DNA from: Candidatus Dormiibacterota bacterium
GTDB lineage: Bacteria > Acidobacteriota > Polarisedimenticolia > Gp22-AA2
Assembly (NCBI GenBank): GCA_035635555.1
Contig: DASQAT010000033.1
Coordinates: forward strand, 1 to 64,000
Direction of reading: 5' to 3'
Length of the DNA stretch: 64,000 nucleotides
Shown here: positions 1 through 64,000 of the stretch, in pieces
Layout of the letters: each line of letters opens with the position of its first letter
Numbering within the stretch: position 1 is the first letter of the stretch
Position numbers and translations under genes: made by a program
Notes under the pieces: generated by a model
The model's database searches: none
Seen by the model: only the letters and a program-made list of their open reading frames with translations
Told to the model about the DNA's origin: nothing

Positions 1-2
1 CG

Positions 3-2846
3 GAGAAGAGGGTCTTCGGCAAGCTGTCCTGGGACATGTCGACGAACCACAAGCTGCAGTTCACGGCGACCTGGGATCCGCAGGAGTACGGCAACCTGGG
101 AGTCGATTCCTTCACGGCTGTGGAAGCGGGTTACACCGAAATGCGCGGCGGGCTCAACCTGACGCTGAAGGAGACGGCGGTCTTCAACCCGAACGTCTTC
201 CTCGAGACCACGGTCCAGCACTTCGCGACCCAGCCCCAGACGATCCCGACGCTGAACGCCGACACCAACCACAACGGGGTTCTGTTCATCGACCGGAACC
301 ACAACGGCTTCATCGACGCGACCGAGCGCGACCCGGGCGAGGACTACGATCGGGACGGAGCCTTCGACATCTTCGAGGACATCAATCACGACCGCCATCT
401 CGGCCCCGGTGAAGACAGGGATCTCGACGGACGGTTGACCGCGGCCGGCGCCGGGTGCGAGGGCGTCCACCGGGAGGACGTCGATTGCGACGGCCATGTG
501 GACCTGATCTGGGAGGACGACAACAACAACCACCAGCTCGATCCGGGTGAGGATCGGGACGCGGACGGCAGGCTCGATTACATCGACGAGGACCTGAACC
601 ACAACGGCATACTCGATCCCGAAGAGGACAGGAACGGCAACGGGCACCTGGATACTTTCGATCCTCATTTCGCGAGCATCCATCCCTACATCGAGGACCG
701 GAACGGGAACCAGAACCTGGACGACCGCTCCTTCCCCAGCAGACTGGATCCCGATCCGTTCTACCCGTACGACGAGCTCACCCCGATCCCGAGGGACCGC
801 GACTACACGATCGATCAGCAGACCCTGCGGACCAGCGGTCCGAACGCCGGAGCGTACCCCGGGGTCCGCGGGTACAGCGACTACACGGCGAACGAGGGGA
901 GGATCACGCTGAGGGAAGACCTGACGGTCTTCGTTCCCGACTGGCATGGCCAGCACGACATGAAATTCGGCGGTGTCGTGGAGCGGGAGACCTACAACCA
1001 GGACACCAACCTGCGACCGGTGCTCCTGCCCCACGCGAACCCCCCCACCGCGAACACCATCCAGCCGAGAATCGGCGTCATCCTGCCGGCCGAGAACCAG
1101 GTGTTCAACAACGCCACCAGCACCTCGTTCGGCATATACGCGGTGGACACCTTCAAACCCCTCCCGAACCTGACGCTGGGGATGGGGCTGCGCTTCGATC
1201 GGGAGGCCACCGACTCATTCGGCTATTTGCCGTTCGATCCGATCGCCCAGAGGAATCTCTACGACCGGCTCAACGCCCTGGGGGGAGGCGAGCGGGCGCT
1301 GGACGACAAGCTGCTCGGGAACGACGACGGGCTCCAGAGCTGGGGCTACTGCGCCGACCCGCTCTTCTATGACAGGGGGTCCGAGGGGAACGCGTGCGAT
1401 CACCCGCGGAGACCGCTGGGAATCGATCCGAACTATGACAGCATCGCCCAGCTCGACCAGGACCTGCTCAACCTGAACCGGGTCGCGCCGTCCCGCCTGA
1501 CGCAGCACCACACGGCCACGACGCTGGCGGCCGCCAGCCTGAAGAACCTCTTCCCGGAGGCGGTCAGGATCGATCCGGTGACGGGTGACGAGGTCATCGA
1601 CCGCGAGGTTCTGCGCGAGCGCGGCGCGGCCACCTTCCAGGAGCAGGAAGCCTTCCGGCTGACGAATAACAATCTGGCGCCGCGCGTGTCGGTGTCGTGG
1701 GATCCGTGGGCCGACTCCAAGACGAGGGTGTTCGCCAACTGGGGCCGCTACTACGATCGTCTGTTCCTGGATACGGTCATCCCCGAGGAGGGGCCCGACA
1801 CGATCCAGCGCTACTACATCACGGACGAGAACGGCGTGACGGGGGCCGGTGTGCCCGACAACGGCATCGGCAACCCGATCTCCAAGGCGCCGCCGAGCGC
1901 CACCCAGGTCGACCGCGGACTGCAGACGCCCTTCTCCGACGAGCTGACGGTCGGCTTCGAGCGCGAGCTGGCGCCCGAGATCTCCATCAAGCTCACGTAC
2001 ATTAACAGGAAGTACCGGGACCAGCTGCAGGACCGGGACATCAACCACAGTCTGCGCTTCGACGACACGACCGGCCAGCCGCTGGACGAGATCGGCGGCC
2101 TGTTGCAGTCGAGCGGGGGCGGCGGAGGCACCTCGGCGGCCCGGGTCAAGGACAACAAGCCGGACCTCTACATCCACAACTTCTTCTTCAACCAGATCTA
2201 CTTCCTGAGCAACATCAATTCGGCCCGCTACCACGGCATCGAGCTGCAGCTGACCAAGCGCCTGAGCCGCAAGTGGCAGATGGACGCCTCGTACACCTAC
2301 TCGCGCAACCTCGGGTTCGCGGACGCCTTCTATTCGCGGCTGGGGGACGATCCCGCCACGGTCCCCTACACTTTTGGGTACCAGACGGACGACCAGCGGC
2401 ACGTGGTGAAGTTTAGCGCCGTCACTTTCCTGCCGCATGACTGGCAGGTGGGCGGCACGGCGCAATGGACTTCAGGTCTTCCGTACAGCGTGATCAGCTT
2501 CTTCTCGGACCTGGACAATTTCGACTTCCAGCAGACCCGTTTCCTATACGGCCATGCGCCCGATACGCCGAGCGCGACGAACCCCGGCCGCGCTTTCGAA
2601 CCGTCGCGGCGCAACGATCAGCGCAATGATCCCGTTCTACTCATCAACCTGCACGCCGACAAGGCGTTCGTCCTCGGGAAGATGAACTGGAAGCTGTTCT
2701 TCGATATTCAGAACCTCCTCAATCGCGACTACCTGAGGATCTTCACCTACGAGCCGGCGTCCCCCGACCGCGGCGGCGCGCTGCAGGTGATCTCCGAGCG
2801 CGACTTCGGTCGCCGGTTCCAGATCGGCTTCCAGGTCGAGTTCTGA
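3..2846 (+). CDS. TonB-dependent receptor (Oar-like), C-terminal part with acidic Ca-binding-type repeats; 5' end outside window
   Basis: This is the C-terminal part of an outer-membrane beta-barrel receptor. The reading frame is open from base 3, so the ATG at 36 is internal and the true start lies upstream of the window. Alternating aromatic strands run through the second half, with the phrases LTVGFERELAPEISIKLTYINR and YHGIELQLTKRLS typical of Oar-like receptors, and the protein ends in Phe as barrel proteins do. Roughly residues 85-245 hold about ten Asp/Asn/Gly-rich units such as DRNHNGFID and DRDADGRLD, resembling thrombospondin type 3 or EF-hand-like calcium loops. Their position within the barrel region suggests an extracellular loop (inference). 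The substrate is unknown. It converges on the sulfite reductase gene with nine bases between stop codons. Confidence 0.85.
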   Translation, partial: EKRVFGKLSWDMSTNHKLQFTATWDPQEYGNLGVDSFTAVEAGYTEMRGGLNLTLKETAVFNPNVFLETTVQHFATQPQTIPTLNADTNHNGVLFIDRNHNGFIDATERDPGEDYDRDGAFDIFEDINHDRHLGPGEDRDLDGRLTAAGAGCEGVHREDVDCDGHVDLIWEDDNNNHQLDPGEDRDADGRLDYIDEDLNHNGILDPEEDRNGNGHLDTFDPHFASIHPYIEDRNGNQNLDDRSFPSRLDPDPFYPYDELTPIPRDRDYTIDQQTLRTSGPNAGAYPGVRGYSDYTANEGRITLREDLTVFVPDWHGQHDMKFGGVVERETYNQDTNLRPVLLPHANPPTANTIQPRIGVILPAENQVFNNATSTSFGIYAVDTFKPLPNLTLGMGLRFDREATDSFGYLPFDPIAQRNLYDRLNALGGGERALDDKLLGNDDGLQSWGYCADPLFYDRGSEGNACDHPRRPLGIDPNYDSIAQLDQDLLNLNRVAPSRLTQHHTATTLAAASLKNLFPEAVRIDPVTGDEVIDREVLRERGAATFQEQEAFRLTNNNLAPRVSVSWDPWADSKTRVFANWGRYYDRLFLDTVIPEEGPDTIQRYYITDENGVTGAGVPDNGIGNPISKAPPSATQVDRGLQTPFSDELTVGFERELAPEISIKLTYINRKYRDQLQDRDINHSLRFDDTTGQPLDEIGGLLQSSGGGGGTSAARVKDNKPDLYIHNFFFNQIYFLSNINSARYHGIELQLTKRLSRKWQMDASYTYSRNLGFADAFYSRLGDDPATVPYTFGYQTDDQRHVVKFSAVTFLPHDWQVGGTAQWTSGLPYSVISFFSDLDNFDFQQTRFLYGHAPDTPSATNPGRAFEPSRRNDQRNDPVLLINLHADKAFVLGKMNWKLFFDIQNLLNRDYLRIFTYEPASPDRGGALQVISERDFGRRFQIGFQVEF

Positions 2847-2855
2847 TCGGGGCAA

Positions 2856-4640
2856 CTAGGTTGCGCACTCTCCTTCGCCGACCTCCATCTCGAAGGGGGC
2901 GTCCGAGCCGATGTCCTTGAAGTCGTCGGCCTGGAGGTCCGCCTCGGAGTACGTCGTGAGGTCGGCGAGGACAGTGTTGACGCGATCGAGATCGACGCGC
3001 TTGAAGAAGGAGAGCGCGGTCTCGGCCGGCTGCCGCTCGTCGCGGAACAGCGTGAGAAGACGGGTCAGCGCCTCGGGAACGCGCCGGGCGGGGATCTTCG
3101 CGGAGCGCCGGCCGAAGTGGGCCCCGTCGCCGTCCACGCCGCCTCCCAGAAACATCTGGTAGGCCGGCACGGCGTGACCGTTCACATTGCGGGCGGCGCC
3201 GTGGAAGCCGATGCCGGCGACGTGGTGCTGTCCGCAGGAGTTCGGGCAGCCGCTGATCTTGACGCGCAGATCAGAGGCGGCCTCGACCAGGTCCTTCCCT
3301 CCGTTGCCGGCCGCCGCGGTCAGCGTGCTCTGCACGGCCAGCGCCAGCTCGCGCGAGCCGGTCACGGCGATCTTGCACGACTCGGCCCCCGGGCAGGAGG
3401 TCGGGTCGAGCAGGCGGCCTGCCTCGCCGCGACCCAGCCCGATCGCCTCGAGCGCCCGGTGCACGGCCGCCAGCTCCTCGCTCTTCACCCAGCGCAGAAG
3501 GATGTTCTGGTCCTGCGCCGTGCGCACGCTGCCGTTCCCGTGGGTCTCGGCGATAGATGCGATCGCCTCGAACTGCGCGGCCGTGATGTCGCCGCGCGGC
3601 AGGGTGATGAAGGCCATCGAGTAGCCGCGCTGCCGCTGCGGCCGCGTGTTGGTCGCGGCCCAGGCGCGGAAGGCGGGGACCCCCGACCCGGCGATGCGGG
3701 CGTGCAGGTCCAGAGGGGTGCCGGGGCGCGCCGGGCGGGCGTCCTCCACGTACCGGCCGGCCTCCGGGTCGCGCGCCGCCGGCAGGGCCTGGAGCTCCTT
3801 TTCGATCTCCGCCTTGAAGGTCTCGAACCCGAGCTTGCGGATGGCGTACTTCATCCGCGCCTGCCCCTTGTTCTTGCGGTTGCCGGTGCGGTCGAAGACG
3901 CGCACGATCGCCTCGCACACCGGCAGGAGCCTCTCGGGCGGCAGGAACTCGTGCAGCACCCAGGCGTTCTGCGGCGACACCGACAGCCCGCCGCCGATGA
4001 CGACCTTGAATCCGATCTCGCGTCGTCCCTCCACCTCGCGGGTGCGCGCGATGACGCCGATGTCGTGCATGGCGCCCATGGCGCAGTCGGTCGGGCAGCC
4101 GGAGAGAGCGATCTTGAACTTGCGCGGCAGGGCCTGGCAGATCGGGTTGCGCAGGAAGAAGCGGGTCAGCGCCTCGCCGTACGGGGTGACGTCGAACGGC
4201 TCGTCGGTGCACACCCCCGCCATCGGGCAGGCGGTGATGTTGCGCACCGTGTTGCCGCACGCCTCGCGCGTCGTCAGTCCGGCCTTCTCCATGGCGTCCA
4301 TCGCCTGCGGGACGGCCGCCATCTTGACGAAGTGGAACTGCACGTTCTGGCGCGTCGTGACGTGCCCGAAGCCGCGCGAGTGCTCCCGCGCCACGGACGC
4401 GAGGGCGCGCAGCTGGTCGCCGTTCAGGACCCCCTGCGGGATCTTGACGCGGATCATCTGCACGTCGTCCTGGCGCTGGCCGTAGATGCCGCGCGTCAGG
4501 CGGAAGGTGCGGAACTCGTCCGGCCCGATCACGCCCCGCTCGAAGGCCTCGAGGACCGAGACGAACTCCTCGATGTCCTTCGCCGAGGCGAACCGGCGGG
4601 CCGGCGCCGCTGTCTTGACGGCCTCATCGATCGGCATCAT
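2856..4640 (-). CDS. Ferredoxin-type assimilatory sulfite/nitrite reductase (siroheme, 4Fe-4S)
   Basis: This siroheme enzyme makes six-electron reductions, sulfite to sulfide or nitrite to ammonia, in the cytoplasm. Two ferredoxin-like half-domain/sulfite reductase repeats are visible. The cluster and siroheme ligands are intact as C-x5-C (CPGAESC, about residues 417-423) followed by C-x3-C (CPNSC, about 464-468). The N-terminal half has the family signature TTRQNVQFHFV. The 594-residue length fits the ferredoxin-dependent monomeric class. It follows the APS/PAPS reductase gene by 33 bases on the same strand and shares its attenuated leader, so sulfite is the more likely substrate; nitrite cannot be excluded from sequence alone. 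Two adjacent ATGs occur at 4640 and 4637. The second has better spacing from the GGGAGG ribosome-binding site. Confidence 0.9.
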   Translation of the reverse strand: MMPIDEAVKTAAPARRFASAKDIEEFVSVLEAFERGVIGPDEFRTFRLTRGIYGQRQDDVQMIRVKIPQGVLNGDQLRALASVAREHSRGFGHVTTRQNVQFHFVKMAAVPQAMDAMEKAGLTTREACGNTVRNITACPMAGVCTDEPFDVTPYGEALTRFFLRNPICQALPRKFKIALSGCPTDCAMGAMHDIGVIARTREVEGRREIGFKVVIGGGLSVSPQNAWVLHEFLPPERLLPVCEAIVRVFDRTGNRKNKGQARMKYAIRKLGFETFKAEIEKELQALPAARDPEAGRYVEDARPARPGTPLDLHARIAGSGVPAFRAWAATNTRPQRQRGYSMAFITLPRGDITAAQFEAIASIAETHGNGSVRTAQDQNILLRWVKSEELAAVHRALEAIGLGRGEAGRLLDPTSCPGAESCKIAVTGSRELALAVQSTLTAAAGNGGKDLVEAASDLRVKISGCPNSCGQHHVAGIGFHGAARNVNGHAVPAYQMFLGGGVDGDGAHFGRRSAKIPARRVPEALTRLLTLFRDERQPAETALSFFKRVDLDRVNTVLADLTTYSEADLQADDFKDIGSDAPFEMEVGEGECAT

Positions 4641-4673
4641 GACCTCCCGGAGCGCTGTCGCACCGTCGACGGA

Positions 4674-5432
4674 TCACTCCGCCGGCGTCGGAGACTGCGG
4701 AACCGGCGAGCCGGGTCCCGCCTCCGTGTGCAGCCCGCACTCCTTCTTCGCGAAATTTGCCCACCGGCCCGCGCGCGCGTCTTCGCCCGGCTTGACCTCA
4801 CGCGTGCAGGGATAGCAGCCGATGGACGGGTAATTGCGATCGTGCAGTACGTTGTAGGGAACGTCGTTGGCGCGGATGTAGGCCCAGACGTCGGCCGACG
4901 TGAAGCGCGCCAGCGGGTTCAGCTTCACCAGGTTGAACAGCTTGTCCCACTCGACCAGGCCGGCGTTGGCGCGCGTCGGTGCCTGGTCGCGCCGGATGCC
5001 GGTGATCCAGGCCTGGAAGGCGCCGAGATGCCGCTTCAACGGCTCGACCTTGCGGATCTTGCAGCACAGGTCCGGCTGCCGCCCGAACAGGTCCCGCCCG
5101 TGCAGCGCCGACTGTTCCTCGATGGTCAGGAGCGGTTTCACCGCGACCGGCCGGACCCCGTACTTCGCGATGATCCGGTCGCGCACCTCGAAGGTCTCGG
5201 GGAAGAGGTAGTCCGTGTCGAGGAAGAAGACCGGAACGGTCGAGTCGATGCGGGCGACCATGTCCAGAAGCGCCACGTCCTCGGCGCCGAAGGAGCAGGC
5301 GAGCGTGAGGCCGCCCCGGAACTTCTCGATCCCCCAGCGCAGCACGTCCTGGGGGGTCTTCGACTCGAACGCGTTCGAGACTCGCTGAATCTCTGTCGGG
5401 TCAATCTCGGTCATCGTCTGAATCACGTTCAC
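4674..5432 (-). CDS. cysH: Phosphoadenylyl/adenylyl-sulfate reductase (iron-sulfur type)
   Basis: The enzyme reduces APS or PAPS to sulfite with thioredoxin or a similar donor, feeding the sulfite reductase encoded next. The PP-loop region SFGAEDVALLDM is near the N-terminus. A Cys-Cys pair (CCKIRK, about residue 123) and CxxC (CYPC, about 205) form the four cysteine ligands of a 4Fe-4S cluster, a pattern associated with APS-using enzymes. The C-terminal ECGLH carries the catalytic cysteine. The start is set at the GTG at 5432, which follows AGGAGG by six bases and gives 252 residues. The open frame continues to 5537, but that extra part runs through the leader terminator and is not expected to be translated. 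Expression is probably controlled by the polycysteine leader upstream. Confidence 0.93.
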   Translation of the reverse strand: MNVIQTMTEIDPTEIQRVSNAFESKTPQDVLRWGIEKFRGGLTLACSFGAEDVALLDMVARIDSTVPVFFLDTDYLFPETFEVRDRIIAKYGVRPVAVKPLLTIEEQSALHGRDLFGRQPDLCCKIRKVEPLKRHLGAFQAWITGIRRDQAPTRANAGLVEWDKLFNLVKLNPLARFTSADVWAYIRANDVPYNVLHDRNYPSIGCYPCTREVKPGEDARAGRWANFAKKECGLHTEAGPGSPVPQSPTPAE

Positions 5433-5487
5433 GCCTGTCCTCCTCGCTGGTCCCGGCCGGCATCCACGGCCTGGAAAAAGTGCCCGG

Positions 5488-5523
5488 AAAATAAAAAACC
5501 CCGCTGCCGGTGGCAGTGGGGTT
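5488..5523 (-). terminator. Intrinsic terminator in the cysH leader (attenuator hairpin)
   Basis: On the minus strand, bases 5523-5512 pair with 5508-5497 in a 12-bp GC-rich stem with one A.C mismatch and a three-base loop. A U tract (TTTTTTATTTT, 5498-5488) follows. It lies after the leader peptide stop codon and before the cysH ribosome-binding site. It should stop transcription ahead of cysH unless the 5' arm is captured by the alternative pairing. Confidence 0.88.
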
Positions 5524-5620
5524 GAGATTTCCTCCAACTTCCTGGAGGGCCTTCTACGTCGTCCCGATTACTCTAAAGACCCTCCATGCCCGCTGCCGCC
5601 GGTCGGCCGTGTAGGCCGAC
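5507..5620 (-). promoter_or_regulatory. Competing RNA pairings of the cysteine attenuator (antiterminator region)
   Basis: Three mutually interfering pairings can be read on the minus strand. Segment 2 (5602-5589, CCGGCGGCAGCGGG) resembles the terminator 3' arm and can pair with 5520-5507 at 12 of 14 positions, which would dismantle the terminator. The cysteine-codon run itself can pair with segment 2 through a GC/GU helix. A perfect 7-bp hairpin (5620-5614 with 5608-5602, loop TACAC) begins at the last cysteine codon. A ribosome stalled on the cysteine codons would cover segment 1 and favour antitermination. The pairings are read by eye and no energies were computed. Confidence 0.72.
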
Positions 5621-5717
5621 AACAACAACAGCAGCAACAGGCGGCGGAAGACACCATGGCGCAAGCGGCGGCAACGCCCTTGCGGAGTCTCTTCAATTCG
5701 GCGTTCAATCGACTCAC
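5568..5717 (-). CDS. Polycysteine leader peptide of the cysH operon
   Basis: This is a 49-residue leader peptide beginning with GTG at 5717, preceded by GAGGAG at a spacing of five bases. Residues 27-33 are seven consecutive cysteines encoded by five TGT and two TGC codons. TGT is normally uncommon in such a GC-rich genome. One more Cys is at residue 19, and a Lys/Arg-rich segment precedes it. The peptide ends with TAA at 5570-5568, just before the terminator. Its probable role is to sense Cys-tRNA supply: shortage stalls the ribosome on the cysteine run and allows transcription into cysH. The open frame extends upstream to 5759, but the ribosome-binding site and promoter favour the GTG. Cysteine-run leader ORFs are known upstream of sulfur genes in mycobacteria. 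I know of no description in this lineage. Confidence 0.85.
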   Translation of the reverse strand: MSRLNAELKRLRKGVAAACAMVSSAACCCCCCCRPTRPTGGSGHGGSLE

Positions 5718-5738
5718 GGTGTCTCCTCGACGCCTAGT

Positions 5739-5767
5739 GATATACGCCCAAAGGTGCACCGGATCAA
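5739..5767 (-). promoter_or_regulatory. Sigma-70-type promoter of the cysH leader
   Basis: On the minus strand TTGATC (5767-5762) and TATATC (5744-5739) are separated by exactly 17 bases. The predicted start of transcription, near 5732, lies about 15 bases before the leader GTG and leaves room for its GAGGAG site. The transcript would carry the leader peptide and attenuator before cysH. Confidence 0.65.
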
Positions 5768-5816
5768 CTGGATTTCATATTGTGACTCGGATATTTGCGG
5801 TCCCCTCGAAACCAGC

Positions 5817-5846
5817 TTGGTGACCCGGTTGTCGCTGGCTTATCAT
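5817..5846 (+). promoter_or_regulatory. Possible promoter of the nitrilase gene
   Basis: TTGGTG (5817-5822) and TATCAT (5841-5846) are 18 bases apart, and the latter lies 27 bases before the nitrilase ATG. The match to consensus is moderate. It would fire divergently from the cysH leader promoter. Confidence 0.4.
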
Positions 5847-5873
5847 CATGCGGTCCATTCGCGGGGGATTCAC

Positions 5874-6809
5874 ATGGCGGAACGAAAAGTGAGGGTGGCC
5901 ATCGCCCAGGCGGCCCCTGTCTTTCTTGATCTGGACCGGTCGGTGGAGAAGGCGGTCCGCCTGATCGAGGAGGCCGCCCGGAAGGGGGCCCGGCTCGTTG
6001 CGTTCGGAGAGTCCTGGCTTCCCGGCTACCCCGCCTGGCTCGACCTCTGCCCCGGCGCGGCCTTCTGGGATCACCCCCCGGCCAAGCGGGCGTACGCCCG
6101 GCTGGTCGAGAACAGCGCGGTCATCCCCGGTCCGGTCACGGACCGGCTGGGGGCCGCGGCGCGCGAGCAGGGAGTGGTCGTGGTCATCGGCGTGCACGAG
6201 CGCGTCGTCTCCGGGCCCGGACACGGCACCCTCTACAACACCAACCTCGTCGTCGGGTCGGACGGGACCCTTCTGAGCCGCCATCGCAAGCTCGTCCCGA
6301 CGCACGCCGAGCGGCTGGTGTGGGGGCAGGGGGACGGCTCCGGGCTCGAGGCGGTAGCGACCTCCGCGGGCCGCGTCGGCACGCTCATCTGCTGGGAGCA
6401 CTGGATGCCGCTCGCCCGGCAGGCGATGCACGAGTCGGCCGAGGAGATCCACGTCGCCAACTGGCCGACGGTTCGCGACATGTACCAGGTCGCGAGCCGT
6501 CACTACGCCTTCGAGGGGCGCTGCTTCGTTCTGGCGGCGGGGTTGATCACGGAGGCCCGCGACCTGCCCGCGGACCTCGAGCTGCCGCCGGAGATGAAAG
6601 GGAAGCCCGACACTCTCGTGTGCGCCGGAGGGTCGTGCATCATCGGACCGGACGGCGCGCTTGTGGCGGGACCGGTGTTCGACCGCGAAGAGATCCTCGT
6701 CGCCGACCTCGACCTCGGAACGATCCCCGGGGAGAGCATGGCCCTCGACGTCACCGGGCACTACAACCGCCCGGACGTTTTCCAGTTCACCAAGCGCGTC
6801 GTGATCTAG
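5874..6809 (+). CDS. Nitrilase / cyanide-dihydratase-type carbon-nitrogen hydrolase
   Basis: This cytoplasmic enzyme is expected to hydrolyse an organic nitrile to the carboxylic acid and ammonia. The catalytic triad of the nitrilase superfamily is complete: Glu in FGESWLPGYP, Lys in HRKLVPTHAERL and Cys in LICWEHWMPL. The length of 311 residues and the CWEHWMPL and AERLVWGQGDG wording match branch 1 (true nitrilases) rather than amidases. The start at 5874 has GGGGGA a few bases upstream. The longer open frame from 5586 runs through the divergent regulatory region and is not credible. Substrate preference, aliphatic, aromatic or cyanide, cannot be told from sequence. Confidence 0.9.
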   Translation: MAERKVRVAIAQAAPVFLDLDRSVEKAVRLIEEAARKGARLVAFGESWLPGYPAWLDLCPGAAFWDHPPAKRAYARLVENSAVIPGPVTDRLGAAAREQGVVVVIGVHERVVSGPGHGTLYNTNLVVGSDGTLLSRHRKLVPTHAERLVWGQGDGSGLEAVATSAGRVGTLICWEHWMPLARQAMHESAEEIHVANWPTVRDMYQVASRHYAFEGRCFVLAAGLITEARDLPADLELPPEMKGKPDTLVCAGGSCIIGPDGALVAGPVFDREEILVADLDLGTIPGESMALDVTGHYNRPDVFQFTKRVVI

Positions 6810-6822
6810 GAACCGCTCCGGG

Positions 6823-7590
6823 TCAGCGGTCCTTCCACTTCGGCGCCCGCTTCGCGAGGAACGCCTCGATCCCCTCCCGCGCGTCGTGGGTGCGCATCAG
6901 GTCCTCGAGATAGATCCTCTCCGTGACCGCCAGGTCGCTGTCGATGGCCGCACCGTAGCGCAGACGCACAGCCTTGACCGCCCGGGCGAGCGCGGCGGCG
7001 CTCTTCGGCAGGATGTGCTTCACGATCCAGCGGCCGGCCGCTCGGCCGGGATCCGCGGCGACCTCGTCGACGAGCCCCAGCTTCAGCCCCTCCCGGGCGG
7101 AATACGTCCGGCCGGTCAGGCAGATCTCGTCGGCCGCCGCCTGGCCGCAGCGCAGGGGAAGGATGACCGACGCCGCGGGAGGGAAGACTCCTAGGTCGAT
7201 CTCCGGCTGCCCCAGCCGCGCCCTGGGGTGCGCGAAGACGCGGTGGCAGAAGGAGGCCAGCTCAAGACCACCGCCGAGGCACCGCCCGCGAACGACAGCG
7301 ATGAGGACCCGGTCGAGCCGCTGGAGTGTCCTGAACAGACCGTGGAAGGTCCGCAGCATCTCCTCGACGGTCTCGGGGCGGTGCTCCTCGATGCTCACAC
7401 CGTAGGAGAAGTGGGCGCCCGCCCCTTCGAAGACGATCGCCTTGAGAGCGGGCGCGCTCCCCGCGGACGCGAGTTTCTGGTTCAGATCGGAGAGGGTCGC
7501 GATGTCGAGGATGTTCCCGGGCGGCGCGTCGAGGATGACGCGCAGGACCGCTCCGTCGTGCGACCGTTCCAGGACGACTCGATCCTGCAT
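6823..7590 (-). CDS. Enoyl-CoA hydratase/isomerase family protein
   Basis: This 255-residue crotonase-fold protein probably acts on an acyl-CoA. The oxyanion-hole segments are visible as HFSYGVSIEEH near residue 60 and VRGRCLGGGLELASFCHRVFAH near residue 105. The usual second glutamate position after the GGG motif reads as GQPEIDLGVFPP. The wording resembles dienoyl-CoA hydratases of the cyclohexadiene carboxyl-CoA type as well as ordinary enoyl-CoA hydratases, so no symbol is given. It converges on the nitrilase gene and lies alone on its strand, with no beta-oxidation genes beside it. The tRNA-Asp gene lies just upstream on the same strand. Confidence 0.82.
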   Translation of the reverse strand: MQDRVVLERSHDGAVLRVILDAPPGNILDIATLSDLNQKLASAGSAPALKAIVFEGAGAHFSYGVSIEEHRPETVEEMLRTFHGLFRTLQRLDRVLIAVVRGRCLGGGLELASFCHRVFAHPRARLGQPEIDLGVFPPAASVILPLRCGQAAADEICLTGRTYSAREGLKLGLVDEVAADPGRAAGRWIVKHILPKSAAALARAVKAVRLRYGAAIDSDLAVTERIYLEDLMRTHDAREGIEAFLAKRAPKWKDR

Positions 7591-7605
7591 GGCGCTGGAG
7601 AAAAT

Positions 7606-7682
7606 TGGCGGGGTCGACGGGGCTCGAACCCGCGACCTCCGGCTTGACAGGCCGGCGTTCTAACCAGCTGAACTACGACCCC
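7606..7682 (-). tRNA. tRNA-Asp (GTC)
   Basis: A complete cloverleaf can be read on the minus strand: acceptor GGGGTCG paired with CGACCCC, discriminator G, encoded CCA at 7608-7606, and T-arm GGTTCGAGC. The anticodon loop CTGTCAA gives anticodon GTC. Confidence 0.96.
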
Positions 7683-7730
7683 GCACCCGGGTGGGACACT
7701 CGGCGCGCCCTTGCATGGAGCCGGGGGCCA

Positions 7731-7770
7731 ATGGTGGGCGATACTGGATTGAACCAGTGACCCCTTGCTT
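7731..7770 (-). repeat. Partial copy of the tRNA-Val 3' end (left att-like repeat)
   Basis: About 40 bases repeat the 3' half of the tRNA-Val at 9440-9514, including the CCA end, acceptor strand and T arm. It differs by one missing C in the T loop and one C-to-T change. After 7770 the similarity stops, so no anticodon arm, D arm or 5' acceptor strand is present and it cannot be a working tRNA. It is a direct repeat of 9439-9479, as left by integration at a tRNA 3' end. Confidence 0.85.
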
Positions 7771-8017
7771 CTCGAGGGTTGCCGAAGCGTGAAATCTACC
7801 AGATGCGAAGAACTTAGGCAACCGCCATCATTTCGAGGAACGACAGTGTCGGGTCAGCTACGGGTGGGAACCGATTGGATCAACGACCATCGATCCAGTC
7901 TGGCCTCACCGGTGTTACAGTCATCTCAATAGCGCACCGATTCGTTCCTTTTGGGCTTACGGCATTACCTGGCTTGTCGCCACGGGCGCAGGAGATTCGG
8001 TTCCGGAGGAGTCCAAG

Positions 8018-8507
8018 ATGGCTCAAATCCCGAAAAAGACACAGGAGCGACTGTCCAGGGAAGTGTTGAAGATCCAGCGTGTGCTCGAGTCGGCCAAACA
8101 CCGCGACGTCAACGAGTCCGACACTGCGCTGATTGTCGCCGACATGCTCTCCAGCGTGTTCGGTTTCGACAAGTACTCCGAGGTAACCAGCGAGATGGCT
8201 ATCCGCGGCACCTACTGCGATCTGGCCGTCGCGGCTTTCCCCAGACTTGCGAGTTGAAGAAGACGAGGTGCTCTCCATCCTCCAGAATGAAGTTCTCAAG
8301 CGTGAGGTCATCGAGGGAGCGAAGGCGCAGGAAGCTGCACAGCGCGTAAAGAAGGCGGCCGGCAGATCGCTGCGGAAGGAGAAGAGTGAAGCAGACTCCG
8401 TGACTGGGGCCGGTGTTCAGGAACAAGGGCCTTCTTCCGCCCCCGCGAGGACGGCATTGTCGACCCCAGGCCCAGTACGGCCTCGAGGGCCCGAGCGGCC
8501 AGCCTGA
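8018..8507 (+). pseudogene. Remnant of a restriction type I HsdR N-terminal-like protein
   Basis: The first part (8018-8257) starts at a good ATG after GGAGGAG. It reads like the N-terminus of proteins with an HsdR-type nuclease domain, with wording such as RDVNESDTALIVADMLSSVFGFDKYSEVTSE and RGTYCDLAV. The frame then meets an unrelated end. A second frame from about 8247 reads VEEDEVLSILQNEVLKREVIEGAKAQEAAQRVKKAAGRSL, which resembles the C-terminus of the same family. The whole nuclease core is missing, so an internal deletion with frame change near 8230-8250 best explains it. The intact family members are several hundred residues. The fragment may still be translated as 79 residues but should lack the catalytic centre. 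Confidence 0.6.
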
Positions 8508-8661
8508 AGGATCGGCGCGTTGAGCAACTTGGCCCGAGAGCCGGCTACCACTGAGCGGCGAGCTCCGACAAGCGAGAACTTTCCTGAGGCTGGAGCCCAT
8601 GTTCTGAGTTGTCTGGAAGGCCACCTGGGTGTATCTTCCCGGAAGCGGAGCCTAGACGCCC

Positions 8662-8877
8662 ATGCCCACAGCGGTTGAGACCCCGGTCGATTTCGTACAA
8701 CTGTCGCGGGAGTACTCCGGCCGCTGGGTGGCTATTGATCCGGCAACCGGCGAAGTCCTCGCATCCGGGGCCTCGGCCATTGAAGTGTATGCGAAGGCCA
8801 CGCAGGCCGGCGTTGAGGAGCCGTTCATCACGCACGTGGTTGACAATTACGGCGACTACGTCACGTGCCTCTCATAG
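8662..8877 (+). CDS. Small DUF5678-like protein
   Basis: This is a 71-residue soluble protein containing the segment YSGRWVAIDPATGEVLASGASAIEVYAKA, the short beta-rich pattern of the DUF5678 family, whose function is unknown. A GGAG lies somewhat far upstream (about 12 bases). Its end overlaps the start of the retropepsin-like gene by 13 bases, which implies co-expression. It lies in the islet with atypical base composition. Assignment to DUF5678 is from memory of the family pattern and would need a profile search. Confidence 0.6.
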   Translation: MPTAVETPVDFVQLSREYSGRWVAIDPATGEVLASGASAIEVYAKATQAGVEEPFITHVVDNYGDYVTCLS

Positions 8878-9308
8878 ATCAGCAGTTCCGCTACAGCCGT
8901 CTCCCGCATAAACCATCTCCAGGCTTCCCAGAAATGACGGAGTTGTGGTGGCCTCTGATTGAGGTGGTCCTCAGTCGCTCTGGCCGGGGAGTACGCGTGA
9001 AGGCCCTCGTAGACACAGGAGCCGCTTATTGTTTTTTCCCGACGCAGCTCGCCGAGGTCCTTGGCTTGGATTGGAAAACCGCGCCGCAGGTCCCGTACGT
9101 CGGCGTTGGAGGCACGCAGTTCACAGGATACGTTCTGGAGGTCAGCCTCAATCTGATCGCCGCAAGATACACGTGGCCCACCAAGGTTGTCTTCTCACCG
9201 AGTATGAACGCGCTCCCTCTTCCGTTGCTTGGTCACGCCGGCTTCCTGGAGCATTTCGAAGTTCGATTCAAGAGCTCTCAGCGAGAGTTCCGGGTCTTCC
9301 TGAAGTAG
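8865..9308 (+). CDS. Retropepsin-like aspartic protease
   Basis: This 147-residue protein contains the single aspartic-protease motif VKALVDTGAAYCFFP near residue 50, with the later hydrophobic-Gly motif in PLPLLGHAGFLEHFEVRF. That is the layout of single-domain retropepsin-like proteases, which work as dimers. It starts at GTG 8865, overlapping the DUF5678-like gene, or at ATG 8934, which would trim 23 residues but keep the active site. The pairing suggests that the small protein is a partner, substrate or regulator (inference). No signal peptide is seen, so it probably acts in the cytoplasm. Confidence 0.75.
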   Translation: MPLIDQQFRYSRLPHKPSPGFPEMTELWWPLIEVVLSRSGRGVRVKALVDTGAAYCFFPTQLAEVLGLDWKTAPQVPYVGVGGTQFTGYVLEVSLNLIAARYTWPTKVVFSPSMNALPLPLLGHAGFLEHFEVRFKSSQREFRVFLK

Positions 9309-9438
9309 GGATGCGGCGGCTCCTTCGGAGGTACCCGGCGCCCCTCGGTATCGCGCACAACGTGCATAACGGAGAAGGGGAGCGGCTCCTCACGTCCTTC
9401 CGAACCGCTGTAAATCCAGGAAAATGGGCGGGAAGAGG

Positions 9439-9479
9439 ATGGTGGGCGATACTGGATTCGAACCAGTGACCCCCTGCTT
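9439..9479 (-). repeat. Right att-like repeat inside tRNA-Val
   Basis: This 41-base segment is the 3' end of the intact tRNA-Val and matches 7731-7770 with one indel and one substitution. It marks the tRNA-proximal boundary of the islet. Confidence 0.85.
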
Positions 9480-9514
9480 GTAAGGCAGGTGCTCTCCCGC
9501 TGAGCTAACCGCCC
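9440..9514 (-). tRNA. tRNA-Val (TAC)
   Basis: A full cloverleaf is readable on the minus strand: acceptor GGGCGGT with ATCGCCC (one G-U pair), discriminator A, encoded CCA, and T-arm GGTTCGAAT. The anticodon loop CTTACAA gives TAC. Its 3' end is the presumed integration site of the adjacent islet. Confidence 0.96.
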
Positions 9515-9575
9515 AACGAGGCCGCCGCGCGCCTTTGTTGAAGCGGGTCATGCTAGCCCGCGGGCCGACGGGTTG

Positions 9576-10040
9576 TCAAACCGGGCGGCCGAGCCGCTCC
9601 TTGAGGTCGAGGAGCATCCGGCTCACGTGCGTCGCCCTCCAGAACACCTGGCCGCAGCCGGGACAGCGCGTGAAGCGGCGCTGCGTCCTGTAGACGTAGG
9701 ACGGCACTTCGTCCCTGACGGACGACTTCGCGACGGCGCGGGTGCGACGGTTGCACTTGATACAGCGCCGGAAAAGGGTATCTTTTCTGATGCGGAGCCG
9801 GCGCTCGACCAGCACTTGGCGGATCTGCTCGCGCAGCACCTGGCTCTCGATCAGGATGTGGTCCCTGGCATCCCGGCGCAGCACGAGACGGCGGTCGCGT
9901 GTCAGGATGGTGCGTCCCTCGCGCCGGGCCAGCCGCACGAGCGCGTGGTCTTCGATCCGCGGGCTGTAGGCGACGTCGTGACCGAGGAGGATGAGCCACT
10001 TGGCTAGGGTCCCGAGCATGCAGTCGGCGGCGAACTTCAT
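9576..10040 (-). CDS. Mut7-C type RNase domain protein with zinc ribbon
   Basis: This 154-residue protein has the MKFAADCMLGTLAKWLILLGHDVAY opening and the TRDRRLVLRRDARDHILI segment of Mut7-C proteins, a PIN-like putative RNase. A C-terminal zinc ribbon follows, with CxxC pairs CIKC (about residue 93) and CPGC (about 126). Acidic residues of the PIN-like site, Asp6 and the Asp in TRDRR, are present. It is likely cytoplasmic. It diverges from the next gene with only 31 bases between starts. The RNA target is unknown. Confidence 0.85.
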   Translation of the reverse strand: MKFAADCMLGTLAKWLILLGHDVAYSPRIEDHALVRLARREGRTILTRDRRLVLRRDARDHILIESQVLREQIRQVLVERRLRIRKDTLFRRCIKCNRRTRAVAKSSVRDEVPSYVYRTQRRFTRCPGCGQVFWRATHVSRMLLDLKERLGRPV

Positions 10041-10071
10041 GATGAAGATCTTCGCCTATAATCGTTGCACC

Positions 10072-10959
10072 ATGACAGTCGGATGGAGAGGTATGAGCCT
10101 GGCCCCCGCCCTGTTCCTGGCGGCGGTTCTTCTGTCGTCCGGTGTCGGAGTGTGCGCCGACGATCCCCGTCCATCCCCGTCGCCCACGCCCCAGGATACC
10201 CCCGCGCCGGAAGGCAGGACCATAAGGAGCGTCTTCGGCACCATCATGGGGACGGTCTTCGACACGAAGAAGCAGCCGCTGGCGGGGTGGATGGTCCAGC
10301 TGTCGTCGCGCGGCGACGACAGCCAGCTGCGCGTCACCGGGACGGACGACAAAGGACAGTACGTCTTCAAGGATCTTCCCGCCGGCACCTACGACATCGA
10401 GATCCAGGTCGAAAACGAGGACGCCCGCAAGAAAGGGAAGATCGAGGTCAAGCCGCCCTTCCGCAACATCGTCGACTTCCAGGTCGGCCCGCAGTCGAAG
10501 GAGAAGCCGAATCCCCTGGCCGGTCTCGCGGCGGACGTCCGGAAGAGGGCCGAAGGGGCCGGGGCGACCGCGCCGGACGGTGCCCTGGCCACGGACGGCG
10601 CCGCGAAGCAGGTCCCGGTGCGCGGAACATTCCTGGACGCGCAGAAGCGCCCGGTGCCCGAGGTCTCGGTGACCCTCGTGCCGCTGGAGGGGAAGGGGAC
10701 CTATCAGACTTTTTCCGGAGTCAACGGGTCGTTCGCGATCCCCGCCGTCCCGCCGGGTCGCTATCGCGTGCTGGTGTTCTCGCCCGGTTACGTGCCGATC
10801 GATCTCAAGTCGATCGAAGTGTCCCCTGCGACCGGGCTGAGCCTGGTCCTGTCTCTCGTCGATTACCCGTTGAACACGAAGGAGCGGCCTCAGGAGAGGC
10901 TGCCGCGCGAAGAGCCGCTGCCCGCTCCTTCCCCCGCACCTACTTCGCAGCCTTCCTGA
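10072..10959 (+). CDS. Exported protein with two carboxypeptidase regulatory-like domains
   Basis: A signal peptide with hydrophobic core LAPALFLAAVLLSSG ends around VCA-DD. A Pro/Ser linker then leads to two beta-sandwich domains of the carboxypeptidase regulatory-like type: MGTVFDTKKQPLAGWMVQLSS... near residue 60 and VRGTFLDAQKRPVPEVSVTLVP near residue 185. It ends in a Pro-rich tail. Such domains bind or scaffold at the cell surface and are common in Acidobacteriota. Starts at 10072 and 10093 are both possible. The first keeps an arginine in the n-region, the second follows GGAGAGG closely. A TATAAT at 10057-10062 lies so near that the message could be almost leaderless. Its 3' end overlaps the VWA gene by 20 bases. 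Confidence 0.72.
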   Translation: MTVGWRGMSLAPALFLAAVLLSSGVGVCADDPRPSPSPTPQDTPAPEGRTIRSVFGTIMGTVFDTKKQPLAGWMVQLSSRGDDSQLRVTGTDDKGQYVFKDLPAGTYDIEIQVENEDARKKGKIEVKPPFRNIVDFQVGPQSKEKPNPLAGLAADVRKRAEGAGATAPDGALATDGAAKQVPVRGTFLDAQKRPVPEVSVTLVPLEGKGTYQTFSGVNGSFAIPAVPPGRYRVLVFSPGYVPIDLKSIEVSPATGLSLVLSLVDYPLNTKERPQERLPREEPLPAPSPAPTSQPS

Positions 10960-12244
10960 CGGCGTAGTAGCCGCTCCGCGTGCGGACGTCGAGGTCCTTC
11001 CCCGGGGCGCCGTACATCTTGATCTTGCGCCAGCGGCCGTCCCACACCGTGTTGCTGGGCTCGTAGGTGATGTAGTACTGGCTCTTCAGCTCCTCTGAAA
11101 TGTCCTTGTAGACCGCTTCCAGGTCCTCGACCTTCGACGGGAACGAGGCCCGGCCGCCGGTCTCCTCGGCCAGCGTCTTGAGGATCCTCCTCAAATCTAT
11201 GTCGAGGACGGTCGTTCCCAGGCCGATGGGGAAGATGATGATGTCGGAGATCTTCGCCTCGTCGAGGACCCGCTTGAAGGAGAACTTGCTCGACGTGTCG
11301 TCGCCGTCGGTCAAAAGGATGATCGCCTTGCGCCCTTCGATCCCCCGCAGCCTGCGGAACGAGGCGTACAGCGCGTCGTACAGGGCGGTGCCGCCGAGGG
11401 CGTTGGTGCTGGTGATCGCGCGGCGCAGCTGATCCTTGTCGTTCGTCAGGTCCTGCAGAAGATAGACCTTCTCGTCGAAATCGATCACCAGCGCCTTGTC
11501 CTCGAGCGCCAGCGAGTCCACGAACCGGCTGGCGGCGTTGTGCACCTTGTCCATCGCCGGCTGCATGCTGCCGCTGCTGTCGAGGATGACCGCCAGCGTG
11601 ACGGGCCGGTTCTCGACGTAGAAGTCGACGATCTTCTGCTTCACGCCGTCCTCTTCGAGAACGAGGTCCTCCTTCTGGAGATCGAGCGCGTAGTGCCGCT
11701 CCCCCTTGTTGCTGTAGGCGGTGGCGTACATGACGACCCGGTTGACCTGCACGGCGTAGTTGAGGACGACCCGCTTCAGGATGACCGTGTCCGACACGGT
11801 CACGCCCTCCTTGTGCCACGCGGTGGCGCGGATGACCCACGAGCGCGGCTCGGTGCCGAAGTCGAAGAAGCACTGGTAGGGGGCCTCGGTGTCGATGAAC
11901 ACGAGGCGGTCGTCGACGTAGAACTCCACCTTGTCCACGAGCGCGGGGTCGGCGGCGCTCACCTCGGCGTTGATCTCCGAGCGGCCGAAGCGGAAATCGT
12001 TGTGCGCCGGGTTCGTGATCCGGATGGCGAACCCCTTGCGTGTCCTGACCTGCGGCGGCTTCGGGATGGCGCTCGCGTCGCCGCCCGGGACGGCGACTTC
12101 CGGCTCCGGCGCCTGGGGCGGGGGGGCGGGGGAAGGAGCGGGCTCCTGGCCTCCGGCACCGCCGATCCCTCCCGCCAGGAGCAGGGCGAGGACCAGGGCG
12201 CGCGCGTGCGACGGGCGCGGGCCGCCGTTTTGGGTGCGCGTCAT
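10940..12244 (-). CDS. VWFA-related protein of the acidobacterial type, exported
   Basis: This 434-residue protein has a signal peptide (LVLALLLAGGIGGAGG), a Pro-rich linker and a beta-sandwich domain with VDKVEFYVDDRLV. A von Willebrand A domain follows, with its metal-site motif DSSGSM near residue 225 and the later LLTDGDD. The phrase KEDLVLEEDGVKQKIVDF matches the acidobacterial VWFA-related family. It presumably mediates protein contacts in the periplasm or at the surface. It overlaps the upstream TPR gene by ATGA, so the two are translationally coupled and may form one complex (inference). Confidence 0.88.
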   Translation of the reverse strand: MTRTQNGGPRPSHARALVLALLLAGGIGGAGGQEPAPSPAPPPQAPEPEVAVPGGDASAIPKPPQVRTRKGFAIRITNPAHNDFRFGRSEINAEVSAADPALVDKVEFYVDDRLVFIDTEAPYQCFFDFGTEPRSWVIRATAWHKEGVTVSDTVILKRVVLNYAVQVNRVVMYATAYSNKGERHYALDLQKEDLVLEEDGVKQKIVDFYVENRPVTLAVILDSSGSMQPAMDKVHNAASRFVDSLALEDKALVIDFDEKVYLLQDLTNDKDQLRRAITSTNALGGTALYDALYASFRRLRGIEGRKAIILLTDGDDTSSKFSFKRVLDEAKISDIIIFPIGLGTTVLDIDLRRILKTLAEETGGRASFPSKVEDLEAVYKDISEELKSQYYITYEPSNTVWDGRWRKIKMYGAPGKDLDVRTRSGYYAVRKAAK

Positions 12245-13893
12245 GGCGTGCCCCCCGCGGCCGGCCCCGCGGGCGCCCGGTCGAGATCCTTCAGGATCGC
12301 CTGCACCCTTACGACGTCCGGACCGGGAGCGGCGCGGTCGACGAACGAGCCGTAGGCGGCGCGTGCCTCCGCCTTCTTTCCGAGACGCAGGCAGGCGTTG
12401 CCGAGGTACAGGTAGGCGCGCGCCTCGTTCGGCGAATCCGCGAGATACGACGTGAAGGCCTGGGCCGCCTGATCATCCAGGCGAAGCGCGCCGCGCGCCA
12501 CGCCGAGATTGAACAGGGCGGCGGAGCGCAGCCCGGGCTCTGGCGCGGCTGCCGGTGTCTCGCCCGGGGGGGCCGCGTCGGGGGACGAACGTCCTCCGGC
12601 CAGGACCTCGAACAGATCGGCCGCCTGCCCGAACAGGCGCGCCGCCATGAATTCCAGGCCGGCCTCGAAGCGGATCCGCGCCGGGTCCGAGGCGGGGAGG
12701 GCCTGCGCCGGTCCGGCCGCGGGGGGCGCCGCCGGCGTCCTCGCCGGTGCCACGTCCAGGGCGGCCGCGGCCCCGAGCAGGAGGTCGGCCGCGGCCTTGT
12801 GCGCCCCCCGGCTCGAGATGAACCGGGCCAGATCGACGGCGGCCTGCGCGCCGGGCTGCGGCCGGTCGGTGGCCGCCTTCAGCTCGGCGTAGCGGGCGGC
12901 ATCGCTTCGGGCGCGCTTCAGGGCTTCGGACACGGCGCGGCGCATCAGGATGTCCTCGATGCCGCGCTCGTAGAGACCCTGCAGCACCTCGATGCCCGCG
13001 CCGAAGTCCTGCTGCGCGCGCTTCAGGTCCGACAGCATGATGTGCGCGCCGGGGCTGTTGTTGTCCTGCGCCAGGGCCGCCTGGATCTCCGCTTCGGCGC
13101 GCTGGAACGATTGCAGGTCTAGGTAGATGCGCGCCAGGGAGACGTAGGGCTCGGGGTCCTGCGGCGACAGCGTCTGGGCCTTGCGGATGGCGGCGATCGC
13201 GTCGTTGTACGTCTGCTCCTTCGCGTAGGCGATGCCGAGGCGCGTATAGGCGCTCGAGAAGTCCGGCTTGACCGAGATCGCCTTGAGAAACAGCTCGATG
13301 GCGTCTTCGGGACGATTCCTGCGCAGGTACAGGTCGCCGAGGTGGGTGTAGGCGTCGGCGAAGGCCACGTTGATCTCGAGGGACTTCCGGTACTGCTGCT
13401 CGGCCTGGTCGTCCTGGCCGATCACCTCGAACAGACGGCCCAGGCCGTCGAACGCGGGGGCATAGCCCGGCTGCAGCTCGAGAGCGCGCAGGTACTCGGC
13501 GCGGGCCTCGGACGTGTCCCCCTGCTTCAGACAGGCGTCGCCGAGCGCCAGGTGCGCCTGCACGTAGTCCGGCTGCAGGTCGAGGGCGATCTTGAGCGGC
13601 TCGATCGCCTCGCCGTAGCGCCGGTCCGCCGAGAGGGACAGCCCGAGATAGTAGTAGGCCATGAACGAGTTGAGGTTGATGCTGACGACCTGCTGGAACG
13701 CCTCGATCGCGTCCTTGATCTTTCCCTCCTTGTAGAGCCGCATCCCGTCGCTCTGCAGCTTGAACGAAGTCGTGCGGGCGTCCGCCGCGGAGATCGCGTA
13801 GACGCGCCCGGGAAGGAGGAGGGCTCCGAAGAGACACGCCGGGAGGAGAACGGCGCCGACCGTGCGGGTCGTGCCGTGTCGCGGGAAACGCAT
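12241..13893 (-). CDS. Exported tetratricopeptide-repeat protein
   Basis: After a signal sequence (VGAVLLPACLFGALLLPGRVYA) there are about eight consecutive TPR units, for example AYYYLGLSLSADRRYGEAIEPLKIALDLQPD and AYTHLGDLYLRRNRPEDAIELFLKAISVKPD. An Ala/Pro-rich linker and one or two further TPRs near the C-terminus follow. It is a likely periplasmic scaffold. The start overlaps the stop of the E1 gene by one base (TGATG), and its end overlaps the VWA gene by four, so it belongs to the long operon. Confidence 0.85.
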   Translation of the reverse strand: MRFPRHGTTRTVGAVLLPACLFGALLLPGRVYAISAADARTTSFKLQSDGMRLYKEGKIKDAIEAFQQVVSINLNSFMAYYYLGLSLSADRRYGEAIEPLKIALDLQPDYVQAHLALGDACLKQGDTSEARAEYLRALELQPGYAPAFDGLGRLFEVIGQDDQAEQQYRKSLEINVAFADAYTHLGDLYLRRNRPEDAIELFLKAISVKPDFSSAYTRLGIAYAKEQTYNDAIAAIRKAQTLSPQDPEPYVSLARIYLDLQSFQRAEAEIQAALAQDNNSPGAHIMLSDLKRAQQDFGAGIEVLQGLYERGIEDILMRRAVSEALKRARSDAARYAELKAATDRPQPGAQAAVDLARFISSRGAHKAAADLLLGAAAALDVAPARTPAAPPAAGPAQALPASDPARIRFEAGLEFMAARLFGQAADLFEVLAGGRSSPDAAPPGETPAAAPEPGLRSAALFNLGVARGALRLDDQAAQAFTSYLADSPNEARAYLYLGNACLRLGKKAEARAAYGSFVDRAAPGPDVVRVQAILKDLDRAPAGPAAGGTP

Positions 13894-16019
13894 CAGTACG
13901 CGCTCACCTCTTTCATGGCGCGGACGAGATCGTCGACCTGGGGCAGGGTCCGGTCCTCCAGCCCCGGCTCGTAGGCGACGAAGGTATCGAGCGCGGCGAC
14001 GCGGCGCACCGGGGCGTCGAGGAACTCAAAGAGGCGGTCCGCGATGAGGGCCGCGATTTCCGCCCCGTAGCCGAACGAGACCGGGTCCTCGTAGGCGACC
14101 ACGACCTTCCCGGTCTTCCCGACGGAGGCCGCCACCGTCTCCCAGTCGAACGGGTTGAGCGAACGCAGATCGAGGATCTCCGCCTCGATGCCGAGCGCCG
14201 CCACGGCCTTCGCGGCCCGCAGCGACCGCTCGACCAGGGCGCCGTAGGTCACGACCGTCAGGTCGGTCCCGTCGCGCGCGATCCGGGCCCGGCCGAACGG
14301 AATCGAGTGATCCGGACCGGGGTACGGGCTCTTGTTGTAGACCTGGCGGTACAGGTGCTTGTGCTCGAGGAACAGCACCGGGTCGTCGCAGCGGATGGCG
14401 GTGCGCAGCAGGCCGTTGGCGTCGAGGGCGTTCGACGGCAGGACCACGCGCAGGCCGGGGATCGCCGTGAGCAGGGACGCCCCCGACTGGCTGTGGTAGA
14501 TGGCGCCGCCCTGGAGATAGCCGCCGACCGGCACGCGGATCACCAGCGGGCAGGAGAAGGCGCCGTTCGAGCGCCAGCGCAGGAGCGCCAGCTCGTTGCG
14601 CACCTGCATCATGGCCGGCCAGAAGTAGTCGAAGAACTGGATCTCGACGACCGGCTTCAGACCGCGCGTCGCCATGCCGATGGCGCGGCCGACGATGGCC
14701 GCCTCGGCGAGCGGCGTGTTGAAGACCCGGTCCCCCCCGAAGCGGCGCTGCAGGTTGTGGGTGACCTTGAACACGCCCCCCTTCCCCTTCACCTTCGAGA
14801 GATGCTCCGCGCGGCTGCAGTCGGCCACGTCCTCGCCGAACACGACGACCTTGTCGTTCCGCTCCATCTCGTCGCGCAGACAATCGTTGAGAAGGTCGAC
14901 CATGGTGCGCGGCTCGCCCGTGAGGACCGCCTTCCCCTCGAAGCGCTCGGAGGTCGGGTCGACCTCCTCGGAGTAGACGTGCAGCGTGACGGTGGCGGGA
15001 TCCGGCTTCGGCGCCGCGAGCGCCGATTGCGCCGCCTCGTCCACCTCCCGGTCGATCTCCTCGCGCACGGCCTGCAGGAACGCTTCGTCCGCCACTCGGT
15101 TCTTGACCAGGAAGCGTCCGAAGGCCGGGATCGGGTCGCGACGCGCCTCCTCCTCGCGCTCGGCCTCGGTCTTGTACAGTTTTTCCTCGTCCGACAGCGA
15201 GTGGGAATAGGGCCGGATGGTGTGGGCGTGGACGAGCGCCGGGCCGCCGTCGGGGGATCGCAGCCTGTCGATGACGCGCCTGAGAGCGACGTGCGAGGCG
15301 ATCGGATCGCAGCCGTCGACCTCCTCGACCAGAAGACCCGGAAAGGAGCGCACGAGCGGAGAGATGCTGCCGCCGGCCGTCTGCACTTCGACAGGCACGG
15401 AGATGGCGTAGGCGTTGTCGGTGATCAGGTACAGGACGGGGGCCTTGGACAGGCAGGCGGCGTTGATCGATTCCCAGAACTCCCCCTCGCTCACGGCACC
15501 GTCTCCGCCGGAGACATACACCACGCCCCGGGCGGCCGGGTCGAGCCGCCTCTCGGCCTCGGCGCAACCGACCGCCTGCAGGAATTGCGTCCCGGTCGGG
15601 CTCGATTGCGAGACGATGCGCAGGCGGGCGCTTCCCCAGTGGCTCGGCATCTGCCGCCCGCCGCTCGCCGGGTCCTCCGACGATCCGACGGCTTCGAGAA
15701 ACATCTCGCGGGGGGTGACGCCGAGCTGCAGGCAGAGGGCCCGGTCGCGGTAATAGGGGTAGAACCAGTCGTGCCCGGGCTTCAGGAGGCGCCCGGCGGC
15801 GGTGAGGACCGCCTCGTGACCCGCCCCGCTGATCTGGAAGAAGATCCGGTTCTGGCGTTTGAGCTGGATCTCCTTGTCGTCGATCCGCCGCGACAGGACC
15901 ATGGTGCGGTAGAAGCCAATCAGATCGTCCCGGGAGAGGCCGATCTCGCCGAGCTCCTGAAGGCCGGAGTCGCGCCTGGCCTGGGTCTGCTCGACCGTCT
16001 TCGTCCGCATCAGGCTCAC
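13893..16019 (-). CDS. 2-oxoacid dehydrogenase E1, alpha and beta subunits fused
   Basis: This 708-residue fused enzyme is expected to decarboxylate a 2-oxoacid with thiamine diphosphate and reductively acylate an E2 lipoyl domain. The alpha half carries the ThDP motif [20 protein letters not shown]...N near residues 165-200. The beta half begins around residue 370 with [27 protein letters not shown] and ends in the transketolase C-terminal domain. Its pattern is closest to branched-chain 2-oxoacid or pyruvate dehydrogenase E1; which one is uncertain. A second, separate E1 alpha-type gene lies immediately upstream. No E2 or E3 is in the window. Confidence 0.87.
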
Positions 16020-16026
16020 CTCCCGC

Positions 16027-17223
16027 CTATGATACGCGCCGGGCGCCCGCGGCGCGAGCCGGACGCGCGGCCCGGGGCCCCCCGGTGTCGGCGGCCGGCG
16101 CGTAGACGCCCAGCACCGCGTCCTCCGGCTCCGGCATGCGGGTCCTGCGGCTCTCGAGCGCCTCCTGCTCGGCCGCCTCGACCTCCGAAACCACCCGGGC
16201 CTCGGTCTCCTGCAGGATGCGCGCGTTGGCCTCGCGCCGGGCCGATGCGCCCTTCCGGACCCGGCCGTCGAGAGCCGGGGCGTCCTCCAGAAGATAGGTC
16301 TCGTACGTCCCGATGGGATCCCGAAGACCCCAATAACGAAACTGTTCCTTCGTGAACAGGGCGCGCGCCTCGGCCTCGTCGTGCGTCGCGTGTCCCCCCA
16401 TCCGGAAGGTCCTGGCGATGAGGAGGAACGGCCCCTCCCCCTTGCGGCAGCGACGCGCCAGAAGGTCCGTGGCCGCGCACACGTCCAGGACGTTGTTCCC
16501 CTCGCAGGTCACCCCGTCGATGCCATAGGCTCCCGCCAGCTCCTCCAGGGGGCCGCGGCTGTGCTTGTCGACGGCCGTTCCCAGCGCCACCTGGTTGTTC
16601 TGCACCACGAAGATCACCGGAACCCGGAGCACGGCGGCGAGGTTGAGCCCCTCGTGGAACGCGCCGGTCCGGCTGGCGCCGTCCCCCAGCCAGGTGAGGC
16701 CGAGACGTTTCTCGCCCCGCTGCTTGAAGGCGAGGCCGATCCCCGTGAAGACCGGCACGAAGCTTCCCATCAGGCTGGTCGGAGGCAGGACGCCCAGGGC
16801 CGGGTCGCCCGTGTGCAGGTCGCGGCCCCGCGTGATCTGATCGCCGGTCCCCAGGTACGCCTTGAGCATCTGCGCGACCGGCATCCCCATCGCGCAGCAG
16901 GCTCCGGCGTTCCTGATCATCGGGCCGACGACGTCCCCTTTCCCGAGGGCGTGCGCGGCCCCGACGGTGACCGCTTCCTCGCCGGTCCCGAGCCAGGCCT
17001 TCGAGAGAACCCCCTGACGCACCCAGCGCTTCAAGGCGATGTCGTGCAGCCGGAAGCGGACCATCCCCTCGTACAGGCGCAGCAACGCCTGGCCGTCGAG
17101 CTTCTTGACGAACCGGGCGCGCCACGGGTCGCGCGTCAGGGTTTTGCGGTACTCCGCCATCACCTCCCGGTCCGGCTTGAAGCCGACGTACTCGGGAGGG
17201 TCGTAGGCGGGATGGCGCTTCAT
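16027..17223 (-). CDS. 2-oxoacid dehydrogenase E1 alpha-type subunit
   Basis: This 398-residue ThDP-binding protein has the E1 alpha motif [31 protein letters not shown]. It also has [31 protein letters not shown], typical of pyruvate or branched-chain E1 alpha. The start is the ATG at 17223, overlapping the pdxJ stop by ATGA; the longer frame runs through pdxJ. The C-terminal 40 residues are Ala/Arg-rich and disordered. Having a lone alpha-type subunit next to a complete fused E1 is unusual. It might share the fused beta domain, or act on another 2-oxoacid. Confidence 0.85.
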
Positions 17224-17942
17224 CGTCGCATCAGCTCCAGCATCTCGCGCACGGCCCGCTCCATCCCGACGAGGGCGGCGCGGGCGACGATCGAGTGGCC
17301 GATGTTGACCTCCTCGATCTCCGGGATCTCGACGATGCGGCGGACGTTCCTGTAGTTCAGGCCGTGACCGGCGAGGACCCTGAGCCCCAGCTTGGCGGCG
17401 GCGCGGGCGCACTGCGCGACCGTGTCCGCCTCCACGGCCACCTGCGCCGGCTTCGTCGCCTCGGAGTACTTGGCCGTATTGATCTCGATGAGCCCGATCT
17501 CGAGCTTGGAGATGGCCTTGATCTGGTCGTAGTCGGGATCGACGAACACCGAGACCGGAATGCCGGCGGCGCGCAGGTCCTGCGCCGTCTTGCGCACCAG
17601 GTTCTGGTTGAGGAGGACGTCGAGCCCCCCTTCCGTCGTGATCTCCTCCCGGCGCTCCGGCACGAGGGTCACGGTGTCGGGCTTGTAGGTCGATGCGGCG
17701 GTGACCATCTGCGGTGTCGCGGCCGCCTCCAGGTTCAGCCGGGTCGCGATCACCTTGCGCAGGAGCTCGACGTCCCGGTCCTGGATGTGGCGGCGGTCGC
17801 CGCGCAGGTGCACCGTGATGCCGTCGGCCCCGGCCATTTCCGCCAGGACGGCGGCCGCGACGGGGTCCGGCTCGCGCCCGCGGCGCGCCTCGCGGAGGGT
17901 CGCGATGTGATCGACGTTGATTCCGAGTCTCACCGGTTCCAT
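17220..17942 (-). CDS. pdxJ: Pyridoxine 5'-phosphate synthase
   Basis: PdxJ condenses 3-amino-1-hydroxyacetone phosphate with deoxyxylulose 5-phosphate to form pyridoxine 5'-phosphate. The 240-residue length and the landmarks LGINVDHIATLREARR, GADGITVHLRGDRRHIQDRD and AGHGLNY are characteristic, including the His and Glu active-site positions. It lies 16 bases after glmM and overlaps the next E1 gene by four bases. PLP synthesis does not explain the association with glmM directly, though pdxJ is often in this neighbourhood. Confidence 0.96.
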   Translation of the reverse strand: MEPVRLGINVDHIATLREARRGREPDPVAAAVLAEMAGADGITVHLRGDRRHIQDRDVELLRKVIATRLNLEAAATPQMVTAASTYKPDTVTLVPERREEITTEGGLDVLLNQNLVRKTAQDLRAAGIPVSVFVDPDYDQIKAISKLEIGLIEINTAKYSEATKPAQVAVEADTVAQCARAAAKLGLRVLAGHGLNYRNVRRIVEIPEIEEVNIGHSIVARAALVGMERAVREMLELMRR

Positions 17943-17958
17943 CGGGTCTCCTTGGAGG

Positions 17959-19323
17959 TCACGAAGTTTCCTGTCCGATCTCCTTCTGGATGATCGTCCT
18001 CAGCCGCGCCGCCGCACGCTCGACGGCCTGGCGCGGCTCCCCCTCGACCATGATGCGCGCCTTCGGCTCGGTCCCCGAGTAGCGCACCAGGAGACGGCCG
18101 TCACGGCCGAGGCGCCGTTCCTCGTCCCTGATCGCCGGGCCGATGGTCGGGTGCGAGTCGAGGGCGGGACGCTCGCGCACCGGCACGTTCAGGATCACTT
18201 GAGGACAAGGACGGATGGTCGCGGCCCAGGCGGCGAGATCGAGCCCGGTCCGGCGCACGAGGTCGAGGACGAGCAGGCCGGTCAGGAGACCGTCGCCGGT
18301 CGTGGCGTTCTCCAGGAAGATGATGTGCCCGGAGGGCTCCCCCCCGAGCACATAGCCCCCCTTCTGCATCTCCTCGAGGACGTACTTGTCTCCCACGGGA
18401 GCGCGCAGCAGGCGGATCCCTTCCGACTGCAGGGCACGGTCGAGCCACAGGTTGCTCATCACCGTGCCGACAACGGCCTCGCCGCGCAGCCGGCCGGCGG
18501 CCTTCCGATCGCGCGCCGTCAGGTACAGGACGTAGTCGCCGTCCAAAAGACGTCCGGTCGCGTCCACGACGAGGCAACGGTCGGCGTCGCCGTCGAACGC
18601 CAGGCCGAGGTCCGCCTTGCGCGCGAGGACCTCCGCCGCGAGAGCCTCGGTGTGCAGCGCTCCGCATCCCTCGTTGATGTTGCGACCGTCGGGCCGATCG
18701 TGGATCGACACCACCGCGGCGCCGGCGCGCCGGTACAGCTCGGGCGCGAGTGCCGTGGCGGCGCCGTTGGCGCAGTCGAGGACGATCGTGAACCCGCGCA
18801 ATGGAGCGCCGGGACCGGCGGCCGTCAAGAGCCATCCCAGATAGCGCTCGGCGATCTCGGAGGGGCCCAGCGAGAAGGCGGAGGATGCGGGACGGAGTCC
18901 GCCCGGCGCTTCCGGTCCATCGAGAACGAGTCTCTCGATCGCCGCCTCCAGGTCATCGGAGAGCTTCTCCCCCCCGCGCGAGAAGACCTTGATGCCGTTG
19001 TCGCGGTACGGGTTGTGCGAGGCGGAGACGACGAGGCCGGCGTCATAGCCGGCCAGACGGGTGACGCAGGCGACGGCCGGCGTGGTCAGAACGCCGCCGA
19101 GATCCACCCGGCCGCCCGCGGCCACGATGCCGCGCGCCAGCGCCGCCTCGAGGACCGGGCCCGACTCGCGCGTGTCGCGGCCGATGACGACACGCGGCGA
19201 GCCGCCGGCCGCGGCGTGCAGCGAGTTTACGAGGGCCTTGCCGATTCGCACGACCGTCGCCTCGTCCAGGGGGAACGTCCCCGCGACGCCGCGTATGCCG
19301 TCGGTCCCGAACAGCCGCTTCAT
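17959..19323 (-). CDS. glmM: Phosphoglucosamine mutase
   Basis: GlmM converts glucosamine 6-phosphate to glucosamine 1-phosphate for UDP-GlcNAc and peptidoglycan synthesis. The catalytic serine loop SASHNPYRDNGIKVFS (about residue 100), the Mg loop DGDADRCLVVD and the C-terminal phosphate-binding VRYSGTEPKARIMVEG are intact. The 454-residue length is usual. It follows cdaA and cdaR, the arrangement known in Firmicutes, where GlmM also binds and inhibits CdaA. Confidence 0.96.
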   Translation of the reverse strand: MKRLFGTDGIRGVAGTFPLDEATVVRIGKALVNSLHAAAGGSPRVVIGRDTRESGPVLEAALARGIVAAGGRVDLGGVLTTPAVACVTRLAGYDAGLVVSASHNPYRDNGIKVFSRGGEKLSDDLEAAIERLVLDGPEAPGGLRPASSAFSLGPSEIAERYLGWLLTAAGPGAPLRGFTIVLDCANGAATALAPELYRRAGAAVVSIHDRPDGRNINEGCGALHTEALAAEVLARKADLGLAFDGDADRCLVVDATGRLLDGDYVLYLTARDRKAAGRLRGEAVVGTVMSNLWLDRALQSEGIRLLRAPVGDKYVLEEMQKGGYVLGGEPSGHIIFLENATTGDGLLTGLLVLDLVRRTGLDLAAWAATIRPCPQVILNVPVRERPALDSHPTIGPAIRDEERRLGRDGRLLVRYSGTEPKARIMVEGEPRQAVERAAARLRTIIQKEIGQETS

Positions 19324-19333
19324 GCGATGGACC

Positions 19334-20059
19334 TCATCCCCGGCCGATGCCGAACCGGCGTGGCTGCTTCCCAGGCGCCGCAGCCCCGCGCCGGGCGGGC
19401 GCCCCGGCGCGGGCGATCGTCACGCGCACGCGAACCGGTCCCTGGGGCGATACGACCCGCACGCGGCTCCAGGAGGGAGCGTCGGGGATCGGCGTCGCGT
19501 CGACCTCGTAGTCGGCGGTTTCGCCATCGAGGAGGATGGTGCCGGTGAGCGCGCGCGGAACGTTCGCCACCTCGTTCGCCGGTCCCTCGATCGTCACCAC
19601 GGCCGGGTCGATGACGTGTCGGGTCTTCTCGTACCCCGCGGGGGGTGAGCCGGAAAACTCGGCGACCACCGGCACGTCGCGCCTGACCTTCCGGTCGATC
19701 CGCACCTTGACGAGGTCGGGGTTGACCTGGTCCACCCGGGCTCCGCCCGGGATGCCGATCATCGCGGGCGTGAGCTGGATGTACTGCTCTCCCAGGGGGG
19801 CGCGCGACAGATCGATGCGCGCCGACAGCCGGTCCTCCGTGATCGTCCGGAGGACCGGTTCCGGGGCGCGCAGACGCACCGCGACGCTGCTGATGATCGG
19901 TCCCGACAGATCGAGGGACGACGGCAGGTTGGTGTATTCGAGCGGCACTGCGAAGTCTTTCACCCTCTCCTCCTCGCCGCGCACCACGTACCAGCAGACG
20001 ACCGCCAGGATCAGGGAGAAGACCTTGAGCGAGAGGTTGTGTCGCAGGTTGAGCCGCAT
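19334..20059 (-). CDS. cdaR: YbbR-domain protein, likely regulator of CdaA
   Basis: This 241-residue protein has an N-terminal membrane anchor (LSLKVFSLILAVVCWYVV) and two or more YbbR-type beta domains exposed outside the membrane, for example VVAEFSGSPPAGYEKTRHVIDPAVVTIEGPANEV. YbbR proteins of this locus bind and modulate the diadenylate cyclase CdaA. It lies 19 bases after cdaA and 10 before glmM. The C-terminal tail is basic and low in complexity. Confidence 0.88.
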   Translation of the reverse strand: MRLNLRHNLSLKVFSLILAVVCWYVVRGEEERVKDFAVPLEYTNLPSSLDLSGPIISSVAVRLRAPEPVLRTITEDRLSARIDLSRAPLGEQYIQLTPAMIGIPGGARVDQVNPDLVKVRIDRKVRRDVPVVAEFSGSPPAGYEKTRHVIDPAVVTIEGPANEVANVPRALTGTILLDGETADYEVDATPIPDAPSWSRVRVVSPQGPVRVRVTIARAGAPARRGAAAPGKQPRRFGIGRG

Positions 20060-20078
20060 CGTCTTGTCGATCTCCGGT

Positions 20079-20906
20079 CTAAGCCGCGTGCGTCTTCTCC
20101 GCGGGCCCGCGGGCGTCCCGCCGCGCCGCCCGCCCTCCGAGATGCGTGCGCAGGAACAGCAGGAGCGAGGCGGCGTCGAGCGGGCCCGCCAGACGCCCCT
20201 CCACGGCGGCCGAGATCGTGCCGCGCTCCTCCGAGATCACGATCACCACGCTGTCGTACTCCTCGGTCAGACCGATGGCGGCCCGGTGCCGCGAGCCGTA
20301 CTCGCGCGACAGACGCGGGTCGGTGGTCACCGGCAGGAAACACGAGGCGGCCTTGACACGCCCCTCCCCGATGACGACCGCCCCGTCGTGCATCGGCGAG
20401 CCCGGCGTGAAGATGTTCATCAGGAGATCGTAGGAGATGGCGGCGTCGATCTGGATTCCGGACTCGATCTGGTCCGGGAGCGCCTGCTCGCGCTCGATCA
20501 CGATCAGGGCGCCGGTCGGCCGCACGGCGAGCGACGTGGCGGCGTGCACGATGTCGTCCAGCATCTTCTCGGTCATCTCGTGGTAGCCCAGGCGTAGGAG
20601 GGAGGTCCGGCCGAGCCGGGCCAGGGCGCGCCTGATCGTGGTCTGGAACAGGATGATGATGGCGAACGGGGCGTAGAACAGCACCTGCCCCAGCACGCGG
20701 TGGAAGGTGCGCAGGTACAGCGGACGCTCCGGGGCGGTGATCCCGTAGGCGATGACGACGAGCAGGACGCCGAGGAGCGTCTGCTGGGCCCTCGTCCCCT
20801 TCAGGAGCAGCCCGAGCTGGTAGATCAGCACAGTCATCAGGACGATGTCGAGCAGATCGCGCCAGTCGAGGGTGTAGGCCGCGAGCTGCGGGAGCAGCGA
20901 TTCCAT
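20079..20906 (-). CDS. cdaA: Diadenylate cyclase
   Basis: CdaA makes cyclic di-AMP from two ATP at the membrane. Three N-terminal transmembrane helices are visible (DIVLMTVLIYQLGLLLKG, LLGVLLVVIAYGI, VLFYAPFAIIILFQ), followed by the DAC domain with GSPMHDGAVVIGEGRV and GSRHRAAIGLTEEYD, which hold the DGA and RHR catalytic motifs. The start is the ATG at 20906 (275 residues); the 19 residues upstream overlap the end of folP. It is the first gene of the conserved cdaA-cdaR-glmM trio. Confidence 0.95.
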   Translation of the reverse strand: MESLLPQLAAYTLDWRDLLDIVLMTVLIYQLGLLLKGTRAQQTLLGVLLVVIAYGITAPERPLYLRTFHRVLGQVLFYAPFAIIILFQTTIRRALARLGRTSLLRLGYHEMTEKMLDDIVHAATSLAVRPTGALIVIEREQALPDQIESGIQIDAAISYDLLMNIFTPGSPMHDGAVVIGEGRVKAASCFLPVTTDPRLSREYGSRHRAAIGLTEEYDSVVIVISEERGTISAAVEGRLAGPLDAASLLLFLRTHLGGRAARRDARGPAEKTHAA

Positions 20907-20923
20907 GGGGAAACGTCCCTCGG

Positions 20924-22221
20924 TCAGCGTCCGGCGACGGGATCCCGCAGAACGGCATCGCACAGCGAGGCGACCCGCGCCGACTCCCGGACGTCGTGCA
21001 CGCGAATGATATCAGCGCCCCCCGCGATGGCCAACGCCTCCGCGGCGAGGCTGCCCTCCAGCCGATCGGTCGGCGGGGTCTCGCCCTCCCCCTTCAGGAA
21101 GGACTTGCGCGACGCGCCGACCAGGATCGGCCGACCCAGCGACGTCAGGGTCCTCAAGTGCCTGAGGATCGCCAGGTTGTCCCGGCGGCGCTTGCCGAAG
21201 CCGATACCGGGATCGACGATGATCTTATCCTCGCGCACGCCGGCCCGGACGATCGTTTCGATCCGGGCGCGCAAAAAAGCGGCGATCTCCGGCAGGAGGT
21301 GGGCATAGCGGGGGTTCGCCTGCATCGTCCTGGGCGTGCCGCGGATGTGCTGGATGACCACCGGCAGCCCGCTCTCGGCCACGACCGCCGCCATGGCGGG
21401 GTCGTGCGTCAGCCCCGAGATGTCGTTGATCAGGTCCGCCCCCGCGGCGGCGGCCCGCCGGGCGACCTCGGCCTTGCGCGTGTCGACCGACAGGAGGGGG
21501 CGTCGCAGTGGGAGGGCGGCGATCGCGGAGACGACGGCCTCGAGCGCCGGGATCACCCGCCGCAGCTCCTCCTTGAGAGGCACGGGCACAGCCCCCGGAC
21601 GCGTCGACTCGCCGCCGATGTCGATCAGATCGGCCCCGGCGCGCGCCATCTCCAGCGCGTGCTCGGCCGCGCGGTCAGGTTCTACGTAGAGGCCGCCGTC
21701 GGAGAAGGAGTCGGGAGTGACGTTCAGGACTCCCATGATGAGCGTGCGCTGCCCGAAGGTCAGCCGACCGCGGGCCAGGGCCAGGGCGAGCGGCCTCGTG
21801 GTGGCGCGCATCAGGACATCACGCACTTCGCCGGCCGCGTCGCGCGTCGCCGCCCGTCTGGAGGTGCTTTCCAGGAACCGGTGGTAGTGGTCGCCGTCCC
21901 CCTGCAGCAGGACGATGCGCTCGCCGCTCTGTCTGTCGGCGGCGGCCTGGGCGCATCCGCCCGCGGCGTTCATCAGCTCGACGAGGGCCCGCGCCGGCCC
22001 CGCCGGAACCCGCTCCAGGCGCACGGCGCGCACGGCGCCGTCGGTCCGTCGCGCCGGGATCCCGAGCTGCCGCCTGGAGTCGGCGCGGACGGGAAACGAG
22101 TCGGTGGCGACGATCAAGGCGTTGTAGAGCATGGCCGCGCGCGGTTGACGGACATCCTGCCGGGTGTGTCTCGGACGAACCGGGGCGGGCGCCCCGGCCG
22201 GGAGCCTCGCGAGGCCCCCGC

Positions 22222-22225
<4 letters not shown>
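20924..22225 (-). CDS. folP: Dihydropteroate synthase with N-terminal extension
   Basis: FolP joins 4-aminobenzoate to the hydroxymethylpterin pyrophosphate made by FolK. The catalytic TIM barrel begins near residue 160 with [17 protein letters not shown], followed by [16 protein letters not shown] and GASRKSFL. The first 155 residues are not part of the minimal enzyme. They resemble the extra N-terminal domain seen in DHPS of several deltaproteobacterial-type genomes. The GTG at 22225 overlaps the ftsH stop; ATG at 22132 is a plausible alternative and would remove 31 Arg/Pro-rich residues. Confidence 0.92.
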
Positions 22226-24162
<1,937 letters not shown>

Positions 24163-24189
24163 CGGCCCAGGCTCCTTTGCGTAATCTTA

Positions 24190-24218
24190 AATATAGACCG
24201 AAACGGTCGGCCTTTCAA
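24190..24218 (-). promoter_or_regulatory. ftsH promoter with palindromic operator-like spacer
   Basis: On the minus strand TTGAAA (24218-24213) and TATATT (24195-24190) are exactly 17 bases apart. The spacer contains the perfect palindrome GACCGTTTCGGTC (24208-24196), which sits where a repressor would block polymerase. The start of transcription would be near 24183, about 20 bases before the TTG start. The hexamers are seen directly; the operator role is inferred. Confidence 0.65.
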
Positions 24219-24249
24219 TGACGGGCTTCCGGCCGCCTCACAGCGTCAG

Positions 24250-24777
24250 TTATTCGACGTATGTCAGGAACGGCAGGTTTCGGTACTTCCCCTGGCTGTC
24301 CAGGCCGTATCCGACGACCCACCGGTCGGGGACCTGGAAACCGACATAGTCGGGCCGGAAATCGACCTTGCGGCGGTGCGGCTTGTCCAGGAGGGTGCAG
24401 ACCTTGAGCGATCGAGGCTGGTACAGCTGAATCTGCTCGCATAGATAGGCGAGCGTCACGCCGGTGTCCAGGATGTCCTCCACGATCAGAAGATGCATCC
24501 CCTCGATCCGGAACGATGAGGAGAAACGCAGCGACGTGGAGAACACGATCTCGGTCAGCGAGTCCGAGCGACGCGACGCGACGCTCTCGACGAAGCCGAT
24601 CTCCATCGGCAGGCGGATGTGCCGGGTCAGGTCGGCCAGGAAGATGAACGCCCCTTTGAGGACTCCCAGGACCGAGATCTCCTGGCCGGCGTAGTCCTGG
24701 GTGATCTCCCTGCCGAGTGATTTGACGCGCTCGGCGATGTCGGTTTCGGAACGCAGGACCTCGCTCGACAGCTTCAT
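24250..24777 (-). CDS. hpt: Hypoxanthine phosphoribosyltransferase
   Basis: The enzyme salvages hypoxanthine, and usually guanine, to IMP or GMP with PRPP. The PRPP-binding signature LLIVEDILDTGVTLAYL is near residue 98, and the C-terminal VGYGLDSQGKYRNLPFLTYVE is characteristic. The 175-residue length matches the family. It overlaps tilS by ATGA, the arrangement tilS-hpt-ftsH being conserved in many bacteria. Confidence 0.95.
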   Translation of the reverse strand: MKLSSEVLRSETDIAERVKSLGREITQDYAGQEISVLGVLKGAFIFLADLTRHIRLPMEIGFVESVASRRSDSLTEIVFSTSLRFSSSFRIEGMHLLIVEDILDTGVTLAYLCEQIQLYQPRSLKVCTLLDKPHRRKVDFRPDYVGFQVPDRWVVGYGLDSQGKYRNLPFLTYVE

Positions 24778-26216
24778 CGTGGGGCCTTCTCCAGGACCAG
24801 GATCCGCCTGGTCGCGTCGGTGACCTTGAAGCGGTCGTCGATCTCGTGGTCCACGACCCAGGCGATGCGGTCGCCCGACAGGACGAGGGGGATGCGGCCG
24901 CGCTCGTCGACGGGGACCTTGCGATCGATGAGGAACGACTTCACCTTGCGCGTCCCGGGCGCGCCGAGCGGGACGAAGCGGTCACCGGGGCGCCGCGGGC
25001 GGATCAGGAGCGGCCCGGGCAGAAGGTCGGCGTCGAGAAAGGCACGCTCCCTGCCGGCGCTCTTCAGATCGACCACGATCGTCTCGCGCGGCACGACCGT
25101 GGCGCGCAGCGTGAGCCCGAAGGCCGGCAGGGCGACCTCGCCCGGGACCGGGCAGAGGGCCTCGCGCGGGAACCCGCCCGCGGTGCCGGCCGACGTCCCG
25201 CCCGGCTCCGCGAGGCGGGCGATGCGCAGCTGGTCCCCCTGCACGTCCACCGCCGTCCCGTTGGGGAGCGACACGTGGCCCCGCCGGCGGGGGTGATCCA
25301 GGAGGCTCAGGGACTGCTCGACGTGCTGCAGGGCGATGCGCCGGAGGTCGCCGCGCACTTCCGAGAGGGCCAGCCTCAGGATCCGGCGCCGCACCGGCAC
25401 GGGCAGTTCCTGGAGGGACCGCGCCTGCAGCACCACCCCCTCGCCCCGGCGCGAGACGATCTGCCGGTATTTCGCTTCCGCGATGTCACCGAGGAGGCTG
25501 TCCTCGTCCCGCAGGAGATCCGCGGCGTGCGCCAGCGTCTCCACGATGTTGGGATTGAACTCCCGCTCCAGAAACGGCAGGAGCCTGCGACGGACCCGGT
25601 TGCGCGTCAGCCCCAGGTCGCGGTTGGTCGCGTCGACCCTGTAGGTCAGATGCTTCTCCTTGAGATAGGCGATGAGGTCGGTGCGCCCCACGTCGATGAG
25701 CGGCCGGATGATCAGGCCGTCGACCACCGGGTACGTGCCCGCCAGCCCGCGGGCGCCCGAGCCGCGCAGGAGCCGCAGCAGGAAGCTCTCCGCCTGGTCG
25801 TTGCGCGTGTGTCCCAGCGCCACCTTGTGCGCGCCAATCTCGCGCGCCGTCTCGACCAGGAAGCGGTGACGCAGGTCGCGCGCCCGCGCCTCGCGCGACG
25901 ACTGCCGTCCTTCGCGCACCTGCCACACGCGCGGCCCCAGGTGTCCGACGGTCACCGGAAGGCCCAGCCGCACGGCCATCCGCCTCACGAACTCGGCGTC
26001 CCGCGCCGAGGCCCGGCCGCGCCAGCCGTGATCCAGGTGCGCCACGTGCAGGTCGAGCTTCATCGACGGCGTCAGCCGGTGCAGGACGGTCAGGAGCGCG
26101 ACCGAGTCGGGCCCGCCCGATACGGCCACGAGCACACGCTCGGCGGGGCGCAGCATGTCGTAGCGCTCGATCGTCCGCCGCACCTGTCGTTCGATGGTCG
26201 AGGCGAGATTCTTCAT
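24774..26216 (-). CDS. tilS: tRNA(Ile)-lysidine synthetase
   Basis: TilS attaches lysine to C34 of tRNA-Ile(CAU) so that it reads AUA. The PP-loop SGGPDSVALL lies near residue 35, then HVAHLDHGWRGRASARDAEFV and GHTRNDQAESFLLRLLRGSGARGL, all hallmarks of the N-terminal catalytic domain. The C-terminal TilS domains end near PRRPGDRFVPLGAPGTRKVKSFLIDRKVP. The length is 480 residues. A tRNA with a CAT anticodon lies only 18 bases upstream on the same strand. Confidence 0.95.
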   Translation of the reverse strand: MKNLASTIERQVRRTIERYDMLRPAERVLVAVSGGPDSVALLTVLHRLTPSMKLDLHVAHLDHGWRGRASARDAEFVRRMAVRLGLPVTVGHLGPRVWQVREGRQSSREARARDLRHRFLVETAREIGAHKVALGHTRNDQAESFLLRLLRGSGARGLAGTYPVVDGLIIRPLIDVGRTDLIAYLKEKHLTYRVDATNRDLGLTRNRVRRRLLPFLEREFNPNIVETLAHAADLLRDEDSLLGDIAEAKYRQIVSRRGEGVVLQARSLQELPVPVRRRILRLALSEVRGDLRRIALQHVEQSLSLLDHPRRRGHVSLPNGTAVDVQGDQLRIARLAEPGGTSAGTAGGFPREALCPVPGEVALPAFGLTLRATVVPRETIVVDLKSAGRERAFLDADLLPGPLLIRPRRPGDRFVPLGAPGTRKVKSFLIDRKVPVDERGRIPLVLSGDRIAWVVDHEIDDRFKVTDATRRILVLEKAPR

Positions 26217-26234
26217 CCGGAATGATGAGGCATC

Positions 26235-26311
26235 TGGTAGCGGTGCAGGGATTCGAACCCCGGACCCCGCGGATATGAGCCGCGTGCTCTAACCATCTGA
26301 GCTACACCGCC
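26235..26311 (-). tRNA. tRNA with CAT anticodon (elongator Met, or Ile2)
   Basis: The minus strand folds as a cloverleaf: acceptor GGCGGTG with CACCGCT, discriminator A, encoded CCA, D arm GCTC...GAGC and T-arm GGTTCGAAT. The anticodon loop CTCATAT gives CAT. The first acceptor pair is G-U, not the C-A mismatch of initiator tRNA. The sequence alone does not settle elongator Met against the TilS substrate Ile2: G4-C69 and G5-C68 differ from E. coli Ile2, while C29-G41 agrees with it. The adjacency to tilS keeps Ile2 open. Confidence 0.9.
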
Positions 26312-26358
26312 TTGCGTCGTGAATGCCGATCTTATGGGGTCTTCCGGGCACTGTCAAG

Positions 26359-26475
26359 GCGCGGAGAGCCGGGACAGGGGTGCGCCTCATATCACTCGCG
26401 CAGGGAAACCGGCGCCAGTCTTCAAACACATGGCGCGGCTCAAAATCGGCGCGCCCCTGTCCCGGCTCTCCGCGC
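26359..26475 (+). repeat. Palindromic element, copy A
   Basis: The ends, 26359-26380 and 26454-26475, form a perfect 22-bp inverted repeat, extended inward by six more pairs. The internal part includes a 31-base block (from CATGGCGCGGC to GCCCCTG) identical to the inverted copy B. The outermost 16 bases on each side are unrelated in sequence to those of copy B, yet still complementary to each other. Confidence 0.85.
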
Positions 26476-26576
26476 TCCCGCCGCGGCCCCGAAAACCCCA
26501 AAGACTCGAAGTGCCGGGAGTCCTGCCGGTCCAAGCTTGCTCGGATGATCTATACGGGGACAGGTCCGGGGGCCCC

Positions 26577-26705
26577 GGAGGTGAAGGTGGCGTGGGAGTC
26601 AGGGGCGCGCCGATTTTGAGCCGCGCCATGCGCGCGAATTGGCTGCCAGGTATCCCGCGCGAGCGAGATGAGGCACGCCCCTGACTCCCACGCCACCCGA
26701 CCTCC
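26577..26705 (-). repeat. Palindromic element, copy B (inverted)
   Basis: The arms 26586-26607 and 26676-26697 are a perfect 22-bp inverted repeat. A further 6-bp match lies outside (26577-26582 with 26700-26705). The central core is the reverse complement of copy A, with the same CAGGGG/CCCCTG boundary, but its outer 14-base arms (GGTGGCGTGGGAGT and complement) differ from those of copy A. The 26476-26585 spacer between copies holds no gene. Confidence 0.85.
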
Positions 26706-26741
26706 GACGGTGCCCCTGGATGGTCCCGTGGATCATTCGCG

Positions 26742-26747
26742 TATAAT
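26742..26747 (+). promoter_or_regulatory. Possible -10 element before the zinc-ribbon gene and hemB
   Basis: TATAAT lies 27 bases before the GTG of the zinc-ribbon miniprotein. No good -35 hexamer is visible at the usual distance, so the call is tentative. It would serve the miniprotein-hemB-hemL run, just downstream of palindromic copy B. Confidence 0.4.
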
Positions 26748-26773
26748 CCGGAACGATTCGCGGGGGAGCGGGC

Positions 26774-26944
26774 GTGCATCAATGCAAGGAGTGCGCGGCC
26801 GGAGAGGACGATGTCTACCTCCACAAGTGCCCCATCTGTCACAAGTACATCTGCGAGGAGCACAAGTTCGTGCGCAGCGGGCGGGTCTTCTGCTCGCAAT
26901 TCTGCGCCGCCTTCTTCTTCCATGAAGGGGACGACGATGACTGA
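26774..26944 (+). CDS. 56-residue zinc-ribbon/TRASH-like miniprotein
   Basis: A short gene starts with GTG after GGGGGAG and ends just before hemB. The 56 residues include paired metal ligands: CKEC (4-7), CPIC (19-22), CEEH (27-30) and CSQFC (40-44). The last part, VFCSQFCAAFFFHE, resembles TRASH/MYM-type zinc fingers. The tail is Asp-rich. It is probably a metal-binding or sensing accessory protein, conceivably linked to the zinc enzyme HemB (inference). No family is recognised with certainty. Confidence 0.7.
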   Translation: MHQCKECAAGEDDVYLHKCPICHKYICEEHKFVRSGRVFCSQFCAAFFFHEGDDDD

Positions 26945-26959
26945 CCGGGCGGGGGGCTG

Positions 26960-27934
26960 ATGGGCTTCCCGGTGGAGCGCCCCAGGCGGCTGCGGCGCTC
27001 GGAGCTCCTGCGCTCGCTCGTGCGCGAGACCGACCTGGCGGCCGGCGACCTGATCCTTCCTCTGTTCGTCGTCCCCGGCCGGCGCGTCCGCCACGAGATA
27101 CCGTCCATGCCCGGGCAGTTCAACCTGTCCGTGGACGAGGCGGTGGCCGAGGCGCAGGAGGCGCAGTCGCTCGACGTGCCGGCCGTGATCCTGTTCGGCA
27201 TCCCGCCCGTCAAGGACGCCAAGGCGTCCGGCGCGTATGACCCGCACGGCATCGTCCAGGAGGCGGCCTCGTCGATCAAGAAGGAGGTCGGGAACATGCT
27301 GGTCGTGGCCGACGTGTGTCTGTGCGAATACACCGATCACGGTCACTGCGGTGTCGTCCGGGGTGACGAGATTCAGAACGATGAGACGCTGGATCTCCTG
27401 GCCAGAACGGCCGTGTCGCAGGCGAAGGCGGGGGCCGACATCGTGGCGCCGTCGGACATGATGGACGGACGCGTGGCCGCGATCCGCAAGGCGCTCGACG
27501 CCGCCGCTCTCGAACAGGTGCCGATCCTGTCGTACGCCGCGAAGTACGCGTCGGGGTTCTACGGGCCGTTCCGGGAGGCCGCTCAGTCGACGCCGAAGTT
27601 CGGCGATCGGCGCACCCACCAGATGGATCCGGCCAACGCCCGCGAGGCGATCAGGGAGGTGCTGCTCGACATCGAGGAAGGGGCCGACATGGTCATGGTG
27701 AAGCCGGCCCTGCCCTACCTCGACGTCATCTATCGCGTGCGGCAGGCTGTGAACGTGCCGGTCGCTGCCTTCCACGTCTCTGGCGAGTACGCCATGCTGG
27801 CGGCGGCGGCGCGCAACGGCTGGATCGATCGCGATCGCGTCATGATGGAGTCGCTCGTCTCGATCCGTCGCGCGGGGGCCGATCTCATCGTCACCTATTT
27901 CGCGAAGGAGGCGGCCCGCCTGCTGCAGCGCTAA
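26960..27934 (+). CDS. hemB: Delta-aminolevulinic acid dehydratase (porphobilinogen synthase)
   Basis: HemB condenses two 5-aminolevulinate molecules to porphobilinogen. The active-site lysines lie in [16 protein letters not shown] and [14 protein letters not shown]. The metal-binding segment [13 protein letters not shown] has the three cysteines of zinc-dependent enzymes. The 324-residue length is usual. It precedes hemL, which makes its substrate, by 18 bases. The product feeds siroheme for the sulfite reductase as well as heme. Confidence 0.97.
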
Positions 27935-27952
27935 CCGGGCCGCGCGCGCCCC

Positions 27953-29251
27953 ATGGGCACCCTCTCACGCAGCCTGTTCGACAAGGCCCGCCAGGTCATT
28001 CCGGGCGGCGTCAATTCTCCCGTGCGCGCCTTCAAGGCCGTCGGCGGCGACCCCCTGTTCTTCGCGCGCGGCGAGGGGGCCCTCCTGACGGATGTGGACG
28101 GCAACCGGTACATCGATTACGTCGGCTCGTGGGGGCCGCTCATCCTGGGCCACGCGCACCCGGACATCGTGCGCGAGGTGCAGGAGGCGGCGAAGCACGG
28201 CACGTCGTTCGGTGCCCCGCACCCACACGAGGTGGAGCTGGCCCGGCGGGTGGTCGAGTCGGTCCCCGGCATCGAGAAGGTCCGCATGGTCAACTCCGGG
28301 ACCGAGGCCACCCTGTCGGCGCTGCGCCTGGCGCGCGGGTTCACGAAGCGCGACCTGATCGTGAAAATGGACGGCTGCTACCACGGTCACGTCGACGCGC
28401 TCCTGGTGAAGGCGGGGTCGGGGGTCGCGACCCTCGGCATTCCGGGCACACCCGGCGTGCCGGCGGCCGTGGCGGAGCAGACGCTCGTGGTCCCCTACAA
28501 CGATCTGGATGCCTTCGCCTCGCTCGTCAAGCGGCGGGGCCGCGAGATCGCCTGCGTCATCGTCGAGCCGGTGGCGGCCAACATGGGTGTGGTACCGCCG
28601 CGCCCCGGCTACCTCGAGGGGCTGCGGGAGATCACCTCGAGGAACGGCATCCTTCTGATCTTCGACGAGGTGATCACGGGGTTCCGCCTGGCGCTCGGCG
28701 GCGCGCAGGAGCTCTACCGGATCACTCCCGACCTGACGACCCTCGGCAAGATTCTCGGCGGCGGCCTGCCGATCGGCGCCTACGGCGGCCGCGAGGAGAT
28801 CATGGACCGCGTCGCTCCGGAGGGGGACGTCTACCAGGCCGGGACGCTGTCCGGCAACCCGCTGGCGATGCGGGCAGGCATCGCGATGCTCGGGAACCTG
28901 CGCTCGCCCGGAATCTACGAGAGGCTCGAAGCGTCGTCCGCGCGGCTGGCCCGCGGGCTCATGGCGGCCGCCGAGGCGTCCGGCACCCGGGCGCGCGTGA
29001 CGCGTGCCGGGTCGCTCCTGACCCTGTTCTTCGCCTCGCGCGATCCTTTCGACTGGGACAGCGCCTCGAGCGCCGACACCCGCGGCTACGCCTCCTTCTT
29101 CCATCGCATGCTGGAGCGCGGGGTCTACCTGGCCCCTTCGCAGTTCGAGGCGCTGTTCGTGTCGCTCGCACACACGGACGAGCAGATCGACACGACGATC
29201 GCAATCGCCGGTGAAGCCCTCAAGGGGATGCGTTGGGGCCCCGAGACCTAG
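27953..29251 (+). CDS. hemL: Glutamate-1-semialdehyde 2,1-aminomutase
   Basis: This PLP enzyme converts glutamate 1-semialdehyde to 5-aminolevulinate in the C5 pathway. Landmarks are [16 protein letters not shown] near the N-terminus, [24 protein letters not shown] and the PLP lysine in [18 protein letters not shown] near residue 267. At 432 residues it is of normal length. Its presence shows that the organism uses the glutamyl-tRNA route, not ALA synthase. Confidence 0.97.
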
Positions 29252-29259
29252 AACACCGC

Positions 29260-29508
29260 ATGCTGGAGCTGTACCAGTTCGAGGATTGTCCGTTCTGCGC
29301 CCGGGTGCGCGACGAGCTCGACAGGCTCGGCCTCGACTACGTCGTCCGCAGCGTGCCGCGGCCGCACGCGCTGCGCGAGCGGGTCAAGGCGGTCTCGGGG
29401 CAGACGCAGGTTCCGGTCCTCGTCGATCCCGGCAGGAACAAGGTCGTGATCGAGTCCGAGGACATCATCGAGTATCTCGACAGCCACTACGGCCGCAAGG
29501 AGACCTGA
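29260..29508 (+). CDS. Glutaredoxin-like / GST N-terminal domain protein
   Basis: This 82-residue thioredoxin-fold protein has the CPFC redox motif in [17 protein letters not shown] near residue 11. It also has the cis-proline region [10 protein letters not shown] and the [13 protein letters not shown] pattern common to glutaredoxins and GST N-domains. It begins nine bases after hemL and its stop overlaps the ettA start (TGATG). It may keep a thiol partner reduced; the target is unknown. Confidence 0.85.
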
Positions 29509-31187
29509 TGTCGCCCGAGTACATCTACACCATGAAGGATCTGCGCAAGACGGTCCCGCCGAAGCGCGAGATCCTGAAGGGGATCTGGCTCTCCTTCTAT
29601 TTCGGCGCGAAGATCGGCGTCCTCGGCGCGAACGGGGCGGGCAAGTCCTCGCTCCTGCGCATCATGGCGGGGGAGGACGGTGAGTTCATGGGGGAGGCCT
29701 TCCCCGCCAAGGGGATCAAGGTCGGTTTCCTCCCCCAGGAGCCGCGTCTCGATCCGAAGAAGACGGTCCTCGGCAACGTCGAAGAGGGGGTCGCCGCCAC
29801 GCGCGCCCTCCTCGATCGGTTCAACACGATCAGCGACCGGCTCGGGGAGCCGCTCGAGCCGGACGAGATGGAGCGGCTGCTCGAGGAGCAGGCCAAGGTG
29901 CAGGACCAGATCGACGCGGCGAACGCCTGGGAGCTCGATCGGACGCTGGAGATCGCCATGGACGCGCTGCGCTGCCCGCCGCCCGATGCCGACGTGGGCT
30001 CCATCTCGGGCGGCGAGCGCAGGCGCGTGGCGCTCTGCCGGCTGCTGCTGCAGCGGCCCGACCTCCTCCTGCTCGACGAGCCGACGAACCATCTCGACGC
30101 CGAGTCGGTGGACTGGCTGGAGCGCTTCCTCAAGGACTATCCCGGCACGGTCGTCGCGGTCACGCACGACCGCTACTTCCTGGACAACGTCGCCGGGTGG
30201 ATCCTCGAGCTGGACCGGGGCGCGGGGATCCCCTGGCAGGGCAACTATTCGTCGTGGCTGGAGCAGAAGCAGGGGCGCCTCGTGCAGGAGGAGAAGGCCG
30301 CCAGCGCCCGCCAGCGCACGCTCGCGCGCGAGCTGGAGTGGGTGCGCATGGCTCCGCGGGCGCGTCACGCCAAGAGCAAGGCGCGCGTCAACGCCTACGA
30401 GCAGCTGCTGGCGGAGGAGATGGAGAAGCTGCCGGAGACGGTCGAGATCTACATCCCGCCGGGCCCGCGCCTGGGGGGCGTCGTCGTCGAGTGCGACCGA
30501 TTGAGGAAGGCGTACGGCGACAATCTCCTGTTCGACGACCTGTCGTTCAAGCTGCCGCCCGGCGGGATCGTCGGCGTCATCGGGCCGAACGGCGCGGGCA
30601 AGACGACGCTGTTCCGGATGATCACGGGGCAGGAGAAGCCCGACGCTGGGACCCTGCGCGTCGGCGAGACCGTGAAGCTTGCCTACGTCGATCAGAGTCG
30701 CGACGTCCTCAAGGGGGACCAGAACGTCTGGGAAGCGATCGCCGAGGGGAACGAGGTCCTGCAGCTCGGCCGGCGCACGCTCAACTCGCGATCCTACGTC
30801 GCCTCCTTCAACTTCAAGGGGCCCGATCAGCAGAAGCGCGTGAAGGATCTCTCGGGCGGGGAGCGCAACCGCGTCCACCTGGCCCGCATGCTGAAGAGCG
30901 GCGCCAACCTGCTGCTTCTGGACGAGCCGACCAACGATCTCGACGTCGACACCCTGCGGGCCCTCGAGGAGGCGCTCCTCGAATTCGCCGGCTGCGCCGT
31001 GGTGATCAGCCACGACCGCTGGTTCCTCGACCGGATCGCCACGCACATGCTGGCCTTCGAGGGGGACAGCCGTGTCGTCTGGTTCGAGGGGAACTATCAG
31101 GACTACGAGGCCGACCGGCACCGTCGCATCGGGGCCGAGGCCGACCAGCCGCACCGGATCAAGTACCGCAAGCTGACGCACGACTGA
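29508..31187 (+). CDS. ettA: Energy-dependent translational throttle protein (ABC-F)
   Basis: EttA is a soluble ABC-F ATPase that binds the ribosomal E site and gates elongation according to ATP/ADP. Two nucleotide domains are seen, with Walker [10 protein letters not shown] (about residue 45) and GPNGAGKTT (about 362), signatures SGGERRR and SGGERNR, and the interdomain linker [16 protein letters not shown]. No transmembrane helices are present. The 559-residue length and [18 protein letters not shown] opening match EttA closely. Confidence 0.95.
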
Positions 31188-31197
31188 CCGTCGCGTC

Positions 31198-32487
31198 TCA
31201 CCCGAACATCGCGAAGCGTGCCCAGGCGGGCGCGCGTCTGTCGGCGATCCTGAAGAATGCCAGCGGAAGGACGATGCCGCAGGCGCCCAGGAGCAGCGGG
31301 CCGGCAGGCGTCCCGAGGAGCCCCTGCCACCACGGCGAGGCGATGCCAAAGAGGGCCAGGACGACGCATCCGTGGAGCAGGTAAATCGCGTAGGAGCCGC
31401 CGGCGAGCGCGCGGAACGCGGGCGCGAGCGGCGCCGGCTCGGCCACCGGGACAAGCCCCGTGACGGGACGGGCTTCCCGTGTCCCGAGGCAGACGGCGCA
31501 CGCCGCGAACGCGAACAGCACGGACGTTGGCTTGAGGAAGCTGGCCGCAAGTCCGAGCGACGCGGTCCGTTCCTGGACGCTGAGGAACTCCCAGAGCGAG
31601 GCGCCGTAGAGCGCCGCGGCAACCGACACGAGACCGACTCGATGCCTCCCCATCCAGGGAACGAGCCACCCGCGCGCGCCGCCGGCCCACAGGCCCGCGA
31701 TGAAGAAGGGGGCCCAGGCGGGGCCCAGGGTGAGACAGGAGGAAAATCCCTCGCGCACGTAACGCGACCAGGGGCCGGCCCCGTACGCTGCCGCGGCGAA
31801 CATCGCCTCCGTGGCGAAAAGCGACGCCGAGAAGAGCAGTACGGCCGCTTGCCCGCTCCGACGGACGACCCTCAGAAGCAGCGGGGCAAGGATCGTGAGC
31901 TGCGCCAGAGCGAGGAGGAAGTAGCCGCCCGTGAACGTCCATCCCAGAAGGAATCTCGTGCCGAGGTCGGCCGTCGTCGCCTCGCCATGGAGAAGACTCG
32001 GCAGGGCGCAGAGCAGGACGCTCCACGTGAGATAGGGGAGGAGAAGCCGCCCGAGCCGGCGCTTCATGTATCCGTCCGGGCCGACAACGCGCGAAGTGTT
32101 CTCCGAATGGAATGCGGTCAGAAAGCCGGACAGGAGGAAGAAGGCCGGGACGCTGAACCGCCCCGCCTGGTTGAGCGCCGCCAGGAAGAAGAAGCGGGAG
32201 GCCGGCCCCTCGGGTCGCGCCGCGAGCTGCGACAGGAAGGGGGACGTAGCATGGATCGCGACGACGCCGAGGATGGCTGCGGCGCGCAGCCGATCACAGC
32301 CCGGCAGGCGATCGGCGATGGGACCGCCGGGACGCTCCGGCCGGGGCGGGGTTAAGGGTAAGGGATGGATACGGGCGGCCCCAGGAGAATGCCGGCGACG
32401 ATCAGAATCGCGCCGACCAATTGAAGGAGGAACGACAACTTGCTCTCCTTCCAGCTCTTCCCGAGGAGCACAAGGCCGACGGGCCAC
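31198..32487 (-). CDS. Membrane acyltransferase (acyltransferase 3 family)
   Basis: This polytopic membrane protein has about ten hydrophobic helices. Its opening RLRAAAILGVVAIHATSPF contains the conserved His of acyltransferase-3 proteins, which transfer acyl groups to sugars or lipids of the envelope. RFSVPAFFLLSGFL and SYAIYLLHGCVVL are also typical. The true start is unclear. The frame is open to GTG 32487, overlapping the next gene, but the recognisable domain begins near 32310 and no ATG, GTG or TTG with a ribosome-binding site lies just before it. The acceptor is unknown. Confidence 0.78.
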   Translation of the reverse strand: MARRPCAPREELEGEQVVVPPSIGRRDSDRRRHSPGAARIHPLPLTPPRPERPGGPIADRLPGCDRLRAAAILGVVAIHATSPFLSQLAARPEGPASRFFFLAALNQAGRFSVPAFFLLSGFLTAFHSENTSRVVGPDGYMKRRLGRLLLPYLTWSVLLCALPSLLHGEATTADLGTRFLLGWTFTGGYFLLALAQLTILAPLLLRVVRRSGQAAVLLFSASLFATEAMFAAAAYGAGPWSRYVREGFSSCLTLGPAWAPFFIAGLWAGGARGWLVPWMGRHRVGLVSVAAALYGASLWEFLSVQERTASLGLAASFLKPTSVLFAFAACAVCLGTREARPVTGLVPVAEPAPLAPAFRALAGGSYAIYLLHGCVVLALFGIASPWWQGLLGTPAGPLLLGACGIVLPLAFFRIADRRAPAWARFAMFG

Positions 32488-32603
32488 AGGATCAGCACAC
32501 CCAGACCCCGCGCGATGCTGACTCTGAAGGCGCTCACGAGGATCATCACGAGGCCGATCAGGAGAAGCACCGCGCCCACGAGCAACAGGACCGCTGCCAG
32601 CAT
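32352..32603 (-). CDS. Small hydrophobic membrane protein
   Basis: This 83-residue protein has about three transmembrane segments: AAVLLLVGAVLLLIGLVMILVSAF, LGVLILWPVGLVLLG and FLLQLVGAILIVAGILLG. ATG 32603 follows GGAGGGA at six bases, so the longer frame to 32693 is not needed. It overlaps or abuts the acyltransferase downstream and is probably co-transcribed with it. No family is recognised. Confidence 0.7.
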   Translation of the reverse strand: MLAAVLLLVGAVLLLIGLVMILVSAFRVSIARGLGVLILWPVGLVLLGKSWKESKLSFLLQLVGAILIVAGILLGPPVSIPYP

Positions 32604-32739
32604 GCCGATTCCCTCCGGTTGAAACTCACGACATCCCGCGCGCCCGGGGGGCGCGCGCGGCTTAAATCTTGTGGGGAGAGGCCGGGATGGCAACCGGCTT
32701 ACGAATTTGTGATCGCGGCGTTCCGGGGGCGGACGTGCG

Positions 32740-34944
32740 TCAGATTCTTTCGAGGGGGGCGTAACGCGGCAGGAACTTCTTGGAGCCGTAAACCGAGAAC
32801 GAAACCGTGAGTTTCAGGCCGTCCCCCTTCCCCTCGACGCCGATGACCGTTCCGACGCCGTACTCCGGATGATGTACCTTGCAGCCGAGGGTGAAGGGGG
32901 AGGATGGATCGACGGGCGCTTCGATCTCCCCGTCGAAGCGCTCTTCACTCCGGCCGGAGCGGCGGCGGGCGATCGACGCGGCGGCACCGTGGAGACGCGA
33001 GGCGTAGTCGTTTCCCATCGCACCGTCGTCCCATTCGCTCTCCCGCAGGAGGTGCGGCGGAATCTCCTGCAGGAAGCGGGACGGGACGGCCGACATCGGC
33101 TCTCCGAACAGACGCCGCTGACCAGCGCGCGTCAGGAACAGCCGCTCCCGTGCGCGCGTCATGCCCACGTACAGCAGACGGCGCTCCTCCTCGACGTCCT
33201 CGTGCTCCTCGGAGGAGCGCGAGTGCGGGAAGAGGTTCTCCTCCATCCCGGTGATGAAGACGACCGGGAACTCCAGCCCCTTGGCCGAGTGCAGGGTCAT
33301 CAGGCGGACGCCCGAGCTCCCCTGCACGTTCTCGGTCTCGGACAGGAGGGCCGCGCGGTCGAGAAAGGCGCGCAGGCCGTCCGGCATGCCGTCGTAGGAG
33401 ACGAGGGCGCTGGCCAGCTCCTGGAGATTCTCGATGCGCGAGGCGGCGTCCCCCGGCGATGTCCGCTCGAGGTAGGTCTCGAATCCGGTGCGCTCGATGA
33501 TCGACGCGACGAGTCGGCTGGGCGGCTGCGAGCCGAGCTCGGAGCGCAGGTCGGACATCAGGCTCAGGAAGGTCTCGAGCGCGCGTGCGGACCTTCCGCC
33601 GACGAGGCCCAGGTCGATGGTCTTGCGCATCGCCGCCTCGACGGGGGTCGTGTCCTTGCGGGCCACGTCGAGGACCGAGTCGAGGGTGGTCTTGCCGATG
33701 TCGCGCGCCGGCGTGTTGACGATGCGTTTCAGGCTGACGTCGTCGCGCGGGTTGAGCAGGGCGCGAAGATACGCCAGGATGTCCTTCACTTCCTTGCGAT
33801 CGTAGAAGCGCGGCCCGCCGATCACGATGTAGGGGACCTGGTGGCGCGCCAGGGCCTCTTCGAGCGCCCGGGACTGGGCGTTGGTCCGGTACAGCAGGGC
33901 GATGTCCTCCAGGCCGTGGTCGCGACGCAGGCCGCCGATCCGGGCGACGATGCGATCCGCCTCGTGCCGCTCGTCCAGGGCGACCAGGAGCTCGAGCGTC
34001 CGCCCCTTGGGCGCCTCGCTCCACAGGGCCTTGTCGATGCGGTCCCGGTTGTGGCGGATCACGGCGGTCGCCGCCTCCAGGATGTTGCCGGTGGAGCGGT
34101 AGTTCTGCTCGAGCTTGATGACGCGCGTGCCGGGGAAGTCCTCCTCGAAGGACAGGATGTTCCTGATGTCGGCGAAGCGGAAGCGGTAGATCGACTGGTC
34201 CGGATCGCCGACGGCGCACACGTTGCCGTGCGCCGCGGCCAGGTGGCGGATGAGCCGGTACTGCGGCCGGTTGGTGTCCTGGTACTCGTCGACCATGAGA
34301 TAGCGCACCTGCTCCGCGGCGGCTCGCGCCAGATCCTCGCGCTCCGCGAACAGGACGAGCACCTGGCCGATCAGGTCGTCGAAATCCATGGCGTTGCAGT
34401 CGCGCAGTCGTTTCTGGTAGAGGGCGAAGACCTTCGCGATCAGCTCGCCCATCAGGCCTTCGCCACCGCCGTCGAAGGTTCGCGCATCGAGCCCGAGGTT
34501 CTTGGCGCTGCTGATCCGATGCCGGAACAGGCGCGGCGGGAACGACTTGTCGTCGACGGCCAGCTCGCCGAGGCACTCCTTGATGAGCGCCGACCGGTCG
34601 GCCTCGTCGTACACGAGGAAGTCCCGCGTGTAGCCGAGCACCTCGGCGTGACCCCGCAGGTACCGCAGGCACCAGGAGTGAAAGGTGGAGACACGGGCCC
34701 CGCCCCGGTCGGCCCCCACCAGGCGCTCGACCCGCTCCTTCATCTCCCCGGCCGCCTTGTTCGTGAAGGTCACGGCCACCACGTCGGACGCGCGCGCCAG
34801 TCCGCGCGCCACGATGAAGGCCAGGCGGTGCACGATCACGCGCGTCTTCCCCGAACCGGCCCCGGCCACGATCAGCACGGGTCCCTCGGTGTGCTCCACG
34901 GCCTCCCGCTGCCGCGGGTTGAGCGATTCCAGGAGTGCGTCCAT
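32740..34944 (-). CDS. ATP-dependent DNA helicase UvrD/PcrA
   Basis: This superfamily 1A 3'-5' helicase acts in nucleotide excision and mismatch repair and in clearing recombination or transcription complexes. It has Walker A GAGSGKTRVIVHRLAF (about residue 29), DEYQDTNRPQYRL, GDPDQSIYRFRFAD and TLHSAKGLEFPVVFITGMEE near residue 560. The C-terminal Tudor-like part KVHHPEYGVGTVIGVEGKGDGLKLTVSF is typical of PcrA/UvrD. The start is ATG 34944, giving 734 residues; the open frame upstream reads through a non-coding region. PcrA and UvrD cannot be separated by eye. Confidence 0.95.
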   Translation of the reverse strand: MDALLESLNPRQREAVEHTEGPVLIVAGAGSGKTRVIVHRLAFIVARGLARASDVVAVTFTNKAAGEMKERVERLVGADRGGARVSTFHSWCLRYLRGHAEVLGYTRDFLVYDEADRSALIKECLGELAVDDKSFPPRLFRHRISSAKNLGLDARTFDGGGEGLMGELIAKVFALYQKRLRDCNAMDFDDLIGQVLVLFAEREDLARAAAEQVRYLMVDEYQDTNRPQYRLIRHLAAAHGNVCAVGDPDQSIYRFRFADIRNILSFEEDFPGTRVIKLEQNYRSTGNILEAATAVIRHNRDRIDKALWSEAPKGRTLELLVALDERHEADRIVARIGGLRRDHGLEDIALLYRTNAQSRALEEALARHQVPYIVIGGPRFYDRKEVKDILAYLRALLNPRDDVSLKRIVNTPARDIGKTTLDSVLDVARKDTTPVEAAMRKTIDLGLVGGRSARALETFLSLMSDLRSELGSQPPSRLVASIIERTGFETYLERTSPGDAASRIENLQELASALVSYDGMPDGLRAFLDRAALLSETENVQGSSGVRLMTLHSAKGLEFPVVFITGMEENLFPHSRSSEEHEDVEEERRLLYVGMTRARERLFLTRAGQRRLFGEPMSAVPSRFLQEIPPHLLRESEWDDGAMGNDYASRLHGAAASIARRRSGRSEERFDGEIEAPVDPSSPFTLGCKVHHPEYGVGTVIGVEGKGDGLKLTVSFSVYGSKKFLPRYAPLERI

Positions 34945-35037
34945 GGCGCGGATTATCGCACGCCGCGCGCGCGGTTGACGCCCGCCGGACGGGGAGGTAG
35001 TCTTCTCCCTCCTCCGTACGAGCAGCAAGGAGAACGC

Positions 35038-35622
35038 GTGGACCTGAAGGCCTCGACATCGTGCCTGTGCCTGCTTTTGCCCGCGCTGTCCCTGGCCGCC
35101 GACGGCGCGGCCCCGGTCCGCACCTACGATCTGCCGGGGCACGGGCGTCTCGAGTTCTCCGTCCCCGCGGCGTGGAAGGAGGAGATCAACCGGCCGCCGG
35201 GCGATCTGCCGCCGACCATCGAGTTCTCGCCCGCCGCGGGGAACGAGTTCTCGGTCCAGATCACGCCTCTGTTCAGCCCGGCCGGCGACCCGGATTACAA
35301 CCAGATGAAGAAGATCCGTCCGCTGCTGGAGGAAATCGGACGCAAGCAGCTGGAGGCGTCGGTGGAGAAGGAGATCACTCTTCAGAAGATCAAGGGGGCC
35401 GAGGCGGCCGGGTACTACTTCACGGTCACCGACCGCGCGCCGAAGAAGGACGAGTGGACCTATCTGACGGAAGGAGCGGCGGGAGTCGGCGATCTGCTGG
35501 TGTCGTTCACCATCCTCACGAACAGCCTCGACTCCGGAGAGCTGCGCCAGGCTCTGCGTCTGATCGAAAGCTGCCGGCAGATCAAGCCGACCGACAAGCC
35601 GCAGGTCCCGCCCGGCCGGTGA
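35038..35622 (+). CDS. Exported protein of unknown function
   Basis: GTG 35038 follows AAGGAG by five bases and begins a 194-residue protein with a signal peptide (STSCLCLLLPALSLAADG). The mature part has YDLPGHGRLEFSVPAAWKEEI and GYYFTVTDRAPKKDEWTYLTEG, resembling small periplasmic proteins that read like stress or lipid-bound accessory proteins. No family can be named. It ends convergently with the YfhO-type gene, overlapping it by 41 bases. Confidence 0.75.
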   Translation: MDLKASTSCLCLLLPALSLAADGAAPVRTYDLPGHGRLEFSVPAAWKEEINRPPGDLPPTIEFSPAAGNEFSVQITPLFSPAGDPDYNQMKKIRPLLEEIGRKQLEASVEKEITLQKIKGAEAAGYYFTVTDRAPKKDEWTYLTEGAAGVGDLLVSFTILTNSLDSGELRQALRLIESCRQIKPTDKPQVPPGR

Positions 35623-38017
35623 CCGGCCCGGACGCCGCATCGCGCGGGCGCCGCGCGAGCCAGGCCAGTCCAGAGAGACCCAGGACGGACAGGAAGAAGG
35701 ACACAGCCAGTGGGCGCCGGTCCACCCACAGATCGACCCTGTGCCGCCCTGCCGGGACGTCGATCCCGATGCGGTGCAGATTGGCGACACGCACGGCCGC
35801 CCGGGTGCCGTCGACCGTCGCGCGGTAGATCGGCTGGAAGGCGCGCTGCACCACGAGCACGCCCGGGGCGGGAGCCTCGATCTCGGCCGCCAGCATCTCC
35901 GGACCGCTGATCAGCACGCGCGCCACGCCCGGCGCGCGCGCGTCCCCTTCCTCCGGGGCGGCCCGCCGGGGATCGGACGGAAGCACGACCATCGTGCGGG
36001 GATCGAACGAGGGATCCTCGATCTGCCTGACCGCCGCGTTGAGGTTCGGGGCGCGCAGGACTGTCCCGGCGACCACGAGCGCAGGTGCCGTGGCGGGGAT
36101 CCGGTAGAGATCGATCGACCCGTCGAAGGAAGGACGGCGCAGGACCGGCTCGACCTGGCCGGCGGCCGCCGGGTCCAGCGGGCGATCGAGGACGAGATAC
36201 CCGACGCCCCAGGCGGCCAGGAGGCGGATGCGGGCCGCGTCATCCGCCAGCCTGACGGCATCGCGGGCGGCGGTGCTCAGGAACGAGTCGAGCCCCTCCG
36301 ACGAGACGTTGAGCTCGTAGCGGCGGCCCTGGAGAACGCCGGCGAACGGATACGCCTCCTGGAAGGCGCGCCGCGTGAACCAGAATCCCTCCGCCCCGGG
36401 GTAGATCCGCGGGGCCGGACTCCCCGACCCGAACAGCCCCTCGGATCCGCCGTGCGCCGCGGACGCATCGTCGGGGATGGCCCCCAGAAGCGCCGGCGGC
36501 GTCCGGTAGTTCACGGTGGCGTCCGTCGCCATGAGCGGCGCGAGCAGGACGATCTGCGTGGCGGCGTGGAGGGTGAGGAGGAGTGCTCCCCCCTCCTTCG
36601 GAAACCGCGCCGCCAGGACCGAAGCGAGCGCGAGAAGCGCCAGGAGGCCGATCGAGACCGTGGCGAGATCGGCCCAGCGCGTGACCGCCAGGGACGCGCT
36701 CCCGGGGGGCGACTGGGGCGGCAGGACTCCGGCCAGCCAGGACTCGAGCGGTCCGGACAGCCGCGCCAGCGCGAAGCGACCGGCAAGGAACGCGCCGGCC
36801 AGGACGCCCAGCGTCACGTGCAGGGTCCGCCGCGCGCCGGGAAGGGCTTCGAAAAAACAGCGCTCGAAGCCGATCCCGGCGAGCAGTGCGCCGCCCACCG
36901 CGACCAGGAGCCACATCCTGACCGGATAGCGCACCAGCCCGCCCGCGGACTCGAAGATCCAGGCCACCGCCGGGTTGAATCTCCCCAGCGCCAGGAAGAG
37001 GCCGGCCAGGACGAGCGCGAGCGGCCAGCGGGCCGAGCGGCCGCGGAGCGCCGCGGTCCCGAGTGCCAGCGCCAGCAGGCCGGGGTAGAGTGAAAAATAG
37101 TAAGGAGGATGGCCGGTGAAGAAGTGGTGCCCCCAGAACCCTCCGGCGCCGAGCCGATCCGGGCGGCCGAAGGCGAACGGCAGCAGCCACTCGGCCATCT
37201 GGCGGGGATCCCAGCTCGCGGCCATGCGGGCGCCGGACGAGTACCCGAGATGCCCCCGGTAGGACGAGCCGAGGATGCGCAGCAGCTCGACGATTTGCGG
37301 CGCCGCCATCAGGGTGCCGCAGGCGAGATAGAGCCCGAGCCGCGGCAGCGTCTTTCCGCGGAAGCCGTGGCGGATCGTCACGCCTCCGATCCCCAGGAGG
37401 AGCGCCAGGATGGCCATGAACGGCTCGCCGCCGAGCAGGAGCAGGGCCCAGAGGATCGCCACGGCCGGTCCGGTCAGTCGCCGCCGGTCTCCCTCCGCGA
37501 AGCGCAGGCAGCCGGCCGCCAGGGCGGGGGCGAGCGCTGCACCGGCGACCTGGTTGTAGAGCATCAGGTGCGACAGGACGTATCCGCTCAGGGCGTAGAA
37601 AGTCCCGGCGGCCCACGCGGCCTCGCGCCGCAGGCCCCAGGCGCGCGCCAGCCAGAACATGGAGAACGGGGCGAGCAGGAGATGAATCCAGAAATGGGCG
37701 TTCAGCGCCCAGAGAGTCGGGGCCGCGAGGTAGAGCAGGTTGTCCGGATAGAGCGGCACCGAGTCGGGGTTTCCGAGCGCCGGCTGCCCGCCGGCACGGT
37801 ACGGATCGATCAGCGGCAGGAGGCCGCGGCGCATCCCCTCCGACTGCGCGGCCTTCATCTCCAGGTGCGTGCCGAGGATGTCTCGCAGGTAGAGCGTGCG
37901 CGCTCCGGTCGCCAGGGGGAGCGCGCGGATCACCAGGACCAGGAGCACCGGGAGGACGTAGAGCGCAACGAAAAGAGGTCGGTGGCGGGGGGACGGCGCG
38001 GCTGCGCCGTTATTCAA
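35582..38017 (-). CDS. YfhO-like multi-pass membrane protein
   Basis: The 811-residue protein has about a dozen transmembrane helices, beginning with [21 protein letters not shown], and an extracytoplasmic region after about residue 500. The C-terminal [19 protein letters not shown] and [23 protein letters not shown] are characteristic of YfhO-family proteins, which resemble GT-C glycosyltransferases and are implicated in sugar decoration of envelope polymers. Its start overlaps the glmS stop by eight bases, placing an envelope glycosylation protein behind amino-sugar synthesis genes. Confidence 0.82.
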
Positions 38018-39848
38018 CGGTGACCGACTTGGCGAGGTTGCGAGGCTGATCCACGTCGCAGCCGCGCCTCAGGGCGATGTGATAGGCGAGGAGCTGCAGG
38101 GGGATGACGGCCAGGATGGGGGTCAGCAGGTCGGAGGCGCGCGGCACCGTGATCGTGCGGTCGGCGCGGCGCGGCACCTCGGTGTTCCCCTCGTCGGTCA
38201 CCGCGATGATGGCGCCGTCGCGCGCCCGGGCCTCCTCGATGTTGGCCATCATCTTCTCGTAGAGCGTGTCGCCGAACACCAGCGCCACGACCGGCAGGTT
38301 GCGGTCGATGAGCGCTATCGGACCGTGCTTCATCTCGCCCGCCGGGTACCCCTCGGCGTGGATGTAGGAGATCTCCTTCAGCTTCAACGCCCCTTCCAGC
38401 GCGATCGGGTAGTTGAGCCCCCGTCCCAGGTACAGGAAGTCGGGCGCCCGGAAGTAATCCTTGGCGATCTCCTCGATCTCGGCGTCCTTCGCGAGCACCT
38501 GCTCGATCTGCGTCGGAAGGTGCAGCAGTCCCTTGATGTGCTCCTTCGACTCGTCGCGGGTCAACGTCCCCCGCAGGAGGCCCAGGTGCAGCGCCTGCAG
38601 GAACAGGGCGGCGATCTGAGCCGTGAACGCCTTGGTCGAGGCCACGCCGATCTCCGGTCCGGCGTGCGTGTAGATCACTCCCTGGGCTTCGCGCGTGATC
38701 ATGGAGCCGACGACGTTGCAGACGGCGATCGTCTTGAGGCCGCGGGCGCGCGCCTCGCGTTGCGCCGCCAGGGTGTCGGCCGTCTCGCCGGACTGGCTGA
38801 TCACCTCGACCAGGTGATCCTTCTCGAGGATCGGGTTGCGGTAGCGGAACTCCGAGGCAAAATCGACCTCGACCGGCAGCCGCGCCAGGCGCTCGATCAG
38901 GAACTTGCCCACGAGCGCCGCGTGCCAGGAGGTCCCGCACGCGACCAGGTGGAGCTTCCTGCACGCGCGAAACTCCTCGTCGGTGATCTCCATCTCGTCG
39001 AGGAAGATCTGCCCGCTCTCCTGCGAGACCCGTCCCAGAAGGGTGTCGCGGATCGCGCGCGGCTGCTCGTAGATCTCCTTCAGCATGAAATGCTTGAAGC
39101 CGGCCTTCTCCGCCATGATCGGATCCCAGGTGATGCGCTGGGTCTTCTTGCTGACGGGCCGGCCCTGCTGATCCGTGGTCACGACGCCGCTCTCGGTGAT
39201 CACCGAGATCTCCCGATCGTCCAGGAAGAAGACGTCGCGCGTGTGGTGCAGGATGGCCGGGATGTCGGAGGCCACGAAGTACTCGTCCTTGCCCAGGCCC
39301 ACGACGAGGGGCGGACCGTTGCGCGCCGCCACGATCTTCATCGGGTCGTTCGCCGACACGGCGCAAAAGGCATAACTGCCCGAGAGGCGCGGAACCGCGC
39401 GCCGGACGGCGTCCTCGAACGACATGCCGGAGCCCTTGCGGACCTCTTCGATGAGGTGGGCGATGACCTCCGTGTCGGTTTCGGTCTTGAACGCGTGACC
39501 CTGGGCGGCCAGGTCCCGCTTCAGATCCTTGTAGTTCTCGATGATGCCGTTGTGGACCACGACGAGAGTGCCGCTGCAGTCGCGGTGCGGATGGGCGTTC
39601 TCCTCGGTCGGGCGGCCGTGCGTGGCCCAGCGCGTGTGGCCGAGCCCGAACGTCCCTTCGATCGTGGTGAGCCTGAGGTTCTCTTCCAGGTCGCGCAGCT
39701 TCCCGGCGCTGCGCACGACCTGGATGGAGCCGCCGTTGACGACCGCGATGCCCGCCGAGTCGTAGCCGCGGTACTCCAGCCGGCGCAGCCCGTCCAGCAG
39801 AACGGTGCTGACCCGCTTGTGGCCGATGTACCCGACGATCCCGCACAT
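38010..39848 (-). CDS. glmS: Glutamine-fructose-6-phosphate aminotransferase (isomerizing)
   Basis: GlmS makes glucosamine 6-phosphate, the committed step to UDP-GlcNAc. Cys2 of MCGIVGYIG is the N-terminal nucleophile of the glutaminase domain, so the start is ATG 39848 (612 residues). Two SIS domains follow, with [16 protein letters not shown] and the C-terminal end LAKSVTVE as in characterised enzymes. The upstream gap of 58 bases to glmU shows no glmS ribozyme that I can recognise. Confidence 0.97.
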
Positions 39849-39906
39849 GACGCACTCCACTATAAGTCCGGGCCGCGCGCGCCGCAAATCGGGATTCGAC
39901 CGGCTC

Positions 39907-41832
39907 CTAGCCCTTCTCCCTTTTTCTGCGCGCCACGGGACTGAAACGCTTCGCCCAGTCCTCCTTGATGACCTGTTCGGAGCGCGAGATCGCCAGGGCG
40001 TGGGAGGGGACGTCCTTGGTGATGGTCGAGCCCGCGCCGACGTAGGCCCCCCGCCGCACGCGCACGGGGGCCACGAGCTGGGTATCGCTGCCGATGAAGA
40101 CTTCGTCCTCGATGACCGTTCGCAGCTTCTGGACGCCGTCGTAGTTGCAGGTGATCGTGCCGGCGCCGATGTTGACGCTCCTGCCGATCTCCGCGTCTCC
40201 CAGATAGGTGAGGTGGTTCGCCTTGCTCCCCTGGCCCATGTGGATCTTCTTGGTCTCGACGAAGTTCCCGATGCGGGCCTGCTCGTCGAGGTGGGTGTCG
40301 GGACGCAGGTGGGCGAACGGGCCGATGCGACAGGCGCGTCCGATGCGGGACGACGACACGACGCAATACGGCAGGAGAATGGTGCCGTCCCCCACGACCG
40401 AATCGTCGACGCGCGAACCCATCCCGATCGTCACCCCCCGGCCGATCTCGGTCGCGCCGAGGAGCATGACACCCGGCTCGAGGACCGTGTCCTGCCCGAC
40501 CTTCACGTCCACGTCGACGAAGGTGGTCTCCGGATCGAGCACCGTGACCCCCGCTTCCATCAGGCCCAGCACCTTGCGCCGGTGCAGGGCGCGGGCGGCG
40601 GCGGACAGCTCGCGCCGGTCGTTGACGCCGAGCACCTCCTCGGCCTCCGGGTGCCGGAAGGCGGCCACCTTGTGACCGTCGCGCCGCAGGATCTCCACCA
40701 GGTCGGTCAGGTAGATCTCCCGCTGCGCGTTGTCGGCGCGCGCCCGCTTGAGAGGGTCCCACAGCCAGGTGGTGTCGACGCAGTAGATGCCGCAGTTGAT
40801 CTCCTTGATCGCTTTCTCCTCCACCGTTGCGTCCGCTTCCTCGACGATGCGGGACACGTCTCCGTTGTAGGTGCGGATGACCCGGCCGTAGCCGCCCGGG
40901 ACATCGACGACCGCGGTCATCAGGCTGAGGGGCGCCCCCGAGGCGCGATGGAAATCCACGAACCTGTGCAGCGTGTCCGGCCGCAGCGCGGGCAGATCGC
41001 CGTTGAGAATGAGCACGTCCCCCTCGTAGCCGAGGAGGTGCCCCTCGGCGGAGAGGACCGCATGCCCGGTGCCGCGCTGGGAGTCCTGATAGGCGAATCC
41101 GATCCGCTTGTCGGTCTCACCGACGGCGCGGCGCACCTCGTCCGCCTGGTTGCCCACCACGACGACGGTTCTGGACATGCCGGCCGCCCTCGCGGCCTCC
41201 ACCACGTGGCGCACCATCGGCCGCCCGGCGACGTTGTGGACGAGCTTGGTGGACTGCGACTGCATCCTTTTCCCCATCCCCGCGGCGAGGATCATGGCGC
41301 ACACCTGGCGCTTGCGCGGTGCCGTCGCGGTCCGCCGCGGCGGACGGCGGTCGATCGAGGACGCGGGGGCCGCGGAGGAGGCGACCGGCCGGAAAGTCTG
41401 CAGCCCGGCTGAGGGTCTCGGCGGTGCGTTGGCGGCGGACGCGGGTTGCGGGCGGCCGGGCGCTGGTGTCGCGCGCGCGAGGGCGGCGCCGGGACCGTTG
41501 CCCGGTGTGGCCGGCCCGGTCGGACGATTCTCGGCGACGCCTGGACGGCCCGGCGGAGCGCCCGGCCGCTGGAACGTCGCGGGCGTCGTCACGATGATCG
41601 GCGTGCCGCCGCGCGGCAGAATCCGGGTCGCCGCTGTCGCGGGCGGCTGCGGACGCCCGGGGCCCGCTGACGCGACCGCGCGCGCCGGCTTCCGGCGGGA
41701 GGCGGACGAGCGGGCAGCACGGCGACGCCTGGCCCGGATCGCCCGCGTGGGGCGGGCGGGGCGGGCCCTTCTCCGTCTGTTCGCCGGCCGATGCCGGCGC
41801 TCGCGTGGACCGCCCTTGCGCTTCGTGCTCAT
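39907..41832 (-). CDS. glmU: Bifunctional GlcNAc-1-P uridylyltransferase / GlcN-1-P acetyltransferase with long basic N-terminal extension
   Basis: GlmU acetylates glucosamine 1-phosphate and transfers UMP to give UDP-GlcNAc. The pyrophosphorylase domain begins only at about residue 179 ([11 protein letters not shown]), with LNGDLPAL and GTGHAV. The left-handed beta-helix acetyltransferase domain follows, with [21 protein letters not shown] and [13 protein letters not shown]. The first 178 residues are Arg/Pro/Ala-rich and disordered, which is not part of the usual 456-residue enzyme. The start at 41832 lies 16 bases after the previous stop. An internal start near MILAAG lacks a clear ribosome-binding site, so the extension is probably made. 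Confidence 0.9.
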
Positions 41833-41848
41833 CACCCGATGCCGCGTC

Positions 41849-42403
41849 CTAGAGCTCCTCCGGGTGGATCAGGTTCTGAAAATTTTCGTCGTCGCGCAGG
41901 GGCTCGAAATCGGGATCGTTGCGCGCGTAGATCCGGTTGGTGGTGTTCAGCTCGATCGCCTCGCGCAGGTGCTCGAGCGCCTCCCGGCGCTCTCCTTTCA
42001 GAGCCAGCGTCGAGGCCAGGACGTAGTGCACCTTCTCGTCCTTGGGAGCCGCCTGGAGAGCCTTCTCGAGGAGGCGGACCGCCTCTTCGTAGTCGGCCTC
42101 GTTCGCCCGGATGACCCCGTGGTAGAAGAAGTCCTCCGGCTTCCGCGGCTGAGGGTCCTTGCTGTCGAGCAGATTGCGGCAGATCCTCAGATAGACGTTG
42201 GCGCGATCGGTGAGCTCCTTCTCCTGGGGGAAGGAGCCGACGATCGCCTGGAAGCGCTCCAGGGCCTCGGAGTAGCTCTGCTTCTGGAGAAGGGTCACGC
42301 CGCGCTCGAACTCCTTCAGCGCCTTCTCGTGGATCATCCACGTGTTCGTGGGAGCAGTCCTCGCCGGCGTCTTGGTGATCTTCTTTGCTGGTGCCTTCTT
42401 CAT
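41849..42403 (-). CDS. TPR-containing protein
   Basis: This 184-residue soluble protein has a Lys/Ala-rich N-terminus and two or three TPR-like units: ALKEFERGVTLLQKQSYSEALERFQAIVGSFP and ADYEEAVRLLEKALQAAPKDEKVHYVLASTLALKG. The end, ARNDPDFEPLRDDENFQNLIHPEEL, is the common closing motif of TPR proteins. No signal peptide is seen. It directly precedes glmU and is probably the first gene of the glmU-glmS-yfhO run. ATG 42403 is chosen over 42454 because it begins the lysine-rich segment, but its ribosome-binding site is weak. Confidence 0.8.
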   Translation of the reverse strand: MKKAPAKKITKTPARTAPTNTWMIHEKALKEFERGVTLLQKQSYSEALERFQAIVGSFPQEKELTDRANVYLRICRNLLDSKDPQPRKPEDFFYHGVIRANEADYEEAVRLLEKALQAAPKDEKVHYVLASTLALKGERREALEHLREAIELNTTNRIYARNDPDFEPLRDDENFQNLIHPEEL

Positions 42404-42559
42404 TTCGTTAGCCCGTCCTGCCGGGAACGTCCCGGGTGGATTGGCCGCCAACACCGCGGCGCGTCAAGTTGGGAGTCATCGGAAGAGAAAAATGATTTGC
42501 AAACTGTCGATGCTAGCAAATGCTATCTTTAACTGTCAACGCGTGTTCGGAGCGCCGGG
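42404..42559. promoter_or_regulatory. AT-rich divergent intergenic region
   Basis: This 156-base gap separates the TPR gene (minus) from folK (plus) and is much richer in A/T than its surroundings around 42480-42540. It contains a repeated ATGCTA (in GATGCTAGCAAATGCTATC). The gap probably holds both promoters, but no hexamer pair with correct spacing is convincing. Confidence 0.4.
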
Positions 42560-43090
42560 ATGCCGACGAGATTGATCTTCATCGGTCTCGGCTCGAACCA
42601 GGGAGACCGTTCAGGTCACCTGGGGAGGGCTATCGAGGCCCTCCACGGGCGGGGTCTGGGTACCCTCCTGGTTTCCTCGCTCTACCGGACGGATCCAGTG
42701 GAAGTCATTGACCAGGAAGAGTTTCTCAATCAGGTGGTGGGTTGCGAGACGGCCCTCTCCCCGGAGCAAATCCTGGAAGTCTGCCTTCTCGCCGAACAGT
42801 CGATGGGGCGGCAGCGAACGCGCGACAAGGGTCCGAGACGCATCGATCTCGACCTCCTTCTCGCGGGGGAGGATGTCCGGGAGGAGGCCGCATTGAAGGT
42901 GCCGCATCCGAGGATGCATCTCAGACGCTTCGTTCTCGTCCCCCTGGTGGAGATCGCCCCCGCCGCCTGGCACCCGGTGCTCAGGACGACCGCCGCGGAG
43001 CTGCTCCGCATCTGCCCCGATCGGTCGCGCGTGGAGCGTCTCGACGCGCCCGCCCGGGAGTCCGAGGAGGGGCCGGACTTCCTGTTATAA
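42560..43090 (+). CDS. folK: 2-amino-4-hydroxy-6-hydroxymethyldihydropteridine pyrophosphokinase
   Basis: HPPK activates the pterin for FolP. FIGLGSNQGDR at the N-terminus, the Pro/Arg loop TRDKGPRRIDLDLLL and VPHPRMHLRRFVLVPLVEIAP are the family signatures. Its 176 residues fit the monofunctional form. The stop codon lies inside a TATAAT sequence that may drive the following kinase gene. Confidence 0.95.
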   Translation: MPTRLIFIGLGSNQGDRSGHLGRAIEALHGRGLGTLLVSSLYRTDPVEVIDQEEFLNQVVGCETALSPEQILEVCLLAEQSMGRQRTRDKGPRRIDLDLLLAGEDVREEAALKVPHPRMHLRRFVLVPLVEIAPAAWHPVLRTTAAELLRICPDRSRVERLDAPARESEEGPDFLL

Positions 43091-43091
43091 T
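43086..43091 (+). promoter_or_regulatory. Possible -10 element for the deoxynucleoside kinase gene
   Basis: TATAAT overlaps the folK stop codon and ends 27 bases before the kinase ATG. The -35 region lies in folK coding sequence and is a poor match, so the site is tentative. Confidence 0.35.
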
Positions 43092-43118
43092 GCGCGGCTC
43101 TCAAAGGGTCGTGGACGG

Positions 43119-43778
43119 ATGAATTTCAAGTTCATCGCTGTCGAAGGGCCCATCGGAGTCGGCAAGACGAGTCTCGTCGATCTCCTGGCCGAGCGTTTCG
43201 ATGCCGCCAGGGTCCTCGAGAAGGTCGAGAACCCGTTCCTGCACGATTTCTATCAGGACCGCCCCGGTGCCGCCTTCCAGTGCCAGCTGTTCTTCCTCCT
43301 GAACCGCTTCCGCCAGCAGCAGGAGCTCGCGCAGGGGCGTCTGTTCCAGAAGACCCTCGTCTGCGATTACATCTTCGCCAAGGACAAGATCTTCGCGTAC
43401 TTGAATCTGGATGACTCCGAGCTCATGCTCTACGAGAAGCTGTACGGGGTCCTGGAGCCGCAGGTGCCGCACCCCGACTTGGTCATCTACCTGCAGGCCC
43501 GGGACACGGTGCTGATGGAGCGTCTCCGGTCGCGGCGGAGGGATTACGAGCGCGAGATCTCGGAGGCGTATGTCGGCGAGCTGAACCGCGCGTACAATTA
43601 TTTCTTCTTTCACTACAACCGGACGCCGCTCCTGGTCATCGATACGTCGGAGATCGATTTCGTGAAGAGCCGCGACGACCTGGAGGAGCTGTTCCGGCAG
43701 ATCGAGACGATGCAGAGAGGGGTGCAGTACTACATCCCGCTCGGATCCCAGAAGGGACCGGGACTGGCGCGCGCGTAG
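43119..43778 (+). CDS. Deoxynucleoside kinase (dGK/dAK family)
   Basis: The 219-residue enzyme phosphorylates deoxynucleosides for salvage. The P-loop EGPIGVGKTSLVDLLAE is at residue 9. The DYIFAKDKIFA segment matches the ERS/DYxF region of bacterial deoxyguanosine/deoxyadenosine kinases, and the LID is RSRRRDYER. The specific base is not evident. It lies 28 bases after folK on the same strand. Confidence 0.9.
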   Translation: MNFKFIAVEGPIGVGKTSLVDLLAERFDAARVLEKVENPFLHDFYQDRPGAAFQCQLFFLLNRFRQQQELAQGRLFQKTLVCDYIFAKDKIFAYLNLDDSELMLYEKLYGVLEPQVPHPDLVIYLQARDTVLMERLRSRRRDYEREISEAYVGELNRAYNYFFFHYNRTPLLVIDTSEIDFVKSRDDLEELFRQIETMQRGVQYYIPLGSQKGPGLARA

Positions 43779-43866
43779 GCCGGCTCCCCCCTCGCATCGG
43801 CAGCGCAACGTAGCGTTCGATTCCCTCGACCGGCCGCACCCGCGCCGGAGGGGAGAAGGAGGTCCG

Positions 43867-44730
43867 ATGACCCGTCCGTCCGTCACTCCACCCACACGCA
43901 TCACCGTCCCTGAGGTGCGCGCCGCCCGTGCGGGCGGCCGCAGGATCGTCATGCTGACCGCCTACGATTACCCGACCGCGCGCATCCTGGACGCCGCCGG
44001 TATCGACATCCTCCTCGTCGGCGACAGCCTGGGGAACACCGTCCTCGGCTACGAGAGCACGCTGCCGGTCACCATGGAGGAGATGCTCCACCACACCCGC
44101 GCCGTGGCGCGGGCGGCCCGGCGCGCCCTCGTGGTCGGCGACATGCCGTACCTGTCGTTCCAGACCGGCAGGCGCGACGCGATCAGGAACGCCGGCCGGT
44201 TCCTCAAGGAGGGGGGCGCCGCGGCGGTGAAGATCGAGGGAGGGCGCAAGAGGGCCGACCTGGTGAGGGCTCTCCTCGACGCAGAGATCCCGGTCATGGG
44301 TCACATCGGTCTGACACCGCAGTCGGTGCACCTGATGGGCGGCTACCGCGTCCAGGGGAAGAAGGTGGACGAGGCCCGCGTCCTGGTGGACGATGCCGTG
44401 GCCCTGGAGGAGGCCGGCGTCTTCGCGCTCGTCCTCGAGGGGATGCCCGAGAACGCCGGGCGCGCGATCACCGAAGCGGTCTCCATCCCGACCCTGGGCA
44501 TCGGAGCCGGACGCTTCTGCGACGGCCAGGTGCTGGTGTTCCACGATCTCGTGGGCCTGGGTGAAGGCACGCCGCCGAAGTTCGCGAGGCGCTACGCGAG
44601 GATCGGCGACGAGATCGCCGCGGCGGTCGGGCGCTTCATCGCCGACGTGCGGGACGGATCGTTCCCCTCCGAGGCCGAGATCTACTCCGCTCCGGCGGTG
44701 GTGGACCAGCGCCAGGCCGGACGATCGTAG
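43867..44730 (+). CDS. panB: 3-methyl-2-oxobutanoate hydroxymethyltransferase
   Basis: PanB makes ketopantoate from 2-oxoisovalerate and methylene-tetrahydrofolate. MLTAYDYPTARILDAAGIDILLVGDSLGNTVLGY, GDMPYLSF, KIEGG and GHIGLTPQSVHLMGGYRVQGK are all present. It starts after a strong AGAAGGAGG site and precedes panC by 14 bases. FolD, a supplier of its one-carbon donor, is encoded nearby. Confidence 0.97.
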   Translation: MTRPSVTPPTRITVPEVRAARAGGRRIVMLTAYDYPTARILDAAGIDILLVGDSLGNTVLGYESTLPVTMEEMLHHTRAVARAARRALVVGDMPYLSFQTGRRDAIRNAGRFLKEGGAAAVKIEGGRKRADLVRALLDAEIPVMGHIGLTPQSVHLMGGYRVQGKKVDEARVLVDDAVALEEAGVFALVLEGMPENAGRAITEAVSIPTLGIGAGRFCDGQVLVFHDLVGLGEGTPPKFARRYARIGDEIAAAVGRFIADVRDGSFPSEAEIYSAPAVVDQRQAGRS

Positions 44731-44744
44731 GGCACGCACCCCCC

Positions 44745-45596
44745 ATGGTGATCAGCGCCACGGTCGCGGACCTGCGCAGGTTCACGAAAGCCGCCCGCGC
44801 CGCGGGAAAAAGGATCGGGCTGGTGCCCACGATGGGTGCGTTGCACCGAGGCCACCTGTCTCTGATCGAGCGGGCCCGCGCCGAGTGCGACGCGGTCGTG
44901 GTGTCGATCTACGTCAATCCCCTGCAATTCGGGCCTCAGGAGGATTACCGCGCCTACCCGCGCGATCGGAAGCGCGACGAGGAGCTCCTGCGCGCGGCCC
45001 GGGCCGACGTCCTGTTCGTCCCCGGGGACGAGGAGATCCATCGGCCGGGGCACCGGACCCGCGTGGAGGTGGAGAGGATGCAGGACGTCCTGTGCGGCAG
45101 GAGCCGCCCGGGCCATTTCCGGGGCGTGACCACCGTGGTCATGAAGCTGCTGGCGATCGTCGGCCCCGACGTCGCCTTCTTCGGAGAGAAGGACGCGCAG
45201 CAGCTGAGAATCGTCCGGCGCATGGCGCTCGACCTTCACCTGGAAGCCCGGATCGTCTCCTGTCCCACCGTGCGCGAGGAGGACGGTCTCGCCCTGTCGT
45301 CGCGGAACGCCTACCTCGGCCCGGAGGAGAGACGCGCCGCCCCGGTGCTGTACCGGTCCCTCCGCTCCGCGGCCGCGGCGTTTTGTGCCGGCGAGTCCGG
45401 CGCCGGGCGCCTGGTCGACGTGGCGCGCGGAGCGATCGCCGCCGAGCCGCTCGCGCGTCTCGACTACGTCGAGGCCGTGGACGGGGAGACTCTCGAGCCG
45501 CTCACGGTCGCCCGTGCCGGGACCCTCATCGCCGCGGGCGCCTGGTTCGGCCGCGCGCGCCTGATCGACAACGTCACGCTTTCGATGGATGTCTAG
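44745..45596 (+). CDS. panC: Pantothenate synthetase
   Basis: PanC ligates pantoate to beta-alanine with ATP. The nucleotide-binding PTMGALHRGHLSLIERAR (HxGH motif), VSIYVNPLQFGP and FFGEKDAQQLRIVRRM are intact, and the 283-residue length is normal. It is the second gene of a panBC operon. Its stop codon overlaps that of the convergent coaE gene through a shared CTAG. Confidence 0.97.
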   Translation: MVISATVADLRRFTKAARAAGKRIGLVPTMGALHRGHLSLIERARAECDAVVVSIYVNPLQFGPQEDYRAYPRDRKRDEELLRAARADVLFVPGDEEIHRPGHRTRVEVERMQDVLCGRSRPGHFRGVTTVVMKLLAIVGPDVAFFGEKDAQQLRIVRRMALDLHLEARIVSCPTVREEDGLALSSRNAYLGPEERRAAPVLYRSLRSAAAAFCAGESGAGRLVDVARGAIAAEPLARLDYVEAVDGETLEPLTVARAGTLIAAGAWFGRARLIDNVTLSMDV

Positions 45597-46303
45597 ATCG
45601 CCTCGGAGAGCGCCTGGAGGTCCAGCTGCAGGTGGCGGAAGACGGCGCGGGCGCGCGTTTCCGTGGCGGCGTGGCCGGGCGTGGTGTCGATCGCGTAGTG
45701 GGCGACCTTGAGCTTCTCCTTCGTGTCGATCTGGACCGCGATGCGCGCGCGCGCCTCGTCCTCGGCCAGACCGTCGCGCTTGATGATGCGATCGAGCTGG
45801 ACCTCGGCGCCGCAGTGGACCACTACGACGCGGTGGTAATCGCGGTAGAAGCCGGTCTCGATGAGAAGCGCGGCGTTACTGACCGCGATGCGTCCCTGTC
45901 CGGTGTCGGCGAGGAGCTCGACCAGGTTCGCCTCCTCCTTGCGGATCAGAGGGTGCAGGATCGATTCGAGCTCTGCCCGCCTTTCGGGATCGGAAAAGAT
46001 GATGCGGCCGAGCCGGGAGCGGTTGATGCTGCGATCCGGATTCAGGATCGCCTCGCCGAACACCCGGGCCACCGGCTCGTAGGCGGGGCCGCCGGTCTCG
46101 ACCAGGCGATGGGCGATCTCGTCCGCGTCCAGGATGGTCGCCCCCAGGGTGGCGAAGATGCGCGCCACGGTCGATTTCCCGGTGGCGATGCCGCCCGTGA
46201 GGCCGACCCGCAGCACGAACGGCTTGGATCGCACCACGGCGGGGTCGCGCCCCTGGCCGAACGGCAGCGAGGCCCCCGGCGGCAGATCGGATCCCTGGGT
46301 CAT
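45593..46303 (-). CDS. coaE: Dephospho-CoA kinase
   Basis: CoaE performs the last step of coenzyme A synthesis. The P-loop GLTGGIATGKSTVARIFATLGATILDADEIAH is near residue 33, and HPLIRKEE is also characteristic. The start is ATG 46303, overlapping the folD stop (ATGA), giving 236 residues with an unusual 30-residue leader before the P-loop. The much longer open frame runs antisense through folD frames and is not real. Confidence 0.94.
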   Translation of the reverse strand: MTQGSDLPPGASLPFGQGRDPAVVRSKPFVLRVGLTGGIATGKSTVARIFATLGATILDADEIAHRLVETGGPAYEPVARVFGEAILNPDRSINRSRLGRIIFSDPERRAELESILHPLIRKEEANLVELLADTGQGRIAVSNAALLIETGFYRDYHRVVVVHCGAEVQLDRIIKRDGLAEDEARARIAVQIDTKEKLKVAHYAIDTTPGHAATETRARAVFRHLQLDLQALSEAI

Positions 46304-47232
46304 CGGCCGGCCGGCCGGCGGCGCAGGCGCGCCGCGCGCAGCGTGTTCCGCAGCAGGCAGGCGATCGTGAGAGGGCCGACCCCCCCCGGCACCGGCGTCA
46401 GGAAGGCCGCGCGCTCGGCGGCTTCGACCGGATGCACGTCCCCGACCAGGGTGTACCCGCGTTCGCGCACCTGCCGAACGCGCGGAGAGTCGGCCCCGAA
46501 GATCGAGGCCGCGGCCCCGGCGTCGTCCAGCCGGTTCACGCCCACGTCGATCACCGTCGCCCCCGGCTTGATGTGCTCCCCCCGGAGGAAGGCGGGGCGG
46601 CCGATGGCCGCGATCAGGAGATCGGCCCGCGCGGTGAACGAGGCCAGGTCCGGTGTCTTCGAGTGGCACACGGTCACGGTGGCGTCGCGCTGCGTCAACA
46701 GGATGCTGATCGGCCGCCCCACGATCTCGCTGCGGCCGACGACGACGGCGTGCAGGCCGGCGACGGGCAGGCGGCTGCGTTCGAGCAGGTCGATGATCCC
46801 CGCGGGTGTGCAGGGCACGGGCGCGTCCAGCTTCATGAGCAGCCGGCCGGCGTTGAGCGGATGCAGGCCGTCGACGTCCTTCCCGGGATCCAGTCCGAGC
46901 AGGACCGCCATCCGGTCGAGCCCGCGCGGCAACGGGAGCTGCACCAGGATCGCGTCGATGTCGGGGTCGTCGTTGAGCAGCCGGATGCGGTCCAGGAGCC
47001 GGTCCTGGCCGATCGTGGCCTCGAGACGCACCGCGTCCGATCGGATCCCCACCTCGGCGCTGGCGGCGACCTTGTTGCGCACGTAGACCTGCGAGGCGGG
47101 ATCGTCCCCGACCAGGACGGCGGCCAGGCGCGGGGCCCGGCCGGTGGTCGCCTTCAGATCGGCGACCTCGCGGGCGACCTCGGCCCGGATCGCCCGGGCC
47201 ACGGCCGCCCCATCGAGGCATTGCGCCGGCAC
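46300..47232 (-). CDS. folD: Methylenetetrahydrofolate dehydrogenase / methenyltetrahydrofolate cyclohydrolase
   Basis: This bifunctional enzyme interconverts one-carbon tetrahydrofolate forms. It has the catalytic-region QVYVRNKVAASAEVGI, the QLPLP motif, the NADP region VVGRSEIVGRPISILLTQRDATVTVCHSKT and the C-terminal TPVPGGVGPLTIACLL. The 310 residues are slightly longer than average because of an Arg-rich C-terminus. It is followed by coaE with a four-base overlap. Confidence 0.96.
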   Translation of the reverse strand: MPAQCLDGAAVARAIRAEVAREVADLKATTGRAPRLAAVLVGDDPASQVYVRNKVAASAEVGIRSDAVRLEATIGQDRLLDRIRLLNDDPDIDAILVQLPLPRGLDRMAVLLGLDPGKDVDGLHPLNAGRLLMKLDAPVPCTPAGIIDLLERSRLPVAGLHAVVVGRSEIVGRPISILLTQRDATVTVCHSKTPDLASFTARADLLIAAIGRPAFLRGEHIKPGATVIDVGVNRLDDAGAAASIFGADSPRVRQVRERGYTLVGDVHPVEAAERAAFLTPVPGGVGPLTIACLLRNTLRAARLRRRPAGR

Positions 47233-47239
47233 GTTGGCG

Positions 47240-47884
47240 TCACTCCTTCGAAGGCTGCTTGTGGAAGTTGAACGACACGGTGCGCGTCTCGGTGCCGATC
47301 TGCAGGAAGGAAAAGTGCAGCTGCAGATCCCTCCACTTCGCGGGGAACGGACCGAACACCAGGAGACGCTCCAGGCTCGTGCCCCGCGCGATGGTCGTGC
47401 CGCTGTCGAAGACGATCGGCGCGAGGCGATCGAAGACCCGCTCCGGGTCGGAGAGTCCGGCCATCTCGGCGCCGCGGTACAGATCGGTCAGGTCGACCGG
47501 GAAGTCCTGGGTCTTCCGATCCGTGAGGAGCACGACGTTCTTGGGCTGAAACTGGACGTCGGAGCCGGACCGGTTGTTGAAGGAGACCCGGAAGGCGTTG
47601 TACATCTCGGGCCGGCCGGGACGGACCGCGAACGGGTCGGGCATCGCGGGGGCCATCGCTCGGACGAACGCGGCGCGTGCGCCGGGCTCCAGATATTCCA
47701 CGGCGATCGTCATCTCGCCGAGCGCCGCGCGGGCCACGGGATTGCCGGCTCCGGCCTTGACGTCCTTTCTGGAGTAGACCCCGGCCAGCACGCGGTAGGA
47801 GTCGGTATCGCGCGGCGCCGCCAGGGCGTACACGCCGGCGGCGACAGCCAGCAGCGCGAGGACGGCAGGGGGCACGCGGCGCAT
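47240..47884 (-). CDS. Membrane-anchored or exported protein of unknown function
   Basis: The 214-residue protein has an N-terminal hydrophobic segment (AVLALLAVAAGVYALAA) that can be a signal anchor. The rest is a probable beta-rich domain with VSFNNRSGSDVQFQPKNVVLLTDRKTQDFPVDL, close to the pattern of DUF-type extracytoplasmic proteins with a surface binding fold. No family is recognised. It ends seven bases before folD and may be co-transcribed with it. Confidence 0.65.
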   Translation of the reverse strand: MRRVPPAVLALLAVAAGVYALAAPRDTDSYRVLAGVYSRKDVKAGAGNPVARAALGEMTIAVEYLEPGARAAFVRAMAPAMPDPFAVRPGRPEMYNAFRVSFNNRSGSDVQFQPKNVVLLTDRKTQDFPVDLTDLYRGAEMAGLSDPERVFDRLAPIVFDSGTTIARGTSLERLLVFGPFPAKWRDLQLHFSFLQIGTETRTVSFNFHKQPSKE

Positions 47885-47936
47885 GGGGCGCTACGTTAAC
47901 ATACTGGGCGCCGCGGCGGAGCGGGGAGCGGGCGCG

Positions 47937-48155
47937 TCAGTGGTTGGTTTCGATGATCTTCGGCGATGCCTTGATGATGAAGACTTCTTCGCTGCCGTCC
48001 GGATTGATCTTGACCACCCGGTGCAGGAGGACGCGCTTGTTGTCCTTCACGGCCACGATGCTGTTGACGAAGATGTCTTCCGCGAGCGGCTCGTCCTTCG
48101 CCGAGGGGGAAACACGGGGCTTCAGCGGCTTGACGTTCCAGCCATGCAACTTCAT
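47937..48155 (-). CDS. Small conserved-looking hypothetical protein
   Basis: This 72-residue soluble protein starts at ATG 48155 after GAGGAGACGTCG. It contains a probable beta-hairpin segment DIFVNSIVAVKDNKRVLLHRVVKINPDGSEEVFIIKASPK. Function is unknown. It stands alone behind a near-consensus promoter, which suggests substantial expression. Confidence 0.65.
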   Translation of the reverse strand: MKLHGWNVKPLKPRVSPSAKDEPLAEDIFVNSIVAVKDNKRVLLHRVVKINPDGSEEVFIIKASPKIIETNH

Positions 48156-48210
48156 CGACGTCTCCTCCCTGCGGCATCGGCCGCGCCGTGCGTGACGAGG
48201 AAAGCGAAAG

Positions 48211-48246
48211 CACTGTTTATATACTGGATCATCCCCTTCCAGTCAA
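48211..48246 (-). promoter_or_regulatory. Near-consensus sigma-70 promoter of the 72-residue protein gene
   Basis: On the minus strand TTGACT (48246-48241) and TATATA (48223-48218) are separated by exactly 17 bases. The start of transcription falls near 48211, giving a leader of about 55 bases. Confidence 0.72.
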
Positions 48247-48368
48247 GCACGGGATTCGTAAACAAATCCTTACAGTTCTGTCGCTTCGATGAAGTCAAGT
48301 CGTCCCCGGCCGCCTCTCCACCGCGGTGCATTTGATATACTGCGCGAACCATCCTCGGGAGGTTCGCC

Positions 48369-49550
48369 GTGAGCAAGGCGGTCATCGCCAGCGCCTGCAG
48401 GACGCCCCTCGGAAAATTCCTCGGTTCCCTGAAGGGGCTCCAGGCGACCGATCTCGGGGCCCTGGTCGTGAGGGAGTCGGTGACGCGCGCGGGGATCCGT
48501 CCGGAGGACGTCGAAGAGGTCATCATGGGGAACGTCCTGTCGGCGGGACTGGGGCAGAACCCGGCGCGCCAGGCGGCGATGAAGGCCGGATTGCCGGTGA
48601 CGGTCCCCGCCCTGACGGTGAACAAGGTGTGCGGCTCCGGGTTGAAGGCAGTCTCCCTGGCCGCCCAGGCGATCCGGGCGGGGGACCATCACATAGTGGT
48701 CGCGGGCGGCATGGAGTCGATGAGCAACGCTCCGTATCTTCTCAAGGGGGGTCGCGAGGGGCTCAGGCTGGGCCATGGCGAGCTGATCGACTCGATGATC
48801 TCCGACGGCTTGTGGGACGTCTACGAGAACTTTCACATGGGCTGCTGCGGCGAGGCGGTGGCGGAGACCTACGGCATTCCCCGGCAGGCGCAGGACGAAT
48901 ACGCCCTGGGAAGCCACCGCAAGGCGATTGCCGCCATCGAGGCGGGAAAGTTCAAGGCGGAAATCGTGGCCGTGCAGATCCCCCAGAAGAAGGGGCCGCC
49001 CGTGGTCTTCGACACGGACGAGGGGCCGCGACGGGACACCACCGTGGAGGCCCTGGCGCGTCTCAAGCCCGCTTTCAAGGAGGGGGGGACGGTCACGGCT
49101 GGAAATGCGCCGGGAGTGAACGACGGGGCCGCGGCGCTCGTGGTGATGTCGGAAGAGCGGGCGGCGAAGGCGGGGCGCAAGCCGCTGGCGGAAATCGTCT
49201 CCTACGCCTCGAGCGGTATCGCTCCGAAGATGGTCATGATGGCGCCGATCGAGGCGGTCCGGAAGACCCTCGAGAAGGCGGGTTGGAAGACGGAGGACGT
49301 GGATCTCTTCGAGCTGAACGAGGCCTTCTCCGTCCAGGCCGTGGCCCTGCTGAGCGAGCTGAAACTGCGGCCGGAACGGGTGAACGTCAACGGGGGCGCC
49401 GTCGCCCTGGGGCACCCGATCGGCTGCAGCGGCGCCCGGGTGCTGACCACTCTGCTCTACGCCCTGGCGGACAGGAAGGCACGACGCGGGGTCGCGGCGC
49501 TCTGCCTGGGCGGCGGCAACGCCGTGGCCATGGCCGTGCGCCTCCTCTGA
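48369..49550 (+). CDS. Acetyl-CoA C-acetyltransferase (thiolase)
   Basis: The 393-residue enzyme condenses or cleaves acetoacetyl-CoA. The nucleophilic cysteine is in [14 protein letters not shown] (about residue 88), the substrate-site block is [14 protein letters not shown], and the C-terminal [17 protein letters not shown] carries the catalytic His and Cys. GTG 48369 follows GGGAGG by six bases. It overlaps the 3-hydroxyacyl-CoA dehydrogenase gene (TGATG), so the pair forms a two-step acetoacetyl-CoA/3-hydroxybutyryl-CoA unit. Confidence 0.94.
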
Positions 49551-50428
49551 TGGAACGCGTGACCCTGCGCACGATTGGTGTCGTCGGGTCGGGCCAGATG
49601 GGGCGGGGGATCGCCCAGGTCGCGGCCCAGTCGGGATTCGACGTCCTGCTGCACGACCAGGACACGACCGCCCTCGACGCGGCCCGGACGTTCATCGATT
49701 CCAGCCTGAAGCGTCTGGTGGAGAAGGGAAAGCTTCCCGAACGGGCCCGGGCCGAGACGCTCGACAGGATCCGCGCTGTGGCCGAGCCGGGAGCCTTCTC
49801 GGCCGTCGATTTCGTGATCGAGGCGGTCAGCGAGAGGCTGGAGGTCAAGACGAGGGTGTTCGCGGCGCTCGACGCCGCCTGCCGGACCGGCGTCATCCTG
49901 GCGAGCAACACGTCCTCTCTCTCGATCACGAAGATCGCCTCGGCGACGCGCCGCCCCGAACGCGTCATCGGCATGCACTTCATGAACCCCGTTCCGGTCA
50001 TGGAGCTGGTCGAGATCGTCGCCGGCCAGGCGACGTCGGAGGGGACGCTGGAGACGACGCGCGATCTCGCGAAGGCCCTCGGCAGGACGCCGGTCACGGC
50101 GCAGGACTACCCCGGCTTCATCAGCAACCGCGTCCTGATGCCGATGATCAACGAGGCCATCTACGCCCTGTACGAGGGTGTCGGCGGCCGCGACGACATC
50201 GACGCCGTCCTGCGCCTCGGGATGCGCCACCCGATGGGGCCGCTGGCCCTGGCGGATTTCATCGGACTGGACACCTGCCTGGCGATCCTGGAGATCCTGC
50301 AGCAGGGATTCGGCGATCCAAAATACCGACCCTGTCCGCTGCTGCGGCGGATGGTGGACGCGGGCCACCTGGGCAGGAAGTCGGGGCGCGGCTTCTACGA
50401 ATACGGCCCGGAAGGGGCACCGCGGTGA
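49550..50428 (+). CDS. 3-hydroxybutyryl-CoA dehydrogenase
   Basis: This NAD-dependent enzyme reduces acetoacetyl-CoA or oxidises 3-hydroxybutyryl-CoA. The Rossmann motif VVGSGQMGRGIAQVAAQSGF is at the N-terminus. The catalytic His lies in VIGMHFMNPVPVMELVEIV, and YPGFISNRVLMPMINEAI begins the C-terminal dimer domain. At 292 residues it is of normal length. The start is ATG 49550 inside the thiolase stop; the longer frame upstream is a shadow of the thiolase gene. Confidence 0.94.
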   Translation: MERVTLRTIGVVGSGQMGRGIAQVAAQSGFDVLLHDQDTTALDAARTFIDSSLKRLVEKGKLPERARAETLDRIRAVAEPGAFSAVDFVIEAVSERLEVKTRVFAALDAACRTGVILASNTSSLSITKIASATRRPERVIGMHFMNPVPVMELVEIVAGQATSEGTLETTRDLAKALGRTPVTAQDYPGFISNRVLMPMINEAIYALYEGVGGRDDIDAVLRLGMRHPMGPLALADFIGLDTCLAILEILQQGFGDPKYRPCPLLRRMVDAGHLGRKSGRGFYEYGPEGAPR

Positions 50429-53400
50429 GGGCGCCTGCGCGCCTCGCGACGTCCGTGAGCGAGAAGGATCCCTCCCCGGCCCTCTCCTCCTTCATCGAGA
50501 GGATCAGGCGGTCCGAAAAATTCGGCGACGACGTCGTCTTCGGCGCCTCTGTCCCGGCCGTGGACCCCTCGTACGCCCTCCTGTCCTCCCCCCTTCCCGC
50601 GGCGCTGGACCTGGCCCTTCACGACCTGGGGATCCTCAGGCTCTACAGCCACCAGGCCGACGCGATCGACAGGGTGCGGTCGGGGGAGGACGTCCTCACC
50701 GTCACTCCGACGGCCAGCGGCAAGAGCCTGGTCTACCTCCTGCCGACCCTCGAAACCGTCCTGAAGACGCCGGGGGCCCGGGCGCTCTACCTTTTCCCTT
50801 ACAAGGCCCTGGCGCAGGACCAGCTGCAGGGGATCGCCGAGCTCGCGGATGCCGTGGCGCGCCACGGCGGCGTCGTTCCCGGCGCCAACGGGCTGCCGGG
50901 CACCGGTCGGCCGGTCGTGGCCGCGATCTACGACGGGGACACCCCCGACTCGCGACGCCGGAAGATCAAGGCCGATCCTCCGGACATCCTGATCACCAAT
51001 CCCGACATGCTGCATCTCGGGATCCTGGCGCACCACCACGACTGGCGTCTTCTGTTCGAGAACCTGTCGTACGTGGTGTTGGACGAGCTGCACGTCTACC
51101 GGGGGATCTTCGGATCGCACCTGCATCACATCCTGAAGCGCCTGCTGCGCGTGGCGGAGCACTACGGAAGCCGGCCGCGTTTCATCGCGTCCTCCGCCAG
51201 CATCGCCAACCCGGGAGGGTTGGGCGAGGCGCTGACGGGTCGCCGGTTCGCCGTGGTGGATCGGAGCGGCGCGCCCCGGGCCGAGCGGCACCTCCTGTTC
51301 CTGAACCCGCGCGGCAGCCCGTACACCGCCGCGACGCAGCTGCTCGCCTGGTCGCTCGACGAGGGGTACCGCGCGATCGCCTTCACCAAGGCGCGCAAGA
51401 TCACGGAGCTCCTGCATTCGTGGCTCCTGCAGGGATCGCCCCGCCACGCCCCGCGCGTGAGCGCCTACCGCTCCGGCTACCTCCCCGAGGAGCGCCGCGA
51501 GATCGAGCGCCGTCTGTTCTCGGGCTCGCTGCAGGGGGTCATCTCGACGAGCGCCCTCGAGCTGGGCGTGGACATCGGCGGTCTCGACGTGTGCCTGCTC
51601 GTCGGGTACCCGGGAAGCGTGGTCTCCACCTGGCAGCGGATCGGCCGCGTCGGACGGGAGGACCGCCCGTCCCTGACCGTGCTCGTCGGCATGCCGGACG
51701 CGCTCGACCAGTACTTCATGACGAATCCGGAGGAGCTTCTGAAGCGCGGTTTCGAGGAGGTCGTCTTCGACCCGAACAACCCGATCATCGCGCGGGCCCA
51801 TCTGTTGTGCGCCGGCGCCGAGCTGCCCCTCGAGGAACCGCGCGACCGGCAGGCGTACGGGCCCCTGTTTTCCCTGGTGCAGGACCTCGAGCGCGAGGGC
51901 GCCCTGGCGCGCGACGCGAACGGCGATCGCTGGTTCACGCTGCGCCGCCGTCCGCAACGCGACATTTCGCTGCGGTCGATCGGCGCCACCTACACGATCG
52001 TCGACGAAGCGGCCGATCGCGTCATCGGCACCATCGACGCGGTGCGGGCGTTCCACGAGACGCACGCGGGGGCCGTCTACCTGCACCGCGGGCAGCAGTA
52101 CCTGGTGCGCGAGCTCCTGATCGAGGCGCGTCGCGTCCGCGTCGTCCCCGTGGACGTCGACTACTACACCGAAGTGCGCGGCGAGAAGGAGACCGAGATC
52201 CTGCAGGTCCTGCAGGAGAAGCGGGATCGGGGGATCGACGCGCGCCTCGGGACGATCCAGGTCACCGAGGAGCTGACCGGGTACGAGAAACGGCGGCTGT
52301 TCGGGCGCGATCGGCTCGGACTGTTCGACCTCGACCTGCCGCCCCTGACCTTCGAGACGGTCGGTCTGTGGATCACGCTGCCCGACGTCGTGCGCGATCG
52401 GGTCGTCGCGAGCGAAGGCCACTTCATGGGCGGGATCCACGCCCTGGAGCACGCCCTGATCTCCCTTTTTCCGCTTCTGGCGATCTGCGACCGGGGCGAC
52501 ATCGGCGGGATCTCCTATCCGCTGCATCCCCAGATCGGACGCTCCGCCATCTTCATCTACGACGGACACCCGGGAGGGGTCGGACTCGCGGCCAGGGGGT
52601 TCGAGGGAATCGCCGACCTCCTCGGCCGGACCGCAGCGCTCCTGCGCACCTGTCCGTGCGCATCGGGCTGTCCGTCGTGCATCCAGTCCCCGAAGTGCGG
52701 CAACGGCAACAACCCGCTCGACAAGCGGGCGGCGCTTCTCATCGCCGAGGCCCTCCTGCAGGACGGCCCGCGGCCCGAGGAAGCGCCGTCCGGTCCGCCC
52801 GTCACGAGGCGGGCGCCCCCGGCACCCGGCGCCCGGCGCACGCAGACCCCGGCCCCGCGCGCGGAGACACCGTCCGGACGCGCGCCGCTGCGTCTCATGG
52901 GCGGAGGCTTCGAGTACGAGCCGCTCCCGACACCCGCGCGGCGCGGGTCGGGCGGGGCCGCTCCCGGACAGGAGCTGACGCTGTTCCTGGACGTCGAGAC
53001 GCAGAAGAGCGCAGAAGAGGTCGGCGGCTGGCAGAACGTCGCCGACATGAAGCTGGCGCTGGCGGTCACCTACAACGCGATCACCTCGCAATTCAAGACC
53101 TACGCCGAGAAGGACGTCGACCGCCTGCTGCTCGACCTGGTGATGGCCGACCGCGTGATCGGCTACAACATCGACCGCTTCGACATGGCGGTTCTGAAGG
53201 CGTACACGCAATGGAACCTGGCGCGCGTCCGGACCTTCGACATGCTCGCCGACATCTACCGCAAGCTGGGTTTCCGCCTCAAGCTCGGCGATCTCGCCGG
53301 CGCGACCCTCGGCGTCGGCAAATCGTCCGACGGACTTCAGTCGCTGAAGTGGTGGAAGGAGGGGCGGGTCGATCTCATCGAACAGTACTGCCGGCGCGAC

Positions 53401-53505
53401 GTCGAGGTGACGCGCGACGTGTTTCTCTTCGGGACGAGGAACGGCTACGTCCTGTATCGCGACCGGGACGACCGGCAGCTCAGGCTGCCCGTCGACTGGA
53501 AATAG
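50425..53505 (+). CDS. MrfA-like DEAD/H helicase (DUF1998) fused to a DnaQ-like exonuclease domain
   Basis: The 1026-residue protein has a superfamily 2 helicase with Walker A TPTASGKS (about residue 98), VLDELHVYRG as motif II and QRIGRVGRE as motif VI. A DUF1998 region with cysteines CPCASGCPSC...KCGNGNN (about 742-757) follows. After a Pro-rich linker (about 770-850) comes an RNase H-like 3'-5' exonuclease domain with FLDVET, GYNIDRFDMAVL and YCRRDVEVT, a DEDDy pattern. In Bacillus the corresponding MrfA helicase and MrfB exonuclease are separate proteins that repair mitomycin-induced DNA damage. A fused form implies direct coupling of unwinding and degradation (inference). It overlaps the dehydrogenase gene by four bases. 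Confidence 0.88.
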   Translation: MRAPARLATSVSEKDPSPALSSFIERIRRSEKFGDDVVFGASVPAVDPSYALLSSPLPAALDLALHDLGILRLYSHQADAIDRVRSGEDVLTVTPTASGKSLVYLLPTLETVLKTPGARALYLFPYKALAQDQLQGIAELADAVARHGGVVPGANGLPGTGRPVVAAIYDGDTPDSRRRKIKADPPDILITNPDMLHLGILAHHHDWRLLFENLSYVVLDELHVYRGIFGSHLHHILKRLLRVAEHYGSRPRFIASSASIANPGGLGEALTGRRFAVVDRSGAPRAERHLLFLNPRGSPYTAATQLLAWSLDEGYRAIAFTKARKITELLHSWLLQGSPRHAPRVSAYRSGYLPEERREIERRLFSGSLQGVISTSALELGVDIGGLDVCLLVGYPGSVVSTWQRIGRVGREDRPSLTVLVGMPDALDQYFMTNPEELLKRGFEEVVFDPNNPIIARAHLLCAGAELPLEEPRDRQAYGPLFSLVQDLEREGALARDANGDRWFTLRRRPQRDISLRSIGATYTIVDEAADRVIGTIDAVRAFHETHAGAVYLHRGQQYLVRELLIEARRVRVVPVDVDYYTEVRGEKETEILQVLQEKRDRGIDARLGTIQVTEELTGYEKRRLFGRDRLGLFDLDLPPLTFETVGLWITLPDVVRDRVVASEGHFMGGIHALEHALISLFPLLAICDRGDIGGISYPLHPQIGRSAIFIYDGHPGGVGLAARGFEGIADLLGRTAALLRTCPCASGCPSCIQSPKCGNGNNPLDKRAALLIAEALLQDGPRPEEAPSGPPVTRRAPPAPGARRTQTPAPRAETPSGRAPLRLMGGGFEYEPLPTPARRGSGGAAPGQELTLFLDVETQKSAEEVGGWQNVADMKLALAVTYNAITSQFKTYAEKDVDRLLLDLVMADRVIGYNIDRFDMAVLKAYTQWNLARVRTFDMLADIYRKLGFRLKLGDLAGATLGVGKSSDGLQSLKWWKEGRVDLIEQYCRRDVEVTRDVFLFGTRNGYVLYRDRDDRQLRLPVDWK

Positions 53506-53515
53506 ACCCCGTTCC

Positions 53516-53545
53516 TTGATCCTCGTCCCAGGGGTGTGATAGAAA
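53516..53545 (+). promoter_or_regulatory. Possible promoter of the HU gene
   Basis: TTGATC (53516-53521) and TAGAAA (53540-53545) are 18 bases apart and upstream of the HU gene. The -10 match is moderate. A small hairpin (CTCG...CGAG) follows in the leader. Confidence 0.35.
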
Positions 53546-53607
53546 GCCCCGATTCTCGCCCCCCGAGAGCCGATCCTTAATCGACGTCACACTAGGGAGA
53601 CATCGGC

Positions 53608-53883
53608 ATGACCCGGACGGACTTGATCGAAGCGATCGCGCAGGAGACCGGCACCGACAAGCAGCAGGCCAAGACGTTCCTCGAGGGATTCACGCGCCTG
53701 GTCGAGCGGGAGATGAAGAACGAGGGAGACGTGCCGCTCGCAGGCTTGGGAAAATTCAAGGTCATGAAACGCCAGGCCCGCGTCGGCCGCAACCCGGCGA
53801 CCGGGGAACCGATCCAGATCCCCGCCAAGACGGTCGTGAAATTCACCGTCGCCAAGGCGCTCAAGGATCTCATCAAGAAGTAG
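53608..53883 (+). CDS. hup: HU-family DNA-binding protein
   Basis: This 91-residue nucleoid protein bends and compacts DNA as a dimer. It has the MTRTDLIEAIAQETG helix, the central GLGKFKVMKRQARVGRNPATGEPIQIPA beta-arm with its intercalating proline context, and the VVKFTVAKALKDLI end. It is preceded by GGGAG and stands as its own transcription unit. Confidence 0.96.
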   Translation: MTRTDLIEAIAQETGTDKQQAKTFLEGFTRLVEREMKNEGDVPLAGLGKFKVMKRQARVGRNPATGEPIQIPAKTVVKFTVAKALKDLIKK

Positions 53884-53957
53884 GCCCCGGTATCGAGGCC
53901 TTCGACAGGCCGCGCTCTCCCGGCCGCCCCGGGGGGACTGGTCGCGAGGCGGAAGAC

Positions 53958-54404
53958 GTGAACGGGACCGGGATTCGCGGCCTGATCCAGGACCTCTACC
54001 TGCAGGACCTGGTCCTGGCGCTTTACGGTGTCTACGCCGCCAGACTGCGCGATCCGGACGGGACGAAGGCGATCGAGACCTACCTGCGGGCCGAGCGGGA
54101 TCGGCGGAACAGGATCGAACGGTTGCTCGTCGCGCGCGGCGCCCCGATCACTCCCGGGGTGCGCTCCCTGTTCGCCGCCGCCGGCGGTCTCTATGGCCGG
54201 CTCACCTCACTCCTCGGCAGCCGCGTGATGCTGCGTATCGCGCTCTCCGCGAGCCGGCGCGCCTCCCGGCGCGCCTGCGCCCTCCTGGGTGATCCGGCCA
54301 GCCCCGAGCTGGTCTATCTCTCGACGCTGCGCGCCCGCAACGAGGGGACGTTGGTCGACGAACTGCGCCAGCATCTGATCGATACGGCGAAGCGCCGGCG
54401 GTGA
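53958..54404 (+). CDS. Hypothetical helical protein overlapping mtaB
   Basis: A GTG start after GAGGCGGAAGAC opens a 148-residue, mostly alpha-helical, Arg-rich sequence with YLQDLVLALYGVYAARLRDPDG and IETYLRAERDRRNRIERLLVARG. This suggests a helical bundle reminiscent of ferritin-like or COQ7-like proteins, without convincing metal ligands. Its last 198 bases are antisense to the end of mtaB. Either both genes are real or one reading frame is spurious. The clear start signal favours this being expressed. Confidence 0.5.
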   Translation: MNGTGIRGLIQDLYLQDLVLALYGVYAARLRDPDGTKAIETYLRAERDRRNRIERLLVARGAPITPGVRSLFAAAGGLYGRLTSLLGSRVMLRIALSASRRASRRACALLGDPASPELVYLSTLRARNEGTLVDELRQHLIDTAKRRR

Positions 54405-55733
54405 CGCGATCGTGCCGAGCGTGTCCTGGTCCGTCGCGTCGGTGATGCGGACGGGAAGCAGGCGGTTCATCAGTGCTGTGGGGTCGCTCCCCTCGTAATC
54501 GGATCCCAGATCGATGAAGTTGTCCGTCAGCGCCCGCAGGCGCCCGTCCGGCCGGACCCCGCGAAACGTCAGCGACGACCTCATCCGGCCCAGGAAGGAT
54601 CGGCGGAAGCGGAGCGAAAGGTCGCGACCGAGCCCACGCAGCCGCGCGCTGCGGTCCTTGATCACCTCCGGACGGAGAGGGTCGGCCCGGGCGGCGGCCG
54701 CCGTGCCCGGTCGGGGGGAATACGAGAAGACGTGCAGGTAATTGAGAGGCGAGGCCTCGATGAACCGAAGGGTCGTCTCGAATTCGGCGTCGGTCTCGCC
54801 GGGAAAGCCGACGATCACATCGGCGCCCAGGGCGATCCCCTCCACCCGGTGGCGGAGGTCCAGGACGACGCGCGCGTAATCGGCCGCGCGGTAGGGACGG
54901 CGCATGCGCCTCAGCACACTGTCGCAGCCGCTCTGCAGGGGCACCTGCAGGTGGGGCACGACGCGACCGCCGCAGCCGGCGAGGAGCTCGACGAGGCCGG
55001 GTGTGACCGTCCGCGGCTCGAGCGAGTTGAGGCGGAGGCGTCCGAGCCCCTTCACCTCGATCGCCCGCTCGAGAAGCCCTTCCAGGTCGAGCGCCGGGTC
55101 CAGGTCCTTGCCGTAGTCGCCGGTGTTCACCCCGGTGAGCACGATCTCACGGAAGCCGGCGTCGACGAGCCGCGCCAGTCTCTCGAGCACGATGCGGGGC
55201 GGCACGCTGCGACTCGACCCCCTCACCGACGGGATGATGCAGTAGGAGCAGCGCAGGTCGCAGCCGTCCTGCACCTTGAGGAGGGCGCGCGTGCGATCGC
55301 CAGCGGCCGTCTCCGGCTCGCACCCTTCCGTCGTCCCCTGCGGGCCGAGGTCGAGCTCGATGTGCCGGCGGTCGATCCCGAGTGCGGCGGCGACCAGGGC
55401 CGGCACTGTTTCCTCCTGCTCCCTCAGGGGAACGACGTGATCGATGCCGGGGACGGTCTTCAGACCATGCGGATCCCTCTCGGCGTAGCACCCGGTGGCG
55501 ATGAGGAGCGCTTGCGGGTTGGCGCGGCGCAGCCGGCGCGCGATCTGGCGCGCCTCGCGGTCGGCATGGGCCGTGACCGTGCAGGTGTTGAGGATCACGA
55601 CGTCGGCTCCCGCGGCAGGACCCTCCTCCGCGGGGGCACGCCGCAGCCCCAGGAGGCGCAGGCGCGCCTCGAGGGCCGCCGAATCGGCCTGGTTCAGCTT
55701 GCAACCCAGTGTGACGATGCGGTAGGTCGGCAC
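54207..55733 (-). CDS. mtaB: tRNA t6A37 methylthiotransferase (MtaB type), radical SAM
   Basis: MtaB adds a methylthio group to t6A37 of tRNA. The N-terminal UPF0004 cysteines are in TLGCKLN, LNTCTVT and TGCYAE. The radical SAM triad is CDLRCSYC in [20 protein letters not shown], then GVNTGDYG and [20 protein letters not shown]. The start GTG 55733 is two bases after the purE stop. The last 60-70 residues lie beyond the usual end, are Arg/Ala-rich, and overlap the convergent gene, so the C-terminus is longer than normal. Confidence 0.9.
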
Positions 55734-55735
55734 GG

Positions 55736-56290
55736 TCAGGAGGTCTGCGGCGACCGGGACTTCAAGTCGCGGTTCTTCTCGCGGACCTTCGCCGCGAGCC
55801 GCTCCTTGAAGCCCTGCAGGAGCCGCCGCAGCTCCGGGTCCGAGTTCGCCAGGATCTGGGCGGCGAAGATGCCGGCGTTCGAAGCGCCGGACTTGCCGAT
55901 GGCCATGGTCGCGACGGGCACGCCGGCGGGCATCTGCACCGTCGACAGGAGCGAGTCGAGACCCTGCAGAGACGAGGAAGGGAGCGGCACGCCGATGACC
56001 GGCAGGGTGGTGTGCGCGGCCACCACGCCCGCGAGGTGCGCCGCGTGGCCGGCGCCGAGGATGATCGCGCCGATGCCACGGCCGATCGCCGTGCGCGCCA
56101 GCTCCGCCGTCTCGTCGGGGGTCCGGTGCGCGGAGGTGATGTCCACGTCGTACGGAATGCCGAACTCCCTCAGGACCTTCAAGGTCTCCTCCATGACCGG
56201 CAGATCGCTGTCGCTTCCCATGGCGATCCACACCTTGAGACGCGAGCGGGCGGGCGGTACGGCAGCCTTGCTTCGGCGTTGCTTGGCCAA
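55736..56290 (-). CDS. purE: N5-carboxyaminoimidazole ribonucleotide mutase
   Basis: PurE class I converts N5-CAIR to CAIR in purine synthesis. [17 protein letters not shown], the conserved His in SAHRTPDET and [33 protein letters not shown] are intact. The N-terminal 18 residues and C-terminal basic tail are extra. It precedes mtaB closely and lies near purD, so two purine genes are clustered here; purK is not in the window. Confidence 0.96.
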
Positions 56291-56334
56291 GGGACCCTCC
56301 CTTCAGGGGAGGTGATTCTAGCAGAGGGGAGCGG

Positions 56335-56592
56335 TCAGGCGGCGGAGTGCGGAAGGGCGGGACGGAGAGGCTCGGCGCATTCGCAGCGTTCGAGAGGACG
56401 ATTGCAGGCGAAGCAGAAGCCGTTGCGGGCAAAAAAATCGGCCATCTCCTCCTGCCACGCGTCGATGAATCCCATCTTCTCGTAATCCGCCATGTCGCTC
56501 ATCTCGAGGAGCAGACGGATGTTCTCGCGCGACTGGTGGTAGACGCGCAGCAGCTCGAAAATCTCCTTCTTCCTGCGGGCGGCGAGACCCAC
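56335..56592 (-). CDS. Small protein with CxxC...CxC zinc-binding-type motif
   Basis: GTG 56592 follows AAGGAG by seven bases and gives an 85-residue protein. The N-terminal part is helical (KKEIFELLRVYHQSRENIRLLLEMSDM). The later part contains FCFACNRPLERCEC, a compact four-cysteine site. Function is unknown. It lies between purE and purD on the same strand. The longer frame from 56679 lacks start signals. Confidence 0.7.
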   Translation of the reverse strand: MGLAARRKKEIFELLRVYHQSRENIRLLLEMSDMADYEKMGFIDAWQEEMADFFARNGFCFACNRPLERCECAEPLRPALPHSAA

Positions 56593-56698
56593 GTCCGGGC
56601 TCCTTTGCGAGGACACGCCACGATGGTAGCACGCTCCCGGCGGCGTCTCAAACGTCTCGGGGGTGGGGATGCGGAGCACGTACAGCAGGCCGGAACCG

Positions 56699-57985
56699 TC
56701 AGCCCGACTGCCCCTCGAGAGCGTCCTGCGCGATGTCGGCGCGCAGCTGCTTGCCGTCGAACTGGATGGCCGAGGCGGCGGCGTAGCAGCGGTCGCGGGC
56801 CTGCGCGAACGTGGCGCCGACTGCGGTGACGGTGAGCACCCGTCCGCCGGCGGTCACGAACTTGCCGTCCTTCACGGCGGTGCCGGCGTGGAACACCTCC
56901 ACCCCGTCCAGGGCCGCGGCCGAGTCGACCCCGGTGATCGGACGGCCGCTCTCGGGCTTCTCGGGATAGCCGCGCGCCGCCATGACCGCGCACACCGATC
57001 GCGCCTTCAGCCACTCGATCGTGACCTCCTCGAGGCGGCCGGCCAGGGTCGCCTGCAGGATCGGCACGATGTCGCTCTTCATGCGCACCGCGATGAGCTC
57101 GGCTTCGGGATCTCCGAACCGGGCGTTGTACTCCAGGACGCGCGGCCCGGACTTCGTCAGCATCAGCCCGACATAGAGGATCCCGCAGTACGGTCGTCCC
57201 GCCTCGGCAAGCCCGGCCACGGTCGGCACCAGGACGTCATCCATGACCTGCTTGAAGGTGTCCGCGTCGATGTGCACGGACGGCGAATACCCACCCATGC
57301 CGCCCGTGTTCGGGCCGGCATCCCCCTCGAGGAGGCGCTTGTAGTCCTGGCAGGTGACCAGCGGCAGGACGCGCTGCCCGTCCGACAGGGCGAAGAAGGA
57401 GGCCTCGTGCCCCTCCAGGAACTCCTCGACCACGATGCGATCGCCGGCGACGCCGAACCGGCGCTCGACCTGCAGGATCTCGATCGCCTGCTCCGCCTCC
57501 TTTTTGTCCCGCGCCAGGATCACGCCCTTGCCTCCGGCCAGCCCGTCCGCCTTCAGGACGACCGGATAGCCGTTCTTCCGCTTCTTCAGGAGGGCGCGGG
57601 TCTCGCCGGCCGAGACGGAGACGTCGAAGCGGCCGGTGGGGATCTTGTGCGTCTTCATGAACTCCTTGGCGAACACCTTGCTCGATTCGATCTCCGCGGC
57701 CGCCTGGGTGGCGCCGAAGATCGCCAGGTCGCGCTTCTGGAACTCGTCGACGATGCCCAGGGCGAGCGGCAGTTCCGGGCCCACCAGGGTCAGGTCGATG
57801 CGGATCTTTTCCGCGAAGTCCGCCAGCTCGACGATGGACGACGGATCGATCGGGACACGGTCGGCGAGCTTCGCCATGCCGACGTTGCCGGGAGCGCAAT
57901 ACAGCTCCTTGACCGAAGGGCTGCCGCGGAGTTTCCAGCAGAGGGCGTGCTCGCGGGCGCCATTTCCGACGACGAGGACCTTCAT
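56699..57985 (-). CDS. purD: Phosphoribosylamine-glycine ligase
   Basis: PurD joins phosphoribosylamine and glycine with ATP in purine synthesis. It has MKVLVVGNGAREHALCWKL, the ATP-grasp motifs PVVLKADGLAGGKGVILA and VVEEFLEGHEASFFAL, and the signature GDAGPNTGGMGGYSP. The 428-residue length is usual. A promoter with TTGACG and AATAAT lies upstream. Confidence 0.97.
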   Translation of the reverse strand: MKVLVVGNGAREHALCWKLRGSPSVKELYCAPGNVGMAKLADRVPIDPSSIVELADFAEKIRIDLTLVGPELPLALGIVDEFQKRDLAIFGATQAAAEIESSKVFAKEFMKTHKIPTGRFDVSVSAGETRALLKKRKNGYPVVLKADGLAGGKGVILARDKKEAEQAIEILQVERRFGVAGDRIVVEEFLEGHEASFFALSDGQRVLPLVTCQDYKRLLEGDAGPNTGGMGGYSPSVHIDADTFKQVMDDVLVPTVAGLAEAGRPYCGILYVGLMLTKSGPRVLEYNARFGDPEAELIAVRMKSDIVPILQATLAGRLEEVTIEWLKARSVCAVMAARGYPEKPESGRPITGVDSAAALDGVEVFHAGTAVKDGKFVTAGGRVLTVTAVGATFAQARDRCYAAASAIQFDGKQLRADIAQDALEGQSG

Positions 57986-58087
57986 TCCCGCCTGGATCCT
58001 GAGCGAAGAGGGCCGCGGAGATGGGAAACGGCGCCGCGACGTTCGAGCCCCGCGACGCCGCGTCAGGCCGGCGTCCCAGGAATGTGC

Positions 58088-58117
58088 ATTATTCCACAGC
58101 GTTTTCGACGCCGTCAA
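58088..58117 (-). promoter_or_regulatory. Probable purD promoter
   Basis: On the minus strand TTGACG (58117-58112) and AATAAT (58093-58088) are 18 bases apart, about 100 bases before the purD start. The remaining leader is GC-rich with no recognisable riboswitch. Confidence 0.55.
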
Positions 58118-58157
58118 CACGCCGCCGGGGCTGCGCGTCCCGTCACCCGGAGAGGGG

Positions 58158-58163
58158 TATAAT
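58158..58163 (+). promoter_or_regulatory. Possible -10 element of the DUF885 gene
   Basis: TATAAT lies 36 bases before the GTG start of the DUF885 gene. No matching -35 hexamer is evident. Confidence 0.4.
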
Positions 58164-58199
58164 CCCGCGGCCCTGACGCACCACGGACGCGAGCCCACC

Positions 58200-59873
58200 G
58201 TGAAACGACAGATCGCGACCCTGATCGACGAGATCCTCCGCTTCGGCTGGCGCGTGAGCCCGTCGTACGCCACAGCCGTCGGGATCCACGACCACGACGA
58301 CCGTCTGATCGACTGCAGCCCCGAGGCGCTCCACGATCGCCTCCGGGCCACGGCGGCCTACCGTCGCGACCTGGAGCGGCTTCGCGATGCGCCGGACAGT
58401 CTGGATCCCGACGAGGCGCTCGACCTGACGATCCTCTCCGGCTCCCTGGAAGTCGAAGAGCGCCAGCTCGAGGAAGCCCGGCCGGCGCACCGCGACCCGG
58501 CGTTCTACCTCGATGAGATCCTGTACGGCGTCTATTACCTGGCGGAGCGCGAGTTCGCCCCGGTCCCGGACAGGGCGCGCGCCGCCTCGAGGCGTCTTCT
58601 GGAGGTGCCGCGCCTCCTCCGCCAGGCGAGGGAGAATCTCTCCGATCCCGCCGTCATCCCGCGGGAGTGGGTCGGCGCGGCCCTGCAGCAGGCCCAGGGC
58701 GGCCTGGCGTTCCTCGCTCATCTCAGCCGCGATCTGGCGGCGCGCGCCGGGGCCGCCGCGACGGAGCTCGACAAGGCCTGCGTCGAGGCGTCCGGGGCCC
58801 TGGACGAGTTCTCGGAGTTCCTGCGCGGACGCCTTTTGAGCGTGGCGCGGGGAGACTTCGCGTCGGGCCGGGGCCTGTTCGAGCTGCTGCTGCGCGCGCA
58901 GCACGGAATCGCGCCCGACACGGCCGCCCTGGTCGAGTTCGGCCGGCGCCTCGCGGCCGACACCGAGACGCGTCTCGCGGAGGCGGCGCGGGCGGTCGAC
59001 ACGCGTCGTCCGTGGCAGGACCTGGTCGGGGAGTGGAAGGCCGACCACCCGAGCCGGGAGCATCTGGTCGAGGAGTACCGGCGCGAAGTGGGGCGCGCGC
59101 GGGATTTCATCCTGGCGCGCGGTCTGGCGACCCTGCCGGATGGAGAGACCCTGCGTGTCGTGGAGACGCCATCCTTCCAGAGGAGCGTGACCCCCTTCGC
59201 GGCCTACGTGGCGCCGGCGCCGTTCGAAGCGGGGCGTGAGGGCGTCCTGTGGGTGACGCCGCCGGACGACGGCTCCCCGCCGGAGGCGCGCGCGCGCATG
59301 CTGGAGGACCACATGCGCCCGGCCATCCCGGCGACCGTCGCGCACGAGGCCTACCCGGGTCACCACCTGCAATTATCGGTCGCCTGCGGTCTCACCTCGA
59401 AGGTGCGCCGGTCCTGCGCGACGCCCGTCCTGGTCGAGGGCTGGGCGTTCTACTGCGAGGAGCTCATGGCGGAACAGTCGTACTACGAGGATGTCCGCTG
59501 TCGGGTGCTGCAGCTCAAGGACGTCCTCTGGCGCGCCAGCCGCGTCGTCATCGACGTCGGCCTCCACACCGGGGGCATGAGCGTGGACCAGGCGGCCGCG
59601 GTGCTGACCGAGGTGGCGCGCCTCGATCCGCAGAACGCGCGGGCCGAGGTCCTGCGTTACACCCGGATGCCCACCCAGCCGATGTCCTACGCGGTCGGGA
59701 GGCAGGCGATTCTCGACCTGCGCGAGACGATCAGACGAAGACGCGGCGGTGCGTTCGACCTGAAGCGCTTCCACGACGAGCTCCTGTCGTACGGATCGAT
59801 CCCGATCGCTCTCATCCGGGACCGCATGCTGGCCGATTCGTCCGGCCCGCCGCCTGCCGGACCGTCCCGATGA
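58200..59873 (+). CDS. DUF885-family metallopeptidase-like protein
   Basis: The 557-residue protein has the zinc-binding HEAYPGHHLQL near residue 381 and the downstream glutamate in LVEGWAFYCEELM, the arrangement of gluzincin-type metallohydrolases. The C-terminal YTRMPTQPMSYAVGRQAILDLRE is typical of DUF885. Substrates of most members are unknown; some related proteins are peptidases. No signal peptide is evident. It starts at GTG 58200, with a weak ribosome-binding site, and overlaps the next metalloprotease by ATGA. Confidence 0.87.
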   Translation: MKRQIATLIDEILRFGWRVSPSYATAVGIHDHDDRLIDCSPEALHDRLRATAAYRRDLERLRDAPDSLDPDEALDLTILSGSLEVEERQLEEARPAHRDPAFYLDEILYGVYYLAEREFAPVPDRARAASRRLLEVPRLLRQARENLSDPAVIPREWVGAALQQAQGGLAFLAHLSRDLAARAGAAATELDKACVEASGALDEFSEFLRGRLLSVARGDFASGRGLFELLLRAQHGIAPDTAALVEFGRRLAADTETRLAEAARAVDTRRPWQDLVGEWKADHPSREHLVEEYRREVGRARDFILARGLATLPDGETLRVVETPSFQRSVTPFAAYVAPAPFEAGREGVLWVTPPDDGSPPEARARMLEDHMRPAIPATVAHEAYPGHHLQLSVACGLTSKVRRSCATPVLVEGWAFYCEELMAEQSYYEDVRCRVLQLKDVLWRASRVVIDVGLHTGGMSVDQAAAVLTEVARLDPQNARAEVLRYTRMPTQPMSYAVGRQAILDLRETIRRRRGGAFDLKRFHDELLSYGSIPIALIRDRMLADSSGPPPAGPSR

Positions 59874-61156
59874 CGGTGGGACGGACCGGGGGTCTCGTGC
59901 TCCTCCTGCTCCTGATCCCGGCCCCCGGGCCCCTGCCGGCGCAGGACGGCCAGGAAAGGACGGGCGCAGCGGTCGAAGCGGGCGGATCGCCGGCCCTGAT
60001 CGACCACCCGCTCGGCGAGGTCCCCCCCGACGAACCGAAGATGGAGTCGTACTCGCACGGAAACTACGCGCTGGTCCTGGCCGAGTCCCTCTGGAACACA
60101 GGTTTCCTGGCGCTCATCGTGTTCTCCGGCTTCGGGAGCACGCTTCTGCAATGGGCGGGGAGATGGAGCCGCTCACCCAACATCAAGGCCGGGATCTACG
60201 CCGTTCTGTTCGGGCTCGTCATGTTCATGGGCGGCTTCCCGTTGAATGCCTACGCCTCGTACGTGCGCGAGAAGAAGTACGGCTTCGCGAACCAGACGTT
60301 GCCGGCCTGGCTTCTCGATCGCGGCAAGGGGCTCCTCGTCGCCGTCGTCCTGCAGGCGATCTTCCTGACGATCCTCTACGCCGCAATCCGCCGCCTGGGG
60401 AGGCGCTGGTGGGTGGCGGGATCGATCCTGACGGTCCTGTTCGCGGTCCTGATGATCGCCATCGCGCCGGTGTTCATAGCGCCGCTGTTCAACAGGTTCG
60501 AGCCGCTCCAGGACGAGTCGTTGCGCGCCGACATCCTGGAGATGGCCCGCCGGGAGGGGATCCCCGCCCACGAGGTCTACCAGGTCGACGCCAGCCGCCA
60601 GTCCGGCCACACCAACGCCTACGTCGCCGGGATCCTCGGGACGCAGCGGATCGTCCTGTACGACACGCTCCTGACGCGGTTCGCTCCGCGGGAGATCAAG
60701 GCCGTGATGGGGCACGAGATGGGGCACTACGTGCTGAACCACGTCTGGAAGACCGTGGCCTTCCTGGTCCCGTGGATCGTGGCGGGGTTCTTTCTGGTGG
60801 ACCGGGTGTCACGCCGCGTCATCGAGCGCCGGCCGGCGCTCGGCATCCCGGACCTGTCCGAGCCGTCCTCGCTGCCCTTGCTCTGCCTGGTCCTGTCGAT
60901 GCTTCTCTTCTTCGCCGGCCCCGCCATCGCCACCTTCAGCCGGGCGCAGGAGCGTCAGGCCGATCTGTTCGGGCTGGAGGTGACGCGCGACCCTGCGGCC
61001 GCCGCCTCGGTGTTTCTCAAGTTCGGCCGGCTCGACCTGGACGAGTACCACGTCCACCCCGTCGTCGAGACACTCCTCTACAGCCACCCGAGTCTCGCCC
61101 ACCGCATCCGCGACGCGCAGGACTACGCCCGGCGCAACGGGATCCCGGATCGGTAG
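59870..61156 (+). CDS. M48-family (Ste24-like) membrane metallopeptidase
   Basis: This 428-residue polytopic membrane protease has a signal or first helix (GLVLLLLLIPAPGPLPAQ) and several transmembrane segments. Its zinc motif is GHEMGHYVLNHVWK (about residue 283), with the third ligand region QERQADLFGLEV. SGHTNAYVAGI and RIVLYDTLL match CAAX-protease-type Ste24 proteins. It likely degrades membrane proteins in the envelope. Translational coupling with DUF885 suggests a peptide-turnover unit (inference). Confidence 0.92.
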   Translation: MTVGRTGGLVLLLLLIPAPGPLPAQDGQERTGAAVEAGGSPALIDHPLGEVPPDEPKMESYSHGNYALVLAESLWNTGFLALIVFSGFGSTLLQWAGRWSRSPNIKAGIYAVLFGLVMFMGGFPLNAYASYVREKKYGFANQTLPAWLLDRGKGLLVAVVLQAIFLTILYAAIRRLGRRWWVAGSILTVLFAVLMIAIAPVFIAPLFNRFEPLQDESLRADILEMARREGIPAHEVYQVDASRQSGHTNAYVAGILGTQRIVLYDTLLTRFAPREIKAVMGHEMGHYVLNHVWKTVAFLVPWIVAGFFLVDRVSRRVIERRPALGIPDLSEPSSLPLLCLVLSMLLFFAGPAIATFSRAQERQADLFGLEVTRDPAAAASVFLKFGRLDLDEYHVHPVVETLLYSHPSLAHRIRDAQDYARRNGIPDR

Positions 61157-61162
61157 CGATCG

Positions 61163-63130
61163 TCATTGGCCCCGCGAGGAGGTGGCCCGGGAGGGGGCTC
61201 CTCTCGGGACCGGCTGGCCATAGTACCTGCGCAGGGCGTCCACGTAGGCCTCGGCGACCCTCTGTCTGTAGATCGGATCGGCGATCAGACGGCTGTCGGC
61301 AACGTTGCTGAGGTTGCTGACCTCGATCAGGACCTCGACCGGGACCTCGCTGCAGCGCAGCACCGCGGGCACCCACGAACGGCGCTTGCGGATGATCCGC
61401 TCGCGGACCGGATCGTAAGGATGGACGGCGACCTCGTGGTCGCGGAACGACGTCACGAGCGCCCGCGCGAACTGACGCGACAGCCCCTCGGATCGCTCCC
61501 TTTCGGATCGTGTGAACGAGACGTAGGGCTTCTCCCGCACCTCGCGGGTGCGCGCGTACACGGACCCCGAATAACCGTAGCGGCTGCGGCGGTATTCCTC
61601 GCCGGGCACGTAGATCATGGCGCCGCCCAGTCCCGGATGGCGGGCGTCGGCGTGCAGGCTGGTGAAGACGATCTTGAGCGGGTCGCTCCCCTCGGCGACC
61701 AGACGGCGGAAATACGAGTTGGTCAGGTACCAGCGCAGGTTGACGCTGACGTACGGCTCCAGGAGCGGGAAAGGCGGGTCGGTCAGGAGCACCTCCGCCT
61801 GGTTCCTGACGAGATGCGTCGAGTCGCGGACACGGTACCCCTCCCTGCGGTCCCTGATCGTCGCGAGGACCCGCGCCCCGGTGTCCCGCTCCAGGAGCGC
61901 CTTGATCCTGCAGAGAATGTCGTAGACATACTCGTGCTCGGCGACACCGTTGTGCGCGGCGCCGCGATCGCGCCCGCCGTGCCCGGCGTCCAGGATCACG
62001 GTCACACCCTCCAGGTTGCGGCTCTGGGACGGATTCGTGTAGCGCCCCACCTCGGCCTGGCTCCTCTGCCAGGCCTCGCGGCGCGGGTCGGTCGCTGGAA
62101 GGTACTCGGGCAGGAGGTCGTCGAGGGAGATCTTCACGCCGTACCCCGTCGGGATGTCCGTCACGTCCTTGATGCCGGACCGGGAGGCGATCGCGAGAGC
62201 GAGATCGTTCACCTCCTGGCTGTCCACCCGTCCCGTGAAGCGCATGACGACAGAATAGAGAGCCTCGCCGCGCTTCAGGCGGTACCTCCCGAAGGGACCG
62301 CCCGCATCCTTGCCGTAGACGAGCTGGCCGCTCGCGTCGGTGGCCCTATCCGGGGGCGCGGGCGGCGGCGCGTGCGCCGGCGTCGACTCGGGCTCCGGGG
62401 GCACCTCGGTGAAATCGTCGCTCTCCACGTCCCCTTGACTGTCCCCCGGCGTCGTCGTCCCCGCGGCGGCGGTCTGGAGCCCCGCCGCGGCCGCGAAGGG
62501 CGGCAGGAGCAGCTCGCCCGGAACGAGGATCTCCTGGTCCTTCGCGGGGAGGAGACCGGGGAGATCGTTGCGGTCGGCGAGCGCGCGGAAATTCTCACCG
62601 CGTCCGGTCAGCCAGAGCGCCACGTTCCACAGGGTTTCCTGCGAAGGCTTCAGAAGACCGCAGCCGGCCCGGTGGATCCAGTTTCCCTCGCGCGGTCCGT
62701 CCTCGGGAAACAGGACGCGGATCACCCGCACCTTGTATCGATCGTTGAGAGACGCGTAGGGGATGGCGACGAGCTCCCCTTCGGGCGGCAGCCGATCCCC
62801 GCTGCGGGTCCGCACCGCCTGGAGCTCGCGCAGATCGGCGAGATATCTCTGGCCGATGGAGGTGTACGTGTCGCCGGCGCGGACCTCGACCGTGAGCACG
62901 AGGTCGCTGCCGCCCCGCAGCTCGGGACGCTCGTCCGCGGCCAGGCGATCGGAGGCCGTGTGACGCGCAACGGGCGCGTCCAGCCGGCGGGCGGGCTGGG
63001 GGACCGGGGCGCTCCGTCCCGAGGCGGACGGCGCGGCGCCCGCGCCGACGGAGCAGGCCAGACAGAGGACGAGGCGGACGAAGAACGGAAGCCCGGGCGC
63101 GCCTTCGCGTCCGGTGACGGACGGTCTCAC
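61163..63130 (-). CDS. N-acetylmuramoyl-L-alanine amidase with long N-terminal region
   Basis: The 655-residue protein has an N-terminal signal-like segment and a LysM-like part, [23 protein letters not shown] Pro/Ala-rich linker and a second LysM-like region ([18 protein letters not shown]) follow. The C-terminal Amidase_3 domain carries the zinc ligands of [11 protein letters not shown], the SLHAD histidine and the catalytic Glu in [10 protein letters not shown]. It cleaves peptide stems from glycan strands in the periplasm. Start GTG 63130 overlaps the gatA stop (GTGA). Confidence 0.9.
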
Positions 63131-64000
63131 GACGTCCCGTCGAGGGGCGGGCGGTGGTCGCGGAACTTCAAGGCCCCCTCGAGCGCCGCCGCGAGTCGGA
63201 GGACGGTCTCCTCGTCGAAGGGACGGCCGATGACTTGAAGCCCGACCGGCAACCGTTCGCGCGTCAGGCCGCAGGGAATCGAGATCCCCGGGAGGCCCGC
63301 CAGGTTGATGGTGACGGTGAAGATGTCCGAGAGGTACATCGACAGCGGGTCGTCGACCTTGTCGCCGAACCGGAAGGCGGGTGTCGGGGTCGTCGGAGTG
63401 ACGATGACATCCACCTTCTCGAACGCGAGATCGAAGTCGCGGCGGATGAGCGTCCGCACCTTCTGTCCCTTCAGGTAATAGGCGTCATAGTATCCGGAGG
63501 ACAGGACGTAGGTGCCGAGCATGATGCGCCGCTTCACCTCCGGACCGAACCCCTCGGTGCGCGTGCGCACGTAGAGCGTCTCCATCTGAGAAGCGCCGGC
63601 GGCGCGATGGCCGTAGCGCACTCCGTCGTAGCGCGCCAGGTTGCTGCTCGCCTCGGCGGTGGCGATGATGTAATACGTCGGGATCGCATACTCCGTGTGC
63701 GGCAGCGAGATCGGCTCGAGCCGGGCGCCCAGGCGCTCGGCGATCGTCAGCGACGACTGCACGGCGGTCTCGACCTCGGGCGCGAGCCCCTCCCTGAAAT
63801 ACTCCGCAGGCACGCCGATGCGCAGCCCCGCGGCGTCCTTGCCGAGCGCTTTCAGATAATCCGGCACCGGCTGCGGGGCGGACGTCGAGTCGCAGGGGTC
63901 GTGGCCCGCGATCACCTGGAGGACGCGCGCCACGTCCTCCACCGTGACGCCGAACGGCCCGACCTGGTCGAGCGATGACGCGAAGGCCACGAGCCCGTAG
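63127..64000 (-). CDS. gatA: Asp-tRNA(Asn)/Glu-tRNA(Gln) amidotransferase subunit A, C-terminal part
   Basis: This is the 3' part of gatA; the frame is open to the end of the window, so the start lies beyond 64000. [17 protein letters not shown] begins the visible part. [41 protein letters not shown] and [14 protein letters not shown] are diagnostic of GatA. The Lys-Ser-Ser catalytic residues are in the missing N-terminal portion. GatCAB amidates misacylated tRNAs. It overlaps the amidase gene by four bases. Confidence 0.96.

Follow-up and report, generated by a model that had tools for sequence, protein, structure and literature searches.

We read the DNA upstream of cysH in a gp22-clade acidobacterium as a ribosome-mediated transcription attenuator that senses cysteine, analogous to those of trp and his operons, and we put the probability of this assignment at roughly 0.87. 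The locus lies in a 64,000-nt stretch of genomic DNA (the window, meaning the whole stretch that was analysed), for which a sequence-only reading had proposed trp/his-type logic with cysteine as the signal. That proposal gains support at several levels: the parts stand in order and in frame, orthologous loci keep them, folding predicts two mutually exclusive RNA structures, and comparable leaders occur in statistical excess across the phylum. Together, these observations suggest a response to cysteine.

A polycysteine leader ahead of cysH

The candidate control region occupies the minus strand and begins with a putative promoter, in which a -35 element, TTGATC (5762-5767), is separated by a 17-nt spacer from a -10 element, TATATC (5739-5744). 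The corresponding TTGA and TATA hexamers are recognisable at the equivalent place in 7/7 orthologs. A Shine-Dalgarno sequence, GAGGAG (5723-5728), stands 5 nt upstream of a GTG start codon at 5717, with the -10 element about 21 nt upstream of the same codon, and the orthologs likewise carry a purine-rich site just upstream of the conserved GTG. Judged from the sequence, this spacing would argue against a leaderless ORF. The GTG opens a 49-residue leader peptide ORF (5568-5717, TAA stop at 5570-5568) that translates as VSRLNAELKRLRKGVAAACAMVSSAACCCCCCCRPTRPTGGSGHGGSLE and contains seven consecutive Cys codons (5619-5639), the putative regulatory codons, of which the orthologs have six or seven. 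Five of the seven are TGT, compared with 35/175 in the window's coding-like ORFs (binomial P=0.005).

The Cys codons overlap the first of a series of RNA elements. Segment A (5629-5642), formed by Cys codons and their flank, pairs in the ribosome-free fold with a segment that mimics the terminator 3' arm (5642-5629 with 5601-5588), and on the folding model this helix is the functionally important one. A 7-bp hairpin, P1 (GUCGGCC/GGCCGAC, 5620-5614 with 5608-5602), opens in the last Cys codon. The mimic itself, segment B (CCGGCGGCAGCGGG, 5589-5602), would act as the antiterminator strand, and a helper hairpin, P2 (5543-5586), surrounds the leader stop codon and is nested within the antiterminator. 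An intrinsic terminator, AACCCCACTGCC-ACC-GGCAGCGGGGTT (5497-5523; 5' arm 5523-5512, 3' arm 5508-5497; -19.0 kcal/mol), then runs into the U tract TTTTTTATTTT (5488-5498), and an AGGAGG Shine-Dalgarno sequence (5439-5444) precedes cysH. None of 200 dinucleotide shuffles matches the leader RNA in stability (z = -4.36). The promoter, the leader Shine-Dalgarno sequence and GTG, the seven Cys codons, the hairpin after the run, the mimic segment, the stop, the U tract and the AGGAGG of cysH all lie where the sequence-only reading had placed them. Its terminator hairpin was also correctly positioned but is not the 12-bp stem that had been claimed, as one A.C mismatch in the window genome leaves 11 pairs in 12 positions, although the stem is perfect in relatives. 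The locus thus presents the arrangement of a ribosome-mediated attenuator, namely a short ORF with a ribosome site and a cluster of product codons, followed by an intrinsic terminator between leader and structural gene.

The gene behind the terminator, cysH (4674-5432, minus strand, GTG start at 5432), encodes a PAPS/APS reductase of 252 residues that matches NF002537 (275 bits; cut-off, 154). After a gap of about 33 nt, the operon continues with a second gene (2856-4640, minus strand) for a haemoprotein of the sulfite/nitrite reductase type, which carries two NIR_SIR and NIR_SIR_ferr domains and reaches no NCBIfam equivalog cut-off. The genes concerned serve the synthesis of the amino acid that would be sensed: cysH and the sulfite-reductase-type gene here, and sat at a second locus. 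Divergent from the operon is a nitrilase-superfamily protein (5871-6809, plus strand), whose best match, the Nit6803 family, scores 231 bits, far below the cut-off of 502. A large ORF at 36-2846 (plus strand) contains many D-x-N-x-D-G type repeats and by eye resembles a TonB-dependent outer-membrane protein with calcium-binding repeats.

Conservation and the predicted switch

For the ortholog comparison we used genomes of the same genus and family, which yielded seven cysH loci with readable upstream sequence, the window locus included; an eighth orthologous locus was cut by a contig end and left out. The clustered Cys codons (six or seven), the GTG start, P1, segment B and the terminator are all kept in 7/7 loci, so that the Cys run is no product of chance. 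In one relative, G005, the run is interrupted by a Thr codon. In pair counts over the seven orthologs, 100% of cells are paired for P1 and for B against the terminator 5' arm, 98.7% for the terminator and 88% for segment A with the mimic; P2, at 70%, is moderately supported. The leader peptide is nearly unchanged in the tail encoding P1 and B and drifts elsewhere. Covariation within the gp22 clade is uninformative, as the core is nearly invariant with few changes and shuffles reach the observed values.

These parts suggest the following mechanism, in which we infer transcription from the promoter, translation of the leader, ribosome stalling and the cysteine response. Transcription of the leader by RNA polymerase would proceed alongside its translation by a ribosome. 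With ample Cys-tRNA, the ribosome would clear the seven Cys codons and B would be recaptured by segment A, or covered, leaving the terminator to form and transcription to end near 5490, ahead of cysH. With scarce Cys-tRNA, the ribosome would stall on the Cys run and keep segment A unpaired, and the free B could then capture the terminator 5' arm ahead of the synthesis of the 3' arm, allowing read-through into cysH and the reductase gene.

Constrained folding predicts the two exclusive structures that the sequence-only reading had envisaged, in the window genome and in six relatives. If the Cys region is masked as by a stalled ribosome and the RNA stops short of the 3' arm, the antiterminator, formed by B and the 5' arm, reaches 7.9-8.0 expected pairs in 7/7 orthologs. 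On the full-length RNA without a ribosome, the terminator has 8.9-9.0 expected pairs, again in 7/7, and the Cys region holds B. In 6/7 orthologs, the ribosome-free Cys region already sequesters B at the stage when the 3' arm is still missing; the exception is G005, where the antiterminator is favoured until the 3' arm is made. At equilibrium on full-length RNA with a stalled ribosome, the terminator is favoured in 5/7 and the antiterminator in 2/7, and the switch must therefore be kinetic. Classical attenuators likewise depend on kinetics. All seven orthologs are thus predicted to be able to form an antiterminator, incompatible with the terminator, while a ribosome occupies the regulatory codons, and a comparison with shuffles and controls across the phylum, given below, bears on the same property.

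A second leader at sat and a survey across the phylum

The window genome carries a further Cys leader outside the window, upstream of its sulfate adenylyltransferase gene, sat, which scores above the TIGR00339 cut-off. There (contig C35; leader and terminator at L252:1253-1430), a promoter, TTGACA-17-TATAGT, is followed by the leader MRSLNVPMLKRPVRPRSMAPEPCRCCRSGGRVVSGR and a terminator, CCCTTTCCGG-GAGA-CCGGGAAGGG-TTTTTT, with the U tract 63 nt past the leader stop. Clusters of two to four Cys codons recur in six relatives, together with a segment of the CCGGGAG type and the terminator. Masking the Cys region in the fold gives an antiterminator pairing of 0.44-0.94, and in two genera (L259, L260) pairing is possible between the Cys codons and AGATAGGAC, a segment that overlaps the antiterminator strand. 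As evidence for cysteine as the signal, the sat locus is independent of the cysH locus, with folding that is less uniform. No such leader was found at the sat loci of other families (L253, L254, L257, L258). We took sat in place of cysD, as the CysD matches in the gp22 clade were CysH cross-matches only. The window genome has just one other run of at least five Cys codons, seven Cys-like codons at C52:12019-12039, which lies opposite the polyGln stretch of a response-regulator gene, is no leader and can serve as a negative control; a scan of 20 loci with four-codon Cys runs elsewhere in this genome returned no further combination of leader and terminator.

CysH is present in 144/396 Acidobacteriota genomes, and upstream DNA was collected for about 80 loci. 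Under a strict criterion (four or more Cys within eight codons of a short ORF that ends 40-100 nt ahead of a terminator), 23/94 distinct Acidobacteriota cysH loci scored, compared with 1 on the antisense strand (Fisher 3.6e-7) and 0/76 loci, mostly of Nitrospirota and Bacillota, in other phyla (Fisher 3.0e-7). About three quarters of the Acidobacteriota cysH loci lack such a leader by this criterion in the stretch examined. As residue controls, His, Trp, Tyr, Asn, Asp, Glu, Ile, Met and Thr gave zero; Ser (18), Leu (13) and Arg (12), residues common in GC-rich DNA, gave scores that represent low-complexity background. A relaxed criterion (at least three Cys in six codons) yielded 32 leaders, six in the gp22 clade and 26 elsewhere, from 15 families in all. 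The search for Cys-run ORFs in Acidobacteriota that the sequence-only reading had suggested finds them, with terminators, in front of cysH, cysD, sir and sat in numerous genomes of the phylum. Sulfur-assimilation genes lie downstream in nearly every surveyed case, the genes behind the terminators being cysH, cobA-cysH, cysD-cysN-cysH, sir, a TauE/SafE permease with cysH, and an NMT1-like ABC binding protein.

As a test for antiterminators, we measured how strongly the terminator 5' arm pairs with the sequence separating the terminator from the Cys codons. The 26 leaders outside the gp22 clade, among which those of related genomes are not fully independent, averaged 0.73 against 0.52 for shuffled segments (Wilcoxon P=7.5e-8), whereas 60 control terminators from the same loci gave 0.57 against 0.55 (P = 0.2); leaders exceeded control terminators with P=1.6e-6. 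Pairing in several individual leaders outside the clade is not above that of their own shuffles.

Some loci show further features. At L208:108-450 (G386), two tandem Cys-leader attenuators (MCCLC... and ...NCPCC...) with separate terminators precede a sulfite-reductase operon. The cobA-cysH leaders of family f20 (L113/L017, L210, L223) share a tail, AFDGG or AFSGG, past the Cys cluster, which is probably a reflection of the antiterminator strand and not a protein motif. Leader terminators come in two flavours, with a GCCCGGG stem or with a CCCACCGCC or CCCGCTGCC stem, in different families (L167, L204, L212, L209, L211, L217, L219 and others). A possible further case (L023/L114, G047) has a leader ending in SGSPCCCCCPRHS upstream of cysH and a hairpin with a weak U tract about 125 nt past the stop. 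We judged three candidates unconvincing: a Nitrospira ORF (L039, MGICCCC), which has no terminator, L213 and L225.

Alternative readings and known systems

Amino-acid operon attenuators (trp, his, leu, thr, ilv and phe in Proteobacteria; trp in Corynebacterium and Streptomyces; PMC1262725) share with the window locus a leader ORF with a run of end-product codons, an exclusive antiterminator and terminator, and the position of the terminator before the first structural gene. The window locus differs from them in its residue, cysteine, in its setting, sulfur-assimilation operons of the phylum Acidobacteriota, and in the pairing of B with the terminator arm, which spans about 65 nt and encloses the helper hairpin.

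Cys-run leaders were predicted by Seliverstov 2005 before cys operons in Mycobacterium and Propionibacterium acnes and before Bifidobacterium longum cbs, in all cases without terminators (PMC1262725). As here, the P. acnes and B. longum leader peptides precede sulfur genes, but the other attenuator elements are missing there and Rho was suggested (PMC1262725). The mycobacterial leaders likewise place a Cys-codon run in a short ORF ahead of cys operons, with cysteine as the signal; PMC13236596, citing Canestrari 2020, describes them as translation attenuators that respond to cysteine, and Rho-dependent control has also been proposed. If the window locus worked in this way, the polycysteine ORF would gate the cysH ribosome site and the terminator would be incidental. 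We consider this improbable: a strong intrinsic terminator, conserved in 7/7 orthologs, sits between leader and cysH, the conserved mimic segment targets the terminator 5' arm and not the cysH ribosome site, and in many families the terminator accompanies the Cys leader at a narrow distance. The mycobacterial ORFs are leaderless and no conserved terminator hairpin was found there, whereas the window ORF has a Shine-Dalgarno sequence and its terminator a matching antiterminator. A translational contribution at cysH is conceivable alongside transcription attenuation.

A shade less probable again is a coding function for the short ORF, whose product would be a small Cys-rich protein, such as a metal or sulfide binder, with the terminator marking the end of its gene. 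The tail CCCCCCRPTRPTGGSG is indeed kept in most gp22 genomes, yet the RNA of this tail forms P1 and segment B, so that constraint on the RNA explains the conservation; the remaining peptide drifts, the pattern expected under selection on the RNA. The leaders of other families have Cys clusters in common but no protein sequence, and a small protein would leave the conserved antiterminator without a role. It is very improbable that a ligand-binding riboswitch or T-box drives the terminator and that the Cys run is incidental; a terminator with a competing structure before an amino-acid biosynthesis operon would fit such a device, but the Cys run itself is what otherwise unrelated leaders share, and Rfam families searched over 2500-8000 gave none above threshold except a tRNA, with neither a T-box nor a SAM riboswitch. 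Chance low-complexity sequence beside an ordinary terminator has a negligible probability: runs of four Cys-like codons do arise by chance in the window genome, where the two strands together give 30 pattern matches and the reversed control gives more, but conservation in all readable relatives, the second pathway locus and the strand, phylum and residue controls refute this explanation.

Premature terminators upstream of genes had been predicted in Acidobacteria by Naville and Gautheret 2010, almost none with an associated function (PMC2965389); in contrast, a signal and an operon class are proposed here for one group of such attenuators. Our literature search, with most subscription papers outside its scope, found no Acidobacteriota leader peptide or cysteine attenuator with a terminator. 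The sequence-only reading had taken a terminator/antiterminator version in an Acidobacteriota-like genome to be probably undescribed, and within the literature searched this polycysteine leader with a terminator, spread over Acidobacteriota, appears to be undescribed.

Under the attenuation reading, the classical logic extends to cysteine with a complete terminator and antiterminator, and a function is proposed for attenuators in a highly abundant, little-studied soil phylum. Our results suggest that Acidobacteriota commonly sense cysteine supply through ribosome stalling. As the cysH and sat loci carry attenuators of the same logic, sulfate activation and sulfate reduction would answer to one signal in the proposed regulon. 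More broadly, we lean towards the view that cysteine-specific leader-peptide transcription attenuation is a main and old mode of controlling sulfur assimilation in Acidobacteriota, organised as a regulon of several operons (in the gp22 clade, cysH-sir and sat) and rebuilt many times with different RNA sequences. The many diverged leaders would then offer material for studying how attenuators are rebuilt under a constant codon signal.
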